In this document: positions 1 to 64,000 of the stretch, one piece after another | Layout: every line of letters starts with the position of its first letter | Numbering within the stretch: the stretch's first letter is position 1 | DNA from: Cognatundibacterium crateris | Lineage (GTDB): Bacteria; Pseudomonadota; Gammaproteobacteria; Burkholderiales; Burkholderiaceae_D | Assembly (NCBI RefSeq): GCF_010078235.1 | Contig: NZ_JAABOS010000002.1 | Location: 186,001-250,000 of the forward strand | Direction: 5' to 3' | DNA length: 64,000 nucleotides | Program-made: the position numbers and the translations under genes | Notes under the pieces: generated by a model | Told to the model about the DNA's origin: nothing | What the model saw: the letters and a program-made list of their open reading frames with translations, nothing else | Database searches by the model: none

Positions 1-12
1 TGGAAAAAATGA

Positions 13-924
13 CTATTTTTTGCGTGGCAAATCAAAGCGTACGATGGATTCTCCTGCGGCGGTGCGGGTATTGACAGGTTTAAACGCATGTCCGTACACC
101 ACTTCTATGCTGAGCGCAATACGCCCATCTGCGCCGCGTTGTTTTTCCAGTAATGCCAACAGGCGCTGATAGCGTTGACGGCCAAACAAACCACGTTCAC
201 GGGTCGCCAGCGGATTGCCACCCAGCGCACGTACGTCCTGCAATAACTTATGCGGACTGTCGTAAGTCAGGGTCAGCTTTTCCATATCCATCACCGGGGT
301 AGAGAATCCGGCATTGACCAGCATATCGCCAAAATCATGCATATCGACGAAGGGCAAGGTATGTGGCCAACTATCGATTGCGGCAAATACATCGCGTAAC
401 TCGACGAAGGTATCTGGTCCGAAACAGGAAAACATCAGCAAACCTTCGGTTCTGAGCAGGCGGCGCCACTCGTTAAATACACGGTCGGGTTCAGGATGCC
501 AGTGCAGCGCCAGATTCGACCAGACCAGGTCCAGACTTTGTTGCGCCAGGCTGGTGGCGGCAAAATCTTCACACAGCAAACTGGCTTCAGGCGCGCCGCG
601 CAAAGCGACCGGCGTCCACTTTCCCAGCAATTTGCCGAATACGGTCCTGGCCTGCGCCTGTTGTTCCCTGACTTGTTGCAGCATGGCCTCAGAGCTATCC
701 ATGCCGCTCAGTTGTGCCTCAGGATAAAGTTTTTGCAATTCCTGCAAATCCGCGCCAGTGCCACAACCCGCGTCAAGTACATGCGCCGGACTGATACGCA
801 CCAGTTCCAGCTTGTCACGCATACGCGCAGCGATTTCACGTCGTAAAAAGTCCGATGCAGCTATTTTTGCAGGATCAGAGAACAGACGAGGGACCAGCTG
901 GAGATCAATGGGAGCGCTTTGCAT
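13..924 (-). CDS. bioC: Malonyl-[ACP] O-methyltransferase BioC
   Basis: This SAM-dependent methyltransferase (303 aa) probably methylates the free carboxyl of malonyl-ACP to start pimeloyl synthesis for biotin in the cytoplasm. SAM motif I, DAGCGTG, lies at residues 51-57. The acidic loop GMDSS and the post-motif WSNLALHW, typical of BioC, follow. It is longer than E. coli BioC (about 250 aa), which is usual in betaproteobacteria. It is divergent from comF across a 143-bp gap, and the bioC-comF-trmL order is common in Burkholderiales. No other bio gene is in the window, so the BioC role rests on sequence alone. A generic class I methyltransferase is the alternative. Confidence 0.85.
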   Translation of the reverse strand: MQSAPIDLQLVPRLFSDPAKIAASDFLRREIAARMRDKLELVRISPAHVLDAGCGTGADLQELQKLYPEAQLSGMDSSEAMLQQVREQQAQARTVFGKLLGKWTPVALRGAPEASLLCEDFAATSLAQQSLDLVWSNLALHWHPEPDRVFNEWRRLLRTEGLLMFSCFGPDTFVELRDVFAAIDSWPHTLPFVDMHDFGDMLVNAGFSTPVMDMEKLTLTYDSPHKLLQDVRALGGNPLATRERGLFGRQRYQRLLALLEKQRGADGRIALSIEVVYGHAFKPVNTRTAAGESIVRFDLPRKK

Positions 925-1067
925 AAGACGTAAAAAAAACAGTTCAGGGGTAGCTACGCGGCCACACCAGTCAACGAGCAGAGCACGAATGCTGGCTGTG
1001 TGGCGCAGAGAATCTGCTACAGTAAAGGCCAGAGTTTACACGCTTGTGTCATTAGCTGCTGATAAGC

Positions 1068-1808
1068 ATGAATACCCGTCTGCCACCCGTTCTGCAACGC
1101 GCCCTTACCGGACTGTCGCAAATCGCAGCCTGCAGTTGCCTGCTGTGCCGCCAGGCCAGCCCGGAAGCGGTATGCGCAGCCTGTCTGCAAAGTTCGCTGC
1201 CGCGCAGCGGCAAAGCCTGTCTGCAATGCGGGATCGCACTGAGCACAGACGATCAGCGCTGTGGCGCATGCCTGCAACATCCGCCTGCTTTCGATAACAC
1301 CATCTGCGCCACCGACTATCAGCCACCCCAGGATCAACTGGTACTGGCGCTGAAATTTGCGCATCAGTTGCCACTGGCCGCGCTGCTGGCGCGTGCTATC
1401 CGCGATGCGATACTGCGCCAGCCCGGCCTGGTTCTGCCGGATCTGATCTGCCCGGTTCCACTGAGTCCGCAGCGCTTGCAGGAACGTGGTTTTAATCAGG
1501 CACTGGAAATCGCACGTCCGCTGGCAGCCATGCTGGGCGTGCCCTGCCTGCCGTATGCGATACACAGAGTCAGGCATACCCAGCAACAGGCCATGCTGGC
1601 TACTGCCGACAGGCGCCGGAATATCGCCAAGGCCTTTAGTCCGGCGGCCGACTGTCTGACACAACTACAGGGCAGACATATCGCCATCGTGGATGATGTG
1701 ATTACCACTGGCATGACCTTGCATGAAATCGCTACAATGCTGAAACGCTATGGCGTCAGGCAAGTCAGCAATTATGTGTTTGCCCGCACACCGCCTCATT
1801 TTGAATAA
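1068..1808 (+). CDS. comF: ComF family phosphoribosyltransferase-like protein
   Basis: A ComF/GntX-family protein of 246 aa. The N-terminus has two Cys-x2-Cys pairs at residues 24/27 and 36/39 and another set at 51/54 and 65/68, a probable double zinc ribbon. The C-terminal half is a type I phosphoribosyltransferase fold with the PRPP-binding motif IVDDVITTG near residue 208. Family members take part in uptake of DNA during natural transformation, but the biochemical reaction is not established. The gene ends 8 bp before trmL and is probably co-transcribed with it. Confidence 0.85.
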   Translation: MNTRLPPVLQRALTGLSQIAACSCLLCRQASPEAVCAACLQSSLPRSGKACLQCGIALSTDDQRCGACLQHPPAFDNTICATDYQPPQDQLVLALKFAHQLPLAALLARAIRDAILRQPGLVLPDLICPVPLSPQRLQERGFNQALEIARPLAAMLGVPCLPYAIHRVRHTQQQAMLATADRRRNIAKAFSPAADCLTQLQGRHIAIVDDVITTGMTLHEIATMLKRYGVRQVSNYVFARTPPHFE

Positions 1809-1816
1809 GGAAGTCC

Positions 1817-2287
1817 ATGTTTCATGTCGTCCTGGTTGAACCAGAAATCCCTCCGAATACCGGCAATATTATCCGTCTGTGCGCCAATACCGGCGTCCAG
1901 CTGCATTTAATCGAACCCCTGGGTTTTCCGCTCGATGACAGCAAAATGAAGCGCGCGGGACTGGATTACCATGATTATGCAAGCATGAAAGTTCATAAAA
2001 ACTGGGAAGCTTTTCTGACACAGGAACAACCCGACCGCAGTCGCATGTTTGCCATGACTACCCATGGCTCAACCGGTTTTGCCAAGCTCGCCTTTGCACC
2101 TGGTGATTACTTTGTATTTGGTGCAGAGACCCGTGGTCTGGCACCGGAATTACGCAACTCTTTCCCGACCAGCCAGCGCATACGCCTGCCTATGCGCCCA
2201 GATAATCGCAGCCTGAATTTATCGAATACGGTTGCCGTTGTGGTGTATGAGGCTTGGCGCCAACATGATTTCGCCGGTGGTAGCTGA
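1817..2287 (+). CDS. trmL: tRNA (cytidine(34)-2'-O)-methyltransferase TrmL
   Basis: A small SPOUT-class methyltransferase (156 aa, the usual length) that 2'-O-methylates the wobble nucleotide of tRNA-Leu isoacceptors using SAM. The N-terminal motif EPEIPPNTGNIIRLCANTG (residues 8-26) and the C-terminal knot residues RSLNLSNTVAVVVYEAWRQ are diagnostic. It follows comF by 8 bp with an AGGAAG ribosome-binding site before the ATG. Confidence 0.92.
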   Translation: MFHVVLVEPEIPPNTGNIIRLCANTGVQLHLIEPLGFPLDDSKMKRAGLDYHDYASMKVHKNWEAFLTQEQPDRSRMFAMTTHGSTGFAKLAFAPGDYFVFGAETRGLAPELRNSFPTSQRIRLPMRPDNRSLNLSNTVAVVVYEAWRQHDFAGGS

Positions 2288-2372
2288 AGCACGACAATTC
2301 ACTTTTACTAAAAAGTTGATTTAAGACACAATATTGCATTACGTCTATACGGCGCAAACCGGACAAGAGTCT

Positions 2373-5138
2373 ATGCAATTGAGCAGAGTCGGCCTTTGGA
2401 GATGGTATCCCAACACCAGAGAAATGCACTGGTCAGCAGGCATGTGCGCGCTCGCAGGACTCCCGCACCAGACCTCCCGCTTATCTTTCAACGAAGTCGC
2501 CAGCTTGCTCACCTCAGCATCTGCACTAGGCTGGGAGCAGGCTTTACAGCAGATGCTGGCACAGCAAACCGGGCTGGAATGTCAGCTCAGCCTGCGCTCG
2601 GCGCAGCAGCCAGGCTGTGTGCGCGTGGTCGCCGAAGTGTTACAGGGTGATGCTCATGTCATAGAAGGTAGCGCAGAATGGCTGCCTGACAACCAGACCA
2701 GCCACCCTGAGCAGCTGTTACATGCGCTGCCGATAGGCATACTCGAAGTCAATGCTGAAGGCGGTGTACTGTTTATCAATCAGACGCTGCAACAATGGCT
2801 GGGCATTTCAGGCGCAAAGCTGCAAGACCTGCCCATGAGCGAATTGTTTGACACAGTCAATGCCCGTCTGTTGGACGGACTGTTAGATGCAGCAATGACT
2901 GGCAGCACACAACCAAATATCACTTTGCAGTTACAGCAGCGGCGCGAGCTGGCCGTCGGATGTCAGGAGTCGACCACAGCGCTGACCGGCAGACGCAGCT
3001 GGTACCTGATCATGCACGATGTCACCGTATATGCCGAACTGACGCAGCAGCTCAGGCAAAGCGAGGAACGCTGGCAACTGGCCCTGGAAAGTTCAGGCGA
3101 CGGGGTGTGGGACTGGTATCCGCAAACCGGCATAGAAATTCTGTCCGACCGTTTGAAAGCTATTTATGGCTACGAACCGAATGAAATCGAGGATTTATCC
3201 GATGAGCTGGACCGGCGCACCCATCCGGATGATCTGGAGCAGATGCAAGCTGACCGGCAAGCACACTTTGACGGTCTGACACCGACCTACATCAATGAAC
3301 ACCGGGTACAGTGCAAAGATGGGCGCTGGAAATGGATACTCACGCGCGGTACCGTGATTGAGCGCGATGCCCAGGGCGATCCAGTCAGGGTAGTCGGCAC
3401 CCATACCGATATTTCAGAACGCAAGCAAGCCGAAGCTGATGTACGCGACAGCGAGGAACGCCTGCGCATGGCCTTGTCAGCAACGCATCAGGGCTTATAC
3501 GATCTGAACGTAAAGACCGGTACGGCGATCGTCAATGACGACTATGCCTTAATGCTGGGCTATCCGCTGGAACAGTTTTCTGAAAACCGGCAAAACTGGT
3601 TACGCCGCTTACACCCGGAAGATCTGGCGCCGTCTGAACGCGCGTTCCGCGATTACATCAATGGTAAGGCGCAGGAATACCGTGCTGAGTTCCGGCAAAA
3701 ACACGCGAATGGCAGCTGGGTCTGGATTTTATCGGTAGGTGCGCTGGTCGAATGGGATGATCAGGGGAATCCCTTGCGCATGCTTGGAACGGTACTCGAT
3801 ATCACGGCGCGTAAGCAATCGGAAGCCATCATCTGGCAGCAAGCCAATATCGACCCGCTCACTGGCTTACCTAACCGCCGTATGTTTTACGACAGACTGG
3901 AGCAAAACCTGCGCCAAAGCAAGCGGCGCAACAGCTTGCTGGCCGTGCTGTTCATCGATCTGGATTTTTTCAAGGAAGTCAACGATACACTCGGACATGC
4001 AACCGGTGACAGCCTGCTGGTGGAAGCGGCTAAGCGCCTGCGCCTGTGCGTGCGCGAAACCGATACCGTGGCACGTCTGGGTGGTGATGAATTCACGGTG
4101 TCATTGCCAGACCAGAGCGATACCGTGCAGGTCGAGCAAATAGCGCGCAAAATCATCGAACAACTCGCCTCCCCCTTCCATGTGGCCGGTGAAGAAATTT
4201 ATTTATCGGCCAGCATAGGCATCACACTGTATCCGCGCGATGCTGACAATCTGGCCGATCTGATCAAGCATGCGGATCAGGCCATGTATGCCGCCAAAGC
4301 CGCGGGCCGCAACCGCTTCAGCTATTTCACACCGAATCTGCAAACTGCGGCGTTAGCAAGATTACGCCTCAATAATGAATTACGCAGCGCCATCAGTGAC
4401 AAGCAATTACAAGTCTACTTCCAGCCTATCGTAGAAACTGAAAGCGGCATCATACGCAAAGCCGAAGCACTGATACGCTGGTACCACCCACAGAAGGGCT
4501 GGATCAGCCCGCTGGAATTCATCCCTATCGCTGAAAGCAGCGGCCAGATCCATGCGATAGGCGAACTGGTTTTTCTGGAAGCGGTACGCTGGGTCAGCCA
4601 GTGGCGCAAAACCATACACCCTGACTTCCAGATCAGTATCAATCAGTCACCGGTGGAATTCCAGAATGAGAACAGCCCTTACTCCAGCTGGATCGCCTAT
4701 CTGGAGCAGCAGGGTTTGCCGGGCCAGGCGATCAATATCGAGATCACTGAAGGCCTGTTGCTGGATGCAGATAACAAAGTTGCCTCACACCTCATCGGCT
4801 TTCGCGATGCAGGCATACAGGTAGCGATAGATGATTTTGGCACCGGCTATTCTGCGCTGTCTTATCTGAAAAAATTCGATATCGACTATCTGAAAATCGA
4901 TCAGTCCTTTGTACGCAATCTGCGCGATAACAGCAGCGATATGGCCTTGTGTGAAGCGATCATTATGATGGCGCACAAACTAGGCTTACAGGTGGTAGCG
5001 GAAGGGGTGGAAAACGCAGAACAGGAACAGTTACTGCGCAGCGCGAAATGTGATTTTGTGCAGGGTTATCTGTACTCCAAACCACTGTCCGCCAGCGATT
5101 TCGACCACTTCCTGCTGCAAGCTGCCAGCAAGTTGTGA
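2373..5138 (+). CDS. PAS-PAS-PAS-GGDEF-EAL cyclic di-GMP signalling protein
   Basis: A multidomain c-di-GMP enzyme of about 921 aa. It has no predicted membrane segment, so it is probably cytosolic. A PAS-like N-terminus is followed by three PAS/PAC units (about residues 120-215, 235-355 and 360-485), the last two ending in the PAC signature ISERKQ/ITARKQ. The GGDEF active site is intact (GGDEF), with an RETD inhibitory I-site five residues upstream. The EAL domain keeps EALIRW, DDFGTGYSAL and a KID motif. Both cyclase and phosphodiesterase activity are therefore possible. I chose ATG 2373, preceded by ACAAGAG. An in-frame TTG at 2334 has no ribosome-binding site and would add 13 residues. 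No dedicated partner is adjacent. Confidence 0.92.
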   Translation: MQLSRVGLWRWYPNTREMHWSAGMCALAGLPHQTSRLSFNEVASLLTSASALGWEQALQQMLAQQTGLECQLSLRSAQQPGCVRVVAEVLQGDAHVIEGSAEWLPDNQTSHPEQLLHALPIGILEVNAEGGVLFINQTLQQWLGISGAKLQDLPMSELFDTVNARLLDGLLDAAMTGSTQPNITLQLQQRRELAVGCQESTTALTGRRSWYLIMHDVTVYAELTQQLRQSEERWQLALESSGDGVWDWYPQTGIEILSDRLKAIYGYEPNEIEDLSDELDRRTHPDDLEQMQADRQAHFDGLTPTYINEHRVQCKDGRWKWILTRGTVIERDAQGDPVRVVGTHTDISERKQAEADVRDSEERLRMALSATHQGLYDLNVKTGTAIVNDDYALMLGYPLEQFSENRQNWLRRLHPEDLAPSERAFRDYINGKAQEYRAEFRQKHANGSWVWILSVGALVEWDDQGNPLRMLGTVLDITARKQSEAIIWQQANIDPLTGLPNRRMFYDRLEQNLRQSKRRNSLLAVLFIDLDFFKEVNDTLGHATGDSLLVEAAKRLRLCVRETDTVARLGGDEFTVSLPDQSDTVQVEQIARKIIEQLASPFHVAGEEIYLSASIGITLYPRDADNLADLIKHADQAMYAAKAAGRNRFSYFTPNLQTAALARLRLNNELRSAISDKQLQVYFQPIVETESGIIRKAEALIRWYHPQKGWISPLEFIPIAESSGQIHAIGELVFLEAVRWVSQWRKTIHPDFQISINQSPVEFQNENSPYSSWIAYLEQQGLPGQAINIEITEGLLLDADNKVASHLIGFRDAGIQVAIDDFGTGYSALSYLKKFDIDYLKIDQSFVRNLRDNSSDMALCEAIIMMAHKLGLQVVAEGVENAEQEQLLRSAKCDFVQGYLYSKPLSASDFDHFLLQAASKL

Positions 5139-5161
5139 GCTGGCAGTGATGAAGCTATGGC

Positions 5162-5653
5162 TTAGGCGTCTGCTGCTGAAGTTGCACGCACCTTGGCGAG
5201 CAATTTACTGGTCGAGCGGTCATGCTCAAAATCGATTGCGGCAACCTGACCGCCATAGGCCAGCACCGCCTGCCCTTCGGGAATCGCACGCATGTCATAG
5301 TCACCGCCTTTGACATAGATGTCCGGATGCGCTGCAATGACCGCCTCTAAGGCAGTATCTTCTTCGAATTCAACCACCAGACTGACCGCTTCCAGTGCGG
5401 CCAGCACGGCCATGCGATCAGCCGCTGTGTTGACTGGCCGGTCATCACCTTTACCCAAACGCCGCACCGAAGCATCGGTATTCACCGCAACCACCAGCGA
5501 AGCCCCAAGCGCCCTGGCCTGCGCCAGATAGGTGACATGGCCACGGTGCAGAATATCGAATACGCCATTGGTCATCACCACTGGTTTTGCCAAGGCAGCG
5601 ACACGTGATGCGAGTTGTGCGCGGGAACAGACTTTGTCTTCGAAGGAGGCCAT
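5162..5653 (-). CDS. rfaE2: D-glycero-beta-D-manno-heptose 1-phosphate adenylyltransferase
   Basis: A nucleotidyltransferase of the cytidylyltransferase superfamily (163 aa), corresponding to the C-terminal half of E. coli HldE. It transfers AMP from ATP to heptose 1-phosphate to make ADP-heptose for the LPS inner core. The nucleotide-binding HxGH motif is HRGH at residues 36-39, after TNGVFDILH. The loop VKGGDYD and the C-terminal STSKLLAKV are family hallmarks. It is a stand-alone enzyme, as in many betaproteobacteria where the kinase half (rfaE1/hldA) is a separate gene. It is convergent with the PAS-GGDEF-EAL gene, 23 bp apart. Confidence 0.88.
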   Translation of the reverse strand: MASFEDKVCSRAQLASRVAALAKPVVMTNGVFDILHRGHVTYLAQARALGASLVVAVNTDASVRRLGKGDDRPVNTAADRMAVLAALEAVSLVVEFEEDTALEAVIAAHPDIYVKGGDYDMRAIPEGQAVLAYGGQVAAIDFEHDRSTSKLLAKVRATSAADA

Positions 5654-5734
5654 AAAGCGTGCAAAAGGAAAAGGAGCAGAACGCGTATTTTACACGCTCT
5701 GCTCCCTGCAGTCGCCGTCTCAGCCCGGATAGCT

Positions 5735-6676
5735 TTAGCCTGGATCGGCCTGACTGGCTTCGCTCAACACGCGGTGAATTTCTTCCTTGCTCAGTGCCGG
5801 TGCGAATTCGCGGATGAAGTCATAGGTGTAGCTACGCAAATATGCGCCACGGCGTACTGCCAGCCGCGTCACATTCGGTGTGAATAAATGCTTGCCATAC
5901 AGGGTACGCAAGCCCTGACCACGGCTGGCTTCCACCGCCATCGAGGCAACGATACCCACGCCCAGACCCAGGCTCACATACTGCTGAATCACGTCAGAAT
6001 CCATCGCGGTGAGTACGATATCTGCCTGCAAACCAGCCTGTTCAAATGCCGCATCAATGTGGCTGCGCCCCGTGAAACCACGGTCGTAAGTGATGATAGG
6101 ATATTTCGATAATTCTTCCAGCGTCAGCAGTGACTGATTCAGCAAAGGATGTCCATCCGGCACCACGATCATGTGATTCCATTCATAGCAGGCGAATGAA
6201 ACCAGGTCTTTGAATTGCGATAAACCTTCGGTTGCGATACCGATATCGGCTTTGCCTGAAATCACCCATTCCGCGATATGTTCCGGACTGCTTTGCTGTA
6301 AGGCGATACGTACATCCGGATAGGCCAGACGGAATTTTTGCACCACTTCCGGCAGCACATAACGCGCCTGGGTATGAGTGGTCGCTATCGACAACGTACC
6401 GCGGGTCTGATCGGAAAATTCATTGCCGGCTTTTTGCAGATTTTCGGCTTCGCGTAACAGCCTTTCGATGATAGGCAATATACCTTTACCCGGCTCGGTC
6501 AGACCAGTCAGGCGCTTGCCATTGCGTTCGAAAATATCGACACCCAGTTCCTCTTCCAGCTCGCGGATCTGGCGGCTCACACCAGGCTGGGAAGTAAACA
6601 GCACATTTGCGACTTCGGTCAGATTAAAGCCGCGCCGCGACGCCTCACGGATAGAACGTAATTGTTGGAAATTCAT
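5735..6676 (-). CDS. cysB: CysB-type LysR regulator of sulfur assimilation
   Basis: A LysR-family regulator of 313 aa, the standard CysB/Cbl length. The N-terminal winged HTH includes NLTEVANVLFTSQPGVSRQI (from residue 18). The effector-binding domain keeps the CysB-specific TTHTQARYVLP segment (about residues 100-110), whose Thr/Gln residues contact sulfate or acetylserine in characterised homologues. It lies directly downstream of cysA on the same strand, separated by a 67-bp inverted-repeat element. It probably activates the cysTWA and sbp genes here. Cbl, the sulfonate paralogue, is the alternative, but position favours CysB. Confidence 0.9.
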   Translation of the reverse strand: MNFQQLRSIREASRRGFNLTEVANVLFTSQPGVSRQIRELEEELGVDIFERNGKRLTGLTEPGKGILPIIERLLREAENLQKAGNEFSDQTRGTLSIATTHTQARYVLPEVVQKFRLAYPDVRIALQQSSPEHIAEWVISGKADIGIATEGLSQFKDLVSFACYEWNHMIVVPDGHPLLNQSLLTLEELSKYPIITYDRGFTGRSHIDAAFEQAGLQADIVLTAMDSDVIQQYVSLGLGVGIVASMAVEASRGQGLRTLYGKHLFTPNVTRLAVRRGAYLRSYTYDFIREFAPALSKEEIHRVLSEASQADPG

Positions 6677-6689
6677 AGTATCTTCCTAT

Positions 6690-6756
6690 CAGGACTTACG
6701 CAAAACCGCCCCGCAGCCTTAAGGCTCCTTGCCGGGACAATTTTTCGTGATTCCTT
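6690..6756. repeat. MITE-like inverted-repeat element, copy A (short)
   Basis: A 67-bp palindromic element with left end AGGACTTACGCAAAACCGCC and a degenerate right end TTTTTCGTGATTCCT. The interior holds CCTTAAGG and TTGCCGGGACAA. It belongs to the same family as the elements at 11430-11633, 25954-26057 and 44370-44473, with the middle deleted. It occupies nearly all of the gap between cysA and cysB. As RNA it would fold into a hairpin that could attenuate or process the transcript. Confidence 0.75.
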
Positions 6757-6762
6757 CCTTGT

Positions 6763-7827
6763 TTATTGTGAGTTGACAAAGACATGCAAACGGCGCGGAC
6801 GCAGTACCAGTGCCTCGCCAACTTTCAGATTCAAATGCTGATAGCGTTCGCTGGAAATCATGGCTTCCACCAGATCGCCATTGTCATCGCGTTCCAGTTC
6901 CAGCTGCGCCAGCGGACCTATGCTGTGTACCCGGCGCAATTGCACCACCAGACCTTCCGCACCCGGCGAATAACGGTCGATATCGAATTCATGCGGACGC
7001 ACATAGCCGGTACCGACTGCATCTTTGGTATCGGCATGGCCAGGTGCAGAGAATTGCACACCACCGGCATCCAAAATGCCTTCATGTACGCGGCCATGGA
7101 ACAAATTCACATTACCGAGGAAGCCATAGACGAAAGGCGTGGCCGGATGCTGATACACCTCAGCCGGTGCGCCGACCTGCTCGACCACACCATGATTCAT
7201 CAGCACGATCTGATCCGCGACTTCTAATGCCTCTTCCTGATCATGCGTGACAAAAATACTGGTCACATGTAATTCGTCATGCAAACGTCTTAACCAGCGC
7301 CGTAATTCTTTTCTGACCTTGGCATCGAGTGCACCAAAAGGCTCATCCAGCAACAGCACGCGTGGCTCGACTGCCAGTGCACGTGCCAGTGCGATACGCT
7401 GACGCTGACCACCGGATAACTGTGGCGGATAACGGTCAGCCAGCCAGTCCAGTTGCACCAGCTCCAGCAGGCGCGTGACTTTCTCGCGAATTTCAGTTTC
7501 TGATGGACGTACTGCACGCGGTTTGACCCGCAATCCGAACGCGATGTTTTCAAAAATCGTCATGTGTTTAAACAGCGCATAATGCTGAAACACAAAGCCC
7601 ACCTGACGTTCACGCACATGCTGCTGCGAAGCATCCTGCCCGTCCAGCAAGACCTGGCCACGATCCGCATATTCCAGACCCGCGATGATGCGTAGCAAAG
7701 TGGTTTTGCCACAGCCAGATGGTCCTAACAAAGCAGTTAATTCGCCATTTGGAAAATCCAGCGATACGTTATCGAGCGCGGTGAAGTTGCCGAAACGTTT
7801 GTGTAATTCTTTGACTGCGATACTCAT
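6763..7827 (-). CDS. cysA: Sulfate/thiosulfate ABC transporter ATPase CysA
   Basis: The ATP-binding subunit (354 aa) of the sulfate/thiosulfate importer. It has Walker [10 protein letters not shown] (residues 35-43), the signature [15 protein letters not shown], Walker [12 protein letters not shown] and switch [13 protein letters not shown]-terminal TOBE-like regulatory region of about 110 residues follows, as in other CysA proteins. It is the third gene of the cysT-cysW-cysA run, 21 bp after cysW, and works with the binding protein encoded at 11735-12763. Confidence 0.95.
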
Positions 7828-7848
7828 GCTCTTTTACTCCTGCCTGAA

Positions 7849-8754
7849 TTAAGCGGCTTGATCGGCCTGATGACGACGCTGTTCATGACTGCGCCATTCC
7901 ACAAGGGTCTTCAAAGCCAGTGTCAGCAACGCCAGCAAAGTCAGCAAGGAAGCGACTGCAAACGCGGCAACAAAGTTGTACTCGTTGTATAAAATTTCGA
8001 CTTGTAAGGGCATGGTATTGGTCTCACCACGGATATGTCCGGACACTACCGACACCGCGCCGAATTCACCCATGGCACGTGCATTACACAAGATCACGCC
8101 ATACAGCAGACCCCATTTAATATTGGGCAAAGTCACATGCCAGAAAGTTTGCCAACCGGAGGCACCGAGTACCAGCGCGGCCTCTTCCTCTTCACTGCCT
8201 TGCGCCTGCATCAGCGGGATCAGCTCACGCGCAACAAACGGAAAAGTGACAAAAATCGTAGCCAGCACGATGCCCGGCACCGCGAACAGAATTTTGATGT
8301 CGTGTTCACGCAGCCACTCGCCAAACCAGCCCTGGGCACCGAATAACAGTACGTAGATCAGACCGGAAATCACTGGTGACACCGAAAACGGTAAGTCGAT
8401 CAGCGTCAGCAAGATGCTTTTGCCACGGAATTCAAACTTTGCAATGGTCCAGGCAGCAGCCACCCCAAACACCAGATTCAGCGGCACCGCAATGCCGGCC
8501 GCGATCAGGGTCAGCCGTATCGCCGACAAGGCATCCGGTTCCAGGATCGCGTCCAGATACAGGCGCCAGCCTTTCTTGAGCGCTTCAGCAAAAACGGCAG
8601 CCAGCGGAACAAACAAAAATAAAGTCAGGAAGCCCAGTGCAGTCAGCGTCAGCGCGATCCGTATCCAGCGTGCCTCGGTAGTGGCAGTTGGCTGAATCGC
8701 AGGTTCTGCACGGCGCGCAACAGGGTTTTGCAGATGGCTCACAGTCGCACTCAT
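7849..8754 (-). CDS. cysW: Sulfate ABC transporter permease CysW
   Basis: An inner-membrane permease (301 aa) with about six hydrophobic helices. The cytoplasmic EAA-type loop ([20 protein letters not shown], about residues 190-209) contacts CysA. The stretch [20 protein letters not shown] is typical of CysW. The start overlaps the cysT stop by 4 bp, showing translational coupling. A variable polar N-terminus of about 30 residues precedes the first helix. Confidence 0.95.
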
Positions 8755-9611
8755 TCTTCTCTCCCGGCATGCTGACGGCGACGCGTCCAGGCTTGTAAGG
8801 CATTAATCGTCAATAACATCACAAAAGACAGCAGCAACATCACCACAGCAATCGCGGTAGCACCTGCGTAGTCATACTGTTCGAGCTTGGTGATCATAAA
8901 CAGCGGTGTAATTTCCGACACCATGGGCATATTGCCAGCGATGAAAATCACAGAACCGTATTCACCGGTAGCTCTGGCAAATGCCAGTGCAAAACCGGTC
9001 AGCAAGGCTGGCAAAATCGTCGGGAAAATCACTCTGGCAAAGGTCTGCCAGTGACTCGCACCCAGACTCAGGGCAGCTTCTTCTAATTCTTTTTCTGCTT
9101 CTTCCAGCACCGGCTGTACAGTGCGCACGACGAATGGCAAGCCGATAAAGGTCAGCGCCACCAGCACACCCAGCGGGGTAAATGCCACCTTGATGCCTAA
9201 CGGCGTGAGCAGCTTACCGATCCAGCCATTCGGCGCATACAAGGTTGCCAGCGTGATGCCAGCCACTGCCGTCGGCAAAGCGAACGGCAAATCGACCAGG
9301 GCATCGATAAAGCGCTTACCCGGAAACGAATAGCGCACAAGCACCCAGGCCACAATGCCGCCAAACACCACATTGATCAGCGCTGCCAGGAAAGATGCGC
9401 CAAAGGTCAGCCGATAAGACGCCAGCACGCGATCCGACGTCACGGTATTGACGAAATCCGCCCAGCTCATGGTAAAAGTTTTGAGAAACACCGCGGAAAG
9501 CGGGATCAGGACGATCAGTCCGAGGTAAAACAGGGTAAATCCCAGAGACAGATGAAACCCTGGGATGACCCGCTTTCCTCTGGCCTGCGTACTCAATGCC
9601 AGGAATGCCAT
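8751..9611 (-). CDS. cysT: Sulfate ABC transporter permease CysT (CysU)
   Basis: The partner permease (286 aa) of CysW in the sulfate/thiosulfate importer. It has six or so membrane helices and an EAA loop around [19 protein letters not shown]. The motif [15 protein letters not shown] near residue 220 is diagnostic. It is the first gene of the cysTWA operon. The 135-bp upstream gap contains an AT-rich palindrome and a motif also present upstream of the sulfate-binding-protein gene, the likely CysB target. Confidence 0.95.
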
Positions 9612-9661
9612 AGTCAGCCTTTATTACTGATTTAACTAAAGATGACGAATCTTGGCAGTAA

Positions 9662-9695
9662 TTTCATATATGAAAAACGAATTTTTTGTTATTTC
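9662..9695 (-). promoter_or_regulatory. Candidate CysB box upstream of cysT
   Basis: The 14-bp perfect palindrome TTTCATATATGAAA (9662-9675) lies 50-65 bp upstream of the cysT start. It overlaps an AT-rich motif at 9666-9695 that resembles 12828-12858 upstream of the sulfate-binding-protein gene. The two share ATATAT..GAAAAC followed by a T-run and TG. A site shared by two sulfate-uptake genes next to cysB suggests CysB binding. That is inference. Confidence 0.4.
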
Positions 9696-9746
9696 TTTAG
9701 ACTAATAATGCATAAGCCCGTTTTTGAGCGAGCTGCCTCTGCATCC

Positions 9747-10601
9747 TCAGGCCGATGGTCTGGCTTGTGCATACACAGCTCTGGGCAAGGGCTGGGTAAA
9801 GCTGTATGTGACCGGCAGTTCCGCGGCCGGGATATCGAATAAAAAGCCTTGTACCAGGTAGGGGCTGGCTGTGCCATGGCTGTTTTGCAGTGCTTCGAAT
9901 TTTTCTTGCTGCTCTATGCGTTTGAAGATGACCTGGCATTGCGCACGTTCAGCCTGTTCCAGCAAGCTGATCTGTAATTCAGGCCGGTTCGCTGCATAAA
10001 TATCGATCTTGATCGCATCTGGTCTGACCCGTTGCAGTAAATCGATGGCTTGTTCCAGATTGGCCGCATTTACCCCGACCCGGAAGCCATTGCGGCGGTA
10101 GTTTTCCACTACATGCGCGAGCACCCAACGCTGGCTGGCGGTGGCGGCAGGCATCTGCAAAATGATGTGCTGATGCGGCAATTCCAGCACATCCAGAATA
10201 CGGCGAAATGCCATGCCGTGATTGCCCTCTATCGCGGCCAGTAAACGGCTATGCACACTCAGATACAGATCCAGCTGACGCACCCCGGACTGACGGTAAA
10301 AATTCATGGTATGCAGTAAGCGGCACAAACGATCCAGCTCAACCGACTCTTCATCATTCGCGACAAACTCCAGTAAGCGCCATACATTCAAGCCCTGATC
10401 AGTCGGATCGAAACTGCGTGCATAGGCTTCATAGGCAATCACTTGCTGATCCTGGCCGCTGCGTATCGCCTGAAAAGCAGTGGTCAGACTGGCGTTGAAA
10501 TAGCGTCCGCGTGCGCGTCCCTGTTCATCCAGCCACAACTGGGAATTCGACAGCGCGCTTTGCAAACGGCTCAAATAATGTTGCAGGGTTGGATAATGCA
10601 T
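9747..10601 (-). CDS. Degenerate EAL-domain protein
   Basis: A 284-aa protein that aligns along the EAL phosphodiesterase fold but looks catalytically dead. The EAL position is YEAYAR (Glu about residue 58), KID is kept in IKIDIY, and the closing QGFLFDIP matches the usual QGYLFSKP. The metal-binding DDFGTG loop is replaced by VGVNAAN. Such proteins usually bind c-di-GMP or act by protein contact. I chose ATG 10601 because CAGGAG precedes it; an upstream in-frame start at 10640 has no such site. It lies between the sulfate permease operon and an FMN reductase on the same strand, so a link to sulfur metabolism is possible but unproven. Confidence 0.65.
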   Translation of the reverse strand: MHYPTLQHYLSRLQSALSNSQLWLDEQGRARGRYFNASLTTAFQAIRSGQDQQVIAYEAYARSFDPTDQGLNVWRLLEFVANDEESVELDRLCRLLHTMNFYRQSGVRQLDLYLSVHSRLLAAIEGNHGMAFRRILDVLELPHQHIILQMPAATASQRWVLAHVVENYRRNGFRVGVNAANLEQAIDLLQRVRPDAIKIDIYAANRPELQISLLEQAERAQCQVIFKRIEQQEKFEALQNSHGTASPYLVQGFLFDIPAAELPVTYSFTQPLPRAVYAQARPSA

Positions 10602-10812
10602 AAAAATTTCTCCTGTTTTTGCCGTATCACAGGCAGTCACTTTGAATGTTTACGTTTCGTCAGTGATTGCTCAATTGCCTTTACCCGTGTGAAGCACAGG
10701 CATTGTCGGTACGACTCAGATGAGCATACACTTTGCATTTCCGCCTGGAGTCCGCGCGTAGCGCCTGCAGACCGCAGTCAGAATATAGTCAGAAATTGAA
10801 AAGGAATTCAGG

Positions 10813-11409
10813 CTAGGCGCGACAGCGTAATTCTGCGGCGGCGGCACTGCGTGTGGCAGGGCGGGAGAGTTGATATTGGCGCATAGATTCCAGTGCATCA
10901 TGCAGCAGTTCTACACCATTGTGAACGCGCTCAGCGATGACCGGATCGATTTGCAGACCTTCGGTTTCATGCCATTGTATTTGTGCATCCGTAGCATAAA
11001 TACTCGGCAAAATATAGCGTGCCGATAAAGATGCCAGGATAGGACGCAGGCTGTAATCCAGTGCCAGCATATGCGATTGCGAACCCGCAGTTGCGATAGG
11101 CAGTACGACTTTTCCAGCCAGCCCATCCTGCGGTAATACGTCCAGAAAAGATTTCAGCAAACCGCTGTAGGACGCTTTATAAATCGGGGTGGCAATCACG
11201 ACTGCCTCTGCCTTTGCGAGTAGCTGGCGCGCTGCCAGCAATTCCGGATCGCTAAAATCGGCGTTGAACAGCGCCTGTACCGGCAATTCACGAATCGGCA
11301 CACTGACAGTACGCTGTCCGTAAGCATTGAGCCTTTCGCCCACATAATCCAGTAGCCGGGCCGAACGCGAAGGCGTCACCGGGCTGCCAGAGAGTAATAA
11401 CACGCTCAT
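10813..11409 (-). CDS. ssuE: SsuE-like NADPH-dependent FMN reductase
   Basis: A flavodoxin-fold FMN reductase of 198 aa, close to SsuE (191 aa). The FMN phosphate loop is LSGSPVTPSRSARLL near the N-terminus, and the second loop ATPIYKASYSGLLKSFLDVLP is the SsuE hallmark. It would supply FMNH2 to a sulfonate monooxygenase, fitting its position between two sulfate-transport genes. No ssuD monooxygenase is present here, so the partner is elsewhere or different. ATG 11409 has an AAGGAGA ribosome-binding site. An upstream in-frame start would lie inside the adjacent inverted-repeat element. Confidence 0.82.
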   Translation of the reverse strand: MSVLLLSGSPVTPSRSARLLDYVGERLNAYGQRTVSVPIRELPVQALFNADFSDPELLAARQLLAKAEAVVIATPIYKASYSGLLKSFLDVLPQDGLAGKVVLPIATAGSQSHMLALDYSLRPILASLSARYILPSIYATDAQIQWHETEGLQIDPVIAERVHNGVELLHDALESMRQYQLSRPATRSAAAAELRCRA

Positions 11410-11429
11410 CACATCTCCTTCATCAAGGT

Positions 11430-11633
11430 TAGGACTGACGCAAAATTGTCCCGGCAAGGCTAAAACTCCTTTGGTGCTTTAGGAAACATCGCTGGTAAGC
11501 GATGTTCGTTTCGCCAGCAGGCAACATGTTGCCTGAAACCCTGGCTACACCATGGTGACGCAGGCAGTACAAGCTGTACAAGCCATACGAAGGGGAGCCA
11601 TAACGCCGCTGGGGCGGTTTTTCGTGAGTCCTA
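11430..11633. repeat. MITE-like inverted-repeat element, copy B (long)
   Basis: A 204-bp element bounded by TAGGACTGACGCAAAATTG on the left and GGTTTTTCGTGAGTCCTA on the right. Its ends and right half match the 104-bp copies. The interior carries about 100 extra bases with two small hairpins, ACATCGCTGGTAAGCGATGT and CAGGCAACATGTTGCCTG. It has no coding capacity. It sits 20 bp upstream of the FMN reductase start, within that gene's probable promoter or leader. The flanking TA at both ends fits a TA target duplication. Confidence 0.8.
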
Positions 11634-11698
11634 AAGGAAAAGAATTCAGGCGACGCTGTTGCGTGGCGCACACCCGTTTTCCATGTCGCTCACTTCAT

Positions 11699-11726
11699 GT
11701 GTGCAGGCAGACTGCTGCCTGCACAC
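11699..11726 (-). terminator. Perfect hairpin after the sulfate-binding-protein gene
   Basis: A perfect 12-bp stem, GTGTGCAGGCAG with CTGCCTGCACAC, and an ACTG loop start 9 bp after the stop codon. On the gene's strand no U-run follows, so it may stabilise the mRNA end rather than terminate it. Confidence 0.55.
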
Positions 11727-11734
11727 TTTTACTA

Positions 11735-12763
11735 TTAACGCTTACCTGGCTGATATATCTGATCGAAAATACCGCCATCTGCGAAATGGGTTTTCTGCGC
11801 TTTAGTCCAGCCGCCGAACACATCATCAATCGTGAACAACTTCACACTCGGGAATTGCGCTGCATATTTTTTCGTCGCTTTTTCTGTGGTCGGACGATAG
11901 TAGTGTTTAGCAATCGCGTCCTGACCTTCATCGCTGTACAGATACTGCAGATAAGCTTCTGCGACTTTGCGGGTACCGCGCCGGTCAACCACTTTATCCA
12001 CTACGGATACCGCCGGTTCGGCCAGAATACTGGTGGAAGGCACAACGATTTCTACCTTGTCCGGACCCAGTTCCTTGATCGCTAACAGCGCTTCATTTTC
12101 CCAGGCCAGCAACACATCACCGATGCCGCGTTCTACGAAGGTGGTGGTGGCACCACGTGCGCCGGAATCGAGTACCGGTACGTTTTTATATAGTTTGCTC
12201 AGGAACTCTTTAGCACTCGCTTCGGAGCCGCCCGGTTGTTTCAGCGCATAGCCCCAGGCTGCCAGATGATTCCAGCGTGCGCCGCCGGAAGTTTTAGGAT
12301 TAGGTGTGATAACTGCCACACCCGGTTTCACCACATCATTCCAGTCTTTAATCGCTTTCGGATTGCCTTTACGCACCAGGAATACGATGGTGGATGTGTA
12401 AGGCGAGGCATTGTGTGGCAAACGTTTTTGCCAGTTTTTATCGAGCAGATTTTTTTCCGCCAGCGCATCGGTGTCATAAGCCAGAGCCAGCGTGGCGACA
12501 TCGGCATCGAGCCCGTCTATCACGGCACGCGCCTGTTTGCCGGAACCGCCATGTGATTGTTTGATGGTGACTTTATCACCGGTTTTAGCCTGCCATTGTT
12601 TGGCAAACGCCTGATTGATATCCTGATACAGCTCACGGGTAGGATCATAGGAGACGTTTAACAAAGAGATATCGGCGGCCTGCGCTGTCGCGCTCAGCCC
12701 CAGTGCTGAACTCAGTACGACACCAGTTGCCAGTATTGCCCGGGAAAATCGAGTAGTGATCAT
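11735..12763 (-). CDS. sbp: Periplasmic sulfate-binding protein
   Basis: The solute-binding subunit (342 aa) of the sulfate ABC importer. A Sec signal peptide ends around [13 protein letters not shown]. The mature protein starts with the Sbp pattern [13 protein letters not shown] and has [15 protein letters not shown], the anion-binding loop, and [21 protein letters not shown] chose ATG 12763 because GGAAGG lies upstream; an in-frame ATG at 12778 overlaps that site. It is unlinked from cysTWA by two genes but shares an upstream motif. CysP (thiosulfate) is a close alternative. Confidence 0.93.
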
Positions 12764-12827
12764 GCTTAAACCTTCCATTTCGTCTTTAAGGGGTGATTCG
12801 TCAATAAATCCAGCTTAAAGTCAGGCT

Positions 12828-12858
12828 ATATATTTGAAAACTAAGATTTTTGATTTTC
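12828..12858 (-). promoter_or_regulatory. Candidate CysB box upstream of sbp
   Basis: An AT-rich motif, ATATATTTGAAAAC followed by a T-run and TGATTTTC, 65-95 bp upstream of the sbp start. It matches the motif at 9666-9695 before cysT with only a few differences. The binding factor is inferred. Confidence 0.38.
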
Positions 12859-13043
12859 AATATTCAAATTTCACATAAAGGAACGCACGGCACAAAATCC
12901 GTGGCTCGGCTACACTAAGCCGTTTTTGATTTCTATCCGCACCGATGCCATATTCAGCTTGTGCACTCCGCATCTGGTCTGGCTGGCAAGCAGGAGCCAT
13001 AAGACCGCGCTTGCGGTCATACATCTTTATCCAGGAGTTCGCC

Positions 13044-13604
13044 ATGTTGCTACGTACACAGTTGCTCGCTATCAGTTTCGCCGGACTCAGTCTGGCGAGC
13101 GGCTATGCCAGCGCACAGGATGCCTGCCCGGCAGTGCTGAAACACAGTTTTAACCGCTTGCAGGATGATGCGCCTCAGGACTTATGCCAGTACAAAGGCA
13201 AAGTGGCGCTGGTCGTGAATACCGCCAGTTATTGCGGCTTCACCAAGCAATATGAAGGGCTGGAAAAGATGTTTGCCAAATACAGCGATAAGGGTCTGGT
13301 GGTGCTGGGTTTTCCATCGAATGATTTCGGTAAACAAGAGCCGGGTAACAGCAAGGAAATCGCGGATTTTTGCTTTAACACCTATGGCGTGAAATTCCCC
13401 ATGTTTGCTAAAACCGCAGTGAGTGGTAAGGATATCAATCCCTTCTATGCCGAACTAGTCAAAGCCACCGGCACCACCCCGAAATGGAATTTCTATAAAT
13501 ACCTGATCGACCGCAAAGGCAATGTGGTCGCAGCTTACTCCAGCATGACGACACCGGATGATAAGAAACTGGTGGCCGATATTGAGAAGGCGCTGGCGCA
13601 GTAA
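13044..13604 (+). CDS. Exported glutathione peroxidase family protein
   Basis: A thiol peroxidase of the GPx family (186 aa) that reduces hydroperoxides using glutathione or thioredoxin. The first about 25 residues form a Sec signal peptide (LLAISFAGLSLASGYASAQ), so it probably acts in the periplasm, unlike cytosolic BtuE. The active-site segment NTASYCGFTKQYEGLE has Cys in place of selenocysteine. FPSNDFGKQEPG and WNFYKYLID supply the rest of the catalytic set. ATG 13044 has CAGGAG in front; an in-frame ATG at 12945 would add an unlikely leader. It is monocistronic, with a strong terminator. Confidence 0.88.
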   Translation: MLLRTQLLAISFAGLSLASGYASAQDACPAVLKHSFNRLQDDAPQDLCQYKGKVALVVNTASYCGFTKQYEGLEKMFAKYSDKGLVVLGFPSNDFGKQEPGNSKEIADFCFNTYGVKFPMFAKTAVSGKDINPFYAELVKATGTTPKWNFYKYLIDRKGNVVAAYSSMTTPDDKKLVADIEKALAQ

Positions 13605-13641
13605 TCTTCACGCAAGCTACAGGCTCAACACCCTGCAAAAA

Positions 13642-13668
13642 ATAAACCCTGCTACGGCAGGGTTTATT
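13642..13668. terminator. Bidirectional intrinsic terminator (gpx / tetR)
   Basis: A perfect 11-bp stem, ATAAACCCTGC with GCAGGGTTTAT, and a TACG loop, 38 bp after the glutathione peroxidase stop. It sits between convergent genes and could serve both. Confidence 0.8.
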
Positions 13669-13716
13669 ATTTCAGTACCACGCAAATCAGCCCAAACTTT
13701 TTACACTGCGCTGCGC

Positions 13717-14355
13717 TCAAAACTGCGCACGCGCCTGTTCTGATAAAAATCCACCAATGGTCGCATGCACCATCGCATCTACGATTTGTTCATGGCTGAG
13801 TTTTTTATCCCTGAGCAGGAATTCCATGGTGGGATCACAGGCGCGGGAATACAGGGTGTAGACCAGCACATCATCCGGCACCAACGGTGTCAGCGCGCCC
13901 TGTTCGCGCGCACGCGCCACCATGGCATGAAAGCGCTTATGCACTTTCAGCGCCACCATCACGTATTCCAGGTTCAACATCAGACTGCGCTGCAAGGTCA
14001 GGCTGGTCGAAGGTAAATGCGGCACGCCGCCTTGCAGCCGCAATCTGAGTGACCAGGCCAGGATATGCCGTATCTGCGCCAGCGCTGGTAAGTCGGCGGA
14101 CAGACCATCGAGCTCGGCCACGATGGCATTCAACAAGCGGGTCAGCGCTGCGGCCGCCAGCTTTTCTTTTGAAGAGAAATGTTTATACAGGCTGCCTTTG
14201 GCAATTCCCACCGCATCGGCCACATCATCCATGGTCATCAGGTCATAGCCTTTTTCCGATAACAAGCGATTCACGGCATCGATGATGGCCTCTTCACGCG
14301 CATCAAACTGTTGTTTTTTAAAGGGAATTTTTATCTGCATGATATTTTTCTGCAC
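13717..14355 (-). CDS. TetR family transcriptional regulator
   Basis: A TetR-type repressor of about 212 aa. The N-terminal HTH (MTMDDVADAVGIAKGSLYKHFSSKEKL, written here only as its start MTMDDVADAVG and end YKHFSSKEKL) lies at about residues 40-66. The ligand domain is unassigned. The gene is divergent from the seven-gene lipid operon beginning at 14592, so it is the natural candidate regulator of that operon. A second in-frame ATG five codons on (14340) is an alternative start. Confidence 0.85.
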   Translation of the reverse strand: MQKNIMQIKIPFKKQQFDAREEAIIDAVNRLLSEKGYDLMTMDDVADAVGIAKGSLYKHFSSKEKLAAAALTRLLNAIVAELDGLSADLPALAQIRHILAWSLRLRLQGGVPHLPSTSLTLQRSLMLNLEYVMVALKVHKRFHAMVARAREQGALTPLVPDDVLVYTLYSRACDPTMEFLLRDKKLSHEQIVDAMVHATIGGFLSEQARAQF

Positions 14356-14381
14356 AAAATAAAACTTTGTAGTATATTTTA

Positions 14382-14395
14382 TGACTGATGAGTCA
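14382..14395. promoter_or_regulatory. Candidate TetR operator
   Basis: The interrupted palindrome TGACT-GATG-AGTCA lies 27-40 bp upstream of the tetR start in the divergent promoter region with the flavoprotein operon. Its size and placement suit a TetR dimer. No experiment or consensus supports it directly. Confidence 0.35.
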
Positions 14396-14591
14396 CGTTT
14401 TGAAATTGATGGTCACATTTTACTCCAGAGCGGCTGCAAGCACAGGAAAACCGGCGTAAAACTGTGAAAAAAAAAGATATCCCGAGTGATGCAGGTGCGA
14501 ATAACAACGTTCCTGCAAGAAATAACTGCAATGCAAACTAAGCGTCACATCAAGGTGTGATAATGAAACTTCAACAACGATCTCTGCCCCT

Positions 14592-15902
14592 ATGAAAATC
14601 GCTGTCATCGGTTCCGGCATCTCCGGCTTGTCTTGCGCCTACGAATTGTCCAAGGCAAAACTTGCAGTCAAACCTGAGGTGAGCCTGTTTGAGGCGAACG
14701 ATTATTTTGGCGGACATACGCATACCGTCGATGTCAGCCTGGAAGGCAAAAGCTTTGGCGTCGATACCGGCTTCCTGGTGTTTAATCACAAAACCTATCC
14801 AAATCTGGTGCGGCTGTTTCAGGATTTGCAGATAGAGACAGTGGCGACTGATATGTCGTTCTCGGTCAAAATGCCGCAAGGCAAACGCTTGCTGGAGTGG
14901 GCGGGCGCCAATCTGGATACTGTGTTTGCACAGCGCAGAAATCTGTTCAATCCTGGCTTCCTGCGCATGTTGCGCGATATTCTGCGCTTCAATCAGCAAA
15001 CGACTGCAATGGCCCAGTCGGCCAGCCAGCAGGAATTCCACACACCGTTGGGACAGTTCCTGGATCAGCATCGTTACAGCGACGAATTCCGGAACTGGTA
15101 TCTGCTGCCGATGGCGGCCTGCATCTGGTCCTGCCCCACCGAAACCATGATGGCGTTTCCGCTGTCTTCCTTTGTCAATTTCTGCCATAACCACGGTTTG
15201 CTGCAAGTGAATGACAGGCCGCAATGGCAAACCGTCAAAGGCGGTGCGCGCCAGTATGTAGAAAAAATGCTGCCTGTGATCAGCCACAGCTATCTGAAAA
15301 CGCCGGTCCATGCGGTGTATCAAAATGCGCAGCGCAGCTGGATCGTTGAATCAACACGCGGTATAGAAACCTTTGATCAGGTTGTATTTGCCTGCCACAG
15401 CGACCAGACCCTGGCCTTGCTGAAAGATGCCAGCAGCGCAGAGCGCAGTGTCTTGTCGGCGGTTGGCTATCAGCCAAATCACGCAGTGCTGCACACCGAC
15501 GCGAGCTTCCTGCCGACACGCCGCAAAGCCTGGTCGGCCTGGAATTATGAAAGCGAAAATGGGGCGGAGCCACGTGTTTGCGTACACTATCTGATCAATC
15601 AATTGCAACCGCTACCTTGTCAGACACCGGTCATCGTGACACTGAATCCGATTCGCGAACCCGCCGCTGACAAAGTGCTGGCGCGCTATGACTATGCACA
15701 TCCGGTATTTGACAGCAAAGCCGTTGCTGCACAACAGGCGCTGACGCAGTTACAAGGTCAGCGGTCAGCCTGGTTTGCCGGTGCCTGGACCGGTTACGGC
15801 TTCCATGAAGATGGCTTGAAATCGGGACTGTTTGTGGCGAAAAACATCCTGGCACGCGCCGCTTCTTCCGAAACTGGCGAAACCTGGTCGGCCGCAGCCT
15901 GA
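14592..15902 (+). CDS. FAD-dependent amine-oxidase-like oxidoreductase of lipid operon
   Basis: A flavoprotein of 436 aa. The N-terminal Rossmann motif GSGISGLSCAYEL (residues 7-19) and EANDYFGGHTHTVDV bind FAD; the C-terminal AGAWTGYGFHEDGLKSG closes the FAD site. This subfamily is nearly always encoded with a DUF1365 protein and a cyclopropane-synthase-like methyltransferase, as here. In Rhodobacter sphaeroides a flavoprotein and a methyltransferase of these kinds make furan fatty acids, so a role oxidising methylated acyl chains in membrane lipids is plausible but inferred. It is the first gene of the operon, 236 bp from the divergent tetR. Confidence 0.82.
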   Translation: MKIAVIGSGISGLSCAYELSKAKLAVKPEVSLFEANDYFGGHTHTVDVSLEGKSFGVDTGFLVFNHKTYPNLVRLFQDLQIETVATDMSFSVKMPQGKRLLEWAGANLDTVFAQRRNLFNPGFLRMLRDILRFNQQTTAMAQSASQQEFHTPLGQFLDQHRYSDEFRNWYLLPMAACIWSCPTETMMAFPLSSFVNFCHNHGLLQVNDRPQWQTVKGGARQYVEKMLPVISHSYLKTPVHAVYQNAQRSWIVESTRGIETFDQVVFACHSDQTLALLKDASSAERSVLSAVGYQPNHAVLHTDASFLPTRRKAWSAWNYESENGAEPRVCVHYLINQLQPLPCQTPVIVTLNPIREPAADKVLARYDYAHPVFDSKAVAAQQALTQLQGQRSAWFAGAWTGYGFHEDGLKSGLFVAKNILARAASSETGETWSAAA

Positions 15903-15910
15903 ATCTGACT

Positions 15911-16768
15911 ATGGATAACGCACACACCACAACAAACCACAGCGCGCGTCAGATAGAACTGTGCCGCGGTGTAGTGATCCATCAGCGCTTGCGTCCTGCC
16001 GTGCATGCCTTCCGTTACGGCGTGTTTTTTCTGCGCATACCGCTGCAAAATCTGGAACAGCAAAGCGCAGACACCGGTTGTCGCCTGTTCTCACTCAACC
16101 GCTGGAATTGCCTGTCGTTTTACAGCCGCGATCACGGCGATGGTCAGGGTGCCTTGCTGACCTGGGCGCAGCAGATACTGCATGCGCATGGCGTACATGA
16201 TGCCGATGGCGAGATCGTGCTGCAATGCTTCCCGCGTGTATTCGGTTATGTGTTTAACCCAGTCTCATTCTGGTTTTGTCACCGTCAGGACGGCACACTG
16301 CGCGCGATTCTGTGCGAAGTGAATAACACCTTCGGAGAAAAGCATATCTACTTACTGGCACAGGAGTCGGCGTTGACGAATGGCCAGGAAAGTCAGGCTG
16401 AAAAAGTATTCCATGTGTCGCCATTCTGCGAAGTGGAGGGACGCTACCGCTTCCGTTTCCTGCACCGTCACCCAACACAGCACACTCAGAACGCGGATAA
16501 CACACAGCGCACAGATAGCGTACAGACCGCTGCGCGTTATCTGGCGAAAATCGATTATGACGATGCCGCTGGCCCCTTACTGCTGACCAGCGTATCCGGT
16601 CAGGCCGGGCCACTCAGTGACCGCCGCATCGCCTTTGTCATGCTGCGCTATCCGCTGATGACTTTAGCCGTCATGTGGCGTATCCACTGGCAGGCATTGC
16701 GTCTGTGGATGAAGCGCGTTCCTTTTTTTACTAAACCCAGCCCACCCCAACAAGAGGTCAGCCGATGA
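15911..16768 (+). CDS. DUF1365 family protein
   Basis: A DUF1365 protein of 285 aa with the family signature FNPVSFWFC near residue 115, then CEVNNTFGEKHIYLL and KVFHVSPF. No catalytic mechanism is established for the family. It begins 8 bp after the flavoprotein gene and its stop overlaps the next start by 4 bp (ATGA), so all three products are made together. Its constant pairing with the flavoprotein and methyltransferase points to fatty-acid modification. A charged insert rich in Thr and Gln near residue 195 is not typical. Confidence 0.85.
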   Translation: MDNAHTTTNHSARQIELCRGVVIHQRLRPAVHAFRYGVFFLRIPLQNLEQQSADTGCRLFSLNRWNCLSFYSRDHGDGQGALLTWAQQILHAHGVHDADGEIVLQCFPRVFGYVFNPVSFWFCHRQDGTLRAILCEVNNTFGEKHIYLLAQESALTNGQESQAEKVFHVSPFCEVEGRYRFRFLHRHPTQHTQNADNTQRTDSVQTAARYLAKIDYDDAAGPLLLTSVSGQAGPLSDRRIAFVMLRYPLMTLAVMWRIHWQALRLWMKRVPFFTKPSPPQQEVSR

Positions 16769-18009
16769 GCAGTCTACACCCCACCCTGTCCAGCGCAAAC
16801 CAGGCCATCGCCCATTTGGATACCAGCCACTTTCCGGCTGAAATGCGTATCGTACTGAACCTGTTGAGCAAGCTGGAGCAAGGCAGCCTGACCTTGCATT
16901 TCCCCGATGGGCAGAGCGCCTGTTTTGGACGTGCCGATGATGGCAACCGGCATGTGCAACTGCATATGCATGACTGGCAAATGATACGTTCTGTGTTGAA
17001 GTCAGGCGATATCGGTTTTGCCGAAAGTTTTATCGCCGGACACTGGAACAGCCCAAACCTGGTCGGTCTGATCGAGCTGATCACGCGTAACCGGGCGCAG
17101 CTGGAATCGGTGATTTACGGTACCTGGTGGGGCAGCCTGCTGTATCGCATCAAGCATCTGTTCAACCGCAATTCACGCACCGGCAGCAAGAAAAATATTC
17201 ATGCGCATTACGATATAGGGAATGATTTTTACCGGCTGTGGCTGGATCCTTCCATGACCTATTCCAGTGCCTTGTTCGATGGCGATCAGGTCGGCAATCT
17301 GCATGATGCACAACTCATGAAATACCGCCGTATTCTGAATCAGCTGCAATTACCAGCTTCTGCCAAGGTGCTGGAAATCGGCTGTGGCTGGGGTGGTTTT
17401 GCTGAAATGGCGACGCGTGAAGCCGGTGCCCACGTGACCGGGCTGACACTCTCTACCGAGCAATTGCATTTCGCGCGCGAGCGGCTGCAGCGTGCCGGAC
17501 TGCACGCGCAAAGCGATCTGCAAATACTTGATTACCGCGATGTGCGCGGCGAGTTTGATGCGATCGCCTCGATAGAAATGTTTGAAGCGGTGGGCGAACA
17601 ATACTGGCCTTCGTATTTCGCCTGCCTGCAACGTAACCTGAAGCGTGGTGGCCGCGCCTGCATACAAAGCATTACGATTGCCGACGATTTGTTTAGCCGC
17701 TATCGCAACGGCACTGACTTCATCCAACAATATATTTTCCCGGGCGGCATGCTGCCTTCCATCGCACGCTTCCATGCGCTGGCGAAGGAATACGGTCTGG
17801 AGGTGGAAGACACCTTTACCTTCGGGCTGGATTACGCCAGAACCTTACAGGAATGGCGGCTGGCCTTCCTGGAAAAATTACCAGAAATCCGGGCTCAGGG
17901 TTTTGATCAGGCTTTCCTGCGCACCTGGGAATTTTATCTGGTCTATTGCGAAGCCGGATTCCGCGCCGGGAATATCGATGTCGCTCAATTCACGCTACGC
18001 AAACGATGA
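16765..18009 (+). CDS. Cyclopropane-fatty-acid-synthase-like SAM methyltransferase
   Basis: A 414-aa methyltransferase of the CFA synthase family. It has the N-terminal lipid-binding region, HYDIGNDFYRLWLDPSMTYSS and SAM motif VLEIGCGWGGFAE. Compared with E. coli Cfa, the Cys of YSCAYW (C139) is Ser (YSSALF) and the His of LLHTIG (H266) is Gln (IQSITI). The MFE glutamate and the DY tyrosine are kept. Cys139 and His266 help hold the bicarbonate base in true cyclopropane synthases. The protein may therefore methylate an unsaturated acyl chain without ring closure, as UfaM-type enzymes do. It overlaps both neighbours by ATGA. Confidence 0.85.
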   Translation: MSSLHPTLSSANQAIAHLDTSHFPAEMRIVLNLLSKLEQGSLTLHFPDGQSACFGRADDGNRHVQLHMHDWQMIRSVLKSGDIGFAESFIAGHWNSPNLVGLIELITRNRAQLESVIYGTWWGSLLYRIKHLFNRNSRTGSKKNIHAHYDIGNDFYRLWLDPSMTYSSALFDGDQVGNLHDAQLMKYRRILNQLQLPASAKVLEIGCGWGGFAEMATREAGAHVTGLTLSTEQLHFARERLQRAGLHAQSDLQILDYRDVRGEFDAIASIEMFEAVGEQYWPSYFACLQRNLKRGGRACIQSITIADDLFSRYRNGTDFIQQYIFPGGMLPSIARFHALAKEYGLEVEDTFTFGLDYARTLQEWRLAFLEKLPEIRAQGFDQAFLRTWEFYLVYCEAGFRAGNIDVAQFTLRKR

Positions 18010-18638
18010 AACCGCAACCCATACACACTCATCGGCCAGCCTTGCTGCGACGCTGGCTGCAGACTGGATTACTGCTGCTTAGCTGCTTCAGTCCGCTGCA
18101 TGCCAGCGGTCAGACTCAGGCGCAAACTCCAGCGCAGACCCAGACCGAAAGCGCACCATCCCATATCCAGCAAGAATTAGGCAAGGCGCGTCTGTCCGGC
18201 AGCGGCGGCTACCGTTGGTTTGGACTGGCGATTTACCAGGCCAGCCTGTGGACTGGCCCGGAAGGCTGGCGTCCCGATCTGAAACGCTATGCGCTGGATT
18301 TGCGCTATGCGCGCAGTCTGGTCGGTAAAAAGATTGCGCAAGCCAGTCTGGATGAAATGGAAAAACTGCAGGTCGGCACACCGGAAAAACGGCAGCAATG
18401 GCTGGCTACTATGCAGCAGATTTTCCCAGACGTGAAAGAAGGCACGCATATCACCGGCATCTTTGATGGCAGCAACGGAGCGCGCTTTTATCTGGATGGA
18501 AAACTGCTCGCTGAAGTCAAAGACAGCGAATTTGCACAGGCTTTCTTTGCGATCTGGCTGCATCCGAATACCTCCGCACCGGCCTTACGCAAGCAATTAC
18601 TGGCCGGTACTGGCAACAACGCTGGTACTACACCCTGA
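18006..18638 (+). CDS. Exported chalcone-isomerase-like protein
   Basis: A periplasmic protein of about 210 aa in the chalcone isomerase-like family. The signal peptide (LQTGLLLLSCFSPLHASGQ) is followed by a low-complexity Gln/Thr stretch and the domain. Family-typical segments are GGYRWFGLAIYQASLW and LRYARSLVGKKIA. Bacterial members are not flavonoid enzymes; their ligands are thought to be fatty acids. I chose ATG 18006, overlapping the methyltransferase stop by 4 bp; an in-frame ATG at 17946 lies deep inside the preceding gene. Confidence 0.8.
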   Translation: MKPQPIHTHRPALLRRWLQTGLLLLSCFSPLHASGQTQAQTPAQTQTESAPSHIQQELGKARLSGSGGYRWFGLAIYQASLWTGPEGWRPDLKRYALDLRYARSLVGKKIAQASLDEMEKLQVGTPEKRQQWLATMQQIFPDVKEGTHITGIFDGSNGARFYLDGKLLAEVKDSEFAQAFFAIWLHPNTSAPALRKQLLAGTGNNAGTTP

Positions 18639-18676
18639 TTCTGAACACGCTCACTGACTGGCTGAAGGAAACGCAC

Positions 18677-19255
18677 ATGAAAACACGTCTGCAACGCACA
18701 TGGGCGCTGCCCGGCCTGAAGCTGGCTGGCGCACTGACGCTGGCCGTTTTGCTGAGCTCCTGCGCCAGCACCTATGATCCCGCGCTGTATGCGAAGGAAC
18801 AGCCGGTGCTGGACTTACAGCGCTACTTCAATGGTAAGCTGGATGCCTGGGGCATGTTTCAAAACCGCTCAGGTGAAATCGTGAAACGCTTTACCGTCGT
18901 CATGCAATGCGACTGGCAAGGTGATACCGGCACCCTGCATGAAGACTTCAGCTATTCCGATGGCAGCAAACAGACCCGCATCTGGACGCTGAAAAAAACC
19001 GGGCCTGGCCGCTTCACTGGTACTGCGCCTGACGTCGTGGGTGAAGCACAAGGCATCGTTTCCGGTAATACCCTGCACTGGAATTATGTGCTGGCCTTGC
19101 CGGTGGATGGACGCATCATCAACGTCGACTTCGATGATCTGATGGTACAGATGGACGACAAAGTGATGCTGAACCGCGCACAAATGAGTAAATTCGGTGT
19201 GCATCTGGGCAGCGTGACCCTGTCCTTCACTAAACGCGACGGACCACGGCCATGA
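18677..19255 (+). CDS. DUF3833 family lipoprotein
   Basis: A 192-aa lipoprotein. The signal sequence ends in the lipobox LLSSC (Cys at about residue 29), so the mature protein is probably anchored in a membrane facing the periplasm. The DUF3833 region includes YFNGKLDAWGMFQNRSGEI and WNYVLALPVDG. Function is unknown, but it is a standard member of this lipid operon. The stop overlaps the SDR start by 4 bp. Confidence 0.85.
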   Translation: MKTRLQRTWALPGLKLAGALTLAVLLSSCASTYDPALYAKEQPVLDLQRYFNGKLDAWGMFQNRSGEIVKRFTVVMQCDWQGDTGTLHEDFSYSDGSKQTRIWTLKKTGPGRFTGTAPDVVGEAQGIVSGNTLHWNYVLALPVDGRIINVDFDDLMVQMDDKVMLNRAQMSKFGVHLGSVTLSFTKRDGPRP

Positions 19256-20019
19256 ACCCGCGCATCCACGACTGGCAGGGAAAACGCATCTGGATTATCG
19301 GTGCCTCGACCGGTATCGGTGCTGAAACCGCACGCCTGTTGCTGCAGCGTGGCGCACGGGTGGCGCTGTCGGCACGTAATGAGTCAGCATTGCAACAGCT
19401 GGCGGCACCATTTTCCGCTGCCTGCGTGGCACCGCTGGACATCACCGATGCAGCCAGTGTCAGCGCGGTACATGCTCGCCTGATGCAACAGTGGCAGGGC
19501 ATCGATCTGGTGCTGGTCGTGGCCGGTGCCTACAATGAAATGCGGGCAGACAGTTTTGACCTGGATGCGGCTAACCGCATCCTCGATATCAACATCCGTG
19601 GTGTTTATCATTGCCTCGATGTGGTGCTGCCTGAGCTGCTCAGACAGCAATCAGGCGGCATAGGCATAGTTGGCTCTGTAGCCGGTCTGTCAGGCCTGCC
19701 TAAGGCGCTGGCCTATGGTCCGAGCAAGGCGGCGGTGATCAATTTATGTGAGTCCCTGTTTCTGGATTTGCGTCCGAAAAATATCGCGGTGTATATGATT
19801 AATCCGGGCTTTGTCGATACCCCACTGACCGCCAATAACGACTTTGCGATGCCAGCGCTGATGACTGCACCTCAGGCGGCCAGTGCGATTGTACAGGGCA
19901 TGGAGCGCGGTGATTTCCATATCCATTTTCCTCATCGTTTCACCAACTGGTTGCGGCTGGCACGTCTGCTGCCGTATCGTAGTTACTTTTATCTGGTGCA
20001 TAAAGTCACAGGACTTTAA
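19252..20019 (+). CDS. Short-chain dehydrogenase/reductase
   Basis: A classical SDR of 255 aa with the NAD(P) motif GASTGIG (about residues 17-23), the catalytic Ser in VGSVAGLSG and the YGPSK dyad (YxxxK). The substrate is unknown; the operon suggests a lipid-derived carbonyl. The start overlaps the DUF3833 stop by ATGA. The C-terminal about 40 residues, with WLRLARLLPYRSYFYLVHK, are hydrophobic and basic and could associate with the membrane. Confidence 0.87.
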   Translation: MNPRIHDWQGKRIWIIGASTGIGAETARLLLQRGARVALSARNESALQQLAAPFSAACVAPLDITDAASVSAVHARLMQQWQGIDLVLVVAGAYNEMRADSFDLDAANRILDINIRGVYHCLDVVLPELLRQQSGGIGIVGSVAGLSGLPKALAYGPSKAAVINLCESLFLDLRPKNIAVYMINPGFVDTPLTANNDFAMPALMTAPQAASAIVQGMERGDFHIHFPHRFTNWLRLARLLPYRSYFYLVHKVTGL

Positions 20020-20102
20020 GCAATGCGCAAATGTATCAGCACGCAGACCTGAGCGCTGATACAGTTTTGCGTCATCTCTGTCCATTTTTCCCGGAGTAGC
20101 AC

Positions 20103-20534
20103 ATGTCTTATCAGACCAGTCTGCATAACCTGGTACAGTTTTTTGAACACATCAGCCCGGCGACGGTCAGTCAGCTCGCCGTGATTTACAGTGCGGATGC
20201 GAGTTTCAAAGATCCCTTCAATGAAGTGCGTGGCCTGCCGGCCATCACGCGCATTTTTGAGCACATGTTTGTGCAAGTCGATCAGCCACGCTTTAAAGTC
20301 AGCAGCACGGTATTGCAAGACAATACTGCCTTTTTGTGCTGGGAATTCTATTTCCGCATGAAGCGTTTCGACCGCACAGAACAATGCATACGCGGTGCAA
20401 CTCACGTGCGCTTCAATGCACAGGGTCAGGTTGAAATGCATCGTGACTACTGGGATGCGGCCGAAGAACTGTATGAAAAATTGCCGGTTCTTGGTGGCCT
20501 GATGCGCCTGCTGAAAAAAGCGGCGAATCAGTAA
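20103..20534 (+). CDS. NTF2-like (SnoaL-type) protein
   Basis: A small cone-shaped NTF2-like protein of 143 aa. The N-terminal helix region and SFKDPFNEVRG are typical of the nuclear-transport-factor-2-like proteins in this operon, and the C-terminal HRDYWDAAEELYEKLP supports it. Family members bind hydrophobic ligands or act as isomerases. It follows the SDR by 83 bp with a CGGAG site and appears to be the last gene of the lipid operon. Confidence 0.78.
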   Translation: MSYQTSLHNLVQFFEHISPATVSQLAVIYSADASFKDPFNEVRGLPAITRIFEHMFVQVDQPRFKVSSTVLQDNTAFLCWEFYFRMKRFDRTEQCIRGATHVRFNAQGQVEMHRDYWDAAEELYEKLPVLGGLMRLLKKAANQ

Positions 20535-20723
20535 CTCCCTGCTCTTTCATCGTCTCTGCCCAGCCTGAGCTGAAAATCTTGCATGTATCCACGATTGCAA
20601 TTCTGGGTCAGCCTCGTTATGCTGCTTTGCAAATACGACACTGCGCAAGGCACACCTGAGGCTGCAATACGCTGCTGATGGTCTGTCTGTCCAGGCGCAG
20701 CCATTCCAACCAGGAGACATGCA

Positions 20724-22025
20724 ATGGCACTCAGCAGTACCACTCAGGCCGCACGGCCACTGAACCGACAGGATATGAAAACGCTGGCATTAGCTGCATT
20801 GGGCGGTGCGCTGGAATTTTACGACTTCATTATTTTCGTTTTTTTTACTGTCGTCATCGGCAAACTGTTTTTCCCACCTGATATGCCGGACTGGTTACGT
20901 CAGTTCCAGACTTTCGGTATTTTTGCAGCCGGCTATCTGGCGCGTCCGCTGGGTGGCATCATCATGGCCCACTTCGGTGATCTGCTGGGACGCAAAAAGA
21001 TGTTCACCCTGAGTATCATCCTGATGGCCTTACCCACCTTTGCCATGGGCCTGCTGCCGACCTATGCGACGATAGGCATCGCAGCGCCGCTGGCCTTGCT
21101 GGCTTTGCGCATTCTGCAGGGTGCTGCAATCGGCGGTGAAGTGCCGGGAGCCTGGGTGTTTGTGGCGGAGCATGTGCCGCGCCAGCATACCGGTTATGCC
21201 TGCGGCACCCTGACTGCCGGACTGACGGCCGGTATTTTGTTGGGCTCCATCGTAGCGACACTGATTAACACCAGCTATAGCCCGGCTGAGATCGAAGCCT
21301 GGGCCTGGCGTATTCCTTTCATCGTCGGCGGTGTGTTTGGTTTTATCGCGATGTATCTGCGCCGCTGGCTGCATGAAACGCCGGTGTTCAAAGAACTGCA
21401 AGAGAAAAAAGCACTGGCTGCAGAATTCCCGCTCAAAACCGTACTCAGGGATCATAAAAGCGCAGTCGTCTTATCGATGTTACTGACCTGGCTGTTATCA
21501 GCGGCGATTGTGGTAGTGATACTGATGACACCGGCCTATCTGCAAAAGCAGCTGGGACTGGCACCGGCCGTGACCTTGCAGGCGAATTCTCTGGCAACGA
21601 TAGCACTCACCCTGGGTTGCATACTGGCGGGACGGCTGATCGATAAAATTGGCGGCGGCTGGACCTTTATTCTGGGCAGCAGTCTGCTTGGCACGGTGAT
21701 TTACTATTTCTACAGCACGGTATTGCAAGACCCGTCCACGCTGTACGGCGCCTATGCACTGGCTGGTTTTTCAGTTGGTCTGGTCGGTGCGGTGCCCTAT
21801 GTGATGGTGAATGCTTTTCCGGCTACCGTGCGTTTTACCGGACTGTCATTTTCGTATAACGTGGCGTATGCGATCTTCGGTGGTCTGACGCCGATGATGG
21901 TCTCGCTGTGGCTGAAAACCGAGAAATTTGCTCCCGCTTATTATGTGTGCAGCTTAAGCGTGCTGGGTTTCCTGATCGGTGTATATCTGCTGATACGCGA
22001 TAAAAAAGCAGCAGCCAATACCTGA
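20724..22025 (+). CDS. MFS transporter of the metabolite:H+ symporter type
   Basis: A 433-aa major facilitator protein with about 12 membrane helices. The first-helix motif GGALEFYDF and the loop GDLLGRKKMF place it in the MHS group (ProP, KgtP and citrate carriers). The substrate cannot be read from the sequence. It lies 189 bp after the lipid operon, so it probably has its own promoter. A strong terminator follows. Confidence 0.85.
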   Translation: MALSSTTQAARPLNRQDMKTLALAALGGALEFYDFIIFVFFTVVIGKLFFPPDMPDWLRQFQTFGIFAAGYLARPLGGIIMAHFGDLLGRKKMFTLSIILMALPTFAMGLLPTYATIGIAAPLALLALRILQGAAIGGEVPGAWVFVAEHVPRQHTGYACGTLTAGLTAGILLGSIVATLINTSYSPAEIEAWAWRIPFIVGGVFGFIAMYLRRWLHETPVFKELQEKKALAAEFPLKTVLRDHKSAVVLSMLLTWLLSAAIVVVILMTPAYLQKQLGLAPAVTLQANSLATIALTLGCILAGRLIDKIGGGWTFILGSSLLGTVIYYFYSTVLQDPSTLYGAYALAGFSVGLVGAVPYVMVNAFPATVRFTGLSFSYNVAYAIFGGLTPMMVSLWLKTEKFAPAYYVCSLSVLGFLIGVYLLIRDKKAAANT

Positions 22026-22063
22026 GTAAGGGTACGCAGTCAGGACAGTAAAAATCCGGCATG

Positions 22064-22097
22064 AAAAAAGGGAGCGCTGTTGCGCTCCCTTTTTTTT
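22064..22097. terminator. Bidirectional intrinsic terminator (MFS / fadH)
   Basis: The stem GGGAGCGC with GCGCTCCC and a TGTT loop is flanked by six A on the left and eight T on the right. It serves the convergent MFS and fadH genes. Confidence 0.93.
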
Positions 22098-22126
22098 ACG
22101 GGTTTCGCGGATGATGGATGCTAGAC

Positions 22127-24454
<2,328 letters not shown>

Positions 24455-25006
24455 ATGTCATTACAACACGCCCTGCTGACCTCGATCATAGAAAAGCCCT
24501 GCTCAGGTTATGAGCTGGCGCGTCGCTTTGATAAGTCGATAGGCTATTTCTGGCATGCCACCCATCAGCAGATTTACCGTGAGCTGGCACGGATGGAGCA
24601 GCAGGGCTGGGTCTTGTCCAGTGAAGTCGAAGGAGGCCGCTCCGGTAAAAAGCAGTTTGATGTGCTGCCAGCCGGACGTGCTGAGTTACAACGCTGGGCT
24701 GCTGAGAGCAGTGCGCCGCTGCGTCTGCGTGATGAACTGATGCTGAAACTCAGGGCGGATGCGGCGATAGGGCCGCTGGGCATGGTGGAAGAGCTGGAAA
24801 AACGACTGCAATTGCACGAGCAGGAATTGGCGACTTACCGCGCTATTGAGCAACGCGATTTCAGCGTGACCGAAACCTCGCGCGAAACGCAGATCCATTA
24901 TCTGATACTGAAAGCCGGTATCGCCTATGAAGAAGGACGCATCGCCTGGACTAAAGAGGCCTTGCAGACTTTGCAGCAGCTAGCTCAAGCTACTAATAAA
25001 ATTTAG
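24455..25006 (+). CDS. PadR family transcriptional regulator
   Basis: A PadR regulator of 183 aa. The N-terminal winged helix (HALLTSIIEKPCSGYELARR, residues 5-24) and WHATHQQIYRELARMEQQGW are diagnostic. The C-terminal Vir_act_alpha_C-type coiled coil is rich in Leu, Glu and Gln, for dimerisation. The inducing ligand is unknown. It is divergent from fadH, and its 3' end overlaps the convergent binding-protein gene by 14 bp. Confidence 0.9.
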   Translation: MSLQHALLTSIIEKPCSGYELARRFDKSIGYFWHATHQQIYRELARMEQQGWVLSSEVEGGRSGKKQFDVLPAGRAELQRWAAESSAPLRLRDELMLKLRADAAIGPLGMVEELEKRLQLHEQELATYRAIEQRDFSVTETSRETQIHYLILKAGIAYEEGRIAWTKEALQTLQQLAQATNKI

Positions 25007-25808
25007 CCATCAGTTTCGGCAACTCGCCACTCTCGGTACCGCGCCGTATCACTTCATTGAGCCGGGCTAATTCTTCCTGATACTGGCCGTGGGCGACTGC
25101 AAAATGCACAGTGTCATAGAAGACGGGCTTACGCGAGACATAAAAACGCTTGCCCTTCAGTTCCGGTTCATTGAAACCCGGGATCAGTTTATTGTTCAGA
25201 TAATCCTCGACCTGCGCCGCAGTATTCAGCTGACGCACTGGCCACAGCATCAGATCACTGCGTTTATTCATGAGCTTTTTGAAGCGTGCACCAGATGAAG
25301 CTGTATCCTCCTGCACCGTAAAAACCACATTCCTGGCTTTTTCAAAATCCATCCCATGACTGAAACCCCGGCCTATGCTCACCGTTTTTCCTCGTAAGTC
25401 TTCCAGCGTACGGAAATTCTGACGTGGTTCACCATAGGTGATAGCCCAGATTTTCTCACTCACGACAGGCTGGGAAAACTGAAAATATTTAAGCCGCTCC
25501 GGTGATTTTGACAGTCCGAATACGATGCCTTCACCATTGCGCCCCATCATCTGCGCCCGGTTCCAGGGCAACATACGCCAGTCAAGGCGCAGACCGGATT
25601 CGCGCTCGAAATAGATGAGGATTTTTTCCAGATCTTTATCGATGGATAACTGCCGTCCATGGATGTCCAGGTTTTCCTGCAAAAACAGTGGCACCGGCTT
25701 AGTTTGCGCGTGGGCTGCACTGCTGATACCTGACAAGAGTACAAACAACAGCACAAGCACTGGCAACAGAATGGGACTCAACAGAGGCGGTATCAGTCTG
25801 ATTTTCAT
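24993..25808 (-). CDS. Family 3-like periplasmic substrate-binding protein
   Basis: A secreted protein of 271 aa with a long hydrophobic signal peptide (about 35 residues, ending SSAAHAQ). It has a type 2 periplasmic-binding fold of the SBP_bac_3 kind, with segments FGLSKSPERLKYFQFSQPVVSE and LEDLRGKTVSIGRGFSHG. No permease or ATPase gene is nearby. Orphan proteins of this type may be sensors or have lost their transporter. The ligand is unknown. It is transcribed convergently to padR. Confidence 0.75.
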   Translation of the reverse strand: MKIRLIPPLLSPILLPVLVLLFVLLSGISSAAHAQTKPVPLFLQENLDIHGRQLSIDKDLEKILIYFERESGLRLDWRMLPWNRAQMMGRNGEGIVFGLSKSPERLKYFQFSQPVVSEKIWAITYGEPRQNFRTLEDLRGKTVSIGRGFSHGMDFEKARNVVFTVQEDTASSGARFKKLMNKRSDLMLWPVRQLNTAAQVEDYLNNKLIPGFNEPELKGKRFYVSRKPVFYDTVHFAVAHGQYQEELARLNEVIRRGTESGELPKLMAKFY

Positions 25809-25953
25809 TGTTCATCTAGGTGTTGATTAAGCCCGGCAATACTTCAATACCGTCATACGGTGCATGAAAATACCTTATTTACGCAGATTCACCAAATCTC
25901 ATCCCAGGACTAGGCGTGCTGGACGTACCACAGCTGGCAATCAGAAGATAGGT

Positions 25954-26057
25954 TAGGACTTACGCAAAATTGTCCCGGCAAGGCTTGGCGACGCAGGCAG
26001 TACACATAGTACGACAAGAAGCCATAACGCCGCTGGGGCGGTTTTGCGTAAGTCCTA
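25954..26057. repeat. MITE-like inverted-repeat element, copy C
   Basis: A 104-bp element with terminal inverted repeats TAGGACTTACGCAAAA and TTTTGCGTAAGTCCTA (16 bp, perfect). It is identical at 100 of 104 positions to the reverse complement of 44370-44473. There is no coding capacity. It lies 57 bp upstream of the sigma-factor start, inside the probable promoter region. Confidence 0.9.
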
Positions 26058-26114
26058 TAGGGATGAAGTGTGAAGTCCTATACAATAGCCATTTTACCAA
26101 TCTGCTCACACGCT

Positions 26115-26666
26115 ATGCAGGACTTTGCCACGGTATTCCAACAAGCACGTCTGGGCGATCCTGACGCGACCGGGCGCCTGATGCAAATGATCTATCCCGA
26201 CTTGCGTCAGCTCGCGAAATCCCGTCTGCGCCACAGCGGTCATCTGACCTTGCTCAACACCACAGAACTGGTCGCTGAGTTATGGCTGCGTTTACAGAAT
26301 CTGCAGCAATTACCTGGTTCACAGCGCTATTTTTTCCTGGCCTATGCCGCCAAAGCAATGCGAACGATAGTCATCGATTATGTACGCAAACGCCAGGCGC
26401 AGCGGCATGGTGGTGGCGTAGATCATATTTCGCTCGATGAAGAACTGCTCATCAGTCATCCCGACACCTCTGAACTGTTGCGTGTCCATGAAGCCTTGAC
26501 TGAGCTGGAGCAACTGGAGCCGCGGCTGGCTCAACTGGTTGAATTGCGCTATTTCGCCGGTCTCACTGAAGAAGAAGCGGCTGAATTCCTTGGCGTCGCC
26601 CGACGTACTGTGCAACGTGACTGGCTGAAAGCGCGCGCCTGGCTGTATGAAGCTTTGCGCCGCTAA
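26115..26666 (+). CDS. ECF sigma factor paired with Ser/Thr kinase (ECF43-like)
   Basis: An ECF-type sigma factor of 183 aa. Region 2 covers about residues 20-95 (DYVRKRQAQRHGGG at the 2.4 end), and region 4 has an HTH in LTEEEAAEFLGVARRTVQRD. In region 2.2 the acidic DAED-type motif of ordinary ECFs, which contacts the RNA polymerase beta-prime subunit, is replaced by NTTE (residues 48-51). This matches the ECF group that is activated by phosphorylation of a threonine there by a partner kinase, as described for Vibrio EcfP/PknT. The kinase gene follows. ATG 26115 fits the family; a GTG at 26070 would add 15 residues. Confidence 0.87.
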   Translation: MQDFATVFQQARLGDPDATGRLMQMIYPDLRQLAKSRLRHSGHLTLLNTTELVAELWLRLQNLQQLPGSQRYFFLAYAAKAMRTIVIDYVRKRQAQRHGGGVDHISLDEELLISHPDTSELLRVHEALTELEQLEPRLAQLVELRYFAGLTEEEAAEFLGVARRTVQRDWLKARAWLYEALRR

Positions 26667-26801
26667 GCCATCTGTCCAAACTGTTAGCCCATCTTCGTCG
26701 CCCATCCTCTTTTTTTTCACGCGATGGCGCTTTTTTGCCGGTCAGTGCGTTATGAGCCATATGCAAATCCAGACACAACGGAAACTAAGCGGAGTTCAGC
26801 C

Positions 26802-29651
26802 TTGAGCACCCACACGCAAGACTGGCACATCCTCTCTGCCCTGCTCGATGAGCTGCTAGACCTTACTGCGGATCAGCAGCAGCACTTCCTGCAAAATCTG
26901 CCGCCGCAACAGCAGCACCTGCGCGCGCGTCTGCACAGCCTGGCACAGGCGCACTGGCAAGCGGAGCAAGAAGATTTCATGTCGACGATTCCCAAAATCA
27001 CGCTAACCGATAGCGGACACATGAGCCTGAGCCGCGACTACCAGCCTGACAGCCAGATCGGTCCCTGGCGCCTGCTGCGCAAACTCGGTGAGGGTGGCAT
27101 GGCGAGCGTCTGGCTGGCAGTCAAAGACGGTGAATTCCGGCGTGAGGTCGCCTTAAAACTACCGCATGCCGATACGCTGTCAGAACGGGTATTGCAGCGC
27201 TTTGCACGCGAACGTGACATCCTGGCGCAACTGGTGCATCCGCATATTGCACGTCTGTACGATGCCGGTATGGATAGCGCTCAGCAAAGCTGGCTTGCAC
27301 TGGAATATGTCGCAGGCATGCATATCGACGATTGGTGTCACAGCCAGGGGCTGGATACTGCTGCGCGGGTCAGGATGATGGTGCAGGCTTGCTCCGCCGT
27401 GCAGTACGCTCACTCACGTCTGGTGGTACACCGCGATCTGAAACCCTCCAATATTCTGGTCACCAGCGAAGGGTATGTACGTCTGCTGGATTTTGGGATT
27501 GCCCATATTTTGCAGGCAGATCAAAGCGACGAACCACAGGCACTGACAGGCATCAAGGCATTTCAGGGCAAGCCTGTGACCTGGCGCTATGCGGCACCGG
27601 AACAGCTGCGCGGCGAAGAAATCGGCATTACCACCGATGTGTACGCACTCGGTGTGGTGCTCTACGAACTGCTGACTGGTCAGAGTCCATATCAGCCGGA
27701 AGACCGTTCACGGCACGCGCTCGAGCATGCCATTTTGCAGCAGCCAGCTGCGCCTGCCTCCAGCCGTGCGAATGACCGTAAGCTGCGTCAGGAATTGCAG
27801 GGTGATCTGGATGCCATCCTGCACAAAGCGCTGCAAAAATCGCCTGAGCTGCGCTATCCGACTGCCCATGCGCTGGCCAGTGATTTGCGCCGCTATCTGA
27901 ACCGGGAACCCGTCAGTGCGCGGCCTGACAGTTTCTGGTATCGCAGCAGTTGTTTCGTGCAGCGTTATCGTGCGCTGACTGCATTGAGCGTGTTGCTGCT
28001 CAGTGTGGTACTCAGTACCAGCGCCATCGCTGTCTATCAGGCGAATAAGGCACGTCAGGAGGCGGACCGCTCGCAAGCGATGTACCAATTCGTGCTGCGT
28101 ATTTTTAATCCTGAACAAAAACCTGACCCTGACTTAGCCAGGCGCGATCTGAGCCTGAAAGATCTGGTCGCGACCGGCATACAAAACGCCGTCAGGGATT
28201 TTTCTTCACTGCCTACCGAAAGTAGCAAGCTGACCCATGATCTGGGCCAACTGGCCATACAACTGGGCCTGAGCGATGCGGCCAGTACCTTATATGAGCA
28301 TAATCTGGCGCTGGCAAAACAGGTTTATGGTGAACAGAGCAGCGAGTATGCACATGCGCTGATCGATAGCGTGGACTGGCTGGCCAGTGTCGGTCAGCAT
28401 CAGCGTGCATGTCAGCAAACCTCGCAGGCGCTGGCTATATACCGGCATGCTGCGGCCAGCCGCGATCAGCTGACCCAGGCCCACAGAAAGGCCGGACAAT
28501 GCGCGAGCAAATTATATGCAGCGAATGACCCACGGATTTTCCAGCATCTGGAGCAGGCAATCACGCTGGCACGGAATAGCGCAAACCGGAACGAGCTGGG
28601 CTATGCACTGGTCAGTATGGCGATGGCCTATCTGAATTCTGACCAGACCGACAAGGCGCTGGCCGCGTATCAGGAAGCCTTGCAAGTCAGGCTGCAGGAA
28701 TTCGGTGAAAATAACTGGCAAACCGCAGAAGCGCGTCAAGGCGTGGCGATCTGCCTCGACAAGCTGGGGCGCCCGGCCGAATCCAGCCAGGTCGCGATCC
28801 AGGCCATGCACAATATGGAGCAGGTCTGGGGCATACATCATTACCGGGTTTCAGAAGCCAGACTGTATATCGCCAATGTACTGGCCGACTCGACACAAAG
28901 ACCCGAGGCTTTGCAACAGGCGCGCACCGCCTATGACATCGTGCTATTGCCGGAATGGAGCACCCAAAAACCCGATTATCTGGAAAGCGCACAGGTCGGG
29001 TACCTGCGCATCTTACTCAGAACCGGCGAGCTGCCGCAAATGCTGCAAGTCTGTCGCAGCATGGATATGCAGGCAGCCATCAGTTATCCACGGCTGCGTT
29101 TAATGGCCGCCGATCACTGTGGCATCGCATCCGCCATACAAGGTGACACTGAACTCGCGCAACAAGATCTGCGCCGCAGTCAGCAATTGCACGAACAGTA
29201 CTGGCCACTTCAGCGGAAACGTGCGCTCGGTGCGCTGTTGGTGCAGGGTCAACTCGCAACACGTAAGCAGGAGTTTGCATTGGCCGCTCAACTCTATCGT
29301 CAAAGCATCAGCTATGCGAACAACCGCGCTGACTATTCGCGCAGTCTGGCCTGGCGTGAACTGGCACGTCTGCCCGTCAGCAAAACAGATGAAGACTTAC
29401 GCCTGATTCAGGCTGAGTATCTGGATTTGCAAACACCACAGCAAGCTGCCTACTGGCGCGGTCAAAGTGTGAATCTGCAAGAAGCCTTGGGATGGATTTA
29501 TCTGCAGCGTGCGCAATATCCACAAGCCATCGCTGCCTTCCGGCTGGCATTACAAATGCGCGCGAGTATGGATGACCCTGCCACCAGCATCTGGCAACAG
29601 CAAACACGTGCAGCTTTGCAGCAGGCACAGGAAAAAAATCGCAAGCTGTGA
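26802..29651 (+). CDS. Membrane Ser/Thr protein kinase with TPR sensor domain
   Basis: A Hanks-type kinase of about 949 aa. A leader of about 90 residues precedes the kinase domain, which has the ATP loop GEGGMASVW, lysine in VALKLP, HRDLKPSN, LLDFGIA and AAPEQL, so it should be active. One membrane helix (ALSVLLLSVVLSTSAIAVY) follows. About 500 residues of tetratricopeptide-like repeats lie C-terminal, probably in the periplasm. This layout is usual for kinases encoded beside ECF43-type sigma factors. I chose TTG 26802, with GCGGAG upstream; ATG 26724 would add 26 residues without a ribosome-binding site. It probably phosphorylates the sigma factor encoded just upstream. Confidence 0.88.
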   Translation: MSTHTQDWHILSALLDELLDLTADQQQHFLQNLPPQQQHLRARLHSLAQAHWQAEQEDFMSTIPKITLTDSGHMSLSRDYQPDSQIGPWRLLRKLGEGGMASVWLAVKDGEFRREVALKLPHADTLSERVLQRFARERDILAQLVHPHIARLYDAGMDSAQQSWLALEYVAGMHIDDWCHSQGLDTAARVRMMVQACSAVQYAHSRLVVHRDLKPSNILVTSEGYVRLLDFGIAHILQADQSDEPQALTGIKAFQGKPVTWRYAAPEQLRGEEIGITTDVYALGVVLYELLTGQSPYQPEDRSRHALEHAILQQPAAPASSRANDRKLRQELQGDLDAILHKALQKSPELRYPTAHALASDLRRYLNREPVSARPDSFWYRSSCFVQRYRALTALSVLLLSVVLSTSAIAVYQANKARQEADRSQAMYQFVLRIFNPEQKPDPDLARRDLSLKDLVATGIQNAVRDFSSLPTESSKLTHDLGQLAIQLGLSDAASTLYEHNLALAKQVYGEQSSEYAHALIDSVDWLASVGQHQRACQQTSQALAIYRHAAASRDQLTQAHRKAGQCASKLYAANDPRIFQHLEQAITLARNSANRNELGYALVSMAMAYLNSDQTDKALAAYQEALQVRLQEFGENNWQTAEARQGVAICLDKLGRPAESSQVAIQAMHNMEQVWGIHHYRVSEARLYIANVLADSTQRPEALQQARTAYDIVLLPEWSTQKPDYLESAQVGYLRILLRTGELPQMLQVCRSMDMQAAISYPRLRLMAADHCGIASAIQGDTELAQQDLRRSQQLHEQYWPLQRKRALGALLVQGQLATRKQEFALAAQLYRQSISYANNRADYSRSLAWRELARLPVSKTDEDLRLIQAEYLDLQTPQQAAYWRGQSVNLQEALGWIYLQRAQYPQAIAAFRLALQMRASMDDPATSIWQQQTRAALQQAQEKNRKL

Positions 29652-29724
29652 CGCTTTTTTTCTTACAACGCCGTCTTAGCGAATGAAGACCCATTATTTC
29701 TGATTCATTCACAACGAGGACAGT

Positions 29725-30639
29725 ATGAAAAAAAGTATTCCATCCAGCCTGCTTATCCTGAGTCTGATTGCTGCACTGAGTGCTTGCGGTGGCGGCAATG
29801 ACAACGCAGGAAATTCGAACGGCAATAGCAGCAGCGGTGGTAGTTCTGGCGGCAGTTCTGGAGGTGGCTCAGGTTCAGGCAGCTCTGCGGGTTTGACCGA
29901 GGCATTGAAAGTATTTGCTGAGAGCTGGACTGCTTCACAAATGGTCGCAGGCCTGCATGATTTTGCCGTCATTGCAGGCAACACCGGCAATTGCCCCAAA
30001 GGTGGCAGCGTCAGCTATGCCGGTGGCACCACCAGCATGAGCAATTGCGTACGCCGCTTCCCTGCCGATAACGCGTATCAGGGAGCCTTCAGCGGTGTGC
30101 CGAACCAGATCGGCAGCATTAAAATGCTTAACTTCCAAAGTAGCGGGGCGATCAAGGTGAATGTCGGTGACAATCCGGCAGTGACCCAATACCAAATCAG
30201 TAGCGCCAGCTTCACGACGACCGATGACACCAGCGACAGCAGTAAGGATGTGACCCAGATCGGTAGCGGTGTTGCCAGCTTCAGCCTGGGCACTGGCAAT
30301 TACAGCATGACGGCGGTAGGCGGCAATGCCAGCAACACTGGCAGCAGCCTGAGCATTGCCAATGGTTTTTTCTATACCCGTAATAATGGCTCAGCAAATC
30401 GTGTGGTCAATCTGGGCAATATCGTATTTGGTTCTGAAACCAATGGCATGACGACCCGCCCCAGCGCAGGCAAATACAATGTCGCCGTCGGCGGCAGCAG
30501 CACTGCCTGTGTGAATGTAGGTGTACAACTGATCAGCCTGAGCCAGCTGACTATCACTTGTGAAGCGACGAAAGAAAGCCGCACGCTGAACTGGACTGAC
30601 GCTGATCTGAAAGCTGCGCTGACCGCAGCACAGAACTGA
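29725..30639 (+). CDS. Lipoprotein with Gly/Ser linker, function unknown
   Basis: A 304-aa lipoprotein. The signal sequence ends in the lipobox LSAC, with Cys at about residue 21. A flexible Gly/Ser/Asn linker of about 35 residues follows, then a domain rich in Ser, Thr and Asn that I do not recognise. The linker suggests an anchor holding the domain away from the membrane. It lies 73 bp after the kinase, on the same strand, and ends at a terminator, so sigma factor, kinase and lipoprotein may form one unit. It could be a target or signal source of the system. That is inference. Confidence 0.75.
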   Translation: MKKSIPSSLLILSLIAALSACGGGNDNAGNSNGNSSSGGSSGGSSGGGSGSGSSAGLTEALKVFAESWTASQMVAGLHDFAVIAGNTGNCPKGGSVSYAGGTTSMSNCVRRFPADNAYQGAFSGVPNQIGSIKMLNFQSSGAIKVNVGDNPAVTQYQISSASFTTTDDTSDSSKDVTQIGSGVASFSLGTGNYSMTAVGGNASNTGSSLSIANGFFYTRNNGSANRVVNLGNIVFGSETNGMTTRPSAGKYNVAVGGSSTACVNVGVQLISLSQLTITCEATKESRTLNWTDADLKAALTAAQN

Positions 30640-30648
30640 GGCAGATAC

Positions 30649-30691
30649 AAAAAACGCTGGATAGCGTATGTTAGCTAAGCCAGCGTTTTTT
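30649..30691. terminator. Bidirectional intrinsic terminator (lipoprotein / phaM)
   Basis: AAAAAACGCTGG and CCAGCGTTTTTT form a stem around a 19-base loop. It sits between the convergent lipoprotein and phasin genes and carries A- and T-runs for both directions. Confidence 0.88.
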
Positions 30692-30733
30692 CCATGTTCT
30701 GTCAGTCAGCGGTTCGCTGATCTCCTTATATGA

Positions 30734-31627
30734 TTATTTGGCAGACTGCTTCTTAGTCTTGAGCGGCACGCTGGTCTTAACCTGGGTGCTGGCAGCAGAA
30801 CGGCTCTGTGTTTTTTTCGTGGCGACTGTGCCGCTCTTTTTGGCTGCTGTTGCAGGTTTGGCTGAACTGGCTTTGCTGACGGTGGCACGCGCCGCAGTTT
30901 TGCCCGAGGCTGGTTTAGCAGAGTTCGCGCGCTTCGTGCTGGCTGACTTGGCGGCTGGCCTGACTGAAGGCGATTTTTTTACAGCTTCCGGCTGTGCTTC
31001 TGCTGCTACGTTTTCGCTGCTGCCCGGCTCAGATTGCATCGCCTTACTGACCGCCTGCTTAAACTGATCCTGCAGCAAATTCCACCAGACCGCAGGATTA
31101 GAAAATGCGTTGGCGGACTCTTCAGCTGCAGATGTTTCCCGGCTGGCTGCGGTATCTGCTACTTGCGTTCCATCGGCGGCATCGGCTGCTTTTGCGGCTG
31201 CGGCAGGCGGCACTTCATCGCCGCTTTCACTGGCCACTTCAGTGTTCTTGTCACTGGCCGCTGACATCGGCCAGCCTGCGTTCGAAAATGCAGCACCGGC
31301 ACTGGCTGCGGCGGCGGTTTCTGCAGCTGCCTGCTGCGCCTCACGCGTATGCTGCACAAAGCTGTCACCCAGCGACTGCAAAGCTGCCAGCGTGGCGCGC
31401 TGCACTTCCAGCGTCTGTATGGTACCGCGCAGCATATTCATGTTCACGTTCAGCCAGGATTCTACGGTCTTCAAATCCTGAATTTTCTTATCCAGTTCAT
31501 CCAGCGACATCGGTGGCGCTACCATGCCAGGTACCTGCATACTGCCCCACAGTTTTTTAATAAAACCCAGGGGATCAGCCATCTGAGACATGCCGGGCGC
31601 TTCCGCACCGGTAAAGGGATTTTGCAT
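30734..31627 (-). CDS. phaM: PhaM-type polyhydroxyalkanoate granule protein
   Basis: A 297-aa protein of the PhaM family. The N-terminal region (PLGFIKKLWGSM, then LDELDKKIQDLKTVESWLNVN at about residues 43-63) is the conserved phasin-like part. An Ala-rich middle follows, and the last 90 residues are a Lys/Ala/Ser/Thr-rich histone-like tail. In Ralstonia, PhaM activates PHA synthase and tethers granules to the nucleoid through such a tail. No other pha gene is nearby. The gene is monocistronic and convergent with the lipoprotein gene. Confidence 0.85.
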   Translation of the reverse strand: MQNPFTGAEAPGMSQMADPLGFIKKLWGSMQVPGMVAPPMSLDELDKKIQDLKTVESWLNVNMNMLRGTIQTLEVQRATLAALQSLGDSFVQHTREAQQAAAETAAAASAGAAFSNAGWPMSAASDKNTEVASESGDEVPPAAAAKAADAADGTQVADTAASRETSAAEESANAFSNPAVWWNLLQDQFKQAVSKAMQSEPGSSENVAAEAQPEAVKKSPSVRPAAKSASTKRANSAKPASGKTAARATVSKASSAKPATAAKKSGTVATKKTQSRSAASTQVKTSVPLKTKKQSAK

Positions 31628-31908
31628 GGGTTACTCCGGTTAATATCATGGATAGTCGCGCACAGTGATGTTCAACACTGTAGCCAGCCACTGATGCAAG
31701 TCACTGCTGCAGGTTAATGCTGTAATTCAGCGCTGCGATTCACTACATCCTGAAAGACAGATGAGCAGATTTCATCTTGCACCAGCCATGACAGTCCGTC
31801 AACTATGAAAACTCAAGTCGGGTGCATGCCATGCCCCCTTACGCGCTGTCTGTGAGCGCCAGGCAAATTCTGATCGCGACCGTCGCTAAGTCGGTTTACA
31901 CTACGCCT

Positions 31909-33051
31909 ATGTCCTCAACACCAAGCCAGATGATGATCGCGATGCCGCCCGGACGCATGCACTACCTGTGGTTTGCCGGCCTGGCGCTGGCGGGCCATCT
32001 GCTGCTGTGGCAATGGAGTACACCAGCCATCCGGCCAGCGCCCGCGGTCAGCCCTAAGCTGGCACCAGTGACGGTGCAACTGGCCGTCAAACCAAAGGTC
32101 ACAGCAAGGGCTACGCCGCCTGCACTGCCACGTGCACGTGAAAGTACACGGCCCCAAATCGCAGCGCGCAGTCAGGCCATGCCTGCACCGCCTGCGGCCA
32201 GTGTCAGCTGGAGCGACAATAACGGCGCCGTAAGTACGGCATCGGAAGCAAGTGCGCAAACCGGTTCGCTCCATCAACTCAGTGAGCTCAGCAGCAGTAT
32301 CACGCTCGATCCAGTCACGGTGCTGACACCACTGACCGAATCCGATCAAAGTCTGAGCTTACATGGCTATGCGGCAATAGCGCCGGACAACGCTGTGTTA
32401 AAGACTAAGCTGGTCAGCGAGAGCCCGGGCAAAAATCCAGTTTATGGCTTGGGTGAAATTACGTTTCAGATTCAGGATGGCCGTTATCAGGTGAAAGTCC
32501 AGGCAGGTCTGGATTTGTTGTTAACCACACTAAATCTGTATCAAATGCAAAGCGAGGGGAACTGGACGGAATTCGGCTTGCAGCCGCAGACCATGATCGA
32601 GAAACGGAGTAAGCGCAGCGAGACCGCCACCCACTTTCAGCACGACAGCCAGACCATCAATTTTTCGTCCAGCAATCGCAGCACCGCATTACAGGCTGGT
32701 GCGCAAGACCGTGCCAGCATTTTCCTGCAACTGAGTGCACTCGGTAAGGGCTCACCCCAGTTATTCCAGGCGGGACAGCAATTGCGGGTACAGGTGGCTG
32801 AAGACCGCGAGGCGCAGGAATTCCTGTTTCAGGTACAGGCCAAAGAAATCCTGAAAACCCGCATGGGCGAGCTGGAGACCTGGCATATCATCCGTCCGCC
32901 GCGTGCCGGAAAATATAACTCCACACTGGAAATCTGGCTGGCTCCCGGCAGGCAATGGTATCCGGTGCAAATCCGTAATACTCAATCGAATGGTACGGTC
33001 ACCAGCCAATATGTGACCGCCATCCTCAACCCCGAGAAAGGAAGTTCCTGA
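31909..33051 (+). CDS. DUF3108 protein with N-terminal membrane anchor
   Basis: An envelope protein of about 380 aa. One N-terminal membrane helix (LWFAGLALAGHLLLW) is followed by a Pro/Ala/Val-rich periplasmic linker. The C-terminal DUF3108 domain of about 230 residues ends with LEIWLAPGRQWYPVQIR. Function is unknown; the domain is all-beta and lipocalin-like in predictions of the family. The start is uncertain: ATG 31909 or a GTG at 31822, neither with a good ribosome-binding site. The stop overlaps the next gene's ATG (TGATG), so it is coupled to a second DUF3108 gene. Confidence 0.78.
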   Translation: MSSTPSQMMIAMPPGRMHYLWFAGLALAGHLLLWQWSTPAIRPAPAVSPKLAPVTVQLAVKPKVTARATPPALPRARESTRPQIAARSQAMPAPPAASVSWSDNNGAVSTASEASAQTGSLHQLSELSSSITLDPVTVLTPLTESDQSLSLHGYAAIAPDNAVLKTKLVSESPGKNPVYGLGEITFQIQDGRYQVKVQAGLDLLLTTLNLYQMQSEGNWTEFGLQPQTMIEKRSKRSETATHFQHDSQTINFSSSNRSTALQAGAQDRASIFLQLSALGKGSPQLFQAGQQLRVQVAEDREAQEFLFQVQAKEILKTRMGELETWHIIRPPRAGKYNSTLEIWLAPGRQWYPVQIRNTQSNGTVTSQYVTAILNPEKGSS

Positions 33052-33785
33052 TGTCTCACGCAATCATCCGCACTCTGCTTGGCGTATGTCTGTGGCAAAG
33101 TCTGGCGGCATTCGCAGCAGACAGTTTTCCGGCGACCCAGCTGGCGCCTGCGGCAGAACTGCAATACAGCATCAAAGCCAGACAAAGCGGCTTGAGTATA
33201 GGCGGCTCAGCGCTGGTACGCTGGCAGCAGCAAGATGGAAAATACAGCATACACAGCGAAACCCGCGCGGTACTGGTTGGGAAAATTCTAACCACCAGTA
33301 GTCAGGGCAGCATAGATGAACAGGGTCTGGCACCTGAGCTGTTCACAGAAAAACGTTTCGGCAAACCGGAAACCCAGACTATCTTTGACCGCCAGAATAA
33401 AAAAATCAAATTCAGCACTTCAGCCGAAACCTATCCGATTAAAGGTGGAGAACAGGATCGCAGCAGCGCGACCTGGCAATTGATCGCCCAGGCCAGGGCG
33501 GCCAGTACCCATTTCACCACCGGCAGCGAATGGAAAATGTTTGTTGCGGGCCGCCGGGATGCAGAAATCTGGACCTTCAAAGTAGTAGGTACAGAAAACG
33601 TACGCACCGCGCTCGGAGAATACCAGTGCATCCATATCAGCAAGGCGCCACCGCCTGACTCCAAAGATCAGCAACTCGATATCTGGCTTGCGCCTGGACT
33701 CAACTGGTATCCAGTGCGGCTGCGCTTTAATGACGCAGATGGTGACTTTGTCGATCAGGTGCTGGAAAGTGTCACCAAGCTCTGA
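33051..33785 (+). CDS. Secreted DUF3108 protein
   Basis: A DUF3108 protein of 244 aa with a cleavable signal peptide (LGVCLWQSLAAFAAD). The mature domain shows LQYSIKARQSGLSIGGSALV near its start and LDIWLAPGLNWYPVRLRF near its end. The latter is the same closing motif as in the upstream protein, so the two genes are probably an old duplication. Function is unknown. It is translationally coupled to the upstream gene. Confidence 0.85.
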   Translation: MSHAIIRTLLGVCLWQSLAAFAADSFPATQLAPAAELQYSIKARQSGLSIGGSALVRWQQQDGKYSIHSETRAVLVGKILTTSSQGSIDEQGLAPELFTEKRFGKPETQTIFDRQNKKIKFSTSAETYPIKGGEQDRSSATWQLIAQARAASTHFTTGSEWKMFVAGRRDAEIWTFKVVGTENVRTALGEYQCIHISKAPPPDSKDQQLDIWLAPGLNWYPVRLRFNDADGDFVDQVLESVTKL

Positions 33786-33832
33786 AAATAGTGAAAAAAG
33801 CAGACATTTCGCTGTATCCATTTTCGCTTTAC

Positions 33833-33846
33833 TTTCCACGTGGAAA
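33833..33846. promoter_or_regulatory. TTTCCACGTGGAAA palindrome (parS-like)
   Basis: A perfect 14-bp palindrome 48 bp after the second DUF3108 gene. The central 12 bases match the core TTnCACGTGnAA of chromosomal parS sites, but the outer four bases differ from the parS consensus. Binding by ParB is possible but unproven. Confidence 0.3.
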
Positions 33847-33879
33847 CTAAAGGAAATTTCAAATTTCATACACCTTGTT

Positions 33880-33928
33880 AAAAAAGACGGAATAATTTCC
33901 ACACGGAAAATATTCCGTCTTTTTTTTA
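33880..33928 (+). terminator. Intrinsic terminator after DUF3108 genes
   Basis: A long stem (AAAGACGGAATA pairing with TATTCCGTCTTT), topped by a second small hairpin TTTCC-ACAC-GGAAA, then a run of eight T. It lies 95 bp after the DUF3108 stop and just before the promoter region of the carrier-protein cluster. Confidence 0.88.
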
Positions 33929-34007
33929 TAAAACTTGACAGTTTTTAACTCAAAAAAATTGTCTATCGGCTATCCTATTACCTTTAGTTACACTTTCGCA
34001 GGCTGCC

Positions 34008-34514
34008 ATGTTAAGCGCCACGGATTTTCCACATTTTTCAGTTCGTCGACGCCGCTCTGCACAGCAACATGGAGCTGGCACCGTGGTGGTTGGCACCGAC
34101 CTGGTATGGATACCTGAAGTCGCCAACTCAGTTTCCCGCTTCGGTCAACGCTACCTGAATAAACTGTTCAGCGCCACTGAATTGCGTGACTGTGAGGGCA
34201 TACCAGAGCGCCGGTATGCCAGCCTGGCTGCACGCTTTGCAGCGAAAGAAGCCGTCATGAAAATTCTCGGCCTGCACGCTGATCAAGCGATCCCCTGGCG
34301 CGCAATCGAAGTGATACGGCCCCGTGGAACATCACCTTCGATACGCCTGCACGAGCCGGCTATCGCGCTGGCCAAACAGGCAGGCATAGATCACTGCGCA
34401 CTCAGTATGAGTCACGACCACGACTATGCAACAGCAACCGTCATCGCAACGAGATCTTTGAAAAAATCGGCTCGCAGTTGCAGCAAAGCTTCTCTCTCTT
34501 CCCCATTTCATTGA
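34008..34514 (+). CDS. Dedicated AcpS-type 4'-phosphopantetheinyl transferase
   Basis: A holo-ACP synthase-like enzyme of 168 aa that would attach phosphopantetheine from CoA to the carrier protein encoded next. The AcpS core shows VGTDLVWIPEV with the Mg-binding Asp, RFAAKEAVMKILG and the closing LSMSHDHDYATATVIA. It has about 25 extra basic residues at the N-terminus and a short extension at the C-terminus compared with E. coli AcpS (126 aa). Housekeeping acpS normally sits beside pdxJ, so this is probably a second, cluster-specific enzyme. It heads the cluster; TTGACA at 33935 is a possible -35 box. Confidence 0.82.
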   Translation: MLSATDFPHFSVRRRRSAQQHGAGTVVVGTDLVWIPEVANSVSRFGQRYLNKLFSATELRDCEGIPERRYASLAARFAAKEAVMKILGLHADQAIPWRAIEVIRPRGTSPSIRLHEPAIALAKQAGIDHCALSMSHDHDYATATVIATRSLKKSARSCSKASLSSPFH

Positions 34515-34530
34515 TAAAAAAGGTTAGCCC

Positions 34531-34770
34531 ATGAGTAAAGAAAAAATCCGCCAGGTTCTCAAGGAACAAGGCAAATTCAGCACTGACATCGACAGCCTGT
34601 CTGATGACGCAGATTTGTACGAAGCTGGCATGACTTCACATGCCAGCGTGAATGTGATGCTGGCTCTGGAAGATGCCTTCGATCTGGAGTTTCCGGACCG
34701 CATGCTGAAACGCAGCGTGTTTGAAAGCATCAATGCGATTCATGCCGCCATTGAAGAATTGAGCGCCTGA
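34531..34770 (+). CDS. Stand-alone carrier protein
   Basis: An acyl/aminoacyl carrier protein of 79 aa. The phosphopantetheine Ser is residue 36 in GMTSHASV, where the usual DSL is TSH. The following VNVMLALEDAFDLEFPD is normal for carrier proteins. It sits 16 bp after the transferase gene and 2 bp before the dehydrogenase-like gene. Neighbouring genes suggest it carries an amino acid rather than a fatty acid. Confidence 0.88.
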   Translation: MSKEKIRQVLKEQGKFSTDIDSLSDDADLYEAGMTSHASVNVMLALEDAFDLEFPDRMLKRSVFESINAIHAAIEELSA

Positions 34771-34772
34771 TC

Positions 34773-35936
34773 ATGCAAAGCTCTTCACTCATTCAAACAG
34801 CACGCCTGATAGCCAAAGACTTTGCTGCACCCCATGCGGATGCAGTGGATCGTGATGCACGTTTTCCACAAGCAGCGATAGACGCATTAAAGCAGGAAAA
34901 ATTGCTGAGCGCCTATATACCGGTTGAACTCGGTGGCGCAGGTGCCAGCCTGAGTGAATTAGTGGAGATCTGTGAAATTCTGGGGCGCCAGTGTGCCGCC
35001 ACCGCCATGATATTCGCGATGCATCAGATTCAGGTCATCACCCTGGTCGAACATGCTGCCGATCACCCCTGGTACCGACAATATCTGCAGGATCTGGTCA
35101 AACATCAGTATCTGATTGCTTCGGTGACTTCTGAAGTCGGCGTCGGTGGCGAAATGCGCCGCAGCCGTTGCGCGGTCGAGCTCAATGGCGATCAGTTCAG
35201 TCTGGTGAAAGATGCCACCACAATTTCCTATGGTGCCCAGGCCGATGATTTGCTGGTCACGGCACGTCGCCATGCTGACGCTGCCAACAGCGATCAGTCA
35301 CTGATCCTGGTACGCAAAGCAGATTACACGCTGGAGCAAAAAGGAAACTGGGATACCATGGGTATGCGTGGCACGTGCAGCCCGCCCTTCCTGATGACGG
35401 CCAGCGGCCATCGCGATCAGATTATGGAAGTTCCTTTCGGCGATATGTCTGCGCGTACCGTGGTGCCGGTATCGCATTTGCTGTGGGGCGGTTGCTGGCT
35501 GGGCTGCGCCACTGCGGCGGTCAACAAGGCACGCAGTTTTGTACGCGGACAAGCCAGATCCAATCCCGGTACTGTCCCGCCAACTGCACTGCGCCTGGCG
35601 GAATTAGTCAGCATGCTGCAAAGCCTGCGCACTTCAGTGCAGGCTTGCCTGACCGAATACGAACAATTATCCGCTGCCAGCGATGCCGCTACCGGCCCGC
35701 TTTCTTCGATTGCGTATTCCCTCAAAATGAATAATCTGAAAGTGGATGCGACCCAGGCCTTGCCACAAATCGTGATCAAAGCCCTGTCCATCTGCGGCAT
35801 TCTGGCCTATAAAAATGACAGCAAATTCAGCATGAGCCGTCATCTGCGTGACGGCCTGTCTGCCGCACTGATGGTGGGTAATGACCGGATACTGGCGACT
35901 AATGCCAACCTGTTGCTGGTTCTCAAAGACGACTGA
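34773..35936 (+). CDS. Acyl-CoA-dehydrogenase-like flavoprotein acting on carrier protein
   Basis: A 387-aa protein with the acyl-CoA dehydrogenase fold. Conserved parts include ELGGAGASLSELVEICEILG, IASVTSEVGVGGEM and a C-terminal CGILAYKNDSKFSMSRHLRD. At the place where ordinary enzymes have the catalytic Glu in YEGT, this protein reads MVGNDRI, so the classical base is absent or moved. Related flavoproteins oxidise aminoacyl groups on carrier proteins, for example prolyl-S-PCP to pyrrolyl. Its place between a carrier protein and an amino acid:carrier ligase makes a carrier-bound substrate likely. Confidence 0.83.
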   Translation: MQSSSLIQTARLIAKDFAAPHADAVDRDARFPQAAIDALKQEKLLSAYIPVELGGAGASLSELVEICEILGRQCAATAMIFAMHQIQVITLVEHAADHPWYRQYLQDLVKHQYLIASVTSEVGVGGEMRRSRCAVELNGDQFSLVKDATTISYGAQADDLLVTARRHADAANSDQSLILVRKADYTLEQKGNWDTMGMRGTCSPPFLMTASGHRDQIMEVPFGDMSARTVVPVSHLLWGGCWLGCATAAVNKARSFVRGQARSNPGTVPPTALRLAELVSMLQSLRTSVQACLTEYEQLSAASDAATGPLSSIAYSLKMNNLKVDATQALPQIVIKALSICGILAYKNDSKFSMSRHLRDGLSAALMVGNDRILATNANLLLVLKDD

Positions 35937-35949
35937 TAAAGGAAGCGCC

Positions 35950-36861
35950 ATGTCTATCGATTTTTCTCCTGAAATACTGAGCAATGACCTGATCGCAGCC
36001 GGTCATATTATTCCTGTCGGCGTACAAGGCATATTTGGCCGCGGACCGGTGTTTGAAGAAGTACTGCGCCGCTTTGATGATTATGTCTCGCGCGTCGCGG
36101 CAGCCGATCAGGCCACCCGCATGTCTTTCCCGCCCTGCCTGGACCGCAAAGTGCTGGAACGCAGCGAATATCTGGACTCTTTCCCGCAATTGGCAGGCAC
36201 CATATTCAGCTTTACCGGCAATGAAGCCCAGCACAAGGAACTGATAGAAAACGTGCATGAAGGGCGTCCCTGGACCCATTTGCAAACCATGACTGGCGTC
36301 TGTCTGACTCCAGCTGCCTGCTATCCGGTATATCCGAGTTTCACCGGTACCCTGCCCGAAGGTGGTCGTCTGGTGGATATGCAAAACTGGGTATTCCGCA
36401 ATGAACCTTCGCCAGAGCCAACCCGTATGCAATCCTTCCGTGTGCGCGAGTTTGTGCGTGTAGGTACGCCGGACATGGTAGTAGCATGGCGCGATCTGTG
36501 GTTGCAACGTGGCCTCGATATCCTGCAATCGCTGGGACTGCCTGCGCACTCTGAAGTCGCTTCTGATCCTTTCTTTGGCCGTGGTGGCCGCATGCTGGCC
36601 GCGAATCAGCGTGAACAGCAATTGAAATTTGAAGTCGTGATTCCTGTCATTTCACAAGAGAAACCGACAGCGGTATGCTCCTTCAATTACCATCAGGATC
36701 ACTTCGGCAAATTGTTTGACATTCAGACGGCCGATGGTGAAGTGGCGCATACCGCCTGCCTGGGTTTTGGGCTGGAACGGATCGTGATGGCATTATTCAA
36801 AACCCATGGCATGGATACCGCTGGCTGGCCTGCAGCGACACGCGATATTTTAGGCTTATGA
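35950..36861 (+). CDS. Amino acid:[carrier protein] ligase (seryl-tRNA-synthetase-like)
   Basis: A 303-aa class II aminoacyl-tRNA-synthetase-like enzyme without a tRNA-binding arm. Such proteins activate an amino acid with ATP and load it on the phosphopantetheine of a carrier protein (described in Bradyrhizobium and Agrobacterium). Motif 2 is VFRNEPSPEPTRMQSFRVREF and motif 3 is GFGLERIVMAL. The likely zinc ligands Cys124, Glu167 and Cys270 match the Cys-Glu-Cys triad of the characterised glycine enzyme in spacing. ATG 35950 has GGAAG upstream. The amino acid used cannot be told from the sequence; Gly or Ala is typical. The stop overlaps the DUF1839 start. Confidence 0.88.
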   Translation: MSIDFSPEILSNDLIAAGHIIPVGVQGIFGRGPVFEEVLRRFDDYVSRVAAADQATRMSFPPCLDRKVLERSEYLDSFPQLAGTIFSFTGNEAQHKELIENVHEGRPWTHLQTMTGVCLTPAACYPVYPSFTGTLPEGGRLVDMQNWVFRNEPSPEPTRMQSFRVREFVRVGTPDMVVAWRDLWLQRGLDILQSLGLPAHSEVASDPFFGRGGRMLAANQREQQLKFEVVIPVISQEKPTAVCSFNYHQDHFGKLFDIQTADGEVAHTACLGFGLERIVMALFKTHGMDTAGWPAATRDILGL

Positions 36862-37853
36862 CTCTGCACGCCCTGCCCCCTATCGTACTGAGCGAGTACC
36901 GCCAGCACAGTCTGCACGGTCCGGATCGCGACTGGGCGGAAACCAATTGCTATATCGATGTCTGGGTTGAGGTTTTGCATGCGCAAGGCCTCAATCCGCT
37001 GGCCTGTTTGTCCATGGTATTTGCGAATGATTTCGACGGTGACCAGTGGACATTTTACAAGCCGCCGCATGAAGATTTGTTTGCGCTATACGGCATCGAT
37101 GTGCAAGAACTCAATGTCTGGCGCGGCTTGCTGCCCAACGCAAGTGAGCAGCTCAGGCGCGGGCGGCTGGTGCTGACCGAAACCGATTCGTTTTACCTGC
37201 CGGACACGGCCGGCACTGACTATCGCAGCAATCACGTCAAAACCACGATCGCAATACAGGAACTCGACCTGGAGCAGCAACGCATGGGCTATTTCCACAA
37301 TAGCAGCTACCATGAATTGCAGGGAGAGGATTTCATTGAGACCTTCCGCATAGGCAAGCCCTATGATCCGACGTTCATGCCTTTGTTTGCTGAATTCGTG
37401 CGCCTGGACCGGGTACAAATCAAAACCGAGCCTGAGCTTGCCGCGATCGCATTGCAGCTGCTGCGCAAACATCTGGCGCGCCGTCCACACGGCAACCCGG
37501 TTTCTGCATTTCTGCCGGTTTTCGTACAGGATGTGGAAGCACTTAAAGAACAAGGGATGGCGGCTTATCACGCGTATGCATTTGCCACCCTGCGCCAGCT
37601 GGGTGCCGGCTTCAGCCTCGGCAGCCAACATCTGCACTGGCTGCAAGCCAGTACCGGTGCCGATTTCAGTACGGCAGCACATGAGTTTCAGGCGATATCC
37701 GAAAACTGCAAAACCCTGCTGCTGAAAACTGCCAGGGCCGTCATGGGCAAGCGCGCAGTTGATTTAGCGCCACTGGTCAGCCAGATGGCAGAACACTGGG
37801 ATCAGGGTATGCGTGCCTTACAACATAGTCTGGATCACTTAGCTTCCACATGA
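36858..37853 (+). CDS. DUF1839 family protein
   Basis: A 331-aa DUF1839 protein. The family is known mainly from neighbourhoods with amino acid:[carrier protein] ligases. Visible segments are NCYIDVWVEVLH near residue 30, FEGDQWTF-like FDGDQWTFYKPPHEDL and TDYRSNHVKTTI. No catalytic motif is established. A role in moving the aminoacyl group from the carrier protein is an inference from position. It overlaps both neighbours by ATGA. Confidence 0.85.
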   Translation: MTLHALPPIVLSEYRQHSLHGPDRDWAETNCYIDVWVEVLHAQGLNPLACLSMVFANDFDGDQWTFYKPPHEDLFALYGIDVQELNVWRGLLPNASEQLRRGRLVLTETDSFYLPDTAGTDYRSNHVKTTIAIQELDLEQQRMGYFHNSSYHELQGEDFIETFRIGKPYDPTFMPLFAEFVRLDRVQIKTEPELAAIALQLLRKHLARRPHGNPVSAFLPVFVQDVEALKEQGMAAYHAYAFATLRQLGAGFSLGSQHLHWLQASTGADFSTAAHEFQAISENCKTLLLKTARAVMGKRAVDLAPLVSQMAEHWDQGMRALQHSLDHLAST

Positions 37854-40417
37854 ACGGGCATTACACTTCAGCCTCCGCTGTGCCTAGCCTGCAAGCGCTG
37901 CAGGCAGCGTGGCAAATGGCAATCGTCCATGCCGGGCGCTATGCACTGGCCAGCGAAGCGGAACAGGAATTTCTGAATGGCTATCCGGTACAGCCGCCTT
38001 GTACTGTCATTTCTGCACTGGCACAGGCGGGGGAATTTCAGTTTCAGGATTTGCAGCTGGATGATAAGGATGTCTGGTTCCGCTGTCAGCTGGATTTGTC
38101 GCCTGAGGCGCGGTTCCTGCATTTCGATGGTTTAGCCACGCATACAGAAATTTTCTGGAATGACAGGCTGCTGCAGCGTACCGATAATATGTTCCTGCGC
38201 TATACGCTGAATTTGCAGGAACTGGATGTACATGGTCAGGGTACGCTGGCCATACGCTGCTGCGCACTAAATACCGAACTGGCAAAAAAACGCCCGCGAC
38301 CACGCTGGAAAACCCGCCTGGTCGAGCATCAGCAATTGCGCTGGTTACGCACCAGTCTGCTGGGCCGCATGCCGGGCTGGTCGCCACCGGTGCCACCGGT
38401 CGGTCCCTACCGTGATATCTGGATAGAATATGCGGCACCTGTAAGCCTGCGTGAAGTACAACTGCAGACGCGACTGTCGGCTCAGGATGGCGTGGTCAGT
38501 TTTTCTGCTACCTGTGTCAGCGAAGAACCGCTGCTGCAGGTCAGTCTGCATGTGGGCAGCTATACCCAGCAACTGGATTTACACCAGACGAGCGACTGCG
38601 GCACTGCGATACAAGGCGAATTACTGTTCCCCTCACCGCAGTTATGGTGGCCACATACCCATGGCAGACCGCAGTTGTACACCGCCTGCCTGGCACTGAC
38701 CACGGCGCGCGGGCAAAGCCTGATTGCACTCGGTGAGCTGGGTTTCCGCCACATTCATGTCGATACCCGCGATGGCAATTTCTCACTGCATGTGAATGAT
38801 GTAGCGGTTTTCTGTCGCGGCGCCTGCTGGACACCAGCCGATGTGCTGTCTTTGAATGCCAGCGAAGAAAAGCAGCGTCAGATGCTGACACTGGCACGTG
38901 ACGCCGGTATGAATATGCTGCGCGTAGTCGGTACCATGGTGTATGAAAACGCGCACTTTTACCGGCTGTGCGATGAACTCGGCATCCTGGTCTGGCAAGA
39001 CTTCATGTTTGCCAATATGGATTACCCGGTGGCCGACCTCGCTTTCGGTTTGCAAGTCTGTCAGGAAGCAAAATCTTTTTTAAGCCGCACCCAAACTTCT
39101 GCCTGTATCGCCGTCTTATGCGGCAACAGTGAAATCGAACAACAAGCCGCCATGCTGGGTCAGCCGCGTGAAAACTGGAGCAATCCATTTTTTAGCGAGA
39201 GCTTGCCGCAAATTTGTCAGGAGCTGCGGCCTGACTGTATTTACTGGCCATCCAGCCCCAGCGGCGGCGTGATGCCGTTTCAGGTCGACAGCGGCGTGGC
39301 GCATTATTTTGGCGTCGGCGCCTATTTGCGCCCGCTCGACGATGCGCGTCGTAGCGGTGTACGCTTCACTTCCGAATGCCTGGGTTTTTCCAATATGCCG
39401 GAAGACAGTCTGCTCGACAGTATGTCTGGACAGGGCGACTTCCCGGGTCTGCATCCGTCCTGGAAAAAAGCCGTGCCACGTGACCATGGCACAGGCTGGG
39501 ATTTTGAAGATGTGCGCGATCACTATCTGCAGCAATTATATGGATCAGACCCGGCACGTCTGCGCTATGCCGAACGTGAACGCTACATCGCACTGTCACG
39601 CCTGACTAGCGGTGAAGTCATGGCACAGGCCTTACATGAATGGCGCCGTCACGGTTCCGCTTGTCATGGCGCGCTGATCTGGTTCTGGCGCGATCTGTGG
39701 GCCGGTGCTGGCTGGGGACTGGTCGATGCATCGGGTCAGCCTAAAGCAGCCTATTACTTTGTCAAACGTGCGATGGCAGCGCAACTGGTGTTCTTCACTG
39801 ATGAAGGCCTGAACGGTCTGGCGATCCACGTCAGAAATGATGCGGCCAGCAGCCTGCATGGTAGCCTGAGTCTGCGGTTGACACGTCATGCCGACACCAA
39901 CATCGCGGACATCAGCGTGCCGGTTCAGGTGGCGCCGCACAGCAGCATCATGTTACGTGCCGATGCCTTGCTGCCGCATTTCATGGATACCAGCTATGCC
40001 TACCGTTTCGGCCCGCCCGGTCATCATCTGGCCAGCGTCCATCTGACACGGGATGGTGAAAGCACGGCCTGCAGCCATGATCATCACTTTCCGGCGGCGC
40101 GCTTAGCCGGCATGGAAAGCGATGCCGGACTGGATGCCAGCTGGCAGCCGGAAGGCAATGGCATGCTGCGCCTGCATTTGAGCTGCCGCCGCTTCCTGCA
40201 TGGTGTACAGCTACAAGTCAGCGGTGCCGAGGCACTGGATAATTACTTCCATTTAAGCCCGGGCCTTGTGTACACGGTCAGACTGCGTCTGCCTGGTTCT
40301 GCTGAGCAGGTCAAAGTGCAAGTCAACGCCATCAATCTGCTGTTTGCTGTGCGCATACGTCCGCCGGCTGAAGCATTCAATTCATCTCATCATAGCTACC
40401 CCGGGGACCAGGTTTGA
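37850..40417 (+). CDS. GH2 family beta-mannosidase-like protein
   Basis: A glycoside hydrolase family 2 protein of 855 aa. It has an N-terminal jelly-roll sugar-binding region, an Ig-like domain and a TIM barrel (about 310-640) with VFCRGACWTPADV and LRVVGTMVYENAHFYRLCDE. The acid/base Glu is in CGNSE (about residue 427), where GH2 enzymes normally have Asn before Glu; here it is Ser. The nucleophile Glu is in FTSECLGF (about residue 508). No signal peptide is seen, so it is cytoplasmic. It may act as a transglycosylase or glycan-modifying enzyme rather than a scavenging mannosidase. It overlaps both neighbours by 4 bp. Confidence 0.8.
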   Translation: MNGHYTSASAVPSLQALQAAWQMAIVHAGRYALASEAEQEFLNGYPVQPPCTVISALAQAGEFQFQDLQLDDKDVWFRCQLDLSPEARFLHFDGLATHTEIFWNDRLLQRTDNMFLRYTLNLQELDVHGQGTLAIRCCALNTELAKKRPRPRWKTRLVEHQQLRWLRTSLLGRMPGWSPPVPPVGPYRDIWIEYAAPVSLREVQLQTRLSAQDGVVSFSATCVSEEPLLQVSLHVGSYTQQLDLHQTSDCGTAIQGELLFPSPQLWWPHTHGRPQLYTACLALTTARGQSLIALGELGFRHIHVDTRDGNFSLHVNDVAVFCRGACWTPADVLSLNASEEKQRQMLTLARDAGMNMLRVVGTMVYENAHFYRLCDELGILVWQDFMFANMDYPVADLAFGLQVCQEAKSFLSRTQTSACIAVLCGNSEIEQQAAMLGQPRENWSNPFFSESLPQICQELRPDCIYWPSSPSGGVMPFQVDSGVAHYFGVGAYLRPLDDARRSGVRFTSECLGFSNMPEDSLLDSMSGQGDFPGLHPSWKKAVPRDHGTGWDFEDVRDHYLQQLYGSDPARLRYAERERYIALSRLTSGEVMAQALHEWRRHGSACHGALIWFWRDLWAGAGWGLVDASGQPKAAYYFVKRAMAAQLVFFTDEGLNGLAIHVRNDAASSLHGSLSLRLTRHADTNIADISVPVQVAPHSSIMLRADALLPHFMDTSYAYRFGPPGHHLASVHLTRDGESTACSHDHHFPAARLAGMESDAGLDASWQPEGNGMLRLHLSCRRFLHGVQLQVSGAEALDNYFHLSPGLVYTVRLRLPGSAEQVKVQVNAINLLFAVRIRPPAEAFNSSHHSYPGDQV

Positions 40418-42237
40418 ATTCGCAACAATTTCCGAGCCAGCAGATTCTGTTCAGGCCTGAGGCATTCTGGTTCGGTGAACCGGAAGCACCGCTGATGGGC
40501 TGGTACCATCCCGCCCATCTGCGTGAAGCAGCTGGCAGTCGCCAATGCGGCGTGGTGCTATGCGCACCGTTTGGGCATGAATACATGGTGGCTTACCGTT
40601 CATATAAACATCTGGCAGAACGGCTGGCACGCGCGGGCTTCGATGTACTGTTTTTCGATTACCGCAATACTGGCGATGCAGGCGATCAGGCGGGTAACCG
40701 GATAGAACAGTGGCAGGCCGATATCCGTAGCGCCTGTCAGACGCTGCGCGAGATAGCGCAGGTGAATCAGATTGCTTTGTTCGGCTTACGACTGGGCGCC
40801 TTGCTGGCCGCCAGCGTGCTGCAGGAATGTGATGCGAGTGCGCTCATCGGACTGGCACCGGTGATCTCAGGCCGCGCCTACAGCCGTGAATTGCGGGTGT
40901 TACGTACCATGGGCGCTACCACGCAAGTCGAAGAAACTGACAGCGCACGCCAGGTGGGTGAGGATGAGCTGACTGGCTATATATTCGATGCAGAGATGCG
41001 CACCAGCCTCGCAAAGCTCGATATGCTGAACATGGCAGCGCCAGCCTGTCCGGTGCTGCTGATCGCCCGTGATGATGTGAGCGGTCAGGAAGGCAAGCTG
41101 AATACACAATGGCAGGAAGCAGGCACCAATATCACGCTCAGCAGTACACCCGGTTATGCTGCGATGATGCCTGGCGATGCGTATGAGAGCGTGGTACCCG
41201 ATGAAATCTGGAGCGAAATTCTGGCCTGGCTCAGTCCCGCATTTCCCATCAGCGACAAGGAAATACCTGTCAGCAGCAGCCGGGAAACCAGCAAAATCCT
41301 GCACGTGGGGACGACACAGATTCAGGAAAAACTGGTGCAGTTCGATGGTTACACTGGTGTACTGAGTCAACCCGTGCATCCCATCGTTCCGCATTTACCT
41401 GCAGTCATACTGTGTAATATAGGTGCCAATCACCGGGTCGGCACCCACAGGCTGTACGTGCGTTTTGCCCGCGTCCTGGCGCAGGCTGGCTTTCCGGTAT
41501 TACGTTTTGATAAAGCCGGGATCGGTTATAGCAAGGCTACGCCGCAAGACACAGAAAACGATGTCTATGCCGATGGCGGCGTCAACGATATCCGGAATGC
41601 CATGTATTTCATGGAAAACAGCGTGTATTGTGAAGGTTTTGTCGTCGCAGGTTTATGCTCTGGTGCTTACTTCGCCTACCTGAGTGCGCTTGAGGATCAG
41701 CGGGTGCGCGGTGTAGTGCTGATGAATCAGCTGGTGTTCGAATGGCATGCCGGTGACACCATTACTGCGCGCAAACAGGAATCGATTAAATCCACCCATT
41801 TCTATGTCAAGGCAGTGCGTAATCTGCACACCTGGAAACGCCTGTTCAAGGGCGATATCCGGCTACGCCAGATCATACGCAAGCTCAGTGAACGGGTAGG
41901 AAAACGTCTGCGCACCATTTCTCAGGCGCTGATAGGAAAACTGATCAAGGACCACCATTTCTTAGGCAAGGTGGCCCGCCAGTTCCGTCAGCTGGATGCG
42001 CGCGGCGTAGAAGTCATGCTGATCATGGATGCAGGTGACGCCAGCGTCGATCTGATGACGGAGAATCTGGGGCGGCATGGCGTGTTGCTGGGTGACAGTG
42101 AAAGGATACGCCTGACGATATTCAAAGGCGCTGACCACACGTTCACCCCGCTATGGACGCAGCAGTATGTGAGCGATCTGCTGGTCAGCCATTTGCAAGT
42201 GCGTTTTCTGCCTGCCTCCGCAACGAAGGCAGAATAA
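40414..42237 (+). CDS. Tandem alpha/beta hydrolase (exosortase-locus type)
   Basis: A fusion of two alpha/beta hydrolase domains (607 aa). Domain 1 (about 1-285) has GLRLGALLA at the nucleophile elbow, with no Ser in the usual position. Domain 2 (about 300-600) has GLCSGAYFA, with Cys there, and a final GADHTFTPLW with the likely catalytic His. The two halves resemble hydrolases 2 and 1 that accompany exosortase A loci, usually as separate genes. They may release or transfer the carrier-bound group. The start is TTG overlapping the GH2 stop (TTGA). The 3' end overlaps the convergent flippase gene by 53 bp. Confidence 0.8.
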   Translation: MNSQQFPSQQILFRPEAFWFGEPEAPLMGWYHPAHLREAAGSRQCGVVLCAPFGHEYMVAYRSYKHLAERLARAGFDVLFFDYRNTGDAGDQAGNRIEQWQADIRSACQTLREIAQVNQIALFGLRLGALLAASVLQECDASALIGLAPVISGRAYSRELRVLRTMGATTQVEETDSARQVGEDELTGYIFDAEMRTSLAKLDMLNMAAPACPVLLIARDDVSGQEGKLNTQWQEAGTNITLSSTPGYAAMMPGDAYESVVPDEIWSEILAWLSPAFPISDKEIPVSSSRETSKILHVGTTQIQEKLVQFDGYTGVLSQPVHPIVPHLPAVILCNIGANHRVGTHRLYVRFARVLAQAGFPVLRFDKAGIGYSKATPQDTENDVYADGGVNDIRNAMYFMENSVYCEGFVVAGLCSGAYFAYLSALEDQRVRGVVLMNQLVFEWHAGDTITARKQESIKSTHFYVKAVRNLHTWKRLFKGDIRLRQIIRKLSERVGKRLRTISQALIGKLIKDHHFLGKVARQFRQLDARGVEVMLIMDAGDASVDLMTENLGRHGVLLGDSERIRLTIFKGADHTFTPLWTQQYVSDLLVSHLQVRFLPASATKAE

Positions 42238-43486
42238 AGCGCCAGACCACCACTGTCTCAAACACCTCGACGCAAATTAAGGCCACAATTGCACCCGCGC
42301 TGGCCCAAAAAGGCATGGTCAGCGTCGTGATCGCGATCACCAGCACCAGCGTCACCATGCCCAGCTTAAACATAGAGCGGAATGCGCCGCCACTCATGAG
42401 CCACGAAGTGCCGATAGTGCGTACCGCATTTACTGCAAAGTAAGCGCCCCATAACATGATCAGCAAATCCAGTCCGGCGTATTTATCTTTATCAATGAAA
42501 TGTGTGTGCAGCCAGGGCAAGGCCAGCAAGAGTACAGTGACAAAACTGAATACCACCACCTCTATACCGATCACTGACATCAAAGTCAGCTTACGCAAGC
42601 CTGCCCAGTTATGCTCCTGCATCAGACGCCCGGCCTCTGGCCGCGCTACCCGGGTCCAGGCTGCTACTGCCAGCGGTATCGGCATCAGCAACAGACGCGA
42701 GGCATTCAGATCTGCAATCGCTGCCGCCCCCAGCATCGCGCCTGACAAATAAACATAACTGTAATTGGACAGCCATCCCACCAGCGCACCGGCGACCGCC
42801 CAGCGCCCATGACTGCGTATGGTTTCCTGATGCGCCTGCAGGGTTTCCTGGTCATGGGCTTCGATCGCTACCTGGGTCGCTGTCAACTGCATCAGTGCGC
42901 CGCGTCCGTATAAGGCGGCCAGCAGGGAAGCAGCGGATAGCACCAGAAACAAGGGCAGCAGCGCCAGGCATTCAAAGTGCAACAAGCCGGTCAGACCGCT
43001 CAGCACCAGCAAGACATACACCACATCCTGACGCAGCACCTGGGGAATCGCAGACTGGATAAAGCCGACAGTGCGGCCGTATTCGCGCAAGCCATTGCCG
43101 ATCACATACAGGCCAAATGCTGCACCCAGCCCCCAGCTTTTTTCACCATAATGGGTGGCTGCAGGAATAAATTCGACTACCACAAAGGCGATCACCGCCA
43201 TCACCAAAGTCCAGATAATCTGGCGCATCCAGAAAGTACGCAGCAAATGGCGACGGGTATTTTCACTGACCACACTGGTCACTGTGGTCAACGGCCCGGC
43301 AATCCAGGAGTCCACCAGCAAACCTGCCAGCAAACCACCCGCATACAGCTGTCCATATAAGCCGTAGTCTTCTTTGGCTACTAAACGGATTAATAAAGCG
43401 CCAATCAGAAAATTCAGTGCGCTGAGCAGGCCCTGATCAATGACAGATAAGATGGAGGAAGAAAGAAATTTTTTATGAAAACTCAT
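42185..43486 (-). CDS. Polysaccharide/lipid-linked sugar flippase
   Basis: A 433-aa integral membrane protein with about 12 helices, of the Wzx/MATE-like polysaccharide export family. Typical segments are the N-terminal [21 protein letters not shown] and a helix-rich C-terminal half. It would move a lipid-linked glycan across the inner membrane. It lies convergent to the carrier-protein cluster and overlaps the hydrolase gene by 53 bp, which ties it to that locus by position. The exact substrate is unknown. Confidence 0.82.
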
Positions 43487-43526
43487 GGGCTTGCGTTAAC
43501 ATTGGACTCAACGCTCACCATAACAT

Positions 43527-43583
43527 TGAGGGAAGATACTGGGAAGAACATTCCGGCATATTACATAAAACCCTCAGTTTTTT
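43527..43583 (+). promoter_or_regulatory. Hairpin leader with U-run before queC
   Basis: TGAGGG pairs with CCCTCA around a 38-base loop holding a second small stem (GGAA/TTCC). GTTTTTT follows directly, 11 bp before the queC start. The layout resembles a transcription attenuator. It does not match the preQ1-I riboswitch pattern that I know. Confidence 0.35.
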
Positions 43584-43593
43584 ACTTTACGAC

Positions 43594-44316
43594 ATGAACA
43601 ATTTACTTACTTCTGCTATGACGTCCGATACCGCACTGGTTTTATTCAGTGGCGGTCAGGATTCGACCACCTGTCTGGCCTGGGCGCTGGAGCGCTATGC
43701 GCGGGTGGAGACCATAGGCTTTGATTACGGCCAGCGTCATGCGATAGAACTCACGGTCAGACCACAGTTATTGTCACGCATTCGTGATATCCAGCCCGAA
43801 TGGCGCGAGCGGCTGGGTGAAGACCATATGATAGATCTGTCCCTGATTTCTCAGCTGTCCCATACCGCGATGACAGAAGATATCGCGATCGAGATGCAGG
43901 AAAACGGCTTACCGAATACTTTCGTACCCGGCCGTAATCTGATGTTCATGATGGTGGCAGCGACGCTGGCTTACCGCCGTGGTTTGAATGTGCTGGTCGG
44001 CGGCATGTGCGAGACTGATTTTTCCGGCTATCCCGACTGCCGCGACGACACCATGAAAGCACTGCAGGTCGCGCTGAATCTGGGCATGGCGACCCGCCTG
44101 AAACTGGAAACACCGCTGATGTGGATTAATAAAGCCCAAACCTGGTCGCTGGCTGCGCAGCTTGGCGGTCAGCCTCTGGTGGATCTGATACGGCAGGATA
44201 CCCATACCTGCTACCTGGGCGAACGCGGCGCGCTGCATGACTGGGGTTATGGCTGCGGCACTTGTCCTGCCTGTGAATTACGTGCACGCGGTTATCAGCA
44301 ATACAGCGCCGCCTGA
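43594..44316 (+). CDS. queC: 7-cyano-7-deazaguanine synthase QueC
   Basis: The ATP-dependent enzyme (240 aa) that converts 7-carboxy-7-deazaguanine to preQ0 in queuosine synthesis. The PP-loop FSGGQDSTT lies at about residues 18-26, [10 protein letters not shown] follows, and VPGRNLMFM is typical. Zinc cysteines are in [24 protein letters not shown] (first 10 residues [10 protein letters not shown], last 8 GCGTCPAC). ATG 43594 is assumed; an in-frame ATG at 43618 is as likely, as neither has a clear ribosome-binding site. No other que gene is nearby. Confidence 0.93.
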
Positions 44317-44369
44317 CCAGCCGCCGTGTAAGTCTGGTGTTAGGCTGTGCCGCTACACTAAGTCTAAGG

Positions 44370-44473
44370 TAGGACTTACGCAAAACCGCCCCAGCTGCGT
44401 TATGGCTCCTTGTCGTACTATGCGTACTGCCTGCGTCGCCAAGCCTTGCCGGGACAATTTTGCGTCAGTCCTA
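44370..44473. repeat. MITE-like inverted-repeat element, copy D
   Basis: A 104-bp element in the orientation opposite to copy C. The ends are TAGGACTTACGCAAAA and TTTTGCGTCAGTCCTA. Only 4 of 104 positions differ from copy C reverse-complemented, so both are recent. It lies between queC and the metallophosphoesterase gene. TA flanks both ends. Confidence 0.9.
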
Positions 44474-44555
44474 AGAAGAAGCTGTTTCTGTCTGCAGAAC
44501 GCGTAGTAAGCAGGCTGGCAGACTCTGGTTTTTATCACTTTTTTGACGGATCACC

Positions 44556-45299
44556 ATGCTGCTTGCCTTAATGACCGATCTCCATGCCAACCGCGAAGCG
44601 CTGGAAGCCTGCCTCGCGCATGCGCAACAACAAGGCGTATCCCAATATGCGTTTTTAGGTGATCTGGTCGGCTATGGCGCAGACCCGGGCTGGGTGGTGC
44701 AAACCGTGATGGAGTATACAGAACGCGGGGCGCAGGTGGTCATGGGCAACCACGATGCGGGGCTGTTTCAGGAAGAGCGGCAAGGCATGAATCCGGTCGC
44801 GCGTCAGGTAGTCGAATGGACCCGCTCCCAGCTCAGCCAGACGCAGCTGGATTTCCTGCGCGCCCTGCCTTACCGGGTGGAGCTGGACGAGGTGTTGCTG
44901 GTGCATGCAAATGCCTGGGCACCCGATAAATGGGAATACATCGATGGTGTGATGGAAGCGATGCGCAGTATGCATGCGTGCAAAGCCCAGATCACCTTCT
45001 GCGGTCATGTGCATGCGCCTACCCTGTATCACATGACCATGACCGGCAAGACTGGCGAATTTCTGCCGACGCCGGAAAACAGCATACCGCTGTCGCGCCA
45101 GCGTCGCTGGCTGGCCATCCCTGGCTCGGTCGGGCAGCCACGTGATGGCAATCCGGCCGCTTGCTATGCCAGCTTTGATACCGAAACCCAGGAGCTGACT
45201 TTTTTCCGCGTGCCGTATGACCACGACAGCGCGGCGCAAAAAGTGCTGGCAGCTGGCTTACCGGCGACACTGGCGAACCGTTTACTGACAGGAAATTAG
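44556..45299 (+). CDS. Metallophosphoesterase paired with kinase-Usp protein
   Basis: A calcineurin-like phosphoesterase of 247 aa with the full metal-binding set: DLHAN, GDLVGYG, GNHD, LLVHAN and GHVHAP. The substrate is unknown; relatives cleave phosphoproteins or nucleotides. The gene ends 2 bp before a Ser/Thr kinase gene, so a phosphatase/kinase pair is likely. Confidence 0.85.
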   Translation: MLLALMTDLHANREALEACLAHAQQQGVSQYAFLGDLVGYGADPGWVVQTVMEYTERGAQVVMGNHDAGLFQEERQGMNPVARQVVEWTRSQLSQTQLDFLRALPYRVELDEVLLVHANAWAPDKWEYIDGVMEAMRSMHACKAQITFCGHVHAPTLYHMTMTGKTGEFLPTPENSIPLSRQRRWLAIPGSVGQPRDGNPAACYASFDTETQELTFFRVPYDHDSAAQKVLAAGLPATLANRLLTGN

Positions 45300-45301
45300 G
45301 C

Positions 45302-46729
45302 ATGAACGCACGCAGCCTGCAGGCAGGAATGGAATTCGACGGCTACCGGCTGGAAGAAAAACTCCATACCGGCGGCATGGCAGCGTTATGGCGTATCACC
45401 GATCTGCGCGCACGCCATCTTGGCAAACCCGGGCTGGAACAGGCTGTGCCACCGCTGATCATGAAGGTGCCGCTGCTGTATTCCAGCGATGATCCAACCG
45501 CAATTGTGGCCTTTGAAGTTGAGCAGATGATTATGCCCAAACTCAAAGGGCCGCATGTGCCGCGCTATTTCGGCTCAGGTGACTTTGATGCCCAGCCCTA
45601 TATCGTGATGGAGCAGATCGCCGGCGAATCGCTGCGCAGTCGCTTTGAACAGGCGCCGTTACCGATAGAAGAGGTGGTCAGCACTGGCATACGGATTGCC
45701 TATGCGCTGCATGATTTGCATCGCCAGCATGTGATCCATCTCGATATCAAGCCCAGCAACATCATGTTCCGCAACGGCCTGGCGGTGCTGATCGATTTTG
45801 GTTTATCGCGTCACGACCGCCTGCCTGACCTGCTCGATGAAGAATTCCGCCTGCCGATGGGAACCGGCCCGTATATCTCGCCCGAGCAAGTACTGGGGGT
45901 ACGCAATGAACCACGCAGTGACCTGTTTTCGCTAGGCGTACTGCTGTATCACCTGGCGACCGGCGAACGTCCTTATGGTCATCCGACCTCGGTGGCTGGA
46001 CTGAAGAAACGGCTATACCGCGATCCTATTCCGCCGCGTCAGCATCGCCCCGACCTGCCGGCCTGGCTGCAGGAAATCATCTTGCGCTGTCTGGAAGTCA
46101 ATCCTCAGGACCGCTTTGATACTGCCGCGCAGCTCGGTTTTCTGCTACAGAATCCCGATCAGCTGACCCTGACCGCGCGCGCTGGCAAGCAACAACAGGA
46201 TGGCTATCTGGCGATGTTTAAACGGCGCTTAAAGGTGGCCGGTTCGGAACCGCTGTTGCAGCACACGGTGTCGGAACAATTAGCCAAGGCCCCCATCATC
46301 GTGGCCGCACTCGATCTGACCCATGGCTCAGAGGCGCTGGCTGAACAGCTGCGCCAGATCACACGCCGCATGCTGCAAACCGAACCCGGTGCACGGCTAG
46401 CCTGTCTGACCATACGCAAGACCAGCCGCATAGGCATGGATGAAAGCCTGATCCAGCAAGGTCAGAATATCCATGTCAAACAACTGGTTGATCTAAAACA
46501 CTGGGCGCGGCCTTTGCAAATGGCAGCCGACAAAATCACTTTCCATGTGCTGGAAGCGCCCGATCCGGCGACTGCCATCATCGACTATGCGCATAACAAT
46601 GATGTCGACCACATCATCATAGGCTCACGCGGCAGTTCAGCTTTGCGCCGCTATCTGGGCAGCGTATCGGCCCAGGTAGTGGCAGAAGCGAATTGCACGG
46701 TCACGGTAGTGAAGAACAGCGATAAATAA
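45302..46729 (+). CDS. Ser/Thr kinase fused to a universal stress protein domain
   Basis: A 475-aa cytoplasmic protein. The kinase domain (about 15-285) has LHTGGMAALW, lysine in IMKVPLL, HLDIKPSN (HRD changed to HLD), LIDFGLS and ISPEQVLG, so it is probably active. After a linker the C-terminal about 150 residues form a Usp domain, with the ATP-binding signature GSRGSSALRRYLGSVSAQVV. No membrane segment is seen. The Usp part may sense ATP or energy state and steer the kinase. It is encoded 2 bp after a metallophosphoesterase that may reverse its action. Confidence 0.88.
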   Translation: MNARSLQAGMEFDGYRLEEKLHTGGMAALWRITDLRARHLGKPGLEQAVPPLIMKVPLLYSSDDPTAIVAFEVEQMIMPKLKGPHVPRYFGSGDFDAQPYIVMEQIAGESLRSRFEQAPLPIEEVVSTGIRIAYALHDLHRQHVIHLDIKPSNIMFRNGLAVLIDFGLSRHDRLPDLLDEEFRLPMGTGPYISPEQVLGVRNEPRSDLFSLGVLLYHLATGERPYGHPTSVAGLKKRLYRDPIPPRQHRPDLPAWLQEIILRCLEVNPQDRFDTAAQLGFLLQNPDQLTLTARAGKQQQDGYLAMFKRRLKVAGSEPLLQHTVSEQLAKAPIIVAALDLTHGSEALAEQLRQITRRMLQTEPGARLACLTIRKTSRIGMDESLIQQGQNIHVKQLVDLKHWARPLQMAADKITFHVLEAPDPATAIIDYAHNNDVDHIIIGSRGSSALRRYLGSVSAQVVAEANCTVTVVKNSDK

Positions 46730-46818
46730 GGCGTTCAGGGCATTTTTGCCCCGACAGCCGCATATTTCCTTGGGTTTGATGTAGGCTGGACCGCTAAAAC
46801 GGCTAAAACTGCTGAAAC

Positions 46819-47973
46819 TCAAAACAACTGCCGTCCCTGTTTCCAGACGCCGAGCACGACTGGCATGCCATCAATCAGGCGTACCCGCAGGAAGTCGGCA
46901 CGCAAGCCAGGTGCAATTTCTCCGCGATCTGTGAGCCCCAGTTTCTGGGCCGGATTGCGGCTCACTGTGGCGATCGCCGCAGGCAGGCTGTAATCGGCAT
47001 TTTGTAAACAGAACGCCGCCTGCAGTAAGCTGGCGGGTACATAATCGGAAGAAAAAATATCGAGTAAGCCCAGTCTGGCCAGCTCCATGGCCGACACATT
47101 GCCGGAGTGCGAGCCGCCACGCACGCAATTTGGGCCGCCCATCACGATCGCCAAACCATGTGCGTGTGCTGCCTGCGCGGCTTCCAGCGAAGTCGGAAAT
47201 TCGGATATCGTGACGCCATCGGCTACACCTTCCAGCACGTGCGCGAGCGTCGTATCATCGTGTGAAGCGAGCGGAATGCGGGATGCCGACTGGCGGCATA
47301 ACTGCACGATCTGTTGCCGGTTTGCCGCCACATGACGCTGTTGCCGCTGCAGTGACAGCGTCAGCATCTGATCGACTTTTTCATGGCTCCAGCCACGTTT
47401 GCCAGTCACATGAGTGCGGTAATGATCGAGGTCCGTCCACTGACGCTGACCCGGCGTATGATCCATCAGCGACACCAGCCGCAAGCGTGCATCATCCAGG
47501 AAAGGTGTGAACAATTGCAGCAGATCCGGTTCTGCCAGTTCCAGCCTCAGGTGCAGCAAGTGGTCTGCACGCAACACTCCGGCCTGCGCCGCCTTGCTCA
47601 GACCCTGAACGCAACTGTGTAAGGTCTGGGTACGCAGGCTGTCCGGCTCGATATCCCCAACCGAAATCGCGTCCAGTACGGTGGTGATACCGGCTGCGAC
47701 GATCTGCGCATCATGCGCAATAATGGCAGGCAAGACCGGCCAGTTGACCTTGGGGCGCGGCATCAGATGCTTTTCCATATTGTCGGTATGTAGCTCTATC
47801 AAGCCCGGCAATACATAGTCACCCTGCCAGTCTTCCCCAATCAGGCCCGCATTGCCAGCATGGATGTCGGCAAACTTACCCTGACTGACTGAAAGACTGC
47901 CCGTCATGGCCTGGGTCGCAGTCACAATACGGGCATTTCGTATCGCAATATCGGGAAGCGAAAAAGTCTCCAT
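46819..47973 (-). CDS. phnM: Alpha-D-ribose 1-methylphosphonate 5-triphosphate diphosphatase PhnM
   Basis: An amidohydrolase-fold enzyme of 384 aa in the C-P lyase route, removing diphosphate from the phosphonate-ribose triphosphate. The metal-binding signature ELHTDNMEKHLMPRPKV, then ASHDDTTLAHV and SSDYVPASLL, are typical of PhnM. No phnG-L core genes are in the window, so the rest of the pathway is elsewhere or absent. A DUF1045 phosphonate-associated gene lies 1.6 kb away on the other strand. Confidence 0.9.
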   Translation of the reverse strand: METFSLPDIAIRNARIVTATQAMTGSLSVSQGKFADIHAGNAGLIGEDWQGDYVLPGLIELHTDNMEKHLMPRPKVNWPVLPAIIAHDAQIVAAGITTVLDAISVGDIEPDSLRTQTLHSCVQGLSKAAQAGVLRADHLLHLRLELAEPDLLQLFTPFLDDARLRLVSLMDHTPGQRQWTDLDHYRTHVTGKRGWSHEKVDQMLTLSLQRQQRHVAANRQQIVQLCRQSASRIPLASHDDTTLAHVLEGVADGVTISEFPTSLEAAQAAHAHGLAIVMGGPNCVRGGSHSGNVSAMELARLGLLDIFSSDYVPASLLQAAFCLQNADYSLPAAIATVSRNPAQKLGLTDRGEIAPGLRADFLRVRLIDGMPVVLGVWKQGRQLF

Positions 47974-48383
47974 AACACGCCTATCTACAAAAAAATCTCG
48001 AAAAACACTAACACGTTTTCCTGAAGGAAATGTGTCTATGAATGAATATTGTTTATATTTGCAAATATTGTAATATTTGTAAATATCAGTCTAATAATTC
48101 TTGTCTACTGGTATCTTTACTTACAGAATTTTTACTGTGCTTTGTGCGTTTTTTTCGTGAATTATTTCCTGAAAGGACTGATAACTTAGGGAAGATGCAG
48201 TGCGGGCGATGCTTGCAGCAAGAATACGCGCAGTCTGTACCAAGCGGTGTGCGTTGCCAGTTACTGCTGGTTATAGCTGTTATTGGCCGGAACTTCGCTG
48301 AGCTGTATCAAAGGTCCAACACGAAAATTCTATGACACTGCGCATACCTGTTTGTACAACGCTTAAGCTGTTCACAAGGATCG
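47974..48383. other. AT-rich non-coding region upstream of phnM
   Basis: A 410-bp gap. The first 150 bp are very AT-rich and hold a 16-mer also found at 51356. No convincing gene or RNA was seen in the rest. Confidence 0.5.
48074..48089. repeat. 16-mer shared with 51356-51371
   Basis: TATTTGTAAATATCAG occurs here and at 51356-51371. AATAATT follows both, after a 3-base gap here and directly there. Both sit in AT-rich intergenic stretches. It could be a shared regulator site. Confidence 0.4.
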
Positions 48384-48651
48384 AGGGCCTGTTAACATTT
48401 AAATTGCGAGATGCGTTCAAGCCAAAACGTGAGCTGGCAAGGCGTGTGTCGCAGTCAGGGCTGGTGCCCCTGACAAGGCACGCAACGCAGTCCAGCACAC
48501 GTTTTGGCTTGAACCCGGAGGGAAAGGGGGAAAACAGCCGCATGGCGTTGTTGCATCCCGCTGACAGTGATCACACTGCTGCGCGGGTTGCGCCTAGCCC
48601 TGCAACTGTTTTACCCCTTTCGCACACGTAATTTAACTGTTAACAGGCCCT
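48384..48651. repeat. Second MITE-like element abutting a start codon
   Basis: A 268-bp element. The ends AGGGCCTGTTAACATTTAAATT and AATTTAACTGTTAACAGGCCCT are inverted repeats with one mismatch in 22 bases. The left half folds into a long hairpin: GTTCAAGCCAAAACGTG pairs with CACGTTTTGGCTTGAAC around a further stem GTCAGGG/CCCTGAC. There is no coding capacity. The right end is 3 bp from the ATG of the binding-protein gene. No other copy is in the window. Confidence 0.82.
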
Positions 48652-48654
48652 AGT

Positions 48655-49539
48655 ATGCAACGCTCTCTACACATCGCAGTCTTACTCAGTACCCTGCTCG
48701 CATCTGGCTTTGCCAGCGCCGCTGACACGGTCAGTAAAATTCGCAAAACCCAGACACTGAGCATCGGTGTGCGCGAGACGCCGCCGTTTGCGTTCACTGA
48801 CAGCAATCAGCAAGCGAATGGCTACGCGATAGAACTGTGCAATAAGGTCGCTGATGCGGTGAAAAAAGAATTAAAGCTGCCCAATCTGAAAGTACTTTAT
48901 GTACCCGTCGATTCGACTACCCGCTTCAGTGCGCTGACGGAAGATAAAATCGATCTGGAATGCGGCAGCACCACCAATAATGCCGAGCGCCGCAAAAAAT
49001 ACGGGTTCACGATTCCGCATTTCTTTTCTTCAGTCAAAGCGCTGGTACGCTCCGACAGCGGCATCAAAAACTGGAATCAATTCCGTAACCGGACTATCGT
49101 GACCACCAAAAGCACCACCACCGTGCAATTGCTGGCCCAGCATAACGACATTAATTCCCTCAATATCCGCCTGATCGAGGGCAATAGTGATCAGGAATCT
49201 TTCCGGCTGGTGGAAGAACGTAAAGCCGATGCCTTTCCTATGGATGATGTCTTACTCTATAGTCTGAAAGCAGAAGCGAAAAAGCCTGCGGATTTCATGG
49301 TGATCGGCGATCCTTTATCAATAGAGCCGTATTCCATCATGATGCGAAAAGATGATCTGGCCTTTAAAAAAATCGTGGATACGGAAATGCTGCGCATCAT
49401 CCACGACGGTGAAATTTATAAAATTTACGAACGCTGGTTTATGCGCGCGATTCCGCCCAAGGGTGCGAATCTGTCCATGCCTATGAGTTTTTTATTGCGC
49501 GATTCATTGCGTTTTCCGAGTGATCAGGTAGGTGACTAA
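48655..49539 (+). CDS. GltI-like amino acid ABC transporter binding protein
   Basis: A periplasmic binding protein of 294 aa. The signal peptide (LLSTLLASGFASAAD) is followed by a family 3 solute-binding fold with LSIGVRETPPFAF, GYAIELCNKVADAV and IDLECGSTTNNAERRK, as in glutamate/aspartate-binding GltI. No permease or ATPase gene adjoins it. The inverted-repeat element ends 3 bp before the ATG, leaving no clear ribosome-binding site, so expression may be changed. The stop overlaps the DUF1045 start by one base (TAATG). Confidence 0.85.
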   Translation: MQRSLHIAVLLSTLLASGFASAADTVSKIRKTQTLSIGVRETPPFAFTDSNQQANGYAIELCNKVADAVKKELKLPNLKVLYVPVDSTTRFSALTEDKIDLECGSTTNNAERRKKYGFTIPHFFSSVKALVRSDSGIKNWNQFRNRTIVTTKSTTTVQLLAQHNDINSLNIRLIEGNSDQESFRLVEERKADAFPMDDVLLYSLKAEAKKPADFMVIGDPLSIEPYSIMMRKDDLAFKKIVDTEMLRIIHDGEIYKIYERWFMRAIPPKGANLSMPMSFLLRDSLRFPSDQVGD

Positions 49540-50228
49540 TGGCCCGTTACGCGCTTTACTTTTCCCCCGTATCCAACCCGGTCTGGCTGCAAGCCGGTAA
49601 TCTGTGGCTGGGCCGCGATATCCGTGACCTGCGGGAGGGACAGCAACTGCGCGTAACTGACGTCGCGCCCAAGGTCTTACATACCCTGACGCGCGACGCC
49701 AGACGCTATGGTTTTCATGCCACGCTGAAAGCGCCTTTCCGTCTGGCGGAAGGATATCAGCGTGCCGACCTGGAACAGGCGCTGCAAGCCTTCTGCGCCA
49801 GCCGCAGCGCCATCACCATCCCCTCGCCTCAGGTCAGCCGTATGGGTCAGTTTCTGGCTTTACGGCCGCAAGGGGATGAAAGTCAGATCAATGCCCTGGC
49901 CATGCACAGTGTGCGTGAGTTTGATCATTTGCGTGCACCACTGCGTCCAGAAGAACTGGCAAAGCGGCAGCAACAGCAATTGAGTGCGCGCCAGTTACGC
50001 CTGTTATCGCACTGGGGTTATCCCTATACCGAAGAAGAATTTCGCTTTCATCTGACCCTGACCGATGCGCTCGATAACACGGATTCTGCCAACGCGATTT
50101 ATCAGGCAGCACTACGGCATTTCGCGCTGACTGAACCACTGTGCATAGAAGGCATTTCGCTATGCTATGAAAGCGAAGCTGGCGCACCTTTCATCTTGCT
50201 GCAACAATTTCCATTCGCTGCAGGCTAA
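49539..50228 (+). CDS. DUF1045 phosphonate-associated 2H phosphoesterase-like protein
   Basis: A 229-aa protein of the DUF1045 family, often encoded in phosphonate-use loci. Two His-x-Thr motifs, FHATLKAPFRL and FHLTLTD, mark a 2H phosphoesterase fold, so it may cleave cyclic or linear phosphodiesters formed in C-P lyase metabolism. It is translationally coupled to the binding-protein gene and divergently placed from phnM. Whether the three genes form a phosphonate unit is inference. Confidence 0.85.
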   Translation: MARYALYFSPVSNPVWLQAGNLWLGRDIRDLREGQQLRVTDVAPKVLHTLTRDARRYGFHATLKAPFRLAEGYQRADLEQALQAFCASRSAITIPSPQVSRMGQFLALRPQGDESQINALAMHSVREFDHLRAPLRPEELAKRQQQQLSARQLRLLSHWGYPYTEEEFRFHLTLTDALDNTDSANAIYQAALRHFALTEPLCIEGISLCYESEAGAPFILLQQFPFAAG

Positions 50229-50315
50229 GCAGAGTCAGCCGCGCTGCTGTCAGCCTGACGTGTACAGGCTGCGGTTACAATAGCCGTTTTTCTACGCCCG
50301 GCCCTGGTTTTACTG

Positions 50316-51044
50316 ATGACTGCTACCTCCCTGCCTCTGGTCCTGATACCCGGTTTCATGTGTGACGCACGCCTGTGGCATGCGGTACAGCCAGCGCTCG
50401 CCACACGGGGCCCGTTGATACTATGCAGCCCGCTGCAAGGCGACAGCATAGAAGCGATGGCGCTGCACGTGCTGCCGCAATTACCTGAGCAATGTCATCT
50501 GATCGGATTTTCCATGGGCGGCTATGTAGCGCGTCATTTAGCCGCCATCGCGCCCGAGCGGGTGCGTAGCCTGAGTCTGCTCAATACCTCGGCGCGCGCT
50601 TCGAGTGTGGAAGAGGTGCAAAGGAATCAGCAGCAAATCCGTATGCTGCAAACTTTTCCGTATCGCGGACAAACCCGCACGGCATTGCAGCGCGCAGTCC
50701 ATCCGGCCCATCCTGAACGCGAAGCTTTACTGGATTTACTGCAGTCTATGTCACTCGATTTAGGCGTTGAGCGATTCCGTCAACAACTCGGCGTCATCCG
50801 TGCCGACGGCCATGCTGCGCTGGCGGCACTGCGCTGCCCTTTGCTGCTACTCGCCAGCCGCGACGATCAAATGCGCACGCTACAGGAAACACGCAATATG
50901 CAAGCCGCAGCACCACATGCGGTCTGCCATATTCTGGATGATTGCGGCCATATGTCGGTACTCGAACAAGCTGAGCGCGTCAGTCAGTTGTTGCTGGATT
51001 TTTTAAACCCAGGAGCCAGCATACTGGCCCGCACAGAGTGTTAA
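50316..51044 (+). CDS. Alpha/beta hydrolase
   Basis: A 242-aa alpha/beta hydrolase with the oxyanion region LIPGFMCDARLW, nucleophile elbow GFSMGGYVA (Ser about residue 68), SRDDQM for the acid and DCGHMSVLEQ for the His. The substrate is unknown. It is 88 bp after the DUF1045 gene and not clearly linked to it. Confidence 0.85.
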   Translation: MTATSLPLVLIPGFMCDARLWHAVQPALATRGPLILCSPLQGDSIEAMALHVLPQLPEQCHLIGFSMGGYVARHLAAIAPERVRSLSLLNTSARASSVEEVQRNQQQIRMLQTFPYRGQTRTALQRAVHPAHPEREALLDLLQSMSLDLGVERFRQQLGVIRADGHAALAALRCPLLLLASRDDQMRTLQETRNMQAAAPHAVCHILDDCGHMSVLEQAERVSQLLLDFLNPGASILARTEC

Positions 51045-51464
51045 CTGGTCTTATCTTTACCTAACACAGCTATTGTTTCTCTCTACATTGCATAGGCTCG
51101 CATGCTGTGCCGTTACACTGAGGCACACAGCAAAGTTTGCCCTTGGTTCCAGATTTAGCCTGATCCGCCATCTCCCTTATTCAGCAAGCCATCCCCTAAC
51201 TCATTCAGATAAAAATCATATTTTTATAATTTTTGCAACAATCAAACATTCCGTCTGGAATACGCAAGAATACGAATTAAATATGGAAAAACCATGCATT
51301 TTTCCTTAATACATCCAATCTAATGCCTGCATTCAAAAGAAAAAATCGAAATATTTATTTGTAAATATCAGAATAATTACTAAAATGATATTGCCAAGTA
51401 GTTAGCAATACGTCAATATGTGATTAATGTCTTTTATTTAACTAAATCGGGATTGGAGTCTATT
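51045..51464. other. AT-rich non-coding region
   Basis: A 420-bp gap, markedly AT-rich from about 51200 on. It contains the second copy of the shared 16-mer (51356-51371). I see no gene, tRNA or terminator of good quality. Confidence 0.5.
51356..51371. repeat. 16-mer shared with 48074-48089
   Basis: The second copy of TATTTGTAAATATCAG, 94 bp before the GTG of the DUF2726 gene. See the entry at 48074. Confidence 0.4.
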
Positions 51465-52007
51465 GTGAAATATCTTGCTTTTACCCTGACGCTGTTGCTG
51501 CTGATGTGGATAGCCAGCCGTCTGATACGCAAACAAGATCAGCCTGAATTTGCCGATACTAACTGGCCTTATTGCCTGCGCCGTCCGCTTGGTGCAGCAG
51601 AACAGATTTTGTTCCACCGGCTGACGGCTGCTTTACCCGAGCATATCGTGCTGAGCCAGGTACAGATGTCGCGCATACTGGGCGTTAAAAAGGGGGCTAA
51701 TCTGCTGGAATGGCATCAGCGTATTAATCAGCTGAGTTTTGACTACGTGATCTGCAATAAAGACTTTTCTGTGCTGGCAGTGATAGAACTGAATGATGGA
51801 AACGAGAATGCACATCGTCACGAAACCGACTATCAAAAAACCAAGGCCTGTAAAGATGCGGGTCTGCGCCTGATACACTGGCACGTCAAACTTTTGCCCG
51901 ATGAAGCTGCGATCCGCGCTGCCTTTTCTGAACCCGTGATCACGCGCAGCGCCCACCCTGAACAGCTAGACCGCGAATTCAAACAGATTGTGGCTAACGT
52001 TCTTTAA
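51465..52007 (+). CDS. DUF2726 membrane-anchored nuclease-like protein
   Basis: A 180-aa protein. One N-terminal membrane helix (LAFTLTLLLLMWIASRLI) is followed by a DUF2726 domain with SFDYVICNKDFSVLAVIELND and CKDAGLRLIHWHV, a layout like restriction-endonuclease folds. Activity is unproven. I chose GTG 51465, with GGAG upstream at good spacing; a GTG at 51420 would add 15 residues. Confidence 0.8.
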   Translation: MKYLAFTLTLLLLMWIASRLIRKQDQPEFADTNWPYCLRRPLGAAEQILFHRLTAALPEHIVLSQVQMSRILGVKKGANLLEWHQRINQLSFDYVICNKDFSVLAVIELNDGNENAHRHETDYQKTKACKDAGLRLIHWHVKLLPDEAAIRAAFSEPVITRSAHPEQLDREFKQIVANVL

Positions 52008-52022
52008 GCCAGGCCTGCCACT

Positions 52023-53414
52023 TTATGTACCCTGCCCCCATTGCGGTACATGGGTACCGCGTGGCATCGCCGGCAGGAAAAAGTAAGGCTGACAAGCCGG
52101 CATGTGTTCCACCGGACGAATCGCCTGCATCTGACCGAAGCCAGAGGCAGTGATTTCAGAATACGCTGCAATTTCTGCGGCCGTTAACTCAGCGTCATGT
52201 GCGTTCAAGGCGTATCTGGGCAGCGATTGCAGCAATCGCCCGGTCTGGGCCAGTGATACGCGAACCTGCCAGCTGCCGCCCTCGGTCGCTCTGCGGTGTA
52301 AGGCAATCATCGTAGCGAATGCCGCCAGATAACCCGTTGCATGATCCAATGCCTGACAGGGCAGCTTGCCAGGTCCGCTCAGATGTGCCGCCTGACCCTC
52401 AGTATCCGCGATTCCGCTGGCCGACTGCACCAGACTGTCAAAACCACGTCTTTGCGACCATGGCCCCTGCTGCCCATATGCGGACAAACCGACCACCACG
52501 ATGCCGGGATAACGTGCAGCCAGGGTTTCTGCATCCAGCCCAAACTGTGCCAGTGCACCTGGCCGGTAAGCTTGCAGGAATACGTCGGCATGTTGCATCA
52601 GCTGTGCCACTTGCTGCAGTCCTGGTGCACTACGTAAATCGATGCGGGTATTACGTTTTCCGCGCCCGGTATCCATCACCAACAAAGGAATTTCCGGCAA
52701 ATGGGCAGCACCGACCGCAAGCACATCGGCACCATGCTGCGCCAGCGTGCGCGCAGCCACCGGCGCTGCGATCACACGCGACAAATCCAGCACCCGAATC
52801 CCCAACAAAGGGCGGGTGGCCGATGGCAAACGCTGTACTGGCGCATCGCCGATACGGCGAATTTCAACTACAGGCAAAGCCGCGATGGCCTGCGCCTGCG
52901 GATGCTGCGCCCATTCCTGCTCAGTGCGTATCATGGCAGCGCACATACCAGCCTGCGCTAACACCGCTTCCAATTCCTCTGCCTTCCAGCGCAGGATGGC
53001 GGCGGCCACAGCCTCCCGTGTCGCCGCACTGTCCAATACCTGCAAAACACCGGCGCTGTGATGTGGAAAATGAGTGTGCAATTGTATCCAGCGCCCATCA
53101 CCGGTTGGATAGTAGCCGGTCAGCGGACTCCAGGTATCTTCAGGTACCTGGCTATCGATACGCAGATAGCGTTCGCTGCGAAACATCGCCAGTGCATGAC
53201 GCTGGTCGACACGGATTTGCTGCTCTACACCGCCACGCGTTTCCCACAGTTGCTGCGCTGCCAGCGCCTGTGCCGCAATACTGGCCGAAGCCAGCGTACC
53301 GACTGCGAAAGTCGATGGTAACTGGATATCGCTTCCAGTGAATTGCAGGCGCTGACAAAAATCGACATCCGCCCCAGCCTGTGTCCACAACTGCTCCAGC
53401 AATGCGTGCGCCAT
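52023..53414 (-). CDS. Class III (CaiB/BaiF) CoA-transferase family protein
   Basis: A 463-aa protein. The ordinary CaiB start motif, LLGIRVLDLSRVIAAPVAAR, is found only near residue 203. LDHATGYLAAFA further on holds the likely catalytic Asp. The first 200 residues look like a second, partial CaiB region (SPLTGYYPTGDGRWIQLH resembles the usual C-terminal part). The order of parts is thus rearranged compared with standard enzymes of about 400 aa. The CoA donor and acceptor are unknown. It is convergent with the DUF2726 gene. Confidence 0.82.
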   Translation of the reverse strand: MAHALLEQLWTQAGADVDFCQRLQFTGSDIQLPSTFAVGTLASASIAAQALAAQQLWETRGGVEQQIRVDQRHALAMFRSERYLRIDSQVPEDTWSPLTGYYPTGDGRWIQLHTHFPHHSAGVLQVLDSAATREAVAAAILRWKAEELEAVLAQAGMCAAMIRTEQEWAQHPQAQAIAALPVVEIRRIGDAPVQRLPSATRPLLGIRVLDLSRVIAAPVAARTLAQHGADVLAVGAAHLPEIPLLVMDTGRGKRNTRIDLRSAPGLQQVAQLMQHADVFLQAYRPGALAQFGLDAETLAARYPGIVVVGLSAYGQQGPWSQRRGFDSLVQSASGIADTEGQAAHLSGPGKLPCQALDHATGYLAAFATMIALHRRATEGGSWQVRVSLAQTGRLLQSLPRYALNAHDAELTAAEIAAYSEITASGFGQMQAIRPVEHMPACQPYFFLPAMPRGTHVPQWGQGT

Positions 53415-53482
53415 ACCATCCTCCGTGACGATAAAAAGCTGTGAGCATTGATGATCGCATAAATATCGCTACTGAATACCGA

Positions 53483-53725
53483 TCAGTTTTCCTTATTGTG
53501 TGAATTTTCGTTGCCTGATGCTGACGGACTGTAAGCCAGGATATCACCCGGCTGGCATTGCAGAACTTCACAAATTTTTTCCAGGGTATCAAAGCGTATC
53601 GCTTTGGCCTTACCGGTTTTTAAGACTGAGAGATTCTGTGGCGTAATTTGCACAGCTTCAGCCAGTGTATTGAGTCGCATTTTTCGTTGAGCAAGTACGA
53701 CGTCCAGATTAACAATTATCGCCAT
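53483..53725 (-). CDS. Small YozG-like HTH regulator
   Basis: A Cro/C1-type HTH protein of about 80 aa. The helix-turn-helix is in RLNTLAEAVQITPQNLSVLK, then RFDTLEKICEVLQCQPGDIL. This group is usually encoded right after a DUF2975 membrane protein. Here only a fragment of that gene is left upstream. ATG 53725 has GGAG upstream. Confidence 0.85.
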   Translation of the reverse strand: MAIIVNLDVVLAQRKMRLNTLAEAVQITPQNLSVLKTGKAKAIRFDTLEKICEVLQCQPGDILAYSPSASGNENSHNKEN

Positions 53726-53734
53726 CACTGCTCC

Positions 53735-53911
53735 TCAAATGACCAGTGCTGCATCTTCATTCAGCTCTGTTCCAATTTCTAAGGCCCAAACAAGCAACTT
53801 CGCGATACCCAAATTTACAAGCTCAACAAACAAAGAATCTGCAAAGTTTGTCCAAAGTTGCACGGCCCCTCTGGTCGAAATAATGGCAATCAATTGCCAG
53901 CTATAAACACA
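53735..53911 (-). pseudogene. Remnant of a DUF2975 membrane-protein gene
   Basis: An open frame of 58 codons, closed upstream by a TAA, ends 10 bp before the HTH gene. Its last part reads GIAKLLVWALEIGTELNEDA then ALVI and stop. That matches the C-terminal helix and the closing acidic-hydrophobic tail of DUF2975 proteins, which normally have about 150-200 residues and four helices. No start codon or N-terminal helices are present. It is therefore a truncated relic of the usual DUF2975-YozG pair. Confidence 0.55.
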
Positions 53912-54433
53912 TTAAGTCAAGGCGAGATAAAGCCAGAATCCATACTGTGCGCAACGAACTGCCTGTCGGTTAAAAATCTCACCCTGATAGAAAAAACTCA
54001 GCATGTTGTAAATTTGTATGAAAATTCAGACCAGGCAGGCAATGCTTAGCAAGACAATCGTGGTCGCCATCCATCGTTTTTCCTGCGCTATGCCTTGCCG
54101 GGCGAGGTATATCATTCCCTGTACATCGCTGTATGAGAGAAGAAACTGAGTATGCCTTGCTGTCCTGACGGTGCCATCCAGATTTGCACGACGAGCCTAG
54201 GGCGCCCGACGGTAAGAAACAGATCACAAATGTATTAAGCCACAGAAAGTAAGAGCTGAACTAACGGATATGTGTCGCTTTAGGGCGAGAAGTAAGAGAC
54301 ATGAGCCGGACTCCATTGATGTGCGATAAACGGAGTCACATTTGCAAATGCATATGTAATTCAATATAAATTTACTGTTTGTCGAAAATTTTTTTAATTT
54401 AATTAATTATTTTATGTCTCGGAGCAGTAACGT
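53912..54433. other. Non-coding region between DUF2975 relic and TonB receptor gene
   Basis: About 520 bp with no convincing gene. The last 150 bp are AT-rich. Since the DUF2975 gene is truncated at 53911, this may be where a deletion or rearrangement took place. Confidence 0.45.
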
Positions 54434-54461
54434 AAAAAAAGCCGCATCAGCGGCTTTTTTT
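54434..54461 (-). terminator. Intrinsic terminator after TonB receptor gene
   Basis: GCCGC and GCGGC around an ATCA loop, flanked by seven A and seven T. It lies 20 bp after the receptor stop on its strand. Confidence 0.9.
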
Positions 54462-54480
54462 AGGGTGTGGCGGTGAAAGC

Positions 54481-56889
54481 TTACCAGGCGTAGCTGGCTT
54501 TGGCGTACAGATAACGGCCATTGAAACCATACGGAGAGAAGGTGCTGTAAGCTAGTGTGCCACCGGTGTTCAGGTTGCCGTTAGAAGTCACTTTGTCCGG
54601 ATATTTATCGTTCAGATTATCGATACCAGCGCTGAGTTTCCAGCGGCCGCTACGATAACTGATGGCGATATCGGCGACGATATTGGCGCTATAAGTCTGA
54701 TCCAGCGCAGGATTATTTTGCGGTGAAACAAAGCTGCCATAACGTGTGACCTGAGTGTGCAGGTTCCAGGCACCGCTTGCATAGTCAGCACTCAGGCTGA
54801 GCTTGTCTTTCGGGCTGCTCAGGGTGGCACGTTCTATGGTTTGCTTATCGATCAAAGTCAGATTGTTTTGCGTCAGAATATCGGGGTTGGCAGCGACTCC
54901 GCTGACGCTGGTCGTGTTGCGGTTATAGCCCAGAGTCAGGCCGAGTGTGTCTTTATCCGCCAGCTGCCATTGGTAGGTGCCAACTACATCCACACCACGG
55001 GTGCGGGTATCAAAGGCATTCGCAAAATACCGTGCGGCGCCGACCAGTACGCCCTGCTTCGCCAGCAAGGATTGCAGGCTGGCGGGTAACACCAGATTGC
55101 CCGAGTACAGGATGCGTTTATCGATATCGATCTGATAGGCATCCACACTCAGCGAAGCCTGGCGCACTGGTTGCCACACCGTACCCAGGCTCAGATTACG
55201 TGAAGTTTCGGCTTGCAGTGGCTTCGCACCCAGCGCCTTGGCTGCCGCAGTAGCGACACCAAACGTACCGGTATCCACCAGTTGCGAGCTGCCGTTAATG
55301 GTGATCAGATTGGTGGTGGAAATCGTGTAATTCTGCTGCGCCAGTGAAGGTGCGCGGAAGCCGTTAGAGATGGCGGCACGGAAAGCCAGTTCCGGCACCA
55401 CGACATAGCGCGCCGATAATTTGCCCGAAGTCACATTGCCAAAATCACTGTAGTTTTCATGACGGACTGCCACCGAGGCGCTGAGCTGACGCGAAATTTC
55501 TGCTTCCAGATTCGCATAAAAAGACAGGTTATGGCGCTGGAAACTACCTGCATTCGAAGGCTGGAAACCAGAAAAGCCCTGAGCGCCGCTACCGCTGTAG
55601 GAATTCACTTCACCGGCGGAAATCGCATACTGATCACGCCGGTATTCAGCGCCCAGCGCCAGCGTGGCCGGATTCGACAAGCCGGGAATATCCAGCTCAG
55701 TGGCTGCGTCCAGATTCAGCAGAGTCTGGGTATTTTTCAACTTGCCGGCATAAAAACTGGTCGGGCTGGCGGCACCTAAACTCAGGTTGGCGCTATTGTT
55801 TACATCCAGGCTGAAGCTGTTGCTGCCGCTATTGAGGCTGGTATCCCAGCGCCAGCCTGCGGTCTTGCCTTTCAAACCTAATACGGCCGACAAGTCTTCA
55901 TTATTAGCCGCCAGATTCGGCAAAAATCCTTGCGGATATAAAGGTGAGCGCAGTGTGGTACCGCTGCTGTACGCAGTGCGCCAGGTAGCGGCGGCATCGG
56001 TCTTGCGCTGGCTGTATTGCAGGAAGCCATATAACTCCAGATCGTCACTTAATGCCAGACCGGCATTCACGCCGAACTGGATTTGCCCGAGATCAGGGTC
56101 ACCCTGTTTCTGATTCACGCGGCCATACAAGGGCTCAAGCGGATTACGCAAATCGGGCCCGGCGCGGTTGGTATCACCCTGATGCTTTTGTTCCACAGTC
56201 CAGCGTGCCCAGCCCTTATCACCCAGCTGAGTGCCAAAGTTAGCGCTGATACTGCGCTGATTGCCATCGCCCTGACTGGTACGTCCGCCACCGAGCTGGA
56301 TTTCACCGCCTTCCGCGCCTTTTTTGAGAATGATATTAATCACGCCCGCAATCGCATCCGAGCCGTATTGCGCAGCAGCGCCATCACGCAATACTTCTAC
56401 CCGCTCAATCGCCGATACCGGGATAGTATTCAGATCAGCCGGTGCCGAACCACGTCCGGCTGTGCCATTCACATTCACTACCGCTGTGGTATGCCAGCGT
56501 TTGCCATTGACCAGCACCAAGGTCTGATCCGGTGACAAACCGCGCAGCTGAGCCGGACGGTTAGAAGAGGTACCGTCAGCCACCGCTGGACGCGGAAAAT
56601 TCAGTGAAGGCAAGAGTTTAGTGAGTGCGGTTCCCAGTTCCAGGCTACCGGTATTCTGCAAATCTTTATTGCTCAGTACATCAATCGGCGCTTCGGAGTC
56701 GGACACGGTGCGTTTGACGCTGCGGGTACCGGTCACAATCACCTGTGCTGCATCGCTGTCTGCGCTGACCTGAGCGAAGGCTGCCGGGCTCAGGCCTGTG
56801 ATAAACAGCGTCGCAATCAGGCTCGATAACTGCAAGCGGGAAAATGGGATGGCGTCGCTTGTGACGCGGATCGTTGTATTGGGCTTCAT
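54481..56889 (-). CDS. TonB-dependent outer membrane receptor
   Basis: An 802-aa receptor. The signal peptide ends LSPAAFAQ. The TonB box region VIVTGTRSVKR precedes the plug domain (about 50-170) with RGLSPDQTLVLVNGKR and VLRDGAAAQYGSDAIAGVIN. The 22-strand barrel follows and ends in an aromatic residue (KASYAW), as needed for outer-membrane insertion. The ligand is unknown; no Fur box, cobalamin riboswitch or siderophore gene is nearby. I chose ATG 56889 at the signal peptide. A hydrolase gene lies 160 bp upstream on the same strand. Confidence 0.92.
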   Translation of the reverse strand: MKPNTTIRVTSDAIPFSRLQLSSLIATLFITGLSPAAFAQVSADSDAAQVIVTGTRSVKRTVSDSEAPIDVLSNKDLQNTGSLELGTALTKLLPSLNFPRPAVADGTSSNRPAQLRGLSPDQTLVLVNGKRWHTTAVVNVNGTAGRGSAPADLNTIPVSAIERVEVLRDGAAAQYGSDAIAGVINIILKKGAEGGEIQLGGGRTSQGDGNQRSISANFGTQLGDKGWARWTVEQKHQGDTNRAGPDLRNPLEPLYGRVNQKQGDPDLGQIQFGVNAGLALSDDLELYGFLQYSQRKTDAAATWRTAYSSGTTLRSPLYPQGFLPNLAANNEDLSAVLGLKGKTAGWRWDTSLNSGSNSFSLDVNNSANLSLGAASPTSFYAGKLKNTQTLLNLDAATELDIPGLSNPATLALGAEYRRDQYAISAGEVNSYSGSGAQGFSGFQPSNAGSFQRHNLSFYANLEAEISRQLSASVAVRHENYSDFGNVTSGKLSARYVVVPELAFRAAISNGFRAPSLAQQNYTISTTNLITINGSSQLVDTGTFGVATAAAKALGAKPLQAETSRNLSLGTVWQPVRQASLSVDAYQIDIDKRILYSGNLVLPASLQSLLAKQGVLVGAARYFANAFDTRTRGVDVVGTYQWQLADKDTLGLTLGYNRNTTSVSGVAANPDILTQNNLTLIDKQTIERATLSSPKDKLSLSADYASGAWNLHTQVTRYGSFVSPQNNPALDQTYSANIVADIAISYRSGRWKLSAGIDNLNDKYPDKVTSNGNLNTGGTLAYSTFSPYGFNGRYLYAKASYAW

Positions 56890-57000
56890 CTGTGCTTTCT
56901 GCTGAAATATAAGTATGGAATCTGTGTTGCCATGCGCTTCAAGGCATGAGGGATAACAGATCATACGGGCACAGATGCGGTGTGCAAACGACCTTATTTT

Positions 57001-57012
57001 TATGTCGACATA
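57001..57012. promoter_or_regulatory. TATGTCGACATA palindrome upstream of TonB receptor
   Basis: A perfect 12-bp palindrome 112 bp upstream of the receptor start, in the gap after the hydrolase gene. It may be an operator, but no regulator can be named. Confidence 0.3.
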
Positions 57013-57049
57013 GTTAAAAGATATAAGCTGCTGCGCATACACCAGGTGT

Positions 57050-58015
57050 TCAGCGCGTGTCACGTGCCAGAAAAATTCGGGCTGCGGCAGCGGTCACGAA
57101 TGGCGCTTCTTCTTGCGGCACATGGCCCAGTTCATCAAACATGATAAGTCTGGACTGCGCGATATCACGTGCGAACCAGGCTGCATTTTCAGGCGGTATC
57201 AGTTTATCTTTGCCGCCCCAGAGTATCAGCGTGGGCACATGGATACGCTGAATATCGGCTGCATTTTCACCCAGATTCAGGGTGCGAATACGCTTGCGTA
57301 AAGCGGCACGGTTACCGGCACGTACGGTCATCGCACGGTAACGCGCCAGCAGTGCCGGGCTGACTTTTTCCGGATTCCCGTACACATCCTTGACACTCTC
57401 TTCCAGCATGGAAGCGGGTAAGGTGTGATCCATGAACCAGGATAAAATCGGTATCCGCGCAATTTGGAAACCAGCAGGAATTGAAAGTGGCTTAAACGCA
57501 TAGCCCGCAGCATCCACCAGTATCAGTTTATCGACGCGCTGAGGTGCCGCCACCGCCACGTTCCAGGCGATTTCGCCACCCAGTGAATTGCCAGCCAGGA
57601 CCGCTTTACGGATATGTAACTGATCCATCAGGTCCAGTATAAAACGGGTATAGACGGCGTTGCTGTAATCCTGCTCCGCATTCGGCCCGGTCAAACCAAA
57701 GCCGGGTAAATCCATGCTGATCACGCGCCGGTCTTTTTTCAAGATACTGACCCAGCCTTCCCAGGTATGCAGACTGGATGAGGTGCCGTGTATCAACAAG
57801 ACCGGCACAGGGTCATCGGCCACGCCTTCATCACGGATATGTACCGATAAGCCATTCACGTCGATAAAGCGTGAAGGTGGAGGTGCCCATTGCTGTGTCA
57901 GGTCCTGCAACGGACGGTCAGGCGCCCAGTTCCAGGCAATACCAGCCATCACACACAGCGCAAATACAGCAGCAATACCTGCCATCACAACGGGCAAACG
58001 AAAACGAACACTCAT
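57050..58015 (-). CDS. Membrane-anchored alpha/beta hydrolase
   Basis: A 321-aa hydrolase. An N-terminal hydrophobic segment (VVMAGIAAVFALCVMAGIAW) anchors or exports it. The fold shows LLIHGTSSSLHTW, GNSLGGEIAW (nucleophile Ser about residue 145), LWGGKDKLIPP and ELGHVPQEEAP. It may process the substrate of the TonB receptor encoded just downstream, but that is inference. The alternative is an esterase unrelated to uptake. Confidence 0.85.
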   Translation of the reverse strand: MSVRFRLPVVMAGIAAVFALCVMAGIAWNWAPDRPLQDLTQQWAPPPSRFIDVNGLSVHIRDEGVADDPVPVLLIHGTSSSLHTWEGWVSILKKDRRVISMDLPGFGLTGPNAEQDYSNAVYTRFILDLMDQLHIRKAVLAGNSLGGEIAWNVAVAAPQRVDKLILVDAAGYAFKPLSIPAGFQIARIPILSWFMDHTLPASMLEESVKDVYGNPEKVSPALLARYRAMTVRAGNRAALRKRIRTLNLGENAADIQRIHVPTLILWGGKDKLIPPENAAWFARDIAQSRLIMFDELGHVPQEEAPFVTAAAARIFLARDTR

Positions 58016-58266
58016 GCAACTTACTTTCAGGGAAACAGGCCAGAACTGGCAGCGGCTGCTATTTTCCCATGCTATTCACACAGGAAACAGTGCCCATAGC
58101 AAAAAACTCCGCAAGATTTGTGAAATGATGGCGTGCTATGCTTTTTTTACGCAGTGTTGATTCAGCCAGAAGAACTGGTAAGTCCTTAGCAGTACGCTGC
58201 AACCACAAGCATCCAGGCTTAGTCGCAGACTACGCCGGATAACATCAAAAAACGGAGTGCAGAACA

Positions 58267-58701
58267 ATGAAACAACAACAGATAGCAGGATTTTATGTCA
58301 GTGGCGCCTGTGTCCGCACCAGCAACGCGGCCGAGACTGGCCCTGGTGGCCGCATCCCGGGCTTATGGGGCAGCTTCTTTGCCAGCCAGCCCGACCTCAG
58401 CCAACGAATGTACGGCGTATATTCGCATTATGAATCGGACCTGCATGGCGAATTCAATGTCACAGCAGGCGTCAAAGCTGGTGCAGATACGCAGCCTGGG
58501 GTTCAGATACAAAGCGGCAGCTATCTGGCGTTTCCAGCCCAAGGTGCCATGCCGGACGCGATTATCCAGACATGGCAAACAATATGGGAACACTTTGCGC
58601 ACCAGCACGAGTATGAGCGCGCCTATGGCACTGATTTTGAAGAATATCTGGGGCCTGAATCTGGCATGATTTACATAGGTATCAAACCGCGCAGCCTGTG
58701 A
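58267..58701 (+). CDS. GyrI-like effector-binding domain protein
   Basis: A 144-aa stand-alone GyrI/AraC effector-binding domain. The fold is suggested by QIQSGSYLAFPAQGAMPDAI, IIQTWQTIWEHF and the closing GMIYIGIKP. Such proteins bind small hydrophobic ligands. It lies 61 bp before an AraC regulator with the same kind of domain. Confidence 0.78.
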   Translation: MKQQQIAGFYVSGACVRTSNAAETGPGGRIPGLWGSFFASQPDLSQRMYGVYSHYESDLHGEFNVTAGVKAGADTQPGVQIQSGSYLAFPAQGAMPDAIIQTWQTIWEHFAHQHEYERAYGTDFEEYLGPESGMIYIGIKPRSL

Positions 58702-58762
58702 CAACTGACAGCGCCATGATCCAATATCCAATGCCCCTGCAAACAAAGAAGAGCCGCATTCC

Positions 58763-59617
58763 ATGACATCGATCAGTCCGCTGCAGCAAAGTTACGAACG
58801 CCGATTAGCGCGCGTGACTACCTATCTGCATGAACATCTGGATCAGCCTTTAGATCTGCAACAACTGGCTGATCTGGCCTGCATGTCGGTCTATCACTGG
58901 CACAGGATTTATCAGGGTGTGCATGGTGAAAGTGTGATTGCCACGGTCAAACGTCTGCGTCTGCAAAAGGCAGCTGCCTTGCTATTGCGCAGCGACCTGC
59001 GCATCAGCCAGATCGCGGCACAGGTTGGTTATCCGAATCTGCAATCCTTTACCCGGACTTTTTCACAGAGTTACGGTTTGCCACCCGCCCGCTTTCGTCA
59101 ACAAGGAGTGACCATGACTTTACCGACTACCGCGCCCGAGCTCGCCGCTTATCCGGTCAGTATCCGTGAAATCGACGCCATCCCGGTTTTACAGCTGGCG
59201 CATCGTGGCAGCTATATGGGCATCAGCCAGTCCTTTGATCTGCTCAACAGCCATGCGGGTGCTCGCGGCTGGATGAATGCGGAAACGCGCTGGCTGGGGA
59301 TTTTCCTGGACGATCCGGTGGTGACGCCGGAAGCAGAGCTGCGCTCTTTCGCCTGCATTTCCCTGCCATCTGGTTGGCAAGATGCGGTGGAAGCCCCTTT
59401 TACGCAGCAGCGTCTGGCGGCCGGTAAATATGCGGTATTGCGTTATCAGGGGCCGTACTCCGCCATGCAAGCGGTCTACCAATGGTTCTGTGGCCAGTGG
59501 CTGCCCGCCTCGGGATTGGAAGCGGCTGATGCGCCGCCATTTGAAGATTACCTGAACAATCCACGCTGCACGGCACCAGCCGATTTACTGACCGACATCT
59601 ACCTGCCTTTACGCTGA
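58763..59617 (+). CDS. AraC family regulator with GyrI-like domain
   Basis: A 284-aa regulator. The N-terminal double HTH (about 1-110) includes LQQLADLACMSVYHWHRIY and RISQIAAQVGYPNLQSFTRTF. The C-terminal GyrI-like domain binds effectors (VLQLAHRGSYMG and WFCGQWLPASGLEAAD). The MarA/Rob type suggests drug or stress response. It probably forms a unit with the stand-alone GyrI-like gene upstream. Confidence 0.9.
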   Translation: MTSISPLQQSYERRLARVTTYLHEHLDQPLDLQQLADLACMSVYHWHRIYQGVHGESVIATVKRLRLQKAAALLLRSDLRISQIAAQVGYPNLQSFTRTFSQSYGLPPARFRQQGVTMTLPTTAPELAAYPVSIREIDAIPVLQLAHRGSYMGISQSFDLLNSHAGARGWMNAETRWLGIFLDDPVVTPEAELRSFACISLPSGWQDAVEAPFTQQRLAAGKYAVLRYQGPYSAMQAVYQWFCGQWLPASGLEAADAPPFEDYLNNPRCTAPADLLTDIYLPLR

Positions 59618-59779
59618 GCCTGATACCTGCGCTCTGAGGCTTGCGGCTAAGTTCCCAGGCACTCAGACATGGCACTCACACCTTGTCATGTTTGATGCGG
59701 TTAACTTACATTTTCTTACTTGATGCCTGCTGCTGAACGCAGCTATCTTTGCGCCTTTCAGCGCAAAGTCTCCGTCTCC

Positions 59780-60370
59780 ATGCATGCCGTTTTACGCAAA
59801 AACCAATTTTTTGTTCAGCAACAGCTGGGTTTGCTGGAGATGGGCAAGCATTTTGACATCTTTGATCCGCTGACTCAGCAACCGATTATTGAATGCAGAG
59901 AATTAGAACACAGGCATTTCACGCGGCTGCTACGCATCCTGAACTGGGAAGTATTGCGTCCTCTGCATGCGGAACTGCGTACACCGGAAGGCAAGCGTGT
60001 ACTGCGTTTGCAGAAATGCTTTTCCTTACTGGCAGTCAAAATTGCGATTTACGATGGCAATGGCGGACTGGTTGGGTATTGCCAGCGCATGCGCCAGCGA
60101 ACTGGCAGTTTTCGCATCCTGGATCCGGATGAGCGTTTTATCGGGGAACTGCACAGCGACCAGGAGAATTTTTTGTATCGCTTTATGCAGAATGGCCAGG
60201 AACTGGCCTGTGTGTCGGATCATCCTTGGTCACTGCCTAAGGAATTACGCAATCACCACCATGCCTATCTGCTGGAATTAAATCCCGGGCTGGCACCAGA
60301 GTCGCCCTTGCGTTTACTGATACTGGCGGCGCTGCTGGCACGTCAGATGCATAGCGCGAACCCGGCTTAA
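59780..60370 (+). CDS. LURP-one/scramblase-related protein
   Basis: A protein of about 196 aa with the tubby-like beta-barrel pattern of the LURP-one-related and scramblase-related group: repeated strands such as HFDIFDPLTQQPIIECRE and FRILDPDERFIGELHSD. Function is unknown; such proteins may bind phosphoinositides or lipids. The start is uncertain (59780, or 59723 in frame). The stop overlaps the convergent DUF4124 gene by 4 bp. Confidence 0.6.
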   Translation: MHAVLRKNQFFVQQQLGLLEMGKHFDIFDPLTQQPIIECRELEHRHFTRLLRILNWEVLRPLHAELRTPEGKRVLRLQKCFSLLAVKIAIYDGNGGLVGYCQRMRQRTGSFRILDPDERFIGELHSDQENFLYRFMQNGQELACVSDHPWSLPKELRNHHHAYLLELNPGLAPESPLRLLILAALLARQMHSANPA

Positions 60371-60597
60371 GGCTTCTGCGGCGATGGCGTTGAGACTGGC
60401 TGAGGCGTGTATTTACCAGCGGCCGGGTTCTTGTGCTCGCCCGATCCCAGCGGCTTGACCTTGACCACTTTACTATTGCTGCCACAAGGCTTGTCTGACC
60501 AGGTGACTTTGCCACCTGATTCACATTTGAACACTGGCGTCTGTGCCTGAGCCACAGCAGCCAGCATCAACACGCTGCATACGACTATATTTTTCAT
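60367..60597 (-). CDS. Small secreted DUF4124-like protein
   Basis: A 76-aa protein. A signal peptide (VLMLAAVAQAQ) is followed by a short DUF4124-like domain (VFKCESGGKVTWSDKPCG) with two Cys that could form a disulfide, and a Pro/Ser/Lys tail. Function is unknown. Confidence 0.78.
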   Translation of the reverse strand: MKNIVVCSVLMLAAVAQAQTPVFKCESGGKVTWSDKPCGSNSKVVKVKPLGSGEHKNPAAGKYTPQPVSTPSPQKP

Positions 60598-60629
60598 TTT
60601 CTGCCTTTAGATTCACGCTGATCAATCGC

Positions 60630-60645
60630 GCCTGTACGTACAGGC
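60630..60645. promoter_or_regulatory. GCCTGTACGTACAGGC palindrome
   Basis: A perfect 16-bp palindrome 33 bp upstream of the DUF4124 start and 48 bp after the CoA-transferase stop. It could be an operator for the small gene or part of a hairpin ending the upstream transcript. AATCGC and GCGATT flank it at 60625 and 60655. Confidence 0.35.
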
Positions 60646-60692
60646 AGCACCGGTGCGATTGTGCCTGAATTTGCTTTATTTTGTAGCTTTTT

Positions 60693-61991
60693 TTACAGCA
60701 ATTGCAGATGGCGCGCCTGATCGCGCAACTCTGGACGGAAGTCAGGATGAGCAATGGCGATCATTTCCAATACACGCTGACGCGCTGATTTACCTCTGAG
60801 CTGGGCCACACCGTATTCACTGACCACGTAATTGATATCGTTTTTGCCGGTCGTGACATGCGTACCCGGTGTCAAGGTTGGCACGATACGGCTGATGCTG
60901 TCATTTTTAGCAGTAGATGGCAGCACGATAAAAGCTTTTCCACCGCGTGAGCGGTTCGCTGCGCGCACAAAATCGACCTGACCTCCGGTACCGGAATAAG
61001 GCAGATGTCCCAGACTTTCCGAGCCACATTGCCCCAGCAAATCGATTTGCAGCGTCGCATTAATCGCCACCAATTGATCATTTTTTGCGGCCAGATACGG
61101 GTCATTGGTAAAGTCGACCGGATGCATTTCCAGCGCAGGATTCTGATGCATGTAGTCGTACAGTTTGCGCGAACCCAGCGCGAAGGTTGCCACCGTTTTT
61201 CCGGGCAAATAATTCTTACGGCGATTAGTGACCGCACCGCTTTCTATCAGCTTCAAAATGCCATCGCCTATCATTTCGGTATGGATGCCCAGGTCTTTTT
61301 TCTGTACCAGCTGCATGACCACGGCATCGGGAATTCCGCCATAACCGATTTGTAAAGTCGAGCCATCTTCTATCATCTCCGCCACATACTGACCTATGGC
61401 TTGCTGCACCGTACCGATCACCGGCAAGCCGACTTCCGTGACAGGCTCTGTGCTTTCAATCAGGCGCGTCACCTGGGAAATATGGACATGGCAGTTGCCG
61501 TAAGCGAAAGGCACATTAGGATTGACTTCCAGCACGACTGCGCGCGCTTTCGCGATCCCAGCCATGGTGTAATCGGCCGCCAGACTCAGCGAGAAATAGC
61601 CTTCTTCATTCATGGGTGAAGCCATTGCGAATACCACATCGACCGGCATCAGCCCGCGCTCTATCAACATCGGCATTTCAGAAAAATAACTGGGAATAAA
61701 ATCGATCTGCCCGGCCTGTCCGCCCGGACGCGAAGCAGCACCAAAAAAGTAAGCCACATGCCTTACATGCTGCTCGGTGGCGGGATCGAAATAGCCGTAT
61801 TTGCGTACCGCTAATATCTGCGCCACACGGATATTCTGAAAATGGCGTCGCTGTTCTGACAGGGCAGTCAGTAAGGCTGGCGGCTCACCCACACCGGTCG
61901 GTACCACGATCCAGTCACCATTGTGTATGACCTGTAAAGCCTCTTCCGGCATGCAATGCTTTTCTGTGTACTGCTGCTGTACTGACAACAT
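60693..61991 (-). CDS. Acetyl-CoA hydrolase/transferase family CoA-transferase
   Basis: A 432-aa class I CoA-transferase of the 4-hydroxybutyrate/butyrate CoA-transferase group. The N-terminal and C-terminal halves repeat the CoA-transferase fold. IHTEMIGDG contains the likely catalytic Glu, and CGSESLGHLPYSGTGGQVDF binds CoA. The acyl substrate cannot be settled; propionate, butyrate or 4-hydroxybutyrate are typical. The ATG has a strong AGGAGGAG site. Confidence 0.88.
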   Translation of the reverse strand: MLSVQQQYTEKHCMPEEALQVIHNGDWIVVPTGVGEPPALLTALSEQRRHFQNIRVAQILAVRKYGYFDPATEQHVRHVAYFFGAASRPGGQAGQIDFIPSYFSEMPMLIERGLMPVDVVFAMASPMNEEGYFSLSLAADYTMAGIAKARAVVLEVNPNVPFAYGNCHVHISQVTRLIESTEPVTEVGLPVIGTVQQAIGQYVAEMIEDGSTLQIGYGGIPDAVVMQLVQKKDLGIHTEMIGDGILKLIESGAVTNRRKNYLPGKTVATFALGSRKLYDYMHQNPALEMHPVDFTNDPYLAAKNDQLVAINATLQIDLLGQCGSESLGHLPYSGTGGQVDFVRAANRSRGGKAFIVLPSTAKNDSISRIVPTLTPGTHVTTGKNDINYVVSEYGVAQLRGKSARQRVLEMIAIAHPDFRPELRDQARHLQLL

Positions 61992-62219
61992 AGCTCCTCC
62001 TGATTTTATGGGTATTGGATATGATTAGATATGCTATGCCGCATCGGGATATGGCGCAGTCAGTTCAACGACATTTCTGCACTGGCTTTGTTGTATCGCA
62101 AGCGCGGCTGTGCAGTTTGCGTCTGGCGCGACAATAAAAGAAAAAATGTTTGCCGCTCAGCAAGCATTGCGCTTTATGTGCATAATACAAATCCTGTCTG
62201 ACCGAACCGGAGACCACCC

Positions 62220-62831
62220 ATGATAGAAGTCCATCACCTGAAACAATCCCGCTCACGCCGCATTACCTGGATGCTGGAAGAACTGGGCCTGGATTACCTC
62301 GTCATCAGCTATGACCGTGACCCAACAACCCGGCTGGCACCTCCTGAACTGAAGCAAATACATCCACTCGGCAAAGCGCCCGTGCTGGCGGATCAGGGCC
62401 TGGTGCTGATTGAATCCGGTGCGATACTGGAATATCTGATCAATACCTATGGCCGCGCCCAGTTTGCACCACCAGCCGGTACCCCGGACTACTATCGCTA
62501 TCTGCAATTCATGCACTATGCAGAAGGCTCCGCCATGCTGCCACTGCTGCTCAACCTGTATGTAGGCCGTCTGGGCGAAGCCGGCACCCCTTTGCATCCG
62601 CGCATACACAGCGAAATCGCGAATCACTTTGGTTATTTGAATGCGGAACTGCAAGGACGTGATTTCTTTGTCGGCGATCATCTGACCGGTGCCGACATCC
62701 AATTGTCGTTTGCGATCCAGTCAGTGGTGCGTACCGTGGGCAAGGACAAATTCCCGAATCTGACCCGCTTCACCGAGCTGATCGAGGCGCGACCTGCCTA
62801 TCAGCGTGCGGTGGCAAAAAACGGCGAGTAA
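62220..62831 (+). CDS. Glutathione S-transferase
   Basis: A 203-aa cytosolic GST. The thioredoxin-like N-terminal domain shows HLKQSRSRRITWMLEELGLDY and the cis-Pro/glutathione motif GKAPVLADQG, then ESGAILEYLI. The C-terminal helical domain includes VGDHLTGADIQLSF, the N-capping motif. The substrate is unknown. It is monocistronic. Confidence 0.92.
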   Translation: MIEVHHLKQSRSRRITWMLEELGLDYLVISYDRDPTTRLAPPELKQIHPLGKAPVLADQGLVLIESGAILEYLINTYGRAQFAPPAGTPDYYRYLQFMHYAEGSAMLPLLLNLYVGRLGEAGTPLHPRIHSEIANHFGYLNAELQGRDFFVGDHLTGADIQLSFAIQSVVRTVGKDKFPNLTRFTELIEARPAYQRAVAKNGE

Positions 62832-62865
62832 AGCGCTATATCTGCAATACTTGTGAAATACATAT

Positions 62866-62892
62866 AAAAAAACCGGCCTGGCCGGTTTTTTT
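62866..62892. terminator. Bidirectional intrinsic terminator (GST / DUF423)
   Basis: AAAAAAACCGGC and GCCGGTTTTTTT around a CTG loop between the convergent GST and DUF423 genes. Confidence 0.92.
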
Positions 62893-63277
62893 ATTCATCA
62901 GAAGTCTGCTGCCAGGCGCTGATTGCCAGCAGCAACCAGCCAGCCAGAAATGCCACCCCACCCAAAGGCGTGACCGCACCGAGCCAGCGTATTCCCGTCA
63001 GGGCCAGTACATATAAACTACCGCTGAACAGGAATATGCCGATGACGAAGGCGGTCGCCACCAGCGCCAGCCGTTTTGCCTGCGGCCATTGCGGCATCAG
63101 TATGCCGACTGCCAGCAACCCCAGTCCATGCACCATCTGATAATGCACTGCCGTCTGCCAGATAGCCAGCATCTCTGTGCTTAACACTGCCTTCAGACCG
63201 TGCGCACCAAATGCACCGGCCGCCACCGCGATCAGCATACTGAACGCTGCAGCTGTAATGACGATGCGCGGCTTCAT
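62891..63277 (-). CDS. DUF423 family membrane protein
   Basis: A 128-aa protein with four membrane helices. GAFGAHGLKAVL near the start, WQTAVHYQMVHGLGLL and GSLYVLALTG are the DUF423 signature. Function is unknown. Its start overlaps the stop of the transporter gene by 4 bp. Confidence 0.9.
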   Translation of the reverse strand: MKPRIVITAAAFSMLIAVAAGAFGAHGLKAVLSTEMLAIWQTAVHYQMVHGLGLLAVGILMPQWPQAKRLALVATAFVIGIFLFSGSLYVLALTGIRWLGAVTPLGGVAFLAGWLLLAISAWQQTSDE

Positions 63278-64000
63278 ACTGACCTCGGTTCGCTGGCGTT
63301 ACTGATCAGCTTACGCAGGAAAGGAATCACTACCACCATCAACACGCCTACGCCTACACTGCCCCAGCCCAGCATAGAGAAGATATGATGGTAAGTCGGA
63401 TTAGTCGCCACCGCCATGCCTTCGCCAGCCTCAGGAATCAGACCGGAGAAATAACTGGCCAGTATCGACGCGGTACCGGTGGTCAGCATCCAGGTTCCCA
63501 TCATCACGCCCTGATAACGGGCTGGTGCGAGCTTACCTATCATGGCATAACCAACAGGGGAAATCAGTAACTCGGCGATACTCTGTAACAGGTAGCTGAT
63601 GAAGATCCATTTGAAAGCGACCATGCCGTTTTGGGCAGCAAATGTAATCCCCAGCGGTAACACCAGAAAGCCTATGCCGATCAGGATCAGCGAAGTCGAG
63701 AACTGTGCGGGCACATCCACATTCCAGCCTTTTTTACGCAGTGACTGGAAAAACATCGCCATCAAAGGGCCACCGACCATAATCACAAAGCTGTTGATAT
63801 TCTGTATCCACTGCGGCGCGACTTCGACGCCCCATACCATGCGGTCCACATTATTGACAGCGAACAGTTGTAAACCCATCGGTGCCATCTGATACAAGGT
63901 CCAGAATACCAGCGAACCCAGCGTCAGCAACAGGTAGGCAATCATATTGCGCTGCTCGCGCTTATCCTCATGCTTGAGCGTCAGATACAGCATGATGAGA
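63274..64000 (-). CDS. POT family peptide:H+ symporter, 3' part
   Basis: The C-terminal about 242 residues of a proton-dependent oligopeptide transporter (DtpA/YdgR-like); the gene runs off the window end, and the full family length is about 490. Several helices are visible, with FWTLYQMAPMGLQLFA, ELLISPVGYAMIGKLAPARYQG and MMGTWMLTTGTASILASY, the POT-family helices 7, 10 and 11. It takes up di- and tripeptides. It is coupled to DUF423 by a 4-bp overlap. Confidence 0.85.
   Translation of the reverse strand, partial: LIMLYLTLKHEDKREQRNMIAYLLLTLGSLVFWTLYQMAPMGLQLFAVNNVDRMVWGVEVAPQWIQNINSFVIMVGGPLMAMFFQSLRKKGWNVDVPAQFSTSLILIGIGFLVLPLGITFAAQNGMVAFKWIFISYLLQSIAELLISPVGYAMIGKLAPARYQGVMMGTWMLTTGTASILASYFSGLIPEAGEGMAVATNPTYHHIFSMLGWGSVGVGVLMVVVIPFLRKLISNASEPRSV

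Follow-up and report, generated by a model that had tools for sequence, protein, structure and literature searches.

In the lincosamide synthetases (CcbC/CcbZ-CP/CcbD and LmbC/LmbN-CP/LmbD), amino acid activation, a carrier protein (CP) and a cysteine enzyme are separate, and the cysteine enzyme links the amino acid carried by the CP to an amino sugar. In butirosin synthesis, the papain-like enzyme BtrH carries out a carrier-dependent acyl transfer to an aminoglycoside. In dlt D-alanylation (DltA/DltC), the amino acid is activated, held on a dedicated CP and then passed to a cell polymer. The locus described here, from Cognatundibacterium crateris, shares with the lincosamide synthetases the separate activation step, the CP and a cysteine enzyme with the same whole-length fold (DUF1839), but a tRNA-synthetase-like ligase stands in place of the adenylation domain, a flavoprotein and a GH2 enzyme join the set, and DUF1839 has another active-site order. 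From the butirosin system it differs in its activation and accessory genes. The dlt ligase has another fold, and the locus lacks a DltB/DltD-like membrane transfer gene. The exosortase-A-associated carrier module (TIGR03098, TIGR03100, TIGR03101) resembles it in that the last gene of the locus is like hydrolase 2 and hydrolase 1 in tandem, but that module uses an adenylation-domain ligase, not a tRNA-synthetase-like one. No description of a pathway with this gene set was found in searches of an open-access library.

The cassette comprises seven genes at 34008-42237 on the forward strand of the window (the whole stretch of 64,000 nucleotides that was analysed). Its features and immediate neighbours are:

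33886..33927, + strand: hairpin with a T run behind it, in the gap that separates the AcpS gene from the DUF3108 gene, found by eye
34008..34514, + strand: AcpS-type 4'-phosphopantetheinyl transferase (TIGR00516, PF01648)
34531..34770, + strand: stand-alone CP, phosphopantetheine Ser36 (NF005480)
34773..35936, + strand: flavoprotein with acyl-CoA-dehydrogenase fold (ACAD), no Glu at the classical base positions, H235 and W238 invariant
35950..36861, + strand: aminoacyl-tRNA-synthetase-like amino acid:[carrier protein] ligase (LIG; NF005479, Bll0957)
36858..37853, + strand: DUF1839 protein, putative Cys aminoacyl transferase, CcbD-like in action (PF08893, predicted fold)
37850..40417, + strand: GH2 beta-mannosidase-like enzyme with Ser-Glu acid/base motif (PF22666, 5n6u match)
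40414..42237, + strand: tandem alpha/beta-hydrolase (HYD), TTG start, TIGR03101-like and TIGR03100-like, both below cut-off
42185..43486, - strand: flippase-like membrane protein, weak O-glycosylation flippase match, judged to lie outside the cassette

The original prediction had listed seven genes on one strand, five of them joined by 4-bp overlaps or 2-bp gaps, with a flippase gene overlapping their end from the other strand, and all of these were recovered in place. The AcpS and CP genes are 16 bp apart, CP and ACAD 2 bp, ACAD and LIG 13 bp; LIG/DUF1839, DUF1839/GH2 and GH2/HYD each overlap by 4 bp, and the flippase-like gene overlaps HYD by 53 bp. The LIG start had to be corrected. Although the longest frame opens at 35881, translation probably begins with the ATG at 35950, which follows AAAGGAAG; the longest LIG frame in six relatives (L022, L023, L026-L029) is 303 aa, the length obtained from 35950. 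The hairpin upstream of AcpS is probably the terminator of the preceding genes. Its shorter core (33903-33918) is one of 11 listed terminator sites, a number that is not above shuffles (mean 9.1); likewise, promoter counts in the window were not above shuffles, and neither Rfam models nor a tRNA search matched anything in the window.

Loading of an amino acid onto the CP by LIG, the first step of the original prediction, is well supported by protein family matches. LIG scores 424.2 bits against NF005479 (NCBIfam, amino acid--[ACP] ligase; cut-off 357), matches Bll0957 (3mey) with E 2.5e-78 and retains C124, E152 and C270, which we take to be zinc ligands, in 72/72 aligned loci. By score it is a member of the Bll0957 ligase family. 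The CP reaches 111.1 bits with NF005480 (cut-off 72), against a weak DltC match (28 vs 68 bits), and keeps Ser36 in all 66 aligned loci. AcpS matches TIGR00516 (65.1 bits, cut-off 59.8) and PF01648 (61.2 bits), and is one of five PF01648 matches in the genome. AcpS would convert the CP to its holo form. Judged by its family, LIG would form the AMP ester of a small amino acid and then load the CP with it.

The seven genes are a real unit. Conservation of the neighbourhood, which had been proposed as a test, was confirmed: CP, ACAD, LIG and GH2 all occur in 38 of the 43 DUF1839 loci that span 20 kb or more, often in rearranged order, and the set recurs in eight bacterial phyla. A CP gene nearby, a mark of the ligase family, is present in 41 of these 43 loci. 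As profiles of the cassette genes found nothing in 10 control 20-kb stretches (a single one per genome, from ten genomes that bear the cassette) and the set recurs in eight phyla, the grouping goes beyond chance. Four Undibacterium genomes without DUF1839 that keep the flippase have none of the seven genes in the 20-kb stretch at this site. DUF1839, LIG and GH2 were not found in them genome-wide (the GH2 search had no positive control), while CP, ACAD, AcpS and HYD were searched solely within the 20-kb stretches. The seven genes may well be one self-contained cassette for aminoacyl transfer by way of a carrier protein, gained or lost as a block. Residue tallies given here rest on 67 of 72 loci for GH2, 72 of 74 for LIG, 66 of 68 for CP, 71 of 74 for ACAD, 46 of 52 plus the window for HYD and 80 of 80 for DUF1839; split, short or stop-bearing matches were excluded. 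In three loci (L037, L039, L040) a long LIG frame seemed to stand without ACAD, but this impression arose from shifted frames that stay open in high-GC DNA, and tblastn located a separate ACAD.

LIG and ACAD also occur without DUF1839 and GH2, a point against the favoured reading. In nine such loci, ACAD was present in all nine and CP in seven within the stretches read. L074, whose ligase is near-identical to Bll0957 (712.9 bits, E 4.6e-214), has CP, ACAD and LIG but neither DUF1839 nor GH2 in the 20 kb read, and L072 and L073 have the same layout. That ACAD stays beside LIG in 9/9 loci lacking DUF1839 favours a rival explanation, in which the cassette would yield a dehydro- or otherwise oxidised amino acid freed from the CP, with DUF1839 as hydrolase or thioesterase and GH2 acting on an unrelated conjugate. 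In L161, the cassette is immediately preceded by a parallel set of adenylation ligase, ACP, ACAD and hydrolase, all below the cut-offs of the exosortase-A module, which points the same way. Moreover, oxidation of a carrier-bound aminoacyl group by an ACAD-type flavoprotein is known from CaeB1/ColB1 (PMC8149447). We nevertheless consider this rival explanation quite improbable.

Oxidation, the second step of the original prediction, is a possible role of ACAD. A fold search confirmed the ACAD fold but did not separate dehydrogenase from monooxygenase. H235 and W238 are invariant, but at the two positions that we take to hold the catalytic Glu in MCAD and IVD, no Glu was found in 71 loci: they hold V (41), I (29) or a gap (1), and S (63), A (7) or T (1), as placed by PDB profile alignments and gap-free extension. 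As the Glu base is lost, C-N oxidation or N-oxygenation is weakly indicated as more likely than classical alpha,beta-dehydrogenation, and ACAD may act on the CP-bound aminoacyl group. The loss of Glu from both positions would also suit a nitrososynthase-type N-oxygenase that attacks an amino sugar or an aminoacyl amine, with no thioester dehydrogenation. In the comparison of the ACAD profile with PDB, 3m9v, 4kcf (both presumably KijD3), 3mxl (nitrososynthase) and 4zxv (DnmZ) stand at ranks 3, 4, 6 and 12 of 40 matches. Still, we regard such an N-oxygenase as unlikely.

DUF1839 (PF08893, 362.3 bits) is the candidate for the transfer step. By sequence it finds only chance matches in PDB (best E 1.2). 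A profile comparison with BtrH gave E 0.0027 at a probability of 11%, a weak full-length match to BtrH_N proteins, but DUF1839 does not reach that family: hmmscan with BtrH_N (PF14399) returned no match for the window protein up to E 10, and only 5/61 DUF1839 members matched (best E 0.01), whereas the unrelated IL11 (2 members) reached 0.0035 in the same scan. An assignment to BtrH_N by hmmscan was rejected as too weak; therefore, structures were compared. The predicted structure (pLDDT 96) has, over its whole length, the two-domain fold common to CcbD, AziU3 and CtaG (Foldseek, VIA-align). C31 occupies the catalytic-Cys position, where the first helix begins, and is conserved with T/S129 and H147 in 80/80 loci; one copy outside this set (L041) lacks the Cys. 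T/S129 falls at the CcbD His position in an alignment read by eye, and H147 follows further on, so the Cys-His-Glu/Asp order of the CcbD type is not found in DUF1839. A Cys-Thr/Ser-His set is stated for DUF1839 in PMC10318531. DUF1839 may work like CcbD, yet it is not filed in the CcbD family. It would take the acyl group from the CP onto Cys31 and hand it on to an amine (or a hydroxyl), most probably that of an amino sugar, if the predicted fold implies a reaction like that of CcbD in celesticetin synthesis. A common fold is not enough to settle the reaction, because AziU3, which shares it, makes an aziridine and not an amide.

The GH2 enzyme matches the beta-mannosidase 5n6u (E 5.7e-69) and keeps the nucleophile E509 in 67/67 aligned loci, E428 in 64/67 and S427 in 65/67. 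GH2_13 beta-mannosidases have an Asn-Glu acid/base motif and a Trp in loop 2, whereas GH2_14, whose reported members are beta-galactosidases, has Ser-Glu and a Gly in loop 2. The cassette enzyme departs from GH2_13, with Ser for Asn in 65/67 and never Trp at position 360, which aligns to the Trp of 5n6u (n=67); the SE doublet is common, and position 360 holds Gly in 39/67 and Val in the window. This motif would fit a C2-modified sugar, and GH2 might release or transfer the sugar part. The DUF1839 fold and the GH2 motif together support the predicted transfer onto a sugar as an inference.

On the whole, we lean towards reading the cassette as CP loading, an ACAD step, transfer by DUF1839 to a probable amino sugar and processing by GH2 and HYD, all functions being deduced from the proteins' families and folds. 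The product could be a small metabolite or a decorated glycan. It is tempting to speculate further on an undescribed, widespread pathway in at least eight phyla, in which a tRNA-synthetase-derived ligase feeds the CP, DUF1839 links the oxidised aminoacyl group by an amide bond to an amino sugar and a dedicated GH2 serves the N-aminoacyl sugar, to give a lincosamide- or mycothiol-like metabolite or a glycan decoration; this we hold possible, at somewhat less than even weight. The cassette provides the tRNA-synthetase-like ligase family with a conserved partner set and a specific, testable acceptor step. If true, these puzzling enzymes would gain a first testable role and be linked, across eight bacterial phyla, to the chemistry of amino sugars, and a reaction type would be assigned to DUF1839, for which the open-access library searched yielded a single paper.

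With the same chemistry, the acceptor could instead be a cell-surface or exported glycan (an EPS or LPS sugar) that receives an aminoacyl decoration, as the original prediction proposed. Among 144 scanned of 549 neighbour genes (70 loci), five glycosyltransferase-4-type domains, three epimerases and three polysaccharide deacetylases were found, and 144/151 control genes had no such family among the 25 families listed; this enrichment is weak, the control came mostly from other genomes, and its listed families are those with at least two members. One glycosyltransferase cluster occurs in 14/91 loci but is missing from most of the 91; all six members scanned, out of 20, match glycosyltransferase families. 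HYD resembles the exosortase-A-associated hydrolases, and a glycan role for DUF1839 is put forward as a guess in PMC10318531. On the other hand, no secretion signal was evident by eye, and the predicted export by the flippase found no support. The flippase-like protein has no Pfam match and reaches 19.4 bits against a cut-off of 720 for an O-glycosylation flippase. It is present in 14/14 DUF1839-positive and 4/25 DUF1839-negative Undibacterium genomes (Fisher p 2e-7, uncorrected for kinship), an association that favours a link; but it is kept at the four empty sites and was detected in 0/72 loci outside Undibacterium (37 of which span 20 kb or more), a lower bound, like the AcpS counts, because each profile was built on one sequence. 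We therefore rejected it as a cassette part, and it looks like a resident neighbour. A cell-surface or exported glycan as acceptor is, in our estimate, fairly unlikely.

HYD stays under both exosortase-A hydrolase cut-offs (TIGR03100, 150.4 vs 168.45 bits; TIGR03101, 107.8 vs 202.75 bits). Its first domain reads GLRLG, with no Ser, and its second carries G-x-C-S-G, with Cys at the nucleophile position; HYD might edit or move an acyl group. Arg126 is conserved in 44/47 and Cys415 in 47/47 rows, the window included.

Computation shows that the seven-gene cassette is a conserved unit with defined borders and distribution. Its proposed role is best called carrier-dependent aminoacyl-sugar synthesis of a new variant type. 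Intergenic spacings of 16, 2 and 13 bp are followed by three 4-bp overlaps:

34008-34514, + strand: AcpS
34531-34770, + strand: carrier protein (CP)
34773-35936, + strand: acyl-CoA-dehydrogenase-fold flavoprotein (ACAD)
35950-36861, + strand: amino acid:[carrier protein] ligase (LIG)
36858-37853, + strand: DUF1839 protein
37850-40417, + strand: GH2 protein
40414-42237, + strand: tandem alpha/beta-hydrolase (HYD)
42185-43486, opposite strand: flippase-like gene, facing the cassette

The relatives search detected DUF1839 in 9 of 41 genomes; within the genus 14 of 39 carry it and within the phylum 12 of 299, the own genome being included each time. LIG family members above the cut-off occur in 21 of the 299 phylum genomes, among them all 12 with DUF1839, and below-cut-off matches in 16 further genomes. 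Five of these 16 (L081, L082, L083, L084 and L085) carry ligase-like proteins, about 27-30% identical, without ACAD. By tblastn, CP, ACAD, LIG and GH2 were present at 19 of 20 DUF1839 loci, the exception being L030. This locus (L030:91-1095) holds the second DUF1839 copy of genome G294, in which the Cys is kept, and CP, ACAD, LIG and GH2 were not found in the stretch read; the copy next to a full cassette (L041:9435-10418) lacks the catalytic Cys and Thr.

In a wider genome scan for DUF1839, the best 80 of at least 590 stretches were used, at least 560 of them relatives. Profiles detected ACAD and LIG at 74 each of these best 80 loci, GH2 at 72, CP at 68, HYD at 52, AcpS at 43 and the flippase at 6, with 37 of the 80 shorter than 20 kb as contigs end there. 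The neighbourhood is conserved, as the original prediction required: among 43 loci spanning 20 kb or more, 38 have CP, ACAD, LIG and GH2 by profile (one or more missing in L093, L103, L112, L132 and L141), and 77 of the best 80 loci fall into eight phyla by record titles (Bacillota with one genome), labels that can be wrong, many of the 80 being metagenome bins. Ten genomes that carry the cassette each supplied one 20-kb control stretch, and the cassette profiles matched in none of these. Among the 37 long loci outside Undibacterium, 20 gene strings occur, with a gene missed or split as the sole difference between some of them; the arrangement seen most often (10 loci) has the two divergent groups AcpS-CP-GH2-HYD and ACAD-LIG-DUF1839. 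As gene order varies between loci, the link of the cassette genes is therefore not simple operon inheritance. Distances of the four large cassette proteins run parallel, a pattern showing that these proteins descended or moved together, and no more. At one Ramlibacter locus (L103:9968-10942), DUF1839 occurs with a divergent GH2, and CP, ACAD and LIG were not found within about 10 kb; L102, a shorter contig, gives the same picture.

Two adjacent genes (window 31822-33785) each encode a DUF3108 domain; here, as in several relatives, the second of them delimits the cassette on its upstream side. Between it and AcpS, a hairpin and a T run were recognized by eye. Four DUF1839-negative genomes of the genus carry the flippase. 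Their sites (L183-L186) have kept flippase and queC as well as the DUF3108 gene (DUF3108-flippase gap about 1.1 kb in L186), and the 20 kb read at each yielded no member of the seven-gene set. Genome-wide, LIG was found nowhere in the four genomes, nor was GH2 in a search run without a positive control. Since flippase, DUF3108 and queC are kept at these cassette-free sites, the cassette is a block gained or lost that ends before the flippase. In the genus, the flippase occurs in 14 of 14 DUF1839-positive versus 4 of 25 DUF1839-negative genomes. The proposed export of the modified glycan by this flippase was not supported, as the gene is kept at the four empty sites and was not seen by profile at any of the 72 non-Undibacterium loci.

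Alignments show by computation that the putative active-site residues of the cassette enzymes are conserved; the DUF1839 fold, also computed, is a predicted structure. By score, LIG is a member of the family of the reference ligase Bll0957. Its putative zinc ligands are conserved at 72 of 72 aligned loci, and the CP Ser at 66 of 66. For such ligases, the table of a review gives Gly, Ala and Ser. At L074, where the ligase is nearly identical to Bll0957, CP, ACAD and LIG are present, and DUF1839 and GH2 were not found in the 20 kb read. There (L074:5343-10502), the CP gene diverges from ACAD-LIG, and behind it lie genes for a PNP_UDP_1 phosphorylase and an MtnA-like protein of the IF-2B family; these neighbours hint at a different acceptor.

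The predicted ACAD model (pLDDT 94.3) has a plain ACAD fold. At the positions of the Glu base in MCAD and IVD, the alignments show V or I and S, A or T, respectively, while H235 and W238 are invariant (71/71 loci). Sequence matches in the PDB mix dehydrogenases (ranks 1 and 2) with N-oxygenases. CaeB1 oxidizes CP-bound cysteine, probably with Glu as the base (PMC8149447). If glycine is the loaded amino acid, alpha,beta-dehydrogenation would be impossible, so that C-N oxidation or N-oxygenation by ACAD would be consistent with the missing Glu.

GH2 is closest to beta-mannosidases. Unlike in these, the residue preceding its acid/base position is Ser in 65 of 67 loci, and position 360 is never Trp; the acid/base residue is Glu in 64 and Asp in 3 of the 67, and the nucleophile Glu is invariant. 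One study connects Ser at this place with amination at C2 in glucosaminidases (SD) and with an enlarged pocket in GH2_14 (SE) (PMC12243196), and thus a C2-modified sugar is the likely substrate. Alternatively, GH2 could have beta-galactosidase activity. We favour the C2-modified sugar, and infer an amino sugar as the acceptor, amino-acid loading onto CP, transfer from the carrier to Cys, and every product of the cassette.

HYD resembles both exosortase-A-associated hydrolases in tandem and scores below both cut-offs. The place of the nucleophile is taken by Arg in its domain 1 (44 of 47 rows) and by Cys in its domain 2 (all 47). In a Kangiellaceae bin (L161:390-5332), a parallel module of adenylation ligase, ACP, ACAD, hydrolase 2 (GLRLG) and hydrolase 1 (GLCAG) lies directly upstream of CP-ACAD-LIG-DUF1839-GH2. 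This arrangement suggests that HYD acts on carrier-bound acyl groups.

Among 144 cassette neighbours scanned for domains (from 549 genes in 70 loci), five glycosyltransferase-4-type domains, three epimerases and three polysaccharide deacetylases were found. These families were absent among the 25 listed (at least two members each) for 144 scanned control genes, from 151 taken elsewhere in ten cassette-bearing genomes. One glycosyltransferase cluster neighbours the cassette at 14 of the 91 loci. These findings hint at polysaccharide surroundings but do not prove them. In the window, a gene at 45302-46729 encodes a fusion of protein kinase and universal stress protein domains, and is adjoined by a calcineurin-like phosphoesterase gene.
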